Assembly: GCA_011375175.1 (NCBI GenBank)
Contig: DRME01000127.1
Location: 1-37,039 of the forward strand
Length of the DNA stretch: 37,039 bases
Source of the DNA: Deltaproteobacteria bacterium
GTDB taxonomy: Bacteria; Desulfobacterota; GWC2-55-46; DRME01
Direction of reading: 5' to 3'
The position numbers were made by a program, and so were the translations under genes. A model generated the notes under the pieces. It saw only the letters and a list, made by a program, of their open reading frames with translations, had not been told where the DNA came from and did no database searches. Of this stretch, positions 1-37,039 are shown in pieces. The stretch's first letter is position 1; the number at the start of each line of letters is the position of its first letter.

Positions 1-160
1 CCTCAGACTCCCTCCAAAAACTTTTAACGCCCTGCGGATCACCCCGATTTTGCAAGCAAAATCGGGGTGATCCGCAGGGAATTAAAAGTCTTTGAAGGGG
101 GTCCGGGGGAAACTTTCTACAGAAAGTTTCCCCCGGTGCAATAAATCAGAGCTTCCTTAA
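1..160. repeat. Family A palindromic repeat, copy A1 (cut by window start)
   Basis: The copy starts inside its left arm. It holds a central perfect hairpin at 30-79 (24 bp arms, 2 nt between them), then the arm AAAAGTCTTTGAAGGGGG, then a second perfect hairpin at 103-136 (16 bp arms). It ends with an ATAAATCAGAGCTTCCTTAA boundary at 141-160. Related copies lie at 9723-9895, 11525-11735, 32068-32276 and 36785-37039, with fragments elsewhere. No reading frame here is credible. Confidence 0.9.
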
Positions 161-215
161 TTACTCCGGGGGAAACTTTTTGTAGAAGGGCCGTAGGCCC
201 GGGTCTGCCCCATGC
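161..215. repeat. Family A arm fragment
   Basis: TTACTCCGGGGGAAACTTTTTG followed by GGGCCGTAGGCCC matches the outer arm seen at 36890-36920 and 25505-25545. It is a second, incomplete unit abutting copy A1. Confidence 0.65.
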
Positions 216-240
216 CTCCTCTATTATTCGGATGTTCGGC

Positions 241-310
241 GGTGGCCTGGAGGTTCGGCCCGCGCCGGGCGGGGTTTTTACGCCCTTGCGGGCCGAACCT
301 CCAGGGCACC
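241..310. repeat. Family B hairpin repeat, copy B1
   Basis: The outer stem is GGTG plus CCTGGAGGTTCGGCCCGC paired with its complement ending CACC at 310, with one mismatch. An inner stem GGGCG/CGCCC surrounds a T-rich loop. Copies B2 (9909-9986) and B3 (20212-20288) fold the same way with different bases at paired positions. It lies about 160 bp before the start of the lipoprotein gene at 469. The open frame through it is not taken as coding. Confidence 0.85.
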
Positions 311-340
311 GCCCCCCAGGCAGCGGGCGCGGGCAAGGCG

Positions 341-410
341 CCCCTTCAAAGACTTTCGATACGAACCGGTTTTCCCCTGTTCTGCCTGGCGGAACAGGGG
401 AAAACCGAGG
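341..410. repeat. Family A core fragment
   Basis: CCCCTTCAAAGACTTTCGAT is an arm of family A. It is followed by a hairpin with arms at 367-382 and 392-407 (CGGTTTTCCCCTGTTC and its complement) that resembles the central hairpins at 11602 and 36970. The other arm is missing. Confidence 0.7.
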
Positions 411-468
411 ATGCCCCGTTACGTTACTCCCCGTGGCGATAGTCCCTTACGCGCGGAGGCGCCATCTC

Positions 469-1446
469 ATGGCGGCGCTTGCCCTTCTGGCCGCGGCCCT
501 CTTCACGGCCGGCTGCGCTCAGGCGCTCCGGGACGTGCGCGGGAGGGCGGCCCCCGTTCCCCCGCCGGCCGTATTTCTCGAAGGGGTGCCCTTCTTCCCC
601 GGCGGCGACGAGCTCTGCGGCCCGGCGGCCCTCGCCTCGGTGCTCGCCTACCACGGCGCAGAGGTCACGATGGAGGAGATAAGCGCCGCCGTCTACGAGC
701 CGCGCATAGGCGGCTCGCTCATGCTGGACATGCTCGTCTACGCCGGACGAGTCGGCATGGAAGCCGTATTCTTCGACGGCACGATGGGGGACGTGGGCCG
801 GCTGCTGCGGGAGGGCTACCCCGTGATCCTCTTTCTCAACCTCGGGCTCAGGGCGTATCCGGTGGGCCACTTCGTGGTGGTGACGGGCATGGACGAGCGG
901 CGGGGGGTGGTGGTGCTCCACACGGGCCGCAAGGCCCACGAGGCGGCGTCCGTGGAAGAGATCGGGTCCGCCTGGAAGAGGGGAGGCGGCGGGGCGCTGC
1001 TCGTGAGACCGCCCCTTCCCGGCGACGGCACGGCCCTGGCCGAGTACCTGCGCCGCGCCTCGGAGCTCGTCGGGCAGGGACGCTTCGAGCAGGCCCGGCG
1101 CGTCGTCTCGCGCGCCCTCCTCTCCTATCCGGGCAACCCCCTTCTCTTAAACGACCTGGCGTGGACGCTGATGGAGCTCGGACGCCTCGACGAGGCCGGG
1201 CAGACGGCCGCCGAGGCCCTTGAGCGCGACCCCTCCCGGCGTCACGTCTACCTCGACACCATGGGCGTCGTCCACACAAGGCTCGGCCTCTACGAGCGCG
1301 CCGAAAGAGAGCTTTCAGAGGCTCTCGACGCCGCGGCGGCAAGCGGGGCCGACCCGAAGGCGAAGGACCTAATCGAAGCCCACCTCATGGAGCTCTACAG
1401 GGAGAGAGGGCGCGAGGGGGCCGGCGAGCTCCGGCGGCCGCGATGA
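469..1446 (+). CDS. C39-like cysteine peptidase / TPR lipoprotein (PA2778-like)
   Basis: This 325-aa protein is a probable lipoprotein. The N-terminus is a short hydrophobic signal ending in the lipobox FTAGC with Cys16. Residues about 35-170 look like a papain-fold C39-type peptidase: Cys50 in DELCGPAALASVL is the likely nucleophile and His134 in PVGHFVVVTG its partner. Residues about 185-310 contain TPR-like helices (LAWTLMELGRLDEA, VVHTRLGLYERAERE). Architecture and order match the PA2778 family of cysteine peptidases, whose substrate is not established. ATG469 is chosen because GGAGG at 455-459 sits 9 nt upstream and the signal peptide starts there. The longer open frame from 232 runs through a repeat. 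The stop overlaps the next start by 4 nt (ATGA), so it is coupled to rlmB. Confidence 0.82.
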   Translation: MAALALLAAALFTAGCAQALRDVRGRAAPVPPPAVFLEGVPFFPGGDELCGPAALASVLAYHGAEVTMEEISAAVYEPRIGGSLMLDMLVYAGRVGMEAVFFDGTMGDVGRLLREGYPVILFLNLGLRAYPVGHFVVVTGMDERRGVVVLHTGRKAHEAASVEEIGSAWKRGGGGALLVRPPLPGDGTALAEYLRRASELVGQGRFEQARRVVSRALLSYPGNPLLLNDLAWTLMELGRLDEAGQTAAEALERDPSRRHVYLDTMGVVHTRLGLYERAERELSEALDAAAASGADPKAKDLIEAHLMELYRERGREGAGELRRPR

Positions 1447-2222
1447 AGCGCACGGTCTACGGCATGAACCCCGTCATCGAGGCCCTGCGCTCGGAGAGGG
1501 ACGCGGTGACGGAGGTCCTCGTAGGGAGGGGGCGTCACGGCGAGAGGATCCGCCGCGTTGTGGAGCTCGCCCGCCGCAGGGGCGCGGCCGTGAGGGTCGT
1601 GGCCGCCGCCGAGCTCTCGGCGCTCACCGGCACGCACAGGCACCAGGGCGTGGCGGCCCTCGTGCGGGGCGCCTACGCATACGCCCACCTTGAAGACCTC
1701 ATCGACGCCTGGAAGAGCAGCGGGCGCGCGGCGCTCTTTCTGGTGCTCGACTCCATAGAGGATCCGCAAAACCTCGGCGCCCTCATAAGGGCCGCCGAGT
1801 GCGCAGGCGCCCACGGTGTCGTCATACCGAAGGACAGGGCCTGCGGCGTAACGGCGGCGGCCGTGAAGGCATCGGCCGGCGCCGCCGAGCACATGCCCGT
1901 TGCGAGGGTCACGAACCTCGCAAGGACGATGGACAGACTCAAGGCCGAGGGCCTGTGGATCGTCGCCTTGGAGGGGACCTCGGCTGAGAGCATCTACGAC
2001 GCCGACCTCTCCGGCGACCTGGCCCTCGTCGTAGGCGGCGAGGGGAGAGGGATCGGCAGGCTCGTCATGTCGAAGTGCGACTTCGCGGTGAAGATACCGA
2101 TGGCCGGGCGCGTGGGCTCGCTCAACGCGAGCCAGGCCGCGGCGGTGGCGCTCTTCGAGACCGTCAGGAGACGAAGGGGGCGGGATGATAGGACTCATAA
2201 GGGAAGCGGCCGCAAGGCTTGA
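1443..2222 (+). CDS. rlmB: 23S rRNA 2'-O-methyltransferase RlmB (TrmH/SpoU family)
   Basis: This 259-aa SpoU-class methyltransferase is of the RlmB type, which in E. coli 2'-O-methylates G2251 in the peptidyl-transferase P loop. An N-terminal substrate-binding domain (residues 1-75, starting MKRTVYGMNPVIEAL) precedes the knotted SAM-binding domain. The three family motifs are present: DPQNLGALIR (107-116), VVGGEGRGI (196-204) and IPMAGRVGSLNASQA (218-232). Length is normal. It overlaps the upstream lipoprotein gene by 4 nt and the downstream ilvA by 38 nt, so the three are probably cotranslated. A related TrmH-family role cannot be fully excluded, but the N-terminal domain favours RlmB. Confidence 0.93.
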   Translation: MKRTVYGMNPVIEALRSERDAVTEVLVGRGRHGERIRRVVELARRRGAAVRVVAAAELSALTGTHRHQGVAALVRGAYAYAHLEDLIDAWKSSGRAALFLVLDSIEDPQNLGALIRAAECAGAHGVVIPKDRACGVTAAAVKASAGAAEHMPVARVTNLARTMDRLKAEGLWIVALEGTSAESIYDADLSGDLALVVGGEGRGIGRLVMSKCDFAVKIPMAGRVGSLNASQAAAVALFETVRRRRGRDDRTHKGSGRKA

Positions 2223-3390
2223 AGGGGTGGTGAGCCGCACGCCGGTGGTCTGCTCGGCATCGCTCGGCGGGATGCTGGGCGTGGAGCTGTGCATGAAGCT
2301 TGAGAACATGCAGAAGACCGGCTCCTTCAAGGCGAGGGGCGCCTACAACAGGATAAGCACCCTCGACGACGGGAAGAGACGGGCGGGCGTGGTGGCCGCC
2401 TCGTCGGGCAATCACGCCCAGGGGGTGGCCTGGGCCGCCGCGCGCCTCGGCGTGAGAAGCGTCATAGTGATGCCCGAGACGGCGCCCATCATAAAGCAGG
2501 TGGCCACCCGCGGCTACGGCGGCGAGGTCGTATTGCACGGGCGCGGCTTCGAGGACGCCATGGAGCGGGCCCTGGAGCTCGCCTCGGAACAGGGGCTCAC
2601 CCTCGTCCACGCCTTCGACGACGACTTCGTGATCGCCGGCCAGGGCACCGTCGGGCTCGAAATAATGGAGGAGCTGGCCGACGCGGACACGGTGGTAGTG
2701 CCCGTAGGCGGCGGAGGTCTCATCTCCGGCATATCGACGGCCGTCAAGGCCCTGAACCCCTCGGTCAGGGTCGTGGGCGTGGAGGCCGCAGCCTCGCCGT
2801 CGTGCAGCGCCGCCCTCGAGGCGGGCAGGCCCGTCGACGTCGCCCCGGCCGACACCATAGCGGACGGCATCGCCATAAAACGGCTCTGCCGCCGCACCCT
2901 CTCCATCATCGCCGAAAAGGTCGACGACGTGGTCACGGTGGACGAGGACGCCATAGCCGCGGCCGTGCTCAAGCTGCTGGAGCGCAAGAAGCTCATGGTC
3001 GAGGGCGCCGGCGCCACGGCCCTTGCGGCCTGCATGGAGGGGAAGCTCCCGCCGGGGGCCCGGAAGGTGGTGCTCGTCGCAAGCGGAGGCAACATGGACG
3101 TGACAACGCTCGACAGGATCATAAGGCTCGGCCTGCTGCGCGAGGGACGGATCCGCCGCATATCAACCCTGCTGCGCGACGCTCCGGGAGAGCTCGCCCG
3201 CCTTACCGCCCTCCTCGCCGCCAGGAGGTCGAACATACTGGAAGTGACCCACGAACGCGACCGCATGGACGTGCCGGTGGGCAAGGCCCTCATCCACATA
3301 ACGATAGAAGTGGAAGACGGGGAGCACGGCGCCGCCGTCACCGCCGCCTTGAAGGACGCCGGTTACAGGCTCGAGGGCCCCTCCCTGTAA
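2185..3390 (+). CDS. ilvA: Threonine ammonia-lyase (threonine dehydratase) with C-terminal ACT domain
   Basis: This 401-aa PLP enzyme of fold type II converts threonine to 2-oxobutanoate and ammonia, the first step towards isoleucine. The PLP lysine is Lys49 in KTGSFKARGA. SSGNHAQG (73-80) and the glycine-rich phosphate-binding loop VGGGGLISG follow. Residues about 320-400 form one ACT-like regulatory domain (DAPGELARLTALLAARRSNILEV begins it). This is the short form of about 400 aa, as in many anaerobes, not the roughly 510-aa E. coli IlvA with two ACT-like modules. A catabolic TdcB-like role is possible. The start overlaps rlmB by 38 nt and is preceded by a purine-rich Shine-Dalgarno-like run. 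Confidence 0.9.
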   Translation: MIGLIREAAARLEGVVSRTPVVCSASLGGMLGVELCMKLENMQKTGSFKARGAYNRISTLDDGKRRAGVVAASSGNHAQGVAWAAARLGVRSVIVMPETAPIIKQVATRGYGGEVVLHGRGFEDAMERALELASEQGLTLVHAFDDDFVIAGQGTVGLEIMEELADADTVVVPVGGGGLISGISTAVKALNPSVRVVGVEAAASPSCSAALEAGRPVDVAPADTIADGIAIKRLCRRTLSIIAEKVDDVVTVDEDAIAAAVLKLLERKKLMVEGAGATALAACMEGKLPPGARKVVLVASGGNMDVTTLDRIIRLGLLREGRIRRISTLLRDAPGELARLTALLAARRSNILEVTHERDRMDVPVGKALIHITIEVEDGEHGAAVTAALKDAGYRLEGPSL

Positions 3391-3509
3391 GGGTCACGGC
3401 GCCCCCCTCCCCCTCCCCCCCCGCCGAAGCCCAATCTTTGTGCATCCCTGCCCAAAAAAGGTCCTTCTCCGGCGACGCCGCGCCCCTCAAACCACCTTCA
3501 AAACAGCCT

Positions 3510-3525
3510 TGGCACCGTTCTTGCT
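3510..3525 (+). promoter_or_regulatory. Sigma-54 (-24/-12) promoter for the ANTAR regulator
   Basis: TGGCACCGTTCTTGCT matches the RpoN consensus TGGCACG-N4-TTGCW with one change. GG at 3511-3512 and GC at 3523-3524 are 12 bp apart, as required. Transcription would start near 3536, about 60 nt before the ATG at 3598. It closely resembles the element at 5079-5094. Confidence 0.85.
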
Positions 3526-3597
3526 ACTCCTGTGGGCCGTAGGGCGGGCCATCCGGCCATCCGGGCCTGGGGGCCTGCGGCAAACAAAGGAGACGGT

Positions 3598-4170
3598 ATG
3601 AAGAAGGTGGCTTTGATAGACGACGAGGCGTCGCAGAGGGTGGTGCTGCGCGGCTTCCTCGAGGACGCCGGCTACGAGGTCGTGGCCGAGGGCGGCGACG
3701 GCTCCCAGGCCGTGGACATCTGCACCGCCAACGACCCGGACCTCGTGATAATGGACGTCAAGATGCCGGGCATGGACGGCATCGAGGCGGCGAGACTCAT
3801 AAACTCGCTCCGTCCCACGCCGGTGCTGCTCCTTACGGCGAGCTCCGACGACGAGACCGTGCGAAGGGCCGTCGAGGCCGGAGTGATGGCCTACCTCACA
3901 AAACCCGTGAGGTTCGAGGAGCTCCAGCCGGCCATAGAGCTCGCTCTCGACCGCCACAACGAGCTCGAACAGCTCCGCAAGGAAAACGTGGACCTCAAGG
4001 AGGCCATAGAGACCCGCAAGGTCGTGGAGCGCGCCAAGGGGCTGCTCATGGAGAAGGAGGGACTCACGGAGAAGGAGGCCTTCGGGAGGCTGCGCAAGAT
4101 AAGCATGGACAGGCGAAGCACCATGCGCGAGATAGCGGAAGTGATAATCAAGGCGCTGGGCGAGCTCTGA
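3598..4170 (+). CDS. ANTAR-domain response regulator (RNA-binding antiterminator)
   Basis: This 190-aa protein has a receiver domain (1-115): acidic pair Asp8-Asp9, phosphoacceptor Asp53 in IMDVKMPGMDG, Thr80 and Lys102. A short coiled coil (about 121-140) leads to an ANTAR domain (about 138-187) with VERAKGLLM and the three-helix pattern of the family. ANTAR proteins such as AmiR, NasT and EutV bind paired hexaloop hairpins in mRNA leaders and block terminator formation. A matching RNA element lies at 7780-7871 before glnK. In Geobacter an ANTAR regulator (GnfR) with kinase GnfK controls nitrogen genes. No histidine kinase is seen in this window. ATG3598 has AAAGGAG about 6 nt upstream; the GTG at 3532 would precede the predicted transcription start. 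Confidence 0.92.
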   Translation: MKKVALIDDEASQRVVLRGFLEDAGYEVVAEGGDGSQAVDICTANDPDLVIMDVKMPGMDGIEAARLINSLRPTPVLLLTASSDDETVRRAVEAGVMAYLTKPVRFEELQPAIELALDRHNELEQLRKENVDLKEAIETRKVVERAKGLLMEKEGLTEKEAFGRLRKISMDRRSTMREIAEVIIKALGEL

Positions 4171-4234
4171 ACCACGCGCCAGGACCGCCGATCTTCGAAG
4201 CCGACTGCGAGGGAACGACGAAGGAGGTGCCCCC

Positions 4235-4954
4235 ATGAAGAAAGTTCTTATCATCCAGCAGGTGCCCCACGAGGGTCCCGGCACACTGGGCCGGATAATG
4301 GAGAGGGCCGGCATCGAAACGGAGCTTGTCAAGGTCTGCGCCGGCGCGAAGACGCCGGGGCGCGCAGACCGCTACAGCGCCGTCGTCGTGCTGGGCGGAC
4401 CGATGGGCGTATACGAGGAGAAGAGATACCCCTTTCTCACGGCCGAGATCCGCCTCATCGAGAGCGCCCTGCGAAGCGGCGTGCCCGTAATGGGCATATG
4501 CCTCGGCGCGCAGCTCCTGGCCAGGGCCGCAGGCGCCGCCGTCTTCCGCAGGCCCGAGCGCGAGATAGGATGGTACGACATAGACCTGACGGACGAGGGA
4601 AGGGCCGACCGCCTTCTCTTCGGCCTGCCCCGCCGCATGAAGGTCTTCCAGTGGCACGGCGACACCTTCGACATACCGCCGGGAGCCGTCAGGCTCGCCT
4701 CGTCGAGGCTCTTCGAAAACCAGCTCTTCCGCATAGGCCCCTCCTACGGCTTCCAGTTCCACCTGGAGGTGACGGAATCGATGATCCTCCAGTGGCTCGA
4801 GGTCAACGGCGACGAGCTCGCGGACCTGTCGGGCACAATCGACCCCGCGGCCGTAAGGGCCCGGACGCCTCTGCTGACGGAGACGCTCAGGCGCTACGCT
4901 GAGGCGGTCTTCTCCAGGTGGCTCCGGGGTCTCGGCAGCCGGTGGGCGCCCTGA
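4235..4954 (+). CDS. Class I glutamine amidotransferase-like protein
   Basis: This 239-aa protein has a complete class I (triad) glutaminase fold: nucleophile Cys89 in GICLGAQLLA and His176/Glu178 in FQFHLEVT. VVLGGPMGVYEE (51-62) forms the oxyanion-side loop. It resembles stand-alone GMP-synthase-like amidotransferases, which lack a synthetase domain and whose acceptor is usually unknown. AAGGAGGTG lies just upstream of ATG4235. It follows the ANTAR regulator by 64 nt in the same direction and may share its sigma-54 promoter, which would fit a glutamine or nitrogen role. That link is inference. Confidence 0.85.
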   Translation: MKKVLIIQQVPHEGPGTLGRIMERAGIETELVKVCAGAKTPGRADRYSAVVVLGGPMGVYEEKRYPFLTAEIRLIESALRSGVPVMGICLGAQLLARAAGAAVFRRPEREIGWYDIDLTDEGRADRLLFGLPRRMKVFQWHGDTFDIPPGAVRLASSRLFENQLFRIGPSYGFQFHLEVTESMILQWLEVNGDELADLSGTIDPAAVRARTPLLTETLRRYAEAVFSRWLRGLGSRWAP

Positions 4955-5078
4955 GCCGGGAACCCTATGACCGGACCTTAATCACCGCCTGCCCAAAATA
5001 GAGGCAGAACCGGGCGGCCCGCCGGCAAGGTACGGCGAAAAGACGGCCCCGGCCGGGGCCGGAGGCATGAGGCGTGGA

Positions 5079-5094
5079 TGGCACGCTTCTTGCT
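5079..5094 (+). promoter_or_regulatory. Sigma-54 (-24/-12) promoter for the porin/amtB operon
   Basis: TGGCACGCTTCTTGCT is a full match to TGGCACG-N4-TTGCW. GG at 5080-5081 and GC at 5092-5093 are 12 bp apart. The predicted start is near 5105, giving a leader of about 130 nt before ATG5236. CCTGCCCAAAA at 4988-4998, which also occurs upstream of the 3510 promoter, is a candidate activator site. Confidence 0.88.
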
Positions 5095-5235
5095 GTTACC
5101 TGAAGCAAGGCCCGTCGCAGCAATGGGGACGGTCCGGGAACACAGCAGGCGCGGGCGCCCTATCTTCCCGCTCGGAGAGGGGGGCGCATTCTCGTCTTCA
5201 TAACCAAACCTGCACGGAATAAGGAGGAAGCCTTG

Positions 5236-6261
5236 ATGAAAGCACTGAAGAGGACGTTGTTGACGGCGGCGGCGTTGTTTATGCCCATCTGCGCGGCGGA
5301 CGCCGGGGCCTCGGACCTGGAGATAACCGGCTTCGTCGACGCGAGCCTTGCGGACACGGAGTTCACCACCAGCGGCTTCGAGGTGGAGGAGGTGGAGCTC
5401 GACTTCTTCAAGAAACTCGGCGAGCGCACCTCGCTGAGGGCCGACATCAACTACAGGGCCGAAGACGCCAAGACGGACGACCTCTCCTTCGACGACATAG
5501 TGGAGCAGGGCTACGTGACCTACACGGCCCCCGTGGGCGACGGCCTGGAGTTCACCTTCGGCAAGTTCAACGCGCCCATAGGGTTCGAGCTCCTCGACCC
5601 GGTGGACATGTACCAGTACTCGCACGCCCTGGTCTTCAACTACGGCGTGCCCACAAACGTCACGGGGCTCATGGGCGCCTACGCCTTCGGCGAGGTGGTG
5701 GACATAGTCCTCTACGTCGTCAACGGCTGGGACAACAACATCGACGACAACGACTCGCGCACCGTCGGGGGACGGCTCGGCATAACGCCCGTAAAGGACG
5801 TGAACATCGGCTTCTCGGCCATCAGCGGCGCCGAGAAGACGGGCAACAGCGACGACAGGAGGACGGTCTACGACGTGGACTTCTCCGTTACGGCCGTGCC
5901 CAACCTTCTCATCGGCGGCGAGCTCAACATAGGCAGCGAGGAGAAGGCCAGCGCCGTCACCGCCGGCGACGACGCCGAGTGGCTGGCCGGCCTGCTCATG
6001 GTCCACTACGACTTCACGGACTTCGCGGGCCTTACGCTGCGCTACGACTACTTCGACGACAAGGACGGCGCAAGGCTCGGAAGCGGCGTGAAGGAGACGC
6101 GCCAGGCCTACACCATCGCCCCCACCTTCTCGGTCGGCGACCACACACACATCGTCGTCGAGTACCGCCGCGACAAGTCGGACGCCAAGGTCTTCGGCCC
6201 CGCCGGCGCCATGCAGGACAAGATGGACTCGGCGGCCGTGAGGCTCACATACGCCTTCTGA
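5236..6261 (+). CDS. Outer-membrane beta-barrel porin (BBP2/OmpL-like)
   Basis: This 341-aa protein has a signal peptide (MKALKRTLLTAAALFMPIC...ADAGA) followed by alternating, aromatic-rich beta strands and a C-terminal Phe (VRLTYAF), typical of BamA-inserted barrels. GKFNAPIGFELLDP and NYGVPTNVTGLMGAYAF resemble the BBP2 putative porin family. It should give small solutes access to the periplasm; its place before two ammonium channels and behind a sigma-54 promoter suggests a nitrogen compound (inference). ATG5236 is preferred over TTG5233 because AAGGAGG at 5221-5227 sits 8 nt away. Confidence 0.85.
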   Translation: MKALKRTLLTAAALFMPICAADAGASDLEITGFVDASLADTEFTTSGFEVEEVELDFFKKLGERTSLRADINYRAEDAKTDDLSFDDIVEQGYVTYTAPVGDGLEFTFGKFNAPIGFELLDPVDMYQYSHALVFNYGVPTNVTGLMGAYAFGEVVDIVLYVVNGWDNNIDDNDSRTVGGRLGITPVKDVNIGFSAISGAEKTGNSDDRRTVYDVDFSVTAVPNLLIGGELNIGSEEKASAVTAGDDAEWLAGLLMVHYDFTDFAGLTLRYDYFDDKDGARLGSGVKETRQAYTIAPTFSVGDHTHIVVEYRRDKSDAKVFGPAGAMQDKMDSAAVRLTYAF

Positions 6262-6269
6262 ATCATTCA

Positions 6270-6304
6270 CACCGCCGGTCCCTTCTCCAGAGGGGCCGGC
6301 GGTG
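6270..6304 (+). terminator. Hairpin after the porin gene (weak terminator or processing site)
   Basis: CACCGCCGG pairs with CCGGCGGTG, extended inward by about five more pairs including a T-G wobble. The following bases are AAGAAAACGACGG, and a T-run appears only at about 6330. It is therefore not a classic intrinsic terminator and may let transcription pass into amtB. Confidence 0.5.
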
Positions 6305-6407
6305 AAGAAAACGACGGCTCTCTTTTTCGCCTTGGAGGAGGGCGGCAACGACGCCGCGAAGCCCCTCCGGTCTTCAACGAAGAAACCTGCCAGGGAGGTA
6401 CGACGAC

Positions 6408-7745
6408 GTGCTCAGAGTATTTTCAAGGGCCATCCATGCCATCCATCAAAAGACTTTCAGCGCCGCCGCCCCGCGGCCCCTGCCGGCGGCGCTCGGTATT
6501 TCACTGATCCTTCTGACGGCCGCCGACGCGCGGGCCGCCGGAAGCGGCGCCATAGACAAGGCCGACACGGCCTGGGTGCTCGTCTCCACGGCGCTGGTGA
6601 TGTTCATGACGCCCGGGCTCGCCTACTTCTACGCGGGCATGGTGCGAAAGAAAAACGTCCTCGACACGCTGATGCACAGTTTTTTCATGCTCTGCCTCAT
6701 CAGCGTGCAGTGGATGGCGCTCGGCTACACGCTCTCTTTCGGCCCCGACCTTGGAGGCCTTGTGGGAGGACCGCGCCACCTCATGCTCTCGGGCGTCGGC
6801 ATGGAGCCGGAGGGCACGATCCCGCACCTCCTCTTCATGATGTTCCAGGGCACCTTCGCCGCCATAACGGTGGCCCTCATAACAGGGGCCGTGGTGGAGA
6901 GGATGAAGTTCTGCGCCGTAGTCGCCTTCGGGCTCCTCTGGGCGACGCTCGTCTACGACCCCCTCTGCCACTGGGTCTGGGGCGGAGGATGGCTCTCGGA
7001 GCTCGGCGTCCTCGACTTCGCCGGCGGGATGGTGGTCCACATAAGCTGCGGCGTGTCGGCCCTGGTGGCGGCCCTGGTCCTGGGACCGCGAAAGGGCTAC
7101 CCCAGGGAGGCCATGATGCCCCACAACCTGGGCCTCACGGCCGTGGGCATGGGCATACTCTGGTTCGGCTGGTTCGGCTTCAACGCCGGGAGCGCCCTGG
7201 CGGCCGACGGCGTCGCCGCCAACACACTTGTGACGACCCACATGGCCGCCTCGATGGGCACGCTCACATGGGTCTTCACCGAGTGGCTCCACAGGGGCAA
7301 GCCCACCATGCTCGGCGCCGTCTCCGGGGCCGTGGCCGGACTGGGCTCCATAACGCCGGCGTCGGGCTTCGTCACACCGGCCTTCGCGGTGCTCATAGGA
7401 CTCGTCGGAGGGCTTGTCTGTTACTGGGCGGTGAGCGTGCTCAAGCCGCGGCTCGGCTACGACGACTCGCTCGACGTCTTCGGCATCCACGGCGTGAGCG
7501 GCATCTGGGGGAGCCTCTCCATCGGGCTCTTCGCCTCGGTGGGCGCCGAGGGACTGGTCTTAGGCAACGGGGGACAGCTCCTCAGCCAGCTCACCGGCGT
7601 GCTCGTCACCATCGCGCTCTCGGCCGGCGGCACCTTCGCCGTCCTCAAGGTCGTCGACGCGACCGTGGGACTGAGGGTGAGCAGGGAAGAAGAGATCGAG
7701 GGGCTCGACCTCTCTCAGCACGGCGAGAGCGGCTACACCTTCTGA
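6408..7745 (+). CDS. amtB: Ammonium transporter AmtB (first copy)
   Basis: This 445-aa Amt/MEP/Rh channel moves ammonium across the inner membrane. After an N-terminal extension or signal (about 1-44), it has eleven predicted membrane helices. The key E. coli residues are all present with a constant offset of 43: Asp203 (D160), His211 (H168) in DFAGGMVVHIS, and His361 (H318) in DVFGIHG. AFYAGMV-type and FGWFGFNAGSA motifs are also present. The C-terminus (EGLDLSQHGESGYTF) is the cytoplasmic tail that contacts GlnK. GTG6408 is chosen because GGGAGG lies 9 nt upstream. It lies between the porin gene and the glnK switch, probably in the porin transcript. Confidence 0.95.
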   Translation: MLRVFSRAIHAIHQKTFSAAAPRPLPAALGISLILLTAADARAAGSGAIDKADTAWVLVSTALVMFMTPGLAYFYAGMVRKKNVLDTLMHSFFMLCLISVQWMALGYTLSFGPDLGGLVGGPRHLMLSGVGMEPEGTIPHLLFMMFQGTFAAITVALITGAVVERMKFCAVVAFGLLWATLVYDPLCHWVWGGGWLSELGVLDFAGGMVVHISCGVSALVAALVLGPRKGYPREAMMPHNLGLTAVGMGILWFGWFGFNAGSALAADGVAANTLVTTHMAASMGTLTWVFTEWLHRGKPTMLGAVSGAVAGLGSITPASGFVTPAFAVLIGLVGGLVCYWAVSVLKPRLGYDDSLDVFGIHGVSGIWGSLSIGLFASVGAEGLVLGNGGQLLSQLTGVLVTIALSAGGTFAVLKVVDATVGLRVSREEEIEGLDLSQHGESGYTF

Positions 7746-7754
7746 ATCTACACC

Positions 7755-7777
7755 GGGACCCCGGAAAGAAGGGTCCC
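7755..7777 (+). other. Small hairpin after amtB
   Basis: GGGACCC (7755-7761) pairs with GGGTCCC (7771-7777) around a 9-nt loop, ten bases after the amtB stop. No T-run follows. It may protect the upstream message end or insulate the switch that follows. Confidence 0.5.
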
Positions 7778-7779
7778 CC

Positions 7780-7831
7780 TACGATACAACGGCGTATCGT
7801 ATTACATGGAAAAGGCAAAGGCGCCTTTCCC
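7780..7831 (+). promoter_or_regulatory. ANTAR-target dual-hairpin antiterminator upstream of glnK
   Basis: Hairpin P1 has 8-bp arms at 7780-7787 and 7794-7801 around the six-base loop AACGGC. After a 6-nt linker, hairpin P2 has arms 7808-7816 and 7823-7831 (AAAGGC/GCCTTT plus GG/CC, one A-C mismatch) around the six-base loop AAAGGC. Both loops carry A1 and G4, the bases that ANTAR proteins require. The P2 loop and 3' arm overlap the 5' arm of the terminator at 7817-7871, so P2 and the terminator are mutually exclusive. This is the published layout of ANTAR-controlled leaders. The probable ligand protein is encoded at 3598-4170. Confidence 0.88.
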
Positions 7832-7871
7832 GCACCGCCTCCAGAAACGGTGGGGAAAGGCGCCTTTTTTT
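7817..7871 (+). terminator. Intrinsic terminator/attenuator before glnK
   Basis: AAAGGCGCCTTTCCC (7817-7831) pairs perfectly with 7853-7867. After a bulged G, CACCG (7833-7837) pairs with CGGTG (7848-7852) around a 10-nt loop. A run of seven T ends at 7871, the first three inside the stem. It would stop transcription from amtB into glnK unless P2 forms. Confidence 0.92.
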
Positions 7872-7943
7872 GCGGGCTCCTTGAAGGTTCCACGGCACAT
7901 CGGCCGCCGGGAGGGGCGGCGCTTAACGAAGAGAGGGAGGTAG

Positions 7944-8288
<345 letters not shown>

Positions 8289-8331
8289 TGGCGTGGCGAA
8301 GTATTGAAAATCCCTGGGAGGTAGGAAAGAA

Positions 8332-9612
8332 ATGATGAAACAGACCGCAAAGACGCTGTTGTCCACCCTTTTCCTTACACTGCTGCCGGCGCTCGCCGCC
8401 GCCGAGGAGGCGCCGGCCATAGACACGGGCGATACGGCGTGGATAATCGTAGCCACGGCGATGGTAATGGTCATGACGCCCGGTCTCGCGCTCTTCTACG
8501 CCGGCATGGTGCGCAAGAAGAACGTGCTCGGCACGATCATGCACAGCTTCTTCATGCTCTGCCTCGTGAGCGTGCAGTGGGTGCTCTGGGGCTACACCCT
8601 CGCCTTCGGGCCCGACGTGGCGTCGGTGGTGGGCGGGCTCGCCCACCTGGGGCTCGCCGGCGTGGGAGGCGAGCCCAACGGCACGATCCCGCACCTGGTC
8701 TTCATGATGTTCCAGGGGACCTTCGCCATCATAACGGTGGCGCTCATCTCCGGCGCCTTCGCCGAGAGGATGCGCTTTTCGACCTTCGTGGTCTTCGGCC
8801 TTCTGTGGACCACCTTCGTCTACGACCCGGTCTGCCACTGGGTATGGGGCGGCGGATGGATAGGCGAGATGGGCGCGCTCGACTTCGCGGGCGGCACGGT
8901 CGTTCACATAAGCTCGGGCGTGTCGGCCCTGGTGGCGGCCGTCGTCATGGGCAAGCGCAAGGGCTACCCCAACGAGGCCATGCCTCCCCACAACCTGCCC
9001 ATGACGGTGCTCGGCACGGCGCTCCTGTGGTTCGGCTGGTTCGGCTTCAACGCCGGAAGCGCCCTGGCGGCCGACGCCATAGCGGCCACGGCGCTTGTGG
9101 CCACCAACACGGCCGCCGCGGCCGGGGCCCTGGGCTGGACGTTCGTCGAGTGGGCCCAGCGGGGAAAACCGACGGTGCTCGGCGCCGTCTCCGGCGCCGT
9201 GGCCGGGCTCGTGGGCATAACCCCGGCGGCCGGTTTCGTGGGTCCCGTATCGTCGATCATCATTGGCCTGGGCGCCGGCGTGCTCTGCTACATGGCCGTG
9301 AGCCTGGTAAAGCCGCTTCTCGGCTACGACGACTCGCTCGACGTCTTCGGCATCCACGGCGTGGGCGGCATCTGGGGCGCCATAGCCACCGGACTCTTCG
9401 CCTCCGTGGGCGCCGAGGGGCTCTTCTTCGGCAATCCGGCCCAGCTCATGCCCCAGATAGCTGGCGTCGTCGCCACCATCGTCTACGCCGGTGTCGTGAG
9501 CTTCATAATCCTCAAGGTGCTCGACGCCGTAATGGGCCTGAGGGTCGACGCGGAAGAGGAAACCATGGGGCTGGACATCACCCAGCACGGCGAGAGCGGT
9601 TACACGAGCTGA
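8332..9612 (+). CDS. amtB: Ammonium transporter AmtB (second copy)
   Basis: This 426-aa protein is a paralogue of the channel at 6408. It has a cleavable-looking signal (to about residue 25, LAAAEEAPA), eleven helices and the conserved Asp184, His192 (DFAGGTVVHISS) and His342 (DVFGIHGVGG), offset 24 from E. coli numbering. The tail LDITQHGESGYTS is the GlnK-contact region. GGGAGG at 8316-8321 supports ATG8332; a second ATG follows directly. It is 43 nt after glnK, the usual glnK-amtB pairing, and so would be switched together with glnK, unlike the first copy. Confidence 0.96.
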   Translation: MMKQTAKTLLSTLFLTLLPALAAAEEAPAIDTGDTAWIIVATAMVMVMTPGLALFYAGMVRKKNVLGTIMHSFFMLCLVSVQWVLWGYTLAFGPDVASVVGGLAHLGLAGVGGEPNGTIPHLVFMMFQGTFAIITVALISGAFAERMRFSTFVVFGLLWTTFVYDPVCHWVWGGGWIGEMGALDFAGGTVVHISSGVSALVAAVVMGKRKGYPNEAMPPHNLPMTVLGTALLWFGWFGFNAGSALAADAIAATALVATNTAAAAGALGWTFVEWAQRGKPTVLGAVSGAVAGLVGITPAAGFVGPVSSIIIGLGAGVLCYMAVSLVKPLLGYDDSLDVFGIHGVGGIWGAIATGLFASVGAEGLFFGNPAQLMPQIAGVVATIVYAGVVSFIILKVLDAVMGLRVDAEEETMGLDITQHGESGYTS

Positions 9613-9636
9613 CACTCGACGACGAGTCTTCTCACC

Positions 9637-9671
9637 GGGCGGCGGGGGACGAAGCTGTCCCTTCGCCGCCC
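9637..9671 (+). terminator. Hairpin ending the amt operon
   Basis: GGGCGGCG (9637-9644) pairs with CGCCGCCC (9664-9671), with an inner GGGAC/GTCCC stem. No T-run follows, so it may act with Rho or as a stability element. Confidence 0.55.
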
Positions 9672-9722
9672 ACCCTCCCTGCATGAAGCAGCAGTCAGCG
9701 CCGACCCTTCATGTAAACCGTC

Positions 9723-9895
9723 AAGGAAGTTCCGTATTATTCCACCGAGGGAACCCGTTGAAAGACGGTCGCAGACCCCACGGTTCCCCCGGATTCACTC
9801 CAGAGACTTTTTATTTGATCTTAGAGCCGCGTTGGTTCTCATGTTCGCCGGGGAAACGAGGTTCTTAAGCCCCGGTTAAAAGTCTTTGAAGAGGC
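9723..9895. repeat. Family A repeat, degenerate copy A5
   Basis: The left end AAGGAAGTTCCGTATTATTCC matches the left end of A3 at 32070. A worn GAGGGAACC...GGTTCCC arm hairpin follows. The middle (CTTTTTATTTGATCTTAGAGCCGC) matches 36854-36878 rather than the usual central hairpin. The right part is TTAAAAGTCTTTGAAG. It runs straight into family B copy B2. Together they fill the gap between the amt operon and the Rieske gene; no gene is seen here. Confidence 0.75.
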
Positions 9896-9908
9896 ATTCC
9901 GGCCATGC

Positions 9909-9986
9909 CTGCGGTCCCCGGGAGGTTCGCCCCGCGCCGGACGGGATTTTTTACGCCCTTGCGGGGCGAACCTCCCGGGGGCCGCA
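9909..9986. repeat. Family B hairpin repeat, copy B2
   Basis: CTGCGGTCCCCGGGAGGTTC plus GCCCCGC pairs with the 3' arm ending in CCGCAG: 27 bp with one T-G wobble. Relative to B1, the pair G-C at the tenth base of the GGAGGTTCG core is C-G here, a compensated change. It ends 62 nt before the Rieske start at 10049. Confidence 0.88.
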
Positions 9987-10048
9987 GCCTTTCGAAGAGA
10001 CGATCAACACAAGGGGCCGGTACTTTCAAAACCTTTCGGAGCATGACT

Positions 10049-10495
10049 ATGAAGGTCATAAACGACAACACGACGCGGAGGAAGTTCCTGAGCACAGCCT
10101 TCATGGGCTTCGGCCTCGTCTTCGGTCTCGGCACCCTCATGGTGCGTTTCGTCCAGTTCCTCGTGCCCGAGGCGCGGAAGAAACGCTCCAGCGAGATACT
10201 CATAGGGCGGGTGAGCGACTTTGACGAAGGCGGCGTAAGCAACCTCGAGGTCTCCAACAGGATGATCGCCCTCGTCAGGACCGGCGGGGGCTTCACGGCC
10301 TTTTCGCGCCGGTGCACGGACCTCGGATGTCTCGTGAGCTGGGACCAGGGACGGAAACAATTCGTCTGCCCCTGCCACCAGGGCGTCTACGACGCCGACG
10401 GCGAGGTCGTATCGGGACCGCCGCCGCGGCCGCTCGACCGCTACGACGTGAAGGTGGACGGCGACTACATCTACATCAATATCATGGAGGCGTAA
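10049..10495 (+). CDS. Rieske iron-sulfur protein of a cytochrome bc/b6-type complex
   Basis: This 148-aa protein has a twin-arginine-like N-terminus (TTRRKFLSTAF) with one membrane helix (about 15-38), then a Rieske fold. Box I is C89-T-D91-L-G-C94 and box II C107-P-C109-H110-Q-G. Ligands would be Cys89, Cys107, His110 and residue 91; Cys94 and Cys109 would form the usual disulfide. Residue 91 is Asp (GAC) where the family has His, which is unusual for a Rieske ligand. The [2Fe-2S] centre would take one electron from quinol at the Qo site. ATG10049 has GGAG about 7 nt upstream; ATG10043 is too close to it. The gene abuts the cytochrome b gene. Confidence 0.88.
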   Translation: MKVINDNTTRRKFLSTAFMGFGLVFGLGTLMVRFVQFLVPEARKKRSSEILIGRVSDFDEGGVSNLEVSNRMIALVRTGGGFTAFSRRCTDLGCLVSWDQGRKQFVCPCHQGVYDADGEVVSGPPPRPLDRYDVKVDGDYIYINIMEA

Positions 10496-11524
10496 GTGGA
10501 AGAGGCGGCAGCACTGCGGGAGGAGAAGAAACCGGGCCTGAAGGACCGTATAATCGACCTCATCCAGGAGGACGTGCCCGACCACCTGAACGGCTTTGTC
10601 TACTGCATGGGGGCGACACCGCTTGTCATGTTCGTCGTGGCCGCGGCAACGGGCATACTCATGACCTTCTACTACATACCCTATCCAGGCAGGGCCTACG
10701 AGAGCGTAAAGCTCATAACCGAGGGCGTGTACCTGGGGTGGTTCGTGCGCGGACTCCACAAGGTGTCGATAAACCTGATGATCTTCACCCTGCTGCTCCA
10801 CATGATACGGGTCTTCGTCACGAGGGCCTACAGCGGAGGCGAGGCCAAGTGGCTCGCCGGGGCGGCGGTCTTCTTCACCACACTGGCCATGGGCTTTACG
10901 GGCTACAGCCTCGTCTACGACCAGGTCTCCTACTGGGGCATGACGGTGGTGCTCAACATGCTTGCCGAGATACCGCTTGTGGGACCGCCGACGGCGTACC
11001 TGCTGCGCGGAGGGGCCGAGGTCTCGGAGCTCACGCTCCTGCGCCTCTACGACCTCCACACAAAACTCCTGCCCCTGGTGCTCGTGCTGCTCGTGGCGGG
11101 CCATATACTGGTGGTGCGCTACCTCGGTTTCGCAAGGATCGAGGGCGAGGAGGAAAAGGTCCACCCCTTCTATCCCGATCACCTGCTCAAGACCGGCCTC
11201 GTGGCCGTGGCCCTTCTGCTCTTCATGGTCAACATAGTCATGATCTACCCGCCCGAGCTCGGCCCGCCGGCCGACCCGCTCGAGGTGGCAAACAACGTGG
11301 CGCCTCCATGGTACTTCTCGGCGCTCTACAGGTGGATAAGCCTCGCCCCGCGGGGGCCCGCGCTCTTTTCCATACTCGTCTTCTACACGGGACTCGTCGT
11401 ATATCCCTACATCGATGGCTTTCTCCGCAATCGGGGCTATAATATGTACAGAGTGAACGCAGCCGTGGCGACGGCGGCCATACTCTTCTTCACGGCGCTT
11501 ACACTTGCTCAGGCCTTCGCATAG
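10496..11524 (+). CDS. Cytochrome b (b6-type plus subunit IV-like, fused)
   Basis: This 342-aa membrane protein is the quinol-oxidising core. Haem ligands are His88/His102 (13 residues between) and His188/His203 (14 between); the 13/14 pattern is that of cytochrome b6. Cys37 in YCMGA aligns with the Cys that in b6-type proteins holds the extra haem ci. The C-terminal part (about 215-342) resembles subunit IV and carries PPWYF (270-274) in place of the Qo motif PEWY. The GTG start directly follows the Rieske stop, with ATGGAGG upstream, so the two are coupled. Menaquinol is a likely donor (inference). Confidence 0.92.
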   Translation: MEEAAALREEKKPGLKDRIIDLIQEDVPDHLNGFVYCMGATPLVMFVVAAATGILMTFYYIPYPGRAYESVKLITEGVYLGWFVRGLHKVSINLMIFTLLLHMIRVFVTRAYSGGEAKWLAGAAVFFTTLAMGFTGYSLVYDQVSYWGMTVVLNMLAEIPLVGPPTAYLLRGGAEVSELTLLRLYDLHTKLLPLVLVLLVAGHILVVRYLGFARIEGEEEKVHPFYPDHLLKTGLVAVALLLFMVNIVMIYPPELGPPADPLEVANNVAPPWYFSALYRWISLAPRGPALFSILVFYTGLVVYPYIDGFLRNRGYNMYRVNAAVATAAILFFTALTLAQAFA

Positions 11525-11735
11525 GAAGACTCGGACCGATTACCCTGAGGGAACCTTTTTGTAAAAAGGTTCCCTCAGACTCCCTCCAAAAACTTTTAAT
11601 GCGGGTTGGTTTCCCCCTGTTTTGCTATGCAAAACAGGGGGAAACCAACCCGTATTGAAAGTCTTTGAAGGGGGTCTGGGGGAAACTTTCTACAGAAAGT
11701 TTCCCCCAGGGCAATAAATCAGGGTTTCTCCGGCG
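11525..11735. repeat. Family A repeat, copy A2 (between cytochrome genes)
   Basis: The left arm hairpin GAGGGAACCTTTTTG/TAAAAAGGTTCCCTC is at about 11547-11576. The central perfect hairpin has 24-bp arms at 11602-11625 and 11629-11652. The right arm hairpin is CTGGGGGAAACTTTCT/AGAAAGTTTCCCCCAG at about 11677-11708. It begins directly after the cytochrome b stop codon and fills the gap to the octahaem gene. Confidence 0.9.
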
Positions 11736-11768
11736 GGGTGTTTTCAAAGAACGAGGGGGTTGATTGAA

Positions 11769-13121
11769 ATGAAGCTGAAGGATTCGGAACTGATAAAGTA
11801 CGTCATAGGACTTCTGAGCCTCATCCTCTTCGCGGCTCTCACGGCCGTGGGCTACGTGGAGGTGAAGGCGAGGAGCGGCAAGAGCGACTACTACGTGTCG
11901 GCCAAGAACCAGGACTGCATCGACTGCCACCTGAAGAAATCGGTGGGCGAGGGCGGCATCCGCGACTGGATGGAGAGCCGCCACGCCGCCAAGGGCATAG
12001 GCTGTTTCGAGTGCCACGGCGCCGACAAGGAGGACGCCGACGCCTTCGAGCACGAGGGCGACTACATCGCCGTGGTGGTGACGCCCAAGGACTGCGCCCG
12101 GTGCCACAAGACCATAAGCGAGGAGTTCCAGGCCTCGCGCCATGCCGGGGCCGCGGGCTTCATAGACTCGCTCGACAACGTGCTCGGCAACATCATCGAG
12201 GGGCCGGCGGCCGCCGACTCTGGCTGCCGCCAGTGCCACGGCAGTGTTGTGCGGGTTCTCGAGGACGGAAGGCTCGATCCCGCCACGTGGCCGAACTCGG
12301 GCATGGGGCGCATAAACCCCGACGGCTCAAAGGGCTCGTGCTCGGCCTGCCACGGCCGCCACCGCTTCTCCAAGGCCCAGGCCCGCCAGCCCGAAAACTG
12401 CGGCAAGTGCCACATGGGCCCCGACCACCCGCAGATCGAGATCTACAACGAGAGCAAGCACGGCATCCTCTACAGGGCCAACATCGACGACATGAACCTC
12501 GACAACCCCAAGGAGAAGTGGATAGCGGGCCGGGACTACCAGTACCCCACCTGTGTCACCTGCCACATGAGCGCCACAGACTCGCAGCCGCTCACACACG
12601 ACGTGGGGAAACGCATCTCCTGGACCCTGCGTCCCGAGGTCTCCATAAAGCTCGACGACTGGGAGAAGAAGCGCAAGGCCATGAAGGATGTCTGCACCTC
12701 ATGCCACTCGCCCGAGTACGTGGACAACTTCTACGTCCAGTACGACTCGGTCGTCACGCTCTACAACGAGAAGTTCGGCCGTCCGGCCAAGGAGGCGATG
12801 GAGAAGCTGCGCTCCTCGGGCAAACTGACGCCCACGCCCTTCGACGAGAAGATCGAGTGGACCTACTTCGAGCTCTGGCACCACGAGGGGCGCCGGGCCC
12901 GCATGGGCGCGTCCATGATGGGTCCCGACTTCACCCAGTGGCACGGCTTCTACGAGGTGGCCAAGCACTTCTACAACGAGTTCATCCCCGAGCTGCGGGA
13001 GCTCGACCCGGCGCTGGCCTACACGCTCCTCTCGGCCGACGAGCATCGCTGGCGCCAGGGGCTCTCCAGGGAGCAGATAGAGAAGACCATCGACTTCTAC
13101 AGGAAGAGGTACAGCCAGTGA
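11769..13121 (+). CDS. Membrane-anchored octahaem cytochrome c, HAO-like
   Basis: This 450-aa protein has an N-terminal membrane helix (about 10-32) and eight CXXCH motifs, at Cys50, 79, 109, 153, 191, 211, 262 and 309. CTSCHSPEYVDNFYVQYDSV, then LYNEKFGRPAKEAM and MGPDFTQWHGFYEVAKHFYNEF after the last haem, resemble the hydroxylamine oxidoreductase (HAO) superfamily. HAO family members oxidise hydroxylamine or hydrazine, or run reductively on nitrite or hydroxylamine. Direction depends on a Tyr cross-linked to haem 4, which cannot be assigned without alignment. Following Rieske-cytochrome b genes, it may be the electron partner of that complex. ATG11769 has a GAGGGGG ribosome site; TTG11760 is too close to it. 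Confidence 0.88.
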   Translation: MKLKDSELIKYVIGLLSLILFAALTAVGYVEVKARSGKSDYYVSAKNQDCIDCHLKKSVGEGGIRDWMESRHAAKGIGCFECHGADKEDADAFEHEGDYIAVVVTPKDCARCHKTISEEFQASRHAGAAGFIDSLDNVLGNIIEGPAAADSGCRQCHGSVVRVLEDGRLDPATWPNSGMGRINPDGSKGSCSACHGRHRFSKAQARQPENCGKCHMGPDHPQIEIYNESKHGILYRANIDDMNLDNPKEKWIAGRDYQYPTCVTCHMSATDSQPLTHDVGKRISWTLRPEVSIKLDDWEKKRKAMKDVCTSCHSPEYVDNFYVQYDSVVTLYNEKFGRPAKEAMEKLRSSGKLTPTPFDEKIEWTYFELWHHEGRRARMGASMMGPDFTQWHGFYEVAKHFYNEFIPELRELDPALAYTLLSADEHRWRQGLSREQIEKTIDFYRKRYSQ

Positions 13122-13194
13122 CGGGGGAGGTGAGATGGAGCGGGGGCCGCGGGGCCTGCGGAGACGGTCCCCGCGCGGCGGATCAGAAAAGCAG

Positions 13195-13221
13195 GGGCGG
13201 CGGTCCTACAGGCCGCCGCCC
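13195..13221. terminator. Convergent-gene hairpin
   Basis: GGGCGGCGG (13195-13203) pairs with CCGCCGCCC (13213-13221). It overlaps the tusA-like stop and follows the octahaem gene, so it could end both transcripts. There is no T-run on either side. Confidence 0.45.
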
Positions 13222-13490
13222 TTCCTTATGTATATCCTCACGGTCGAGTCCTCCTCGACAAGACCGAGCAGTTCGTTTCCCGTGGCCTCGGCCCAGCGGG
13301 GCAGATCGCGCTTCGAGATGAGATCGTCGGTAAGCACTTCGATCACCTCGCCGCCGGCCATGGACTCGAGGGCGAGCGAGGTCTTGACCGAGGGCATGGG
13401 GCAGCAAAGCCCGCGCGCATCGAGCCTTCTCGCCACGTCACAGCCCTCAGGCCTCCTCATATCCATCTTCCCGTTCATATCCGCGTTCAT
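13206..13490 (-). CDS. TusA/SirA-family sulfur carrier protein
   Basis: This 94-aa protein has the TusA signature LDARGLCCPMPSVK. Cys30 of the CPxP motif would carry a persulfide. An N-terminal extension of about 20 residues is Met-rich (starts at Met1, 5, 9 and 11), so the true start is uncertain. The rest fits the usual 75-80 aa fold (EVIEVLTDDL, STVRIYIRKG). It lies just downstream of a DsrE2-like gene on the same strand, a pairing found in sulfur oxidisers and sulfate reducers, where TusA hands persulfide sulfur onward. The sequence before the start is a family A boundary (AAGGAAGCTCTGATTTAT), which may supply its ribosome site. Confidence 0.88.
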   Translation of the reverse strand: MNADMNGKMDMRRPEGCDVARRLDARGLCCPMPSVKTSLALESMAGGEVIEVLTDDLISKRDLPRWAEATGNELLGLVEEDSTVRIYIRKGGGL

Positions 13491-13520
13491 AATAAATCAG
13501 AGCTTCCTTAAGTCTTTAGA
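13486..13520. repeat. Family A boundary fragment
   Basis: AATAAATCAGAGCTTCCTTAA equals the right boundary of copy A1 (140-160) and is followed by a short AGTCTTTAGAGGGG arm remnant. It sits between the DsrE2-like and TusA-like genes and overlaps the latter's start. Confidence 0.7.
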
Positions 13521-13574
13521 GGGGCCCCGGGCAGACGCGGCTCCCATGGCCCCAGGTAAGTTCCCGCCGAGAGC

Positions 13575-14075
13575 TCAGATGAAGAGATTCACGTCCGAGC
13601 ACGCCGCCTTGTCCAGGTAGCTCACGGCGCCTATGACCTCCTGGCACTGGTCTATGAAGTCCTCGGGCGAGAGCCCCATGACGGTCATGCTCATCTCGCA
13701 GGGGTAGAGCTTGACTCCCATGGCGTGGGCCATCTCTATGAACTCCGGGAGCGTAGGCACCTTGCTGCGCGCCATCATGGCCTTGAACATGGCCGGCCCT
13801 GCTCCGAGCATGTTGAGCTTCGAGGTGGCGAGCCTGCGGGCGTGACCGTAGTTCATGATGGAGAGCATCTTCTGCATCCAGTTGCGCCCCTTCAGGAGCC
13901 CGCCCTTCTTCCTTATGACATTCAGTCCCCAGAAGGTGAAGAACAGGTTCACCTCCATGCCCATCGACGCCGCCGACGTGGCGATTACGAAGGCGGCTAT
14001 GGCCTTGTCCATCTCGCCGCTGAAGACGACGATGGTCACCGCTTTCTTCTTTTTCTTAGCGCTACCTTCTTCCAT
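13575..14075 (-). CDS. DsrE2-family (DsrE/DsrF-like) sulfurtransferase
   Basis: This 166-aa protein of the DsrE/F/H-like superfamily starts with a Lys-rich segment, then VTIVVFSGEMDKAIAAFVIA, NLFFTFWGLNVI and the conserved Cys126 in LYPCEMSMTVMG. This cysteine is the persulfide-binding residue in DsrE2-type proteins. The hydrophobic second segment suggests membrane association. It is the first gene of a pair with the TusA-like protein at 13206, as in rhd-tusA-dsrE2 clusters that move sulfane sulfur in the cytoplasm. ATG14075 is used; GTG14087 is a possible start four codons earlier, and neither has a clear ribosome site. Confidence 0.85.
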   Translation of the reverse strand: MEEGSAKKKKKAVTIVVFSGEMDKAIAAFVIATSAASMGMEVNLFFTFWGLNVIRKKGGLLKGRNWMQKMLSIMNYGHARRLATSKLNMLGAGPAMFKAMMARSKVPTLPEFIEMAHAMGVKLYPCEMSMTVMGLSPEDFIDQCQEVIGAVSYLDKAACSDVNLFI

Positions 14076-14173
14076 ATCCGTCACCACTGCTGGAGTGCGG
14101 CCCCTTCCCCTCCGCTATCGGCCCCGTCACAGCCCGGCGGTGTCGGTTATTATACCTGTATCGGAAAGGAATT

Positions 14174-15640
14174 TCAAGGGGTTCCCGGTCCGCCCGCTCC
14201 CCTTATGAGCACGCCGGCCTTCTCGTAGCGCACGTCGGCGCCATCCCTGACGAGCACGCCGTTTATGAGCACGTACTCTATACCCTCGGAGTAGCTCATG
14301 GGGCGCTCCACCGTCGCCCGGTCGCGGATTCGCGCCGCGTCGAAGACGACTATGTCGGCGTCCATGCCGACGCGAAGCCTCCCCTTGCGCTTCATGCGGG
14401 GGGCCACGCCCTCGAGCAGCCTCGCGGGCTCTACGGTCATCTTTGAAAGGGCCTCCATCAGGGTGAGCGCCCCCTTCTCCCTCACATAGACGCCGATGGT
14501 GCGTGAAAAGCAGCCCGCGCCCCTGGGGTGAGAGTTGCCGTTGCTCTTTATGAGGCCGTCCGAGCCTATCATGACCCAGGGGGCGGCAAGGGCCCTGAGC
14601 ACGTCGGCCTCGGGTATGGCGTAGGCCACGGCCAGCTTGTCGGAGCGGCGGTAGCGCCTGAAGCTATCCTCGTCGAGGCGCTCGCCGCTGCCCGATATCT
14701 GGAGGTCTCCGTAGTCGATGCGGAAGCGCCTGCGCCAGCCCGGGTCGAAACGGGCGCTCGAAAGGTAGGTGGCCCAGTAGGTGTAGGGGTAGACACATGC
14801 CGTCACGTCGAGTCCATCGGCCCTGGCCGCCTCTATCTGGGCCGCCGTCTCGTCCATGGTGAAGGTGCCGCCCGTGCTCGTTATGTGGTGGATGTGGACC
14901 GAGGCTCCGGTGTCGCGGGCAAGGCGCAGGGCCTCGGCCACGGCCTCGCGGTTCGTGCCCGGAGGGTCGGGGTCCGAGTAGCGAAGGTGCATGAAGCAGG
15001 GGGCCTTGTAGCGGGCCGCCACGGCGCAGAGGGGCCGTATCTCCTCGTACGTCGCCCCGGGCGTGTATTCGAGGCTGAAGGAGACGCCCAGGGCTCCGGC
15101 CGCCATGGCGGCCTCGACCTTCTCGACCATGCGGGCCGTCTGGGCGGCCGTGGCCGCCGTGTAGCGGTCGGGAACACCCACGGCCGAGCGCAGGAAGTGG
15201 TGGCTCACGGCGCTCCCGTAGTTCAGCATCTGCCCGCCGCGCCCCTTTTCGGCGGCCCAGATGCCGAAGTCTATGGTGCCGCCGTGGAGCGTGAGGCTCG
15301 TGGTCACGCCGTCGGCCGCCTTGAAGAGGCTCATCGTGTAGTAGGGACCGTAGGACTGGATGTCGATGAAGCCGGGGGCCACCACAAGCCCCGCCGCATC
15401 GAGCACCCTGCGCCCCCGCAGCGGACCCTTGCTCAGCGCCGCCACGACCCCATCCCTTATGCCCACGTCGAGCTCTTCCACAAGGCCGCTCTCCGGGTCC
15501 ATTACCGTGCCGCCCGAGATGACCGTGTCATAGAGGGGCGCGTCCTCATCGGCGACGGCCGCCGTAAAGAGGGCGGGCGCCGAGAGGAGGAGGGCGAACA
15601 GCGTTGCGAGAAGACGACGCTCCGGTGGCGCGCTGATCAT
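14174..15640 (-). CDS. Exported amidohydrolase, D-aminoacylase-like, altered metal site
   Basis: This 488-aa protein has a signal peptide (ending near AAVADEDAP) and an amidohydrolase TIM barrel related to N-acyl-D-amino-acid deacylases. VISGGTVMDPESGLVEELDVGI and the C-terminal GMDADIVVFD form the flanking beta sandwich. The strand-1 metal motif HxH is replaced: APGFIDIQSYG has Gln and Tyr where DVHTH-type motifs have His. Later ligand positions remain as FMHLRYSD, VHIHHITS and the catalytic Asp in IGSDGLI. It may bind one metal only, or act on another substrate. GGGAG lies 7 nt before ATG15640; longer frames run antisense through the HD-GYP gene. Confidence 0.85.
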   Translation of the reverse strand: MISAPPERRLLATLFALLLSAPALFTAAVADEDAPLYDTVISGGTVMDPESGLVEELDVGIRDGVVAALSKGPLRGRRVLDAAGLVVAPGFIDIQSYGPYYTMSLFKAADGVTTSLTLHGGTIDFGIWAAEKGRGGQMLNYGSAVSHHFLRSAVGVPDRYTAATAAQTARMVEKVEAAMAAGALGVSFSLEYTPGATYEEIRPLCAVAARYKAPCFMHLRYSDPDPPGTNREAVAEALRLARDTGASVHIHHITSTGGTFTMDETAAQIEAARADGLDVTACVYPYTYWATYLSSARFDPGWRRRFRIDYGDLQISGSGERLDEDSFRRYRRSDKLAVAYAIPEADVLRALAAPWVMIGSDGLIKSNGNSHPRGAGCFSRTIGVYVREKGALTLMEALSKMTVEPARLLEGVAPRMKRKGRLRVGMDADIVVFDAARIRDRATVERPMSYSEGIEYVLINGVLVRDGADVRYEKAGVLIRGAGGPGTP

Positions 15641-15654
15641 GAGAGTTCTCCCTT

Positions 15655-15672
15655 CATATGGCCGATCATATG
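15655..15672. promoter_or_regulatory. Paired CATATG palindromes in a divergent gap
   Basis: CATATG occurs at 15655-15660 and 15667-15672, 6 bp apart, 15 bp before the amidohydrolase start. The spacing of 12 bp suits a dimeric regulator, but this could be chance. Confidence 0.3.
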
Positions 15673-15803
15673 ACGGCGGGGCTTCCCCTTTCAAGCGCTC
15701 TTTCCTCCCTGTCCCCCCGTAGCGGTAAAGACCTCCGCTCTTTCGCCGAAGATAGTAGAGAGGAGACGGCCCCGCCGGGCCGCAAAAGCAGGAGGAAGAT
15801 GCG

Positions 15804-17021
15804 GTGAAGAAGATACCCCTGAGTGAACTGAAGGTGGGCATGTACGTGACCGCCATGGACAGCGACGACGACTCCGTCGCGCCGGCGCGCAGCCGCAACC
15901 TCCTCATACGCAGCCAGGCCGACATCGACGCCCTGGAGGCCCAGGGGCTGGTCCACATATACGTCGAGTCCGTCATAGACGAAGAGAGCCTCGACATGGC
16001 GGTCCTCGTCGGCGAGGAAGAAGAGCCGGCGGTCATGGAAGACGCCCTGGCCGCCGCCGAGCCCGCCCGCAGCGAACCAGAGATCATCGACACGGCGCCC
16101 TTCGAGGAGGAGATAGAGACGGCCCGCACCATAAGGGAAGAGGCCGTGGGCCTGGTGAGGGAGTTCATGGAGGAGGCCAGGTCGGGGCGGGCCATAGACA
16201 CCTACAAGGTGCAGCTCACCGTGGAGGACATGGTGGACAGCATCTTCCGCAACCACGCGGCGCTGACGAGCCTTGCAAGGCTGAAGAGCTTCGACGAGTA
16301 CACCTTCGTCCACTCGGTGAACGTGGCCATCCTCGCCATATCGGTGGGCCGGTACGCCGACCTCTCCCGCTACGAGATATTCGAGCTCGGCATGGGGGCG
16401 ATCCTCCACGACATCGGCAAGACACGGCTTCCCGAAAGGCTGCTCAACAAGCCGACCATACTGAACGACGAAGAATTCAGGGAGATGAAGCGCCACCCCG
16501 AGCTCGGCGTCGAGCTGCTCGAGGCGTCCAAGGACATAACCGAGACGGCCCTCGACGTGGCCAACCACCATCACGAGCGCCACAACGGCAGCGGCTACCC
16601 CGGAAACCTCAGGGGCGACGACATCCACCCCTTCACCCGCATCGTCTCGGTGGCCGACGTCTACGACGCCATGACGAGCAAGCGTGTCTACCAGCGGCGC
16701 TACACCCCCCACGAAACCCTGCGCACCATGTTCAGAAACAGGGGCAAACACTTCGATCCCGAGACGGTGGACACGCTGGTGCGGTGCCTGGGCATCTTCC
16801 CCATAGGCAGCCTCGTGACGCTCAACACCGGCGAGATAGCCATGGTGAAGTCCTTCGACCGCCGCGAGATGCTGCGGCCCCGCGTCATCATACTCTACGA
16901 CATGGACTGGAAGCCGCTTCTGAGCCGCCGCGAGGTGGACCTTCGCAAAAGAGACGACCTGCGCATAACGGGGTTCGTCGATCCTGGCCAGTTCGGCTTC
17001 AACGTGGACGACATCCTCTGA
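15804..17021 (+). CDS. HD-GYP domain cyclic-di-GMP phosphodiesterase with DUF3391
   Basis: This 405-aa protein has an N-terminal DUF3391-like region (about 1-135, starting with IPLSELKVGMYVTAMD) with an acidic linker, then an HD-GYP domain (about 145-340). Metal and substrate residues are His170, His202-Asp203 in LHDIGK, His231, the HHHERHNGSGYP stretch (256-266) and Asp285. The GYP motif is intact, so c-di-GMP hydrolysis is expected. The C-terminal region (about 345-405) carries no recognised domain. GGAGGAAG lies 6 nt before GTG15804. It is divergent from the amidohydrolase and convergent with the sugar ABC genes. Confidence 0.93.
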   Translation: MKKIPLSELKVGMYVTAMDSDDDSVAPARSRNLLIRSQADIDALEAQGLVHIYVESVIDEESLDMAVLVGEEEEPAVMEDALAAAEPARSEPEIIDTAPFEEEIETARTIREEAVGLVREFMEEARSGRAIDTYKVQLTVEDMVDSIFRNHAALTSLARLKSFDEYTFVHSVNVAILAISVGRYADLSRYEIFELGMGAILHDIGKTRLPERLLNKPTILNDEEFREMKRHPELGVELLEASKDITETALDVANHHHERHNGSGYPGNLRGDDIHPFTRIVSVADVYDAMTSKRVYQRRYTPHETLRTMFRNRGKHFDPETVDTLVRCLGIFPIGSLVTLNTGEIAMVKSFDRREMLRPRVIILYDMDWKPLLSRREVDLRKRDDLRITGFVDPGQFGFNVDDIL

Positions 17022-17032
17022 GCCCTCCCTTC

Positions 17033-17054
17033 CCGCGGGCCTCTGCGCCCGCGG
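17033..17054. terminator. Bidirectional hairpin between convergent genes
   Basis: CCGCGGGC (17033-17040) pairs with GCCCGCGG (17047-17054) around CTCTGC. It sits in the 36-bp gap between the HD-GYP and permease stops and lacks a T-run. Confidence 0.55.
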
Positions 17055-17057
17055 CGT

Positions 17058-17882
17058 TCAACCCTTCACCGAGCCGGCCGTGAGTCCCCTTATAATCCTG
17101 CGCTGGAAGGCCAGCACCACGGCGACGAGCGGCAGCGTGGCCACCACCGAGGCCGCAGCTATCTCGCCCCAGGGCATGGTGAACTCGCCGGGAAAGAGCG
17201 CGATGCCCACGGGCAGGGTCTGCATGGCCGGGTCGGTCATGATGAGCAGCGCGAAGAAGAACTCGTTCCATGCGTAGATGAAGACGAGTATGGAGGCCGT
17301 GAAGACGCCCGGCGCCGAGAGCGGCAGCACGACCCGCACGAGCGCCCCCAGGCGCGTACAGCCGTCCATGAGCGCCGCCCGCTCGAGCTCCCGGGGAAAA
17401 TCGCGGAAAAAGGCCGCCATGAGCCACACGGCAAGGGGCAGCGTGAGCGAGACGTAGGGAACGACGAGCCCCTGGTAGGTGTTGAGCCATCCCGCCCACC
17501 GCAGGATGCGCCATACCGGTCCGGCTATCGATATCTGGGGGAACATGGAGACGGCGAGCACGAGAGCGAAGAGCAGGCGCCGCCCCTTCATGGAGGTGCG
17601 CGCGAAGGCGTAGCCCGCAAGGACGGCCGCGGTCATTGAGAGAGCCGTCGTCGATGCGGCCACCACGACGCTGTTCGCCAGATAGGCGCCGAGGTCCCGC
17701 GAGCCGAAGACCGACACGTAGGAGCGGAGCGAGAAGTCGGGCACGATGGAGGGCGGTATGGCCGTCACCTCGCCCGCGCTCTTGAGCGAGGTCAGAAGGA
17801 ACCATACGAAGGGAAAGAGGCTCAGCGCCGCAAGCGCGAGCGCAAGGGCGGCGAAGGCCGATCTCGATAGCGCGCCCCTCAC
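17058..17882 (-). CDS. Sugar ABC transporter permease, MalG type
   Basis: This 274-aa inner-membrane permease has six predicted helices and the ATPase-contact EAA loop LERAALMDGCTRLGALVRVV. LKSAGEVTAIPPSIVPDFS before the first periplasmic helix is typical of the CUT1/MalG group. Its GTG start (17882) overlaps the MalF-type stop by 4 nt (GTGA), so the two are coupled. The longer reading frame upstream is the wrong frame of the MalF gene. Substrate is unknown; no ATPase gene of this system lies nearby, so a shared MsmX/UgpC-like ATPase is presumed. Confidence 0.92.
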   Translation of the reverse strand: MRGALSRSAFAALALALAALSLFPFVWFLLTSLKSAGEVTAIPPSIVPDFSLRSYVSVFGSRDLGAYLANSVVVAASTTALSMTAAVLAGYAFARTSMKGRRLLFALVLAVSMFPQISIAGPVWRILRWAGWLNTYQGLVVPYVSLTLPLAVWLMAAFFRDFPRELERAALMDGCTRLGALVRVVLPLSAPGVFTASILVFIYAWNEFFFALLIMTDPAMQTLPVGIALFPGEFTMPWGEIAAASVVATLPLVAVVLAFQRRIIRGLTAGSVKG

Positions 17883-18787
17883 GGGCGGCGCTCCCCGGAG
17901 AGCGCCGCCGGGGCGACGAACCGCACGTAGAAGAGCGAGACGAGCAGTATGACCACGAATATGAAGGTCGACACGGCCGAGCCGTAGCCCATGTCCCCGT
18001 AGGCGAAGAGCTGCTTGTAGCCGTAGAACTGGAGCACGCTCGTCGAGTCGGCCGGCCCTCCCTGGGTCATGACGAAGACGAGGTCGAAGACCCGGAAGGC
18101 GTCGATGGTGCGGAAGAGCAGCGCCACGAGGAGCGCCGGGCGCAGCAGCGGAAGCGTTATGAGCCTGAAGCGCCGCCACGGTCCGGCACCGTCGAGCGCC
18201 GCGGCCCTGTAGAGGTCGTCGTCGATGGCCTGAAGCCCCGCAAGGATTATGAGGGCCGCAAAGGACGAGGTCTTCCATATGTCGGCTATCATGACGGCCG
18301 CAAGGGCGCTCGCCGGGTCGGCGAGCCAGGCCCGGTAGAGCTCGGTGGAGGGACCGTAGAGGACGTAGTTCACGAAGCCGTAGCGGTCGTTGAAGAGCAG
18401 GCGCCACATCTGGGAGGCCACCACCGTGGGCAGGGCCCACGGCACGAGCACGGCGGCCCGGAATATGCCGCGCCAGCGGAAGGACTCGTTCATCACCAGC
18501 GCCGTGACGAGCCCCGCCCCAAGCTCGACGGCCGTGGTGACGGCGACGAAGATAAGCGTCACGGCCAGCGAAGACCACATGGCGCCGTCACGCCACAAAA
18601 GGACGTAGTTTTCAAGCCCCACGAAGTCCTCGCCGAGCCACGGCATGGTGAGCACCATCCTGTGCAGACTCAGCCGGACCGTTTCGAGCGCCGGATAGAG
18701 GGCGAAGACGGCGAGCATCAGGAGCGCGGGCGCCGCCAGAAGGTAACCGAACGCGCTATCCGAAGAAGACCTCCGCAGGGACGTCAC
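17879..18787 (-). CDS. Sugar ABC transporter permease, MalF type
   Basis: This 302-aa permease has six predicted helices, and the EAA loop LYRAAALDGAGPWRRFRLIT contacts the ATPase. FGYLLAAPALLMLAVFALYP is the first helix. It pairs with the MalG-type protein to form the channel. The start is uncertain: GTG18787 directly follows GGGGAG with almost no spacing, but it lies only 14 nt after the binding-protein stop, so reinitiation is plausible. Confidence 0.92.
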   Translation of the reverse strand: MTSLRRSSSDSAFGYLLAAPALLMLAVFALYPALETVRLSLHRMVLTMPWLGEDFVGLENYVLLWRDGAMWSSLAVTLIFVAVTTAVELGAGLVTALVMNESFRWRGIFRAAVLVPWALPTVVASQMWRLLFNDRYGFVNYVLYGPSTELYRAWLADPASALAAVMIADIWKTSSFAALIILAGLQAIDDDLYRAAALDGAGPWRRFRLITLPLLRPALLVALLFRTIDAFRVFDLVFVMTQGGPADSTSVLQFYGYKQLFAYGDMGYGSAVSTFIFVVILLVSLFYVRFVAPAALSGERRP

Positions 18788-18801
18788 CTCCCCTCGTACC
18801 G

Positions 18802-20148
18802 TCAGGGCGGGAAACTTCCGGAAAAAGACGCGCCGGCGCTGTTCCCTCCATAACCGTATCTCGCGGCCAGTGCGGCCGTCTCTTCATCGGCCCTCCGCGC
18901 AAGGGAGGCGATGTCGCTTCGCCGGTCCGAGAGCGCGCTGCTGAAGTATTTCTGGAGGATGTGAGAGAGCGCCGTGTAGTAGGGCGTCCTCGGTCTCGGC
19001 GAGGCGTTCTCGAAGACTTCCCGCAGGGCGGCGAAATGGGGGTTGCGCTCCAGCACCTCGGGGTCCGCGTAGAGGCTCCGTCTCGCGGGCGGCACACCGG
19101 CCCTCAGGGCGAAGAACTTCTGCATGCGCTCTCCGGTCATGAACTCGACGAACCGCCAGGCAAGCTCCACGTTCCTCGAGAAGCTGCTCACGGCCATGTG
19201 CCAGCCGCCGAGGGCGGCGACGGCCCCGCCGTCCTCGAAGGCCGGGAGCGGCGCCACCCCCACCTTTCCGGCCACCTTCGACCTGGCGGGGTTGTTCGCC
19301 GCCTCCCAGGCGTAAGGCCAGTTGCGGTGGAAGACGGCCCCTCCCTGAATGAAGAGGTCAAGGGATTCGGGCTCCTGGTAGGCGAGCACCCCGCGCGGCG
19401 CCGCCCTCCCCACGAGCTCGTCCCTTGCAAAGCGGACGGCCTCTACGGCCCGCGGGGCCGAGAGAAAGGTCCTCCCGCTCGCCGCGTCGAAGAGACGGGC
19501 GCCGCCGGAGAGGATGATCTCCTGCATGTTGCAGACGAGACCCTCGTACTGCTTGAACTGGGCCGAATAGCCGTAGAGGTCGGGGTCCTTCTCGCCGGCC
19601 CTTATGGCTTCGGCCTGGCGCACGAGCTCCGGCCACGTGCGCGGCGGCTCGAAGCCGTAGCGCCGGAGCAGGTCCTTTCGGTAGTAGAGCAGCCCGCCCG
19701 AGATGTAGAGCGGCACGCCGTAGATCCCGCCCCTGTAAGTGTCGGCCTCGACGGCGGCCTCGAAGAAAGGGGCGCGCCTGTCCGGCGTGAAGAACTCGTC
19801 GAGACGGAGGGCCCAGCCGGCCGAGGCGAACTCATGGGGCCAGACCACGTCCATCAGGAACACATCCACCGAAGGGTCGCGGTTTTTCAGCTTCTGGGCG
19901 AGCAGGTCGTGGTATACGGTCGAGGAGTGGGGGGCTATCTCGCGCACTACGCGCACCCCGGGATTCTCCCGCTCGAAGAGCGCTATGGCCTCGTCCCATA
20001 CCTCGGGCTGGTTGGGCTTCCACGAGACGAAACGAAGAAGCCGCGCGCCGTCCTCTCCCTCTGTGCAGCCGGCGGCCGCGATGAGCACGGACAGCGCCGG
20101 GACGAGGAGAGCGGCCCACTGGAAGACCGCCCGCATGGCGCAACTCAC
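18802..20148 (-). CDS. Extracellular solute-binding lipoprotein, family 1 (sugar type)
   Basis: This 448-aa protein begins with a lipoprotein signal ending in LIAAAGC (Cys28), then a family 1 binding fold: ALFERENPGVRVVREIAP, VDVFLMDVVWPHEFASAGW, GGIYGVPLYISGGLLYYRKDL and GGWHMAVSSFS are characteristic. It would capture a sugar or polyol in the periplasm for the two permeases that follow. GTG20148 is chosen because GGAGG lies 8 nt upstream; ATG20136 is the alternative. The open frame continuing to 20301 passes through family B copy B3 and is not taken as coding. Confidence 0.92.
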   Translation of the reverse strand: MSCAMRAVFQWAALLVPALSVLIAAAGCTEGEDGARLLRFVSWKPNQPEVWDEAIALFERENPGVRVVREIAPHSSTVYHDLLAQKLKNRDPSVDVFLMDVVWPHEFASAGWALRLDEFFTPDRRAPFFEAAVEADTYRGGIYGVPLYISGGLLYYRKDLLRRYGFEPPRTWPELVRQAEAIRAGEKDPDLYGYSAQFKQYEGLVCNMQEIILSGGARLFDAASGRTFLSAPRAVEAVRFARDELVGRAAPRGVLAYQEPESLDLFIQGGAVFHRNWPYAWEAANNPARSKVAGKVGVAPLPAFEDGGAVAALGGWHMAVSSFSRNVELAWRFVEFMTGERMQKFFALRAGVPPARRSLYADPEVLERNPHFAALREVFENASPRPRTPYYTALSHILQKYFSSALSDRRSDIASLARRADEETAALAARYGYGGNSAGASFSGSFPP

Positions 20149-20211
20149 AGGCCTCACCTCCGGGCCGCCGGACCGGAGCAGACTCCGGGGGAAACTTCCC
20201 GTGTTTTTCAT

Positions 20212-20288
20212 GGCGGTCCCCGGGAGGTTCGGCCCGCGCCAGGCGGGTCCTGTTACGCCTTTGCGGCCCGAACCTCCCGGGGACCGCC
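20212..20288. repeat. Family B hairpin repeat, copy B3
   Basis: GGCGGTCCCCGGGAGGTTCG pairs with the 3' arm ending GACCGCC at 20288, with one internal mismatch. The inner stem is AGGCG/CGCCT where B1 has GGGCG/CGCCC, a compensated G-C to A-T change. It lies 64 nt upstream of the binding-protein start at 20148. A short GGGGGAAACTTCCC remnant of family A adjoins at about 20186-20200. Confidence 0.87.
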
Positions 20289-20343
20289 CCGCGGAATGCA
20301 CCGCAGCTCTGAGAGCAAATAAGAGGCAGGCTCCGATTCATTA

Positions 20344-20416
20344 CCATGAGGGAACCTTGTTGTAAAGGGTCATGGGCCCACGGTTCCCTCAGTGCAATAA
20401 ATCAGAGTTTCCCCTG
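20344..20416. repeat. Family A fragment near infA
   Basis: CATGAGGGAACC and GGTTCCCTCAG form a worn arm hairpin that runs directly into the right boundary GCAATAAATCAGAG; the central hairpin is absent. It lies just after the infA stop. Confidence 0.75.
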
Positions 20417-20418
20417 GA

Positions 20419-20649
20419 TCAGCGTCCCTGAGTGAGCGAGACTATGCGGCCCCGCGTGAGGTCGTAGCACGACATCTCGACCTTGACGTCCACGCCGGGG
20501 AAGAGGTGGCGCGTTATGCGCCGCGAACGGCCGGCCACCCTCGCGAGCACCTGCTCGCCGTTTGCGAGCCTGACGGTATAGAAACTGTTGCCCTTGCTCT
20601 TCTCTATCGTGCCCTCTGTGACGACGAGGTCTTCTTTTCCCTGTTTCAT
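20419..20649 (-). CDS. infA: Translation initiation factor IF-1
   Basis: This 76-aa S1/OB-fold protein is of the IF-1 type, which binds the 30S A site during initiation. VTEGTIEKSKGNSFYTVRLA, RRITRHLFPGVDVKVEMSCY and DLTRGRIV align well with IF-1, and the length is close to the usual 72. GGAGG lies 9 nt before ATG20649; the longer frame to 20739 runs through two leader hairpins and is rejected. It stands alone, not beside ribosomal protein genes, so it could be a second copy. Confidence 0.88.
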   Translation of the reverse strand: MKQGKEDLVVTEGTIEKSKGNSFYTVRLANGEQVLARVAGRSRRITRHLFPGVDVKVEMSCYDLTRGRIVSLTQGR

Positions 20650-20685
20650 CGCCGCTGTCCTCCGTTGTCGCCGCCTTGCGGACCC

Positions 20686-20728
20686 TTCGCAGCTCGCTGC
20701 GAAAAAGACCCGGCTCACCTTAGCCGGG
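20686..20728 (-). terminator. Leader terminator/attenuator of infA
   Basis: Read on the minus strand, CCCGGCT (20728-20722) pairs with AGCCGGG (20715-20709) around AAGGTG and is followed by TCTTTTT, an intrinsic terminator about 60 nt before the infA ATG. A second hairpin TTCGCAG-CGAG-CTGCGAA (20703-20686) overlaps the end of the T-run. No minus-strand gene lies upstream, so its place in the leader suggests attenuation. Confidence 0.6.
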
Positions 20729-20756
20729 CTCTTCTCCATCGGCGATCACTGCGCTC

Positions 20757-20785
20757 ATGTTAACAGAGTCGCCCGAGATTTGCAA
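20757..20785 (-). promoter_or_regulatory. Candidate sigma-70 promoter for infA
   Basis: On the minus strand, TTGCAA (20785-20780) and TAACAT (20762-20757) are 17 bp apart, four of six matches each. Transcription would begin near 20750. From 20786 to 20992 I see no gene or clear signal. Confidence 0.45.
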
Positions 20786-20992
20786 GCTTCTCTACGGACT
20801 TTCACGGCCGGGGAGGGCCGGCGCAACCAGGGGGGCGAAAGGGACACCCCTGCGGCAAGGCACCCCGCCGGTCAACACCCTTGACCGGGACCCTCCGGCC
20901 ATGTTACCGTTCTTCCTCGACAATGCGCGTTCGCCGGGGAGGAAGCCCAGAGAGCCCTCCCCCGCAACTTCACCGAAACGTCCCGGGGTCTG

Positions 20993-23227
20993 ATGGAGGC
21001 GCTGAGCGAGAAGAAGAACAGAGGCGCCGCAGCGCTTGCGGCGGCGCTCTTTGTGCTTGGGCTGACCGCCGTCGCCGGCGCCTGCACGCCCAACCATCCC
21101 TACCGGCCCGAAGAGCGGGGCGCCAACATCTTCTACACCAGCTTCGCCGAGCCGCCCAAGCACCTCGACCCGGCGCGCTCCTACAGCTCCAACGAGTACG
21201 ACTTCCTCGCCCAGATCTACGAGCCTCCCTTCCAGTACCACTACCTCGACCGTCCCTACCGCCTCGTTCCCCTCTCGGCCGAGGAGGTGCCGCAGCCGGT
21301 CTACTACGACGCATCGGGCAAGGCGCTTCCGCCCGACGCGCCGGCCGGGCTCGTGGCCCGCGCCGTCTACGAGATAAAGGTGAAACGGGGGATCTTCTAC
21401 CAGCCCCACCCGGCCTTCGCCCTCGACGAGGAGGGCCGTCCCCGCTACATGGACCTCACCGACGAGGACGTGGAAGACATAGAGGAGATCGGGGACTTCG
21501 AGCACACCGGAACGCGCGAGCTCACGGCCGACGACTTCATCTTCCAGATAAAGCGCCTTGCCGACCCGCAGCTCCACAGCCCCGTGCTCTCCATACTCGA
21601 AGAATACATCCTCGGCCTCTCGGAGTACGCACAGGCGCTGCGGGCCGAACTCGAGGAGACGAGAAAGAGGCGCAGGGAAGCGGCGGGGGCGGCCTACAAC
21701 CGTCTCGCCGACGAGATGCGAAACCCCATACGCCTCGATTACGACAAGTTCGAGCTCCCGGGGGTGGAGAAGGTCGACTCCCACACCTACAGGATAATAC
21801 TCAAGACCAAGTACCCCCAGTTCCTCTACTGGCTCGCCATGCCGTTCTTCTCGCCCGTGCCCCGGGAGGCCGTGCGATTCTACAAACAGGGTCCTCTCCA
21901 GGAGCGAAACATCACCATAGACCGCTTCCCCGTCGGCACGGGCCCCTACCGCATTGAGACCTACAACCCCAACATGGAGATAGTGCTCGCAAGGAACGAG
22001 AACTTCCACGGCGAGAGTTACCCCGGAACCGGCGAGGTAGGCGACGGCGCGGCGGGACTGCTCGACGACGCGGGCAGACCGCTTCCCTTCGTGGACCGCA
22101 TAGTCTTCAAGCTCGAAAAGGAGGCCATCCCCCGGTGGAACAAGTTCCTCCAGGGCTACTACGACAACTCCGGCATCACGTCCGACAGCTTCGACCAGGC
22201 CGTTACACTCACGGCCGAGGGCAAGGCCGCGCTCACGGGCTTCATGAAGGACAAGGGCATACGGCTCATCACGTCGGTGCGGCCCTCGACCTACTACATA
22301 GGGTTCAACATGCTCGACGACGTGGTGGGCGGCTACGGCGAGGAGAAACGGAAGCTGCGCCGCGCCATAGCCATCGCCCTCGACTACGAGGAGTACATCG
22401 AGATATTCAACAACGGACGCGGCATCCCGGCCATGGGCCCCCTGCCGCCCGGCATCTTCGGCTACATCGAGGGCCGCGAGGGGATCAACCCCTACGTCTA
22501 CGACTGGGACGAGCAAAGGGGCGCGCCGGTGCGCAAGTCCATCGACGAGGCCAGAAGGCTGCTGGCCGAGGCCGGATATCCCGGCGGCCGCGACAGGGAA
22601 GGAAGACCCCTCATCATCACATTCGACAACGCCTGGACCGGCCCGGACTCGGCCTCGCTCATCAACTGGTACATAAACAGGCTCAAGCTGCTCGGCATCC
22701 AGCTCGAGAACCGCACGACCGACTACAACCGCTTCCAGGAGAAGATGCGCAAGGGCAACTTCCAGATCTTCAGCTGGGGATGGAACGCCGACTACCCGGA
22801 CCCGGAAAACTTCTTCTTCCTGCTCGTCGGCGCAAACGGCAAGGTGAAACACCAGGGCGAGAACGCGGCTAACTACGAGAACCCGGAGTTCGACAGGCTC
22901 TTCGACGAGATGAAGGCCATGGAGAACTCGCCGCGGAGACTGGAGATCATAAGACGCATGACCGATATCGTGCGCCGCGACGGCCCCTGGGTATGGGGCT
23001 TCCACCCCGTGGCCTTCTCGCTCGTCCACGGCTGGGTGGGCAACGTCAAGAGCAACCCCATGGCCAACAACACGATGAAGTACATAAAGATCGACGGCAG
23101 GGCGCGCGAGGAGCTGCGCTACAGGTGGAACCGCCCCAACCCCTGGCCCCTGGCGGCCGCGGCGGCCGTCCTCGTGGCGGGGTCGCTTCCGGCCGTGCTG
23201 TCGGTGAAGAGAAGGATGGGGCTCTGA
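20993..23227 (+). CDS. Oligopeptide-type ABC solute-binding protein with C-terminal membrane helix
   Basis: This 744-aa binding protein of family 5 (DppA/OppA/YejA-like) is longer than usual (about 530-610). The N-terminal signal ends at AVAGAC, a weak lipobox. FAEPPKHLDPARSYSSNEYD, FPVGTGPYRIETYNPN, AIAIALDYEEYIEIFNNGRG and FQIFSWGWNADYPDPENFF are typical family stretches. An insertion at about residues 105-165 is acidic. At the C-terminus, WPLAAAAAVLVAGSLPAVLS followed by VKRRMGL predicts a membrane helix with a short cytoplasmic tail, unusual for this family. It heads an operon with two permeases. The ribosome site before ATG20993 is weak. Confidence 0.9.
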   Translation: MEALSEKKNRGAAALAAALFVLGLTAVAGACTPNHPYRPEERGANIFYTSFAEPPKHLDPARSYSSNEYDFLAQIYEPPFQYHYLDRPYRLVPLSAEEVPQPVYYDASGKALPPDAPAGLVARAVYEIKVKRGIFYQPHPAFALDEEGRPRYMDLTDEDVEDIEEIGDFEHTGTRELTADDFIFQIKRLADPQLHSPVLSILEEYILGLSEYAQALRAELEETRKRRREAAGAAYNRLADEMRNPIRLDYDKFELPGVEKVDSHTYRIILKTKYPQFLYWLAMPFFSPVPREAVRFYKQGPLQERNITIDRFPVGTGPYRIETYNPNMEIVLARNENFHGESYPGTGEVGDGAAGLLDDAGRPLPFVDRIVFKLEKEAIPRWNKFLQGYYDNSGITSDSFDQAVTLTAEGKAALTGFMKDKGIRLITSVRPSTYYIGFNMLDDVVGGYGEEKRKLRRAIAIALDYEEYIEIFNNGRGIPAMGPLPPGIFGYIEGREGINPYVYDWDEQRGAPVRKSIDEARRLLAEAGYPGGRDREGRPLIITFDNAWTGPDSASLINWYINRLKLLGIQLENRTTDYNRFQEKMRKGNFQIFSWGWNADYPDPENFFFLLVGANGKVKHQGENAANYENPEFDRLFDEMKAMENSPRRLEIIRRMTDIVRRDGPWVWGFHPVAFSLVHGWVGNVKSNPMANNTMKYIKIDGRAREELRYRWNRPNPWPLAAAAAVLVAGSLPAVLSVKRRMGL

Positions 23228-23231
23228 GAAG

Positions 23232-24212
23232 ATGCTTGCCTACATCATAAGACGCATACTCTACGCCGTTCCCATAATCATAGGCGTAAACCTCCTGACG
23301 GCGCTTCTCTTCTTCTACGTCAACACGCCCGACGACATGGCGCGCAAGATACTGGGCGAAAAGCACATAACCAGGGAGGCCATAGAGAACTGGAAGCGCG
23401 ACAACGGCTACAACCTGCCGCTCTTTGTGAACACCGCCGAGTCGGGACTCGCCGTCGTGACCCAGACCATCTTCTTCCAGAAGTCGGCGCCGCTTCTGTG
23501 GTTCGACTTCGGGAAGTCGGACCGCAACAACATCGACATAGGCGCGGAGATAAGAAAACGGATGTGGCCGAGCCTTAAGATATCGATCCCCATCTTCATA
23601 ATCGGCATCCTCACCAACCTCACCTTCGCCATGATAGTGGCCTACTTCCGCGGCACCTACCTCGACGTCTGGGGCGTGGTGCTCTGTGTCGTCATGATGA
23701 GCATATCGGCGCTCTTCTACATCATAGGGGGCCAGTACCTGCTCGGCAAGGTCCTCAGGCTCTTCCCCATATCGGGCTACGACACGGGGCTATTCTCGGT
23801 GAAGTTCGTCGTCCTGCCCGTCATAATAGGCATAATAAGCTCGCTGGGCGGAGGCGTGCGTTTCTACAGGACGGTCTTCCTCGAGGAGATAAACAAGGAC
23901 TACATAAGGACCGCCAGGGCCAAGGGACTCTCCGAGGGGACCGTGCTCTTCAAGCACGGCCTCAAGAACGCCATGATACCCATACTGACCAACGTGGTCG
24001 TCTCCATACCGTTCCTCTTCTACGGAAGCCTGCTGCTCGAGGCCTTCTTCGCCATACCGGGTCTGGGCAGCTTCACCATAGACGCCATCCAGTCCCAGGA
24101 CTTCGCCATAGTGAGGTCCATGGTCTACCTGGGCTCCATACTCTACATCGCGGGACTCGTCATGACCGACATAAGCTACACGCTCGTGGACCCGCGCGTA
24201 AGGCTCCAGTAG
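23232..24212 (+). CDS. Oligopeptide-type ABC permease, OppB/DppB type
   Basis: This 326-aa permease starts with the family-typical MLAYIIRRILYAVPIIIGVN and has six or more helices. The EAA loop DYIRTARAKGLSEGTVLFKH and NAMIPILTNVVVSIPFLFYG are conserved. It starts 4 nt after the binding-protein stop and abuts the OppC-type gene. The periplasmic segment after the first helix (about 30-115) is longer than usual. It would carry peptides or similar solutes inward. Confidence 0.93.
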   Translation: MLAYIIRRILYAVPIIIGVNLLTALLFFYVNTPDDMARKILGEKHITREAIENWKRDNGYNLPLFVNTAESGLAVVTQTIFFQKSAPLLWFDFGKSDRNNIDIGAEIRKRMWPSLKISIPIFIIGILTNLTFAMIVAYFRGTYLDVWGVVLCVVMMSISALFYIIGGQYLLGKVLRLFPISGYDTGLFSVKFVVLPVIIGIISSLGGGVRFYRTVFLEEINKDYIRTARAKGLSEGTVLFKHGLKNAMIPILTNVVVSIPFLFYGSLLLEAFFAIPGLGSFTIDAIQSQDFAIVRSMVYLGSILYIAGLVMTDISYTLVDPRVRLQ

Positions 24213-25400
24213 GTGTCGTCCATGCCCGTAGTGCTCGCTACAGACATGATAGTATTCGTCCTCTTCGCCGTGCTCCTCTACATGGCCGTCGCGGGACGTT
24301 CGAGCGAGCGTCTGCGCGAGCTCTGGTCCGATCTGCGAAGGAACAGGCTCGCCGTGATCTCCATGGCCGTACTCTCGCTCTACGCCCTCGTGGCTCTGGC
24401 CGACTCCATAAGGTGGCGCGACCCCGTGCTCGATGAAGAGGGAAGGCCCGCGGTGAGCGCCCAGGGCGATCCCATATACAGCCCCCAGGCCCTCTCGCTC
24501 CTGGACCGCATGCTCTGGAAGCTCAGGGTCAACAGGGAAAAGACCTTTTCGGCGCCCCTGGCGACCCGTCTGTTCGTAAAGGAGACGATGAAGCTGCCCG
24601 ACGGCACGCTCGTGCGCGACTATCCGCCGCTCAGGCACCCGCGAAGCCACCTGCTCGGCACCGACAAGGTGGGCTCCGACGTGCTCCTTGCGGCCGTCAA
24701 GGGCATAAGGACCGGTGTCGTCATAGGCACGGGCGCCACCCTCCTCATGATCCCCTTCGCCATACTCTTCGGCGTCACGGCGGGCTACTTCGGCGGCGTC
24801 ATCGACGACGTCATCCAGTACATATACACAACGCTCGCCTCCATCCCCTCGGTGCTCCTCATCGTGGCCTTCATGCTCATATTCGGCACCGAAGGCTACC
24901 AGGGTGGGCTCATAACGGAGAGGGACATATACCTCGGCTTCTTCGTCCCCTTCGACCGCCTCTTCTGGCTCTGCATCATCATGGGGGTGACGTCGTGGAC
25001 CGACCTGTGCCGTATCATAAGGGGGGAGACGCTCAAGCTGCGCGAACTGGAGTACGTGCAGGCGGCCAGGGCCTTCGGCGTGCGCAACGCCACCATCCTC
25101 TACCGCCACATAGTGCCCAACGTGATGCACCTGGTTCTCATAACCATGGTCCTCCAGTTCAGCGGCCTCGTGCTCGCCGAGGCCATACTGAGCTACCTGG
25201 GCATAGGCGTGAGCCCCGAGATGGGGAGCTGGGGCAACATGATCAACACGGCCCGCCTCGAGCTGAGCCGCGAGCCGGTCGTATGGTGGAACCTCACGGC
25301 GGCCTTCATCTTCATGTTCGGCCTCGTGCTTCCGGCCAACATCTTCGGCGACGCCGTGCGCGACGCCCTCGACCCGCGTCTGCGCGGCGGAAGGCTTTGA
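24213..25400 (+). CDS. Oligopeptide-type ABC permease, OppC/DppC type, enlarged
   Basis: This 395-aa permease is about 95 residues longer than typical DppC. An extra N-terminal helix (about 8-27) precedes the usual RRNRLAVISMAVLSLYALVA helix, and a hydrophilic stretch (about 70-145) reaches HLLGTDKVGSDVL, the normal family start of the core. The EAA loop LEYVQAARAFGVRNATILYR and GLVLAEAILSYLGIGVSPE are intact. YejE of the YejABEF system is similarly enlarged. GTG24213 follows the OppB stop without a gap; ATG24222 is possible. Confidence 0.92.
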   Translation: MSSMPVVLATDMIVFVLFAVLLYMAVAGRSSERLRELWSDLRRNRLAVISMAVLSLYALVALADSIRWRDPVLDEEGRPAVSAQGDPIYSPQALSLLDRMLWKLRVNREKTFSAPLATRLFVKETMKLPDGTLVRDYPPLRHPRSHLLGTDKVGSDVLLAAVKGIRTGVVIGTGATLLMIPFAILFGVTAGYFGGVIDDVIQYIYTTLASIPSVLLIVAFMLIFGTEGYQGGLITERDIYLGFFVPFDRLFWLCIIMGVTSWTDLCRIIRGETLKLRELEYVQAARAFGVRNATILYRHIVPNVMHLVLITMVLQFSGLVLAEAILSYLGIGVSPEMGSWGNMINTARLELSREPVVWWNLTAAFIFMFGLVLPANIFGDAVRDALDPRLRGGRL

Positions 25401-25479
25401 GCAAACTCCGCTCTGCCTCGCCATGAGGCGGCCTTCCTCTTGCCGCCGTTGCCCCGAGGGGGCGGTCCCCCGGCACAGC

Positions 25480-25577
25480 CCCCCAGAGGCAGCCGGCGCG
25501 GGCAGCCTGGGGGAAACTTTCTGAAGAAGGGCCATAGGCCCACGTTTCCCCCAGACCCCTTCAAAGACTTTTAACTT
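25480..25577. repeat. Family A fragment, reverse orientation
   Basis: GGGGGAAACTTTCTGAAGAAG, GGGCCATAGGCCC and CGTTTCCCCC make the outer-arm hairpin, followed by CAGACCCCTTCAAAGACTTTTAA. The preceding CCCCCCAGAGGCAGCCGGCGCG resembles 312-330 beside copy B1. It separates the permease and ATPase genes of the importer. Confidence 0.75.
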
Positions 25578-25670
25578 GGGCCTAAGAACCTCGCCTCCTT
25601 GGACGATCACGAGAGCCGACGCGGCTCGAAGAGCAAATTACTGGAAGAGCGGGTCCTTGAGGATACGGAT

Positions 25671-27569
<1,899 letters not shown>

Positions 27570-27694
27570 GCCCTGCCGTGCCGGCGGCTGAAGATCCCGC
27601 GGGGGCCTAAAAAAGAACCGGTATCTGCCGATAAGAAGCCATGGCGCGGCCTTTTCCCCTGCGGCCCTCGAAAGCACAGACACCGGGAGAGACG

Positions 27695-28969
27695 ATGAAG
27701 AGGATAACCGGCGACCTCTCGCTCATGCACCTTACGGAACTCGCCCAGTGGGCGGACATGAACTCCAAGACCGGCACGCTCACCATCTCAAACGGCGGCG
27801 TATCGAAGAAGTTCTATCTCCAGGAGGGGAAGATCATCTACGTGGCCTCGGGCAAGAGCGGCGAGAGGCTCGGCGAGATACTGGAGGACCGCAATGACGT
27901 GGACGCCGAGGCCGTGCGCCGGGCCCTCGAAGTCTCGCGCAGCCTCGGCGTGCCCTTCACGGGTCATCTCATCTCCGAAGGGATCGTCGACATGGCGGGG
28001 CTCGAAGCGGCCCTGGTCCAATGCGCCGAGGTCGCCTTCACCGACGCCCTCCACTGGGAGAACGGCACCTTCGAGTTCACTGACGAGGTGCCTGCCGAGG
28101 TGGACGACGGTCCCATCAAGCTCAACACCTCTTTCGTGCTCTTCGAGTCGGTGCGCCGCTTCGACGAGGCGAGGAAACGGGTGAGCGACGAGGGGCGGGA
28201 GTTCATGGAGCAGCTCCGCGCCGGCCTCGACGAGGGGAGCATCGAGCTCCCTCCGGTGCCCGACATCATGACGAAGATCCACGACATCATGAGGCGCGAC
28301 GATGCGCCGGTCCGGGAGATAGTGAAGATAATCATGGCCGACCAGATACTCACCTCGAGGCTTCTCCGCGTCGTCAACTCGGCCTTCTACGGCCTCTCCG
28401 GCGAGGTGACGTCGCTGCAGCAGGCCGTCGTCTACCTGGGCTTCAAGGCGGTGCTCGGCATCGTGACGGTCCACACCATGAGCGCCGCGACGGCCGCCAA
28501 CGAGCGCAAGGTGAAGGATGTGCTGCGACACAGCCTCCTTTGCGCCTTCATCGCAAGACGCCTGGCCGAAAGTCTCCGCCTCGACCCGGAAGAGGCCTTT
28601 GTCTGCGGGCTCCTCCACGACATAGGCAAGACCCTGCTCTTCAGCCTCAAGGGTCTCGACTGGATCGACGACGACGATATGGACGAGATCGCCGCGCTCT
28701 TTCACTGCGAGGCCGGAGGGTTGCTGGCCGCCAGGTGGCGTTTTTCCGATGTGGTGAAGGAGGTGATCGTCCACCACCATGCCCCGGAGAAGACCCCCTC
28801 GGAGAGCGCCATGGTGGAGACGGTCTTCCTTGCCGACGCCATGGCCAACGGCAGGGATACGAGCGACACCGCGCTGCGGCTGCGCTCCATAGAGGTCGAG
28901 GAGGCTTCGCTGAAGTCGATAGGAGACGAGATGGCCTCGATGAGGGAGATGGTGAACGCCGTCATATGA
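27695..28969 (+). CDS. DUF4388-HDOD domain signalling protein
   Basis: This 424-aa protein begins with a DUF4388 (PATAN-like) domain (about 1-105; LTELAQWADMNSKTGTLTI, FYLQEGKIIYVASG), then an HDOD domain (about 185-385): ELPPVPDIMTKIHDIM, DQILTSRLLRVVNSAFYGL and LLHDIGKTLLF. HDOD proteins act in signalling rather than as proven hydrolases, though here an HDxGK-like motif is intact. ATG27695 has GGGAG 6 nt upstream and begins the domain; the open frame from 27641 is not needed. It is probably a separate unit from the ABC genes. Confidence 0.9.
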   Translation: MKRITGDLSLMHLTELAQWADMNSKTGTLTISNGGVSKKFYLQEGKIIYVASGKSGERLGEILEDRNDVDAEAVRRALEVSRSLGVPFTGHLISEGIVDMAGLEAALVQCAEVAFTDALHWENGTFEFTDEVPAEVDDGPIKLNTSFVLFESVRRFDEARKRVSDEGREFMEQLRAGLDEGSIELPPVPDIMTKIHDIMRRDDAPVREIVKIIMADQILTSRLLRVVNSAFYGLSGEVTSLQQAVVYLGFKAVLGIVTVHTMSAATAANERKVKDVLRHSLLCAFIARRLAESLRLDPEEAFVCGLLHDIGKTLLFSLKGLDWIDDDDMDEIAALFHCEAGGLLAARWRFSDVVKEVIVHHHAPEKTPSESAMVETVFLADAMANGRDTSDTALRLRSIEVEEASLKSIGDEMASMREMVNAVI

Positions 28970-29028
28970 ACCGCCGCATCCCGCACCCACCCCCGCCACA
29001 CCTCCCCTCCCCCCCACCCACGCCGGGG

Positions 29029-29057
29029 TTGACCGGGAACGGCGAAACGTTTATAAT
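29029..29057 (+). promoter_or_regulatory. Strong sigma-70 promoter
   Basis: TTGACC (29029-29034) and a perfect TATAAT (29052-29057) are exactly 17 bp apart. Start would be near 29064, about 60 nt before the small gene at 29127. The preceding 28980-29022 is C-rich and holds no gene. Confidence 0.88.
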
Positions 29058-29126
29058 ATCACTGTCGGCGGGACAATCAACAGGTGCTTCCTGAACAATA
29101 CAGAACGAAACAAGGGAGGTCTTTAC

Positions 29127-29417
29127 ATGGGTGACTGCGGAAGCTGCTCTGACGGCGTAGGCGGGCCTTTCTCGGAAGGGCTCGAGCTCGTCGAGTTCGT
29201 ATACAACGCTCACGGCGGGGCCGTGGCCGGCGCCCCCATACCGAACGGGGGACTCGAAGTGGAGTGCCACGGCTGCGGCGAGCGGTTCCAGATGACCACT
29301 TTCGTCTTCAAGTGCCCCAAGTGCGGCGGAGTCCACGCCGTATCGCCGCCGCGCTGCCACGACGCCGCCAACGTCCAGTTCGCCGGCAAGGGCTACAAGC
29401 TGCCCGAAGACCGGTAG
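29127..29417 (+). CDS. Small Cys-rich zinc-ribbon-like protein, unknown function
   Basis: I do not recognise this 96-aa protein. CGSC near the N-terminus (Cys4, Cys7) and two pairs, CHGCGERF and CPKCGGVH, suggest a zinc ribbon at about residues 48-72, with a further lone Cys in PPRCHDAAN. The spacing of the two pairs (about 13 residues) and the Phe-rich stretch between them recall HypA-like or rubredoxin-like knuckles. GGGAGG lies 9 nt before the ATG. It has its own strong promoter and terminator, so it is a monocistronic and probably well-expressed gene. Confidence 0.82.
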   Translation: MGDCGSCSDGVGGPFSEGLELVEFVYNAHGGAVAGAPIPNGGLEVECHGCGERFQMTTFVFKCPKCGGVHAVSPPRCHDAANVQFAGKGYKLPEDR

Positions 29418-29446
29418 AAGGAAGCGGCCTTCCGGCCGGCAAACAC

Positions 29447-29473
29447 AAAAGGGGCTTCAACGGCCCCTTTTTT
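29447..29473. terminator. Bidirectional intrinsic terminator
   Basis: AAAAGGGGC (29447-29455) pairs with GCCCCTTTT (29463-29471) around TTCAACG, followed by TT. On the minus strand the A-run gives the T-run, so it can serve the convergent antiporter gene as well. Confidence 0.88.
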
Positions 29474-29523
29474 CATGGCCGACGGCCGATTGCCCCCACG
29501 GGCCCTTGCGCCGCCGGGAAGTT

Positions 29524-31521
29524 TCAGGCGGGCGGCCCGCCGCCCGGCCCTTTGAGAACTCCGATGGCGCTGTTGAGCTCGGCGTGGCTTCCGAGCAGAA
29601 CCACTATGTCGCCCTCCCCTACTACGAAGTCGGGCGGCGGGTTTGTCCTGGCCTCTCCCTTCCTCACCACGGCCATGACCGTGGCGCCCGTGAGCCTCTT
29701 TAGATCGATCTCGCCTATGCTCTTGCCCGCCGCGGCGCTCTTTTCGTCCACGTAGAAGGTGTCCATCACACTCGCCTCGAGGACCCGGGTGAGCTCGGCC
29801 ATGGCTTGGCTCGACATGGAGGGGTTTCTCAGCATGGCGTACCCCTCTTGGCGCACCAGGTCTATCTGGTTCTGTATGATGTTGGCCGGAACGCGGTAGT
29901 CCCTGAGCACCCTGGCGAAGATCTCCACGGAGGTCTCGAACTCCTCGGGTATGACCTGGTTTGCCCCGAGGCGGCGCAGCTCCTCCACTTCCTTTATGTA
30001 GCGCGTCCTCACGAGTATGGAGAGGTTGGGGTTGAGGTCACGGGCGCTCTTGACGATGCGCCGCGTGGAGAGGGGGTCGTCTATGGCCACCACCAGCATC
30101 TGGGCCTTCTCTATGCCCATGCGCCTTAGCATCTCCGGGTGGCTGGCGTCGCCGTAATAGGCACGGTGGCCCGCCTTCTTGGCCTCGCGCACGCGCTCGG
30201 GGCTCATGTCCATCACGAGGTAGGCAATCCCCACTTCCTTCAACACCCGCGCGAGGTTGCGGCCGTTGAGACCGTAACCTATTATCACGACGTGGTTGGA
30301 GAGCGAGGCCATGCGACGCCGTCCCTCGGCCGAGGCGCCGGCCGCGACGGTGCCGAGAAGACGGGCCGCCGAGAGCGCCGCGGCCGGCGCCCACTGGAAT
30401 ACGAAGGGAGTGGCGGCCATGGTCATTATGGAGACGGCCAGAAGCGTCTGGTATGCGCCGCTGCTCAGTATGCCGTAGTCACGGCCGAGCTTCATGAGTA
30501 TGAACGAGAACTCACCGACCTGGGCGATGCTCAGGCCGACGATTATGGAGAGCCTCAAGGGGTTTCGCAGCATCTGCCCCACGGCGATGACGATGAAGGC
30601 CTTGACGGCCATTACGGCCGCGGCCAGCAGCACCAGTGAGCCCACGTTGTCGAGGAAGTAGCGCGCGTCGAGGAGCATGCCCACCGATATGAAGAAAAGG
30701 CTCGCAAAGGTGTCCCTGAAGGGAAGGACCTCGGCCACTATCTGGTTCGAGTACTCGGACTCGGAGATGACAAGGCCGGCGATGAAGGCGCCCATGGCGA
30801 GAGAAAGCCCGGCCTCGAAGGCCACCCACGCCGACCCGAGGCATACGAGCACGATGGTGAGGATGAAGACCTCGCGGTTTCTGAGCCTGGCCACATGGTG
30901 GAAGAGCGCGGGTATGAGGTACGATGCCGCCGCTATTATGGCGGCTATCATGACGAGGGCCGTTGCCAGCCCCCTGAGCAGCGCGAAGGCGGAAGTCCCC
31001 CCCTGCTCCCCCATGCCCTGGACGACCATGACCATGAGCACCACGCAGATGTCCTGGAAGAGCAGTATGGCCACCGACTGGTTGCCGTGCGACGAACTCG
31101 CCTCGCCGGAGTCGACGAGCAGCTTCAGCACGATGGCCGACGACGAGAGCGCCACGGCAAAACCGATGACGAGCGCCGCCGGGGTGTCGAGACCGAAGGC
31201 CGTCGCCGCGGCAAAGGCCACGGCCATTGTGACCGTCACCTGCAGCCCGCCGCCGAGCAGAGCGGCCCGGCGTATGCTCAGAAGCTTGGTGAGCGAGAAC
31301 TCGATGCCGATGGTGAAGAGAAGCAGGACGATGCCGATCTCGGCGAGCATCTCGACCTCGCCGTGGGTGGTGACAAGTCCCAGGCCGGAGGGGCCGATGA
31401 TGATGCCCGTGACGAGAAAACCGATTATCGTGGGCAGGCCCGCCCTGGCGAAGAGGATGCTGATGGGCACCGACACCGCCATGAGCACGGTTATGTCGTG
31501 TAAGAGGGGAATGCCTTCCAA
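29524..31521 (-). CDS. Monovalent cation:proton antiporter, KefB/KefC type (CPA2) with RCK domain
   Basis: This 665-aa protein has twelve or so helices of the Na+/H+ exchanger fold (GLPTIIGFLVTGIIIGPSGL, GFAVALSSSAIVLKLL, AQVGEFSFIL). A RCK_N/TrkA-N domain follows with the nucleotide-binding GYGLNGRNLARVL, then a TrkA-C domain at the C-terminus (TGATVMAVVRKGEARTNPPP). It would exchange K+ or Na+ for H+ under ligand control. TTG31521 is preferred because GGGAG lies 5 nt upstream; ATG31545 has no ribosome site. It follows the coiled-coil gene at 31576 by 54 nt. Confidence 0.9.
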   Translation of the reverse strand: MEGIPLLHDITVLMAVSVPISILFARAGLPTIIGFLVTGIIIGPSGLGLVTTHGEVEMLAEIGIVLLLFTIGIEFSLTKLLSIRRAALLGGGLQVTVTMAVAFAAATAFGLDTPAALVIGFAVALSSSAIVLKLLVDSGEASSSHGNQSVAILLFQDICVVLMVMVVQGMGEQGGTSAFALLRGLATALVMIAAIIAAASYLIPALFHHVARLRNREVFILTIVLVCLGSAWVAFEAGLSLAMGAFIAGLVISESEYSNQIVAEVLPFRDTFASLFFISVGMLLDARYFLDNVGSLVLLAAAVMAVKAFIVIAVGQMLRNPLRLSIIVGLSIAQVGEFSFILMKLGRDYGILSSGAYQTLLAVSIMTMAATPFVFQWAPAAALSAARLLGTVAAGASAEGRRRMASLSNHVVIIGYGLNGRNLARVLKEVGIAYLVMDMSPERVREAKKAGHRAYYGDASHPEMLRRMGIEKAQMLVVAIDDPLSTRRIVKSARDLNPNLSILVRTRYIKEVEELRRLGANQVIPEEFETSVEIFARVLRDYRVPANIIQNQIDLVRQEGYAMLRNPSMSSQAMAELTRVLEASVMDTFYVDEKSAAAGKSIGEIDLKRLTGATVMAVVRKGEARTNPPPDFVVGEGDIVVLLGSHAELNSAIGVLKGPGGGPPA

Positions 31522-31575
31522 TGGGTCTCCCTGTGCGCCGCCCATGAAGGCGGGCGGAACGGACGGCCGGGGGGA

Positions 31576-32049
31576 TCAGCCGCCGCCCTTGTCGGCCTTG
31601 TCCGCGCCGCCTCCCCCCCCTTCGGGTCTTCCGCCTTCAGCCCCGCCCCCTTCGGCCCCGCCTCCGGGAGAGCCGGATTGCCGCCGGTCGGAGGACTCCT
31701 GCTGCGACTCCTTCTGCTCCATGCGCTGCTTAACAAGCGCTATCTCGTCCTCCACCCTCGCCGTCTCCTCCTCGAGACGCCTTATGTCGTCGATTATCCT
31801 GCGCACCTCCGTGTTGGAGAGCGGATTCTCCCAGGGAGGTCCGGCCATGTCGTATACCATGCCGCCAAGATCGGCGAAACGCTTCTCCACCTCCCTGTGG
31901 AGCGCATAGGCCCGGTAACGGAGCTTGCCTATCCTGGCGTACTCCTCACCCTTCTCGGCCGCTATCTTGGCGCCGTCCTTGACAGCCTCCCAGCCTTCCT
32001 CCACAGCCTTTGCAAGGTCGTCCCTCACCTTGTCCCAAAATCCCGACAT
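31576..32049 (-). CDS. Hypothetical helical protein with Gly/Glu-rich tail
   Basis: I do not recognise this 157-aa protein. Residues 1-75 form charged amphipathic helices (WDKVRDDLAKAVEEGWEAVK), residues 80-118 look like a coiled coil (RRIIDDIRRLEEETARVEDE), and the tail from about 120 is low-complexity Gly/Glu/Ser/Pro. No signal peptide is seen. GGAGGGGG lies just before ATG32049. It is the first gene of a two-gene unit with the antiporter. A role in envelope or stress response is only a guess. Confidence 0.8.
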   Translation of the reverse strand: MSGFWDKVRDDLAKAVEEGWEAVKDGAKIAAEKGEEYARIGKLRYRAYALHREVEKRFADLGGMVYDMAGPPWENPLSNTEVRRIIDDIRRLEEETARVEDEIALVKQRMEQKESQQESSDRRQSGSPGGGAEGGGAEGGRPEGGGGGADKADKGGG

Positions 32050-32067
32050 GACACCCCCTCCTTTTTT

Positions 32068-32276
32068 AAAGGAAATTCTGAATTATTCCACTGAGGGAAC
32101 CTTTTTGTAAAAAGGTTCCCTCAGACTCCCTCCAAAAACTTTCAACGCCCCGCGGGTCTTCTCGATTTTGCAAGCAAAATCGAGAAGACCCGCGGGGAAT
32201 TGAAAGTCTTTGAAGGGGGTCCGGGGGAAACTTTCTACAGAAAGTTTCCCCCGGTGAAAAAATCAGAATTTCCTTT
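32068..32276. repeat. Family A repeat, complete copy A3
   Basis: This is the best-preserved unit, 209 bp, bounded by perfect 14-bp inverted ends AAAGGAAATTCTGA (32068-32081) and TCAGAATTTCCTTT (32263-32276). Inside lie the left arm hairpin GAGGGAACCTTTTT/AAAAAGGTTCCCTC, a central perfect hairpin with 24-bp arms (CCCCGCGGGTCTTCTCGATT start), and the right arm hairpin CCGGGGGAAACTTTCT/AGAAAGTTTCCCCCGG. No coding capacity is seen and no target duplication is evident. Confidence 0.92.
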
Positions 32277-32341
32277 AAGGATATAAAGCGGGGTATCTTC
32301 TGTCAAGCAATTAAGCCTGCGGTTGGTTTTGGCGAAAGGTC

Positions 32342-32370
32342 TTTACAAGGGCCTGGGGCTTGAGTATACT
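32342..32370 (+). promoter_or_regulatory. Sigma-70 promoter of folD
   Basis: TTTACA (32342-32347) and TATACT (32365-32370) are 17 bp apart, five of six matches each. Start would be near 32377, about 23 nt before the folD GTG. Confidence 0.82.
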
Positions 32371-32399
32371 GTAGTCTAAAAAATCCGGGGAGTTACGAA

Positions 32400-33263
32400 G
32401 TGGGGGAAGTAATAGACGGCAAGGCTGTGGCAAGGGGTGTGAAGGAGAGGCTCGGCGATGAGGTTCGGCGGATGAAGCGGGAGTGCGGTTTCGTGCCCGG
32501 GCTGGCCGTCATCCTTGTGGGCGAGGACCCGGCCTCTCAGATATATGTTAGAAACAAGGGCCGTGCCTGCGACGAGGTGGGCATACGGTCCATGAAGTAC
32601 ACGCTCGACGCCGATAGCGGGCAGGACGAGCTCGTTGGGCTCATCTCGGACCTCAACAGCGACAGCTCGGTGCACGGCATACTGGTGCAGCTTCCCCTGC
32701 CCGGTCACATGGACGAGGACGCGGTGATAGAGGCCATCTCGCCGGACAAGGACGTGGACGGCTTCCATCCCTACAACGTCGGCAGGCTGCTTGTCGGGAG
32801 TCCGGTGCTCGAGCCGTGCACGCCGCTTGGCATCATGAAGCTCATCGACTCGACCGGCGTTGACCTGGAAGGCAGGGAGGCGGTGGTCGTAGGTCGCAGC
32901 AACATCGTCGGCAAGCCGGCGGCCGTGATGCTGCTGCGCCGCAACGCGACGGTGACCATCTGCCACTCGCGCACCCGTGACATAGCCGCCAGGGTCGCCT
33001 CGGCCGACGTGGTCGTCGCCGCCGTTGGAAGGCCCGAGTTCGTCCGCGGCGAGTGGATAAAGCCCGGCGCCGTGGTGATAGACGTGGGCATAAACCGTAC
33101 GGCCGAGGGGAAGCTCGTCGGCGACGTACAGTTCGACGAGGCCAGGGAGCGGGCCTCGTATATCACACCGGTGCCCGGCGGCGTCGGTCCCATGACCATA
33201 GCCATGCTGCTGCACAACACCGTCGACGCGGCCCGGCGCTCGGCCGGCCTCTGCGGCGTCTGA
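32400..33263 (+). CDS. folD: Bifunctional methylenetetrahydrofolate dehydrogenase/cyclohydrolase FolD
   Basis: This 287-aa cytoplasmic enzyme interconverts 5,10-methylene-, methenyl- and 10-formyl-tetrahydrofolate. [12 protein letters not shown] contains the Tyr and catalytic Lys of the cyclohydrolase/dehydrogenase site; [25 protein letters not shown] (nucleotide-binding) and [20 protein letters not shown] are family signatures. The GTG start has GGGGAG about 7 nt upstream. It is followed after 17 nt by a MetV-like gene, a pairing seen in organisms that use the methyl branch of the Wood-Ljungdahl pathway. Confidence 0.97.
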
Positions 33264-33280
33264 GATCCCCTGATATCCCA

Positions 33281-33973
33281 GTGATAGTCACCGCCACAAA
33301 GGAGATAGACGAGATAGTGGAGAGCCTGGGGCCGGCCCGCAGCGTCCACCTCTTCGGCTGCGACTCCTGCGCCCAGCAGTGCCGCACCGGCGGGCCCGAG
33401 GAACTCGGGGCCATGGAGGCGGTCCTCAGGGAGCGGGGTTTCCGCGTGACGGGCGGCTCCATCGTGGATGAGACCTGCTATCTCCAGCTCGTAAAGCGCG
33501 AGTACCGACGCAACGAGGCCCTTTCGGGCGCCGACGCCGTGCTGGTGCTCGCCTGCGGCGCCGGTGTAAGGACCGTGGCCGAGGCGGCCCCCGCGACCCA
33601 GCCCGTGCTGCCGGCCCTCGACTCCATCTTCCTCGCCTCGGTGGAGCGTGTGGGGCGTTTCTTCGAGGGATGCGCCCTGTGCGGCGTATGCGAGCTCGGC
33701 AGGACGGCGGCCGTCTGTCCCCACACGCAGTGTCCCAAGGGGCTGCTCAACGGTCCCTGCGGGGGGGTCGTGGACGGGGGCATGTGCGAGGTCAACCTCG
33801 ACAACCGCTGCGCCTGGATAAGGATCTACGAGAGGCTCAGGGCCCAGGGCAGACTCCATGTCATGAGGAAGACGGCGGCGCCCAAGGACAACTCCGGGGC
33901 CGTCGGGCCGCGCCGGGTCGTGCTTGAGCACCCGCCCGGAAAGGCTCCGCTCTCCAAGAGGGGCGAGGACTGA
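33281..33973 (+). CDS. metV: Methylenetetrahydrofolate reductase C-terminal-like protein (MetV)
   Basis: This 230-aa Cys-rich protein matches the MTHFR_C family (MetV). FGCDSCAQQCRTGG opens the fold; CALCGVCELGRTAAVCPHTQ followed by CPKGLLNGPCGG is the signature region, probably binding iron-sulfur clusters or zinc. In acetogens MetV partners MetF in reducing methylene- to methyl-tetrahydrofolate. No metF lies within the window. GTG33281 is chosen for position and frame (MIVTATKEIDEIVESL); no clear ribosome site is seen, so coupling to folD is presumed. The C-terminal 35 residues are basic and Pro-rich. Confidence 0.83.
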   Translation: MIVTATKEIDEIVESLGPARSVHLFGCDSCAQQCRTGGPEELGAMEAVLRERGFRVTGGSIVDETCYLQLVKREYRRNEALSGADAVLVLACGAGVRTVAEAAPATQPVLPALDSIFLASVERVGRFFEGCALCGVCELGRTAAVCPHTQCPKGLLNGPCGGVVDGGMCEVNLDNRCAWIRIYERLRAQGRLHVMRKTAAPKDNSGAVGPRRVVLEHPPGKAPLSKRGED

Positions 33974-34095
33974 GGCCACAGGGCGGTGCGGCCGCAGGCG
34001 CGCACTCTTCTCCGCGTCGGAACGCCGTGAGTCGGTCGGGAAAGGTCGGTATGCCTTTGCAGGCAGGGGGGCGGGGAAGGCCCCGCCCCGGATAC

Positions 34096-35631
34096 ATGGC
34101 GGCAAGGCTCTCAAGCGCCGCCGCGGCGGTGCTTCTCGCCGCCGTCCTGGTCATCCCGCCTCCGCTCTGCGCGGCCGCACAGCGGCGCGAAACCATGCGC
34201 CTGTCTCTGGAAGAAGGCATACCGCTGGTGCTGGCCAACAACCTCGATCTCGCCGTCGAGCGCATCACGCCCCGCCTGAAGGAGAAGGCCCTGGAGAGCG
34301 AAGAGGGGCTATTCGACGTCGAGCTCTTCGGCTCCATAAAGCGGCTCGACTCCACGCGCCCGCTCACCACGCGCAGCTCCGTTGCAGCCGGAGGACTGCG
34401 GGCCATCCAGTCGAAGAGCTACACCTTCTCAACGGGACTCACGGGCACGGTCCCGCTGGGCACCACCTACACCCTCGAGTTCAAGGACAACTGGTCGGCC
34501 GACACCTTCAACCGCTTCACCTTCGAGTATGACGCCTTCGCCGGCATCACGCTCACACAGCCGCTGCTCAAGGGCTTCGGCTCCGACTCGACGCGCTACA
34601 GGATCGAGCTCGCCCGCAAGGCCCTGGCCGTGTCGGAGAACGAGCTGCGCGGGCGCATACTCGACACCCTCGCGGCCTACATCACGGCCTACTGGGACCT
34701 CGTGGCGGCGCGTGAGGAGCTGAAGGTCAGGGAGGAGTCGGTAAGGCTCGCCGAGGCGCTCGTCGAGCTCAACCGCCGCAAGCTCGACGCCGAAGTGGCA
34801 TCGCCCCTCGACGTAACGCAGGCCGAGGCCGGGGTGGCCGCCCGGCGCGAAGCCGTGATCCTCGCCCGCCGGGACATCACCGTCAAGGAGAACGCCCTCA
34901 AGCTCATGATATCGAGCGACATCATGGCCCTTCGCGACGTGGCGGTCCTGCCCACCGACAGCCCCAGGCTCCTGCCCGTGCGCTACTCGCTCGAAGAGAA
35001 TGTGAGAACGGCACTGGCCAAGAGGCCCGACTACCTGGCCAGGAAGCTCGCCATCGAGGAGAGCCGCATAAAGGTGCGCTACGCCGAGAACCAGCTCTAC
35101 CCGAGCGTGGACCTCGAGGCGAGCTACGGCTACAACGGGCTGGGCACTAATTTCTTCGACGCCGTCGAGTCCTTCTCCGGCAATCCCGAGTGGTCCATAG
35201 GGGTGACGGTGCGCTACCCGCTGGGCAACCGCGTGGCCGGCGGAGAGCTCGGCGGGGCGCGCCTCGAGGCGCGCCGGGCGCTGCTCGAGCTCAAGCGCCT
35301 GGAGCAGCGGATAATCGTGGCCGTCGACAACGCCCTCAGGGAGATCACCGCCGCCGAGGAGCGGGTGAGGGCGGCCCGCCGCTCGGTCCGTCTCGCCGAG
35401 GAGTCGCTGAGGGCCGAGCAGGAAAAGCTCGCCGCCGGTCTCTCCACCACCTTCAACGTCCTCGAGTACCAGCAAAAGCTCACCGAGGCCCGCTCGGCCG
35501 AGATCAGGGCCCTCGCGGACTACAACAAGTCGCTAACGCTCTTGCGCAAGGAGAGGGGCACCCTCATGGAGGACTACGACATAGAGCTCGACGGAGGCGG
35601 ACCGGCGGGAAGGAGCGGCGGCATATCTTGA
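34096..35631 (+). CDS. TolC-family outer-membrane efflux protein
   Basis: This protein of about 511 aa has a signal peptide (MAARLSSAAAAVLLAAVLVI, cleaved near CAAAQ) and two TolC repeats of long alpha-helical hairpins and beta strands (LTQPLLKGFGSDSTRYRIEL; YPLGNRVAGGELGGARLEA). Trimers form a tunnel through the outer membrane for export. Start is uncertain: ATG34051 (weak AAAGGT site) or GTG34027 would add 15 or 23 Arg/Gly-rich residues; ATG34096 begins the signal cleanly. It overlaps the adaptor gene by 4 nt. A metF-like gene or fatty partner is not seen between it and metV. Confidence 0.9.
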   Translation: MAARLSSAAAAVLLAAVLVIPPPLCAAAQRRETMRLSLEEGIPLVLANNLDLAVERITPRLKEKALESEEGLFDVELFGSIKRLDSTRPLTTRSSVAAGGLRAIQSKSYTFSTGLTGTVPLGTTYTLEFKDNWSADTFNRFTFEYDAFAGITLTQPLLKGFGSDSTRYRIELARKALAVSENELRGRILDTLAAYITAYWDLVAAREELKVREESVRLAEALVELNRRKLDAEVASPLDVTQAEAGVAARREAVILARRDITVKENALKLMISSDIMALRDVAVLPTDSPRLLPVRYSLEENVRTALAKRPDYLARKLAIEESRIKVRYAENQLYPSVDLEASYGYNGLGTNFFDAVESFSGNPEWSIGVTVRYPLGNRVAGGELGGARLEARRALLELKRLEQRIIVAVDNALREITAAEERVRAARRSVRLAEESLRAEQEKLAAGLSTTFNVLEYQQKLTEARSAEIRALADYNKSLTLLRKERGTLMEDYDIELDGGGPAGRSGGIS

Positions 35632-36788
35632 AGAGGCTGCTTGCGGTCATACTCGCCGCCGCCGCGCTCTGGGCGCTGTGGCACTTCTACGGAGAGAGGC
35701 TCCTGGCTCCCGACGACGACACGGAGACCTCCGCCTTCACCGTCGCCCCGGCAGAGCGCGGGGACCTGCGACTCACGGTCTCGGCCACCGGTGTGGTGAC
35801 CCCCCTTGTGGAGGTGGAGGTCAAGAGCAAGGCCGGCGGCGAGATAAGGACCTTTCCGTTCAGGGAAGGCGACCGGCTGCGCAAGGGTCAGATCGTCGTC
35901 ACCCTCGACCCGGAGACGGAGAAGTCGCGGGTGAACCAGGCCACGGCCGACACGCTCATGGCCGAGGGGCGGCTCGACAAGGCGAGGATCGCCGAAAGGG
36001 ACGCAAGGCTCAAGCTGAAACGGACGACCAGGCTCTTCAAAAACGGCGTCATCTCCCGCCAGGACCTCGACGACGCCGAGATAGCCCTTGCCAAGGCCGT
36101 AAGCGACGTCAAGATCGCCGAGGCCGAGCTCATCCGCGCCCGCGAGGCCCTGAGCGAGGCGCAGAAGAGGCTGGCCGACACGCAGGTGCGCTCGCCCATT
36201 ACGGGCACGATACTCAAGAAGTTCGTCGAGGAGGGACAGGTCATCTCCTCCACCCTCTCTTCGGCGTCGGAAGGCACGCCGCTCTTCACCATGGCCGACC
36301 TGGACCGTCTCAACGTGAAGGCCATGGTCGACGAGGTGGACATAGGGGCGGTCAGGGAGGGCCAGGAGGCGATCATAACGGTCGACGCCTGGCCCGACAG
36401 GGCCTTCACCGGCAAGGTGACGAGGATACTCCCCCAGGGGCGGGTCGAGAGGACGGTGACGGTCTTCGACGTGGAGATCGGGGTCGAGGACCGCGACAGG
36501 GAACTGCTCAAGCCGGGCATGACCGCCGGAGTGGAGATCGTCACCGAAGTTAGAAGGGGCGTGCTCCTCGCGCCGGCCGAGGCCGTGAGGACGAAGAGCG
36601 GCAAGACGGTGGTCCATGTGGTCCGGGCCGGACGCCCCGTGGCCGTTGAGGTGGAGACCGGCAAGACCGACGGAGTGAAGACCGAGATAGTGAAGGGTCT
36701 CGGCGAGGACGACGAGGTCATAGTCTCCGGCCTCGACGGCGACGGCAAGAGGAGAAACAAGCGCAAGCGCCGCTTCTTCTTCCACTGA
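35628..36788 (+). CDS. Periplasmic membrane-fusion (HlyD/MacA-type) efflux adaptor
   Basis: This 386-aa protein has an N-terminal membrane anchor (KRLLAVILAAAALWALWHFY), split biotinyl-lipoyl halves (VEVKSKAGGEIRTFPFREGD; VRSPITGTILKKFVEEGQVI) flanking a long coiled-coil hairpin (about 95-180), and beta-barrel and proximal domains. It would link an inner-membrane transporter to the TolC protein. TTG35628 overlaps the TolC stop (TTGA) with AAGGAG 12 nt upstream. MacB-type ATPase/permease genes usually follow; here a family A repeat begins directly at the stop. The C-terminus is strongly basic (KRRNKRKRRFFFH), unusual for an exported protein. Confidence 0.9.
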   Translation: MKRLLAVILAAAALWALWHFYGERLLAPDDDTETSAFTVAPAERGDLRLTVSATGVVTPLVEVEVKSKAGGEIRTFPFREGDRLRKGQIVVTLDPETEKSRVNQATADTLMAEGRLDKARIAERDARLKLKRTTRLFKNGVISRQDLDDAEIALAKAVSDVKIAEAELIRAREALSEAQKRLADTQVRSPITGTILKKFVEEGQVISSTLSSASEGTPLFTMADLDRLNVKAMVDEVDIGAVREGQEAIITVDAWPDRAFTGKVTRILPQGRVERTVTVFDVEIGVEDRDRELLKPGMTAGVEIVTEVRRGVLLAPAEAVRTKSGKTVVHVVRAGRPVAVEVETGKTDGVKTEIVKGLGEDDEVIVSGLDGDGKRRNKRKRRFFFH

Positions 36789-36885
36789 TGGAACCTTTTT
36801 GCAAAGGGTCACAGACCCACGGTTCCCTCAGACTCCCTCCAAAAACTTTTTGTTTGCTCCTTGAGCCGCATTGATTCTCATGAGC
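36785..36885. repeat. Family A variant arm (A5-like)
   Basis: ACTGATGGAACCTTTTTG and CCACGGTTCCCTCAGACTCC make a loosened arm hairpin, followed by AAAAACTTTTTGTTTGCTCC and TTGAGCCGCATTGATTCTCA, matching 9799-9842 in copy A5. This shows that the variant is a repeated form and not a random decay. Confidence 0.78.
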
Positions 36886-36887
36886 GT

Positions 36888-37039
36888 CCAATTAATTACT
36901 CTGGGGGAAACTTTCTGTAGAAAGTTTCCCCCAGACCCCCTTCAAAGACTTTCAATACGAGTTGGTTTCCCCCTGTTTTGCCAGGCAAAACAGGGGGAAA
37001 CCAACTCGCGTTAAAAGTTTTTGGAGGGAGTCTGAGGGA
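36888..37039. repeat. Family A repeat, reverse copy A4 (cut by window end)
   Basis: TTAATTACTCTGGGGGAAAC opens the outer arm hairpin (TGGGGGAAACTTTCT/AGAAAGTTTCCCCCA). A central perfect hairpin follows with 24-bp arms starting CGAGTTGGTTTCC. The last bases, CGTTAAAAGTTTTTGGAGGG onward, are the reverse complement of the window's first 29 bases. Confidence 0.9.

Follow-up and report, generated by a model that had tools for sequence, protein, structure and literature searches.

A probable ANTAR-dependent transcription attenuator within a nitrogen operon, and the regulator encoded beside it

Why should a strong terminator stand between an ammonium transporter gene and the P-II gene that follows it? 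The question is raised by the 37,039-nucleotide stretch of DNA analysed here (the window), in which the gap between amtB1 and glnK holds two hairpins, the second of them overlapping an intrinsic terminator. A preliminary description saw in them an ANTAR-type RNA switch gating glnK-amtB2. We find it very probable that the element acts as a transcription attenuator that depends on an ANTAR protein and lies within a nitrogen operon. The switch type is already known; that it is intact here and conserved across relatives is well supported. The features are collected in Table 1.

Table 1. Features of the gene cluster and of the RNA element
Feature	Position in window	Strand	Evidence
Sigma-54 -24/-12 promoter-like site TGGCACCGTTCTTGCT, before regulator gene	3510..3525	+	perfect consensus match, relatives
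Response regulator with REC and ANTAR domains; the element's proposed reader	3598..4170	+	Pfam PF00072, PF03861; EutV/Rv1626 similarity
Class-I glutamine amidotransferase-like gene (GATase), conserved partner of regulator gene	4235..4954	+	Pfam PF00117, gene order in relatives
Sigma-54 promoter-like site TGGCACGCTTCTTGCT, before porin-amtB1	5079..5094	+	perfect consensus match, conserved position
Outer-membrane porin-like gene (BBP2)	5233..6261	+	Pfam PF07642
amtB1, ammonium transporter	6408..7745	+	Pfam PF00909, TIGR00836
P1 hairpin, hexaloop AACGGC (7788-7793), closing pairs AC/GT	7780..7801	+	hairpin scan, fold, covariance model
P2 hairpin, hexaloop AAAGGC (7817-7822)	7808..7831	+	hairpin scan, fold, covariance model
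Intrinsic terminator, 20-bp stem with a single bulge; T-run at 7865-7871	7817..7871	+	computed folds, terminator-overlap count
glnK/P-II	7950..8288	+	Pfam PF00543, NCBIfam P-II models
amtB2, ammonium transporter	8332..9612	+	Pfam PF00909, TIGR00836

Two hexaloop hairpins and a competing terminator

The P1 stem is 8 bp long (7780-7787 paired with 7794-7801). The core stem of P2 has 6 bp (7811-7816/7823-7828) and is extended by GG/CC (7808-7809/7830-7831) across an A7810.C7829 mismatch. Both hexaloops have A at position 1 and G at position 4, the dual-hexaloop signature of ANTAR targets. The linker, TTACAT, measures 6 nt with the P2 extension counted and 9 nt up to the P2 core, inside the range compatible with binding: the eut linkers of Enterococcus faecalis are 5-12 nt long, and linkers of 3 or 14 nt impaired binding (PMC3369931). 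Stems, loops and spacing are as the preliminary description had given them.

P2 and the terminator are mutually exclusive. The P2 loop and 3' arm serve as the 5' arm of the terminator, whose stem comprises 15 bp (7817-7831/7853-7867), a bulged 7832 and 5 bp more (7833-7837/7848-7852); seven T make up the T-run. Pairing and T-run both confirm the 20-bp terminator described earlier, and its overlap with P2 places the element in the attenuator subclass of ANTAR targets. The computed fold changes with the length of the RNA. When the 3' end lies at 7832 or 7845 the RNA folds into P1 and P2 (-19.6 kcal/mol), and when it reaches 7871 the fold is P1 plus the terminator (-46.1 kcal/mol). The fold z-score of region 7770-7885 is -4.7.

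Chance is excluded as the origin of the hairpin pair. In simulations that kept the dinucleotide content of the window, pairs with both stems of at least 6 bp arose 0.013 times per 37-kb window, and 300 simulations gave none with an overlapping terminator. Simulated 204-nt gaps held such a pair about once in 100,000. A separate inverted repeat, GGGACC ... GGTCCC, lies at 7752-7775, between the amtB1 stop and P1.

Conservation of the element in relatives

We built a covariance model from 15 of the relatives' elements found by the hairpin scan, leaving the window element out; relatives are genomes of the same order that carry relatives of amtB1. This independent model matches the window at 7781-7827 (48.6 bits, E = 4.9e-10), and nowhere else in the genome does it find a credible site. 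The runner-up (contig C38, E 0.145) was rejected as antisense inside a coding gene. Rfam gave no match in the window at the gathering threshold, and with a lax threshold only chance microRNA and sRNA matches, all below gathering and none of them ANTAR.

Genomes of the order share a cluster order of ANTAR response regulator, glutamine amidotransferase, sometimes porin, amtB, glnK and amtB. At E <= 0.01, 16 related loci carry the element between amtB and glnK, the comparison that the preliminary description had proposed, and both hexaloops are kept at the same place; the lack of conservation that would have spoken against a switch was not seen. By the same threshold, 15 of the related loci have an element in the gap after the amidotransferase gene, and a few elements stand ahead of a Rieske gene or of another amt gene. 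Across the class, 33 of 63 genomes contain a match at E <= 1e-4. A hairpin that overlaps P2 and is followed by at least four T was found in 34 of the 35 strong elements checked, that of the window included. The seed alignment shows no variation in the AC/GT closing pairs of P1 or in GGC/GCC of P2. Pair counts show covariation; because the input elements were picked by the hairpin scan, and hence biased towards structure, positional conservation is the stronger argument. None of 76 more distant amtB loci has an element by the lineage model, an absence that is weak evidence because this model may miss diverged elements.

The relatives also qualify one earlier claim. The first amtB had been placed outside the control of the switch, and this holds in the present genome, where the relatives-only model finds no element upstream of amtB1 (4954-6408). 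It does not extend to most relatives, which have a second element there too.

Which ANTAR protein would read the RNA

The regulator encoded at 3598-4170 joins a receiver to an ANTAR domain (Pfam, 1.4e-22), and aligns over its full length with EutV (6wsh, 2.5e-38) and Rv1626 (1s8n, 5.6e-52); it is a REC-ANTAR response regulator of that type. Its receiver is phosphorylatable by sequence (Asp in IMDVKMPG). Of the RNA-contact residues of EutV (PMC8934654), R142, K143, K149, E160, R168, M172 and R175 are identical in the window regulator, and the changes are K147 to Arg, Y164 to Phe, N173 to Asp and R177 to Thr. The key positions are kept, among them E160, M172 and R175. Gene and element travel together in the relatives, in line with the earlier proposal of a regulator in the same window. 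In nearly all relatives examined the glutamine amidotransferase-like gene comes after the ANTAR regulator gene.

The genome encodes two REC-ANTAR proteins, so that the element could be a true ANTAR target read by the second one, on contig C72 (L143 6665-7378), or by both. This we regard as unlikely. Throughout the relatives the C72 group has a contact loop SQ(K/R)EN(K/R)K, in which Q and N replace M172 and R175 of EutV, and the M172A exchange abolished binding by EutV (PMC8934654). It is the group of the window regulator that is syntenic with the elements. Moreover, one relative (G007) has a single ANTAR protein, encoded in its amt cluster, and that cluster bears two elements. G007 and the contact-loop comparison favour the 3598-4170 regulator as the reader, short of proof, and the C72 protein was set aside as an improbable reader on its differing contact residues. 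The C72-type protein is itself conserved in the order, its divergent contact loop invariant, and may have an RNA target other than the standard hexaloop.

The genome has no match to the HisKA_2 kinase family of EutW and PdtaS (PF07568), and no such kinase was seen beside the regulator gene. We therefore do not class the system as a EutVW pair, and go no further than to call it an ANTAR attenuator that has a REC-ANTAR regulator.

Promoters, proposed mechanism and known systems

Only two exact matches to the sigma-54 consensus TGGCACN5TTGCW occur in the 37-kb window, both at expected promoter places. In most relatives both places again hold a site that departs from the consensus by no more than one mismatch, and the upstream ANTAR element, if present, usually begins about 20-60 nt past the second site. 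RpoN is encoded in the genome. Earlier work had already noted sigma-54 promoters ahead of ANTAR genes (PMC12316311). The amtB1-glnK gap contains no + strand sigma-70-like site and no sigma-54 site, and no strong promoter-like site was found between amtB1 and the element. An internal promoter may lie there; given the two perfect sigma-54 sites, the switch most likely works within a nitrogen-controlled operon. Because the gap is without a recognisable promoter, glnK would be read from the promoter at 5079. As no element follows the 5079 site in this genome, sigma-54 is probably the only control on amtB1, whereas glnK-amtB2 is probably subject to both.

The computed alternative folds, conservation, ANTAR domain, synteny and promoter sequences support an attenuator, and from them we infer binding, phosphorylation, read-through, direction of control and promoter use as follows. 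Sigma-54 polymerase, presumably in nitrogen limitation, would transcribe the regulator gene and porin-amtB1. Beyond amtB1, P1 and P2 would fold first in the nascent RNA. The activated regulator would then hold both hexaloops and block the terminator, so that glnK-amtB2 is transcribed; with the hexaloops unheld, the more stable terminator would form and transcription would end near 7871. The choice between a stop signal and a docking site for the regulator would let the cell gate its nitrogen sensor and second transporter.

The element might instead serve mainly to fix how much glnK-amtB2 is made relative to amtB1, through constant partial read-through that depends little on a signal. Its place inside the presumed operon and the lack of an element before amtB1 would suit this explanation, which is nevertheless very unlikely, given that the loop identities required for ANTAR binding are retained and the receiver is phosphorylatable. 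Hardly credible is an ordinary terminator that closes porin-amtB1, with glnK-amtB2 driven by its own promoter and the hexaloops incidental: the terminator is strong by itself (-36.8 kcal/mol, computed), but relatives keep P1, both hexaloops and the same terminator overlap, chance yields such a pair too rarely, and the gap lacks sigma-70-like and sigma-54 sites on the strand concerned.

Regulated antitermination, then, appears the best reading, and other systems of nitrogen control resemble it. The GnfK/GnfR system of Geobacter sulfurreducens, said to have been described by Ueki and Lovley in 2010, reportedly has an RNA-binding ANTAR response regulator and layers nitrogen control on sigma-54. 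Its targets are reportedly nitrogen-fixation genes, unlike those in the window, and the GnfR gene is not known to belong to an amtB-glnK cluster, in which it differs from that of the window regulator. NasR/nasF of Klebsiella has a sigma-54/NtrC promoter as well. It too is an ANTAR antitermination system of a nitrogen operon, although NasR, unlike the window regulator, is no response regulator but senses nitrate via a NIT domain (PMC7496416).

The closest match in RNA anatomy is to the EutV/EutW attenuators of the E. faecalis eut genes (PMC3369931, PMC8934654), for which regulated antitermination was described (PMC3369931). They share with the window two A1/G4 hexaloop hairpins, a P2 that overlaps an intrinsic terminator, a linker within 5-12 nt and a REC-ANTAR regulator homologous along its length. 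The window element differs in that it is predicted to gate, from within an operon, the genes for a P-II protein and an ammonium transporter, in a genome without a EutW-type (HisKA_2) kinase. A scan of 1902 genomes had already predicted ANTAR-target RNAs ahead of genes for P-II proteins and ammonium transporters (Ramesh et al. 2012, PMC3369931). These are the same kind of RNA before the same classes of gene, although the window's lineage is not known to be among those named there. Unlike them, the present system has its regulator in the same cluster and sigma-54 promoters, and its relatives often have two attenuators per cluster.

What is particular here is the cis-encoded regulator, the position within the operon and the reduction of the relatives' two-element layout to one. 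The odds seem even that across this bacterial class a single sigma-54 operon is commonly interrupted by two serial ANTAR attenuators, read by the regulator encoded next to it and setting transporter and P-II sensor output stepwise, of which only the second would be kept here, uncoupling amtB1 from glnK-amtB2. Through conserved synteny one particular regulator is linked to one particular RNA, in a lineage represented here mainly by metagenome-assembled genomes, and RNA antitermination would be layered on sigma-54 control of core ammonium-sensing genes.

The window also has Rieske and cytochrome b genes (9905-11524), with no detectable element there. At two related loci (L005 6926-6968 and L113 3074-3124, minus strand) a Rieske iron-sulfur gene is immediately preceded by an ANTAR element with a terminator, and at L005 a cytochrome b gene comes next. 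This suggests that respiratory genes are under the same ANTAR control in some relatives.
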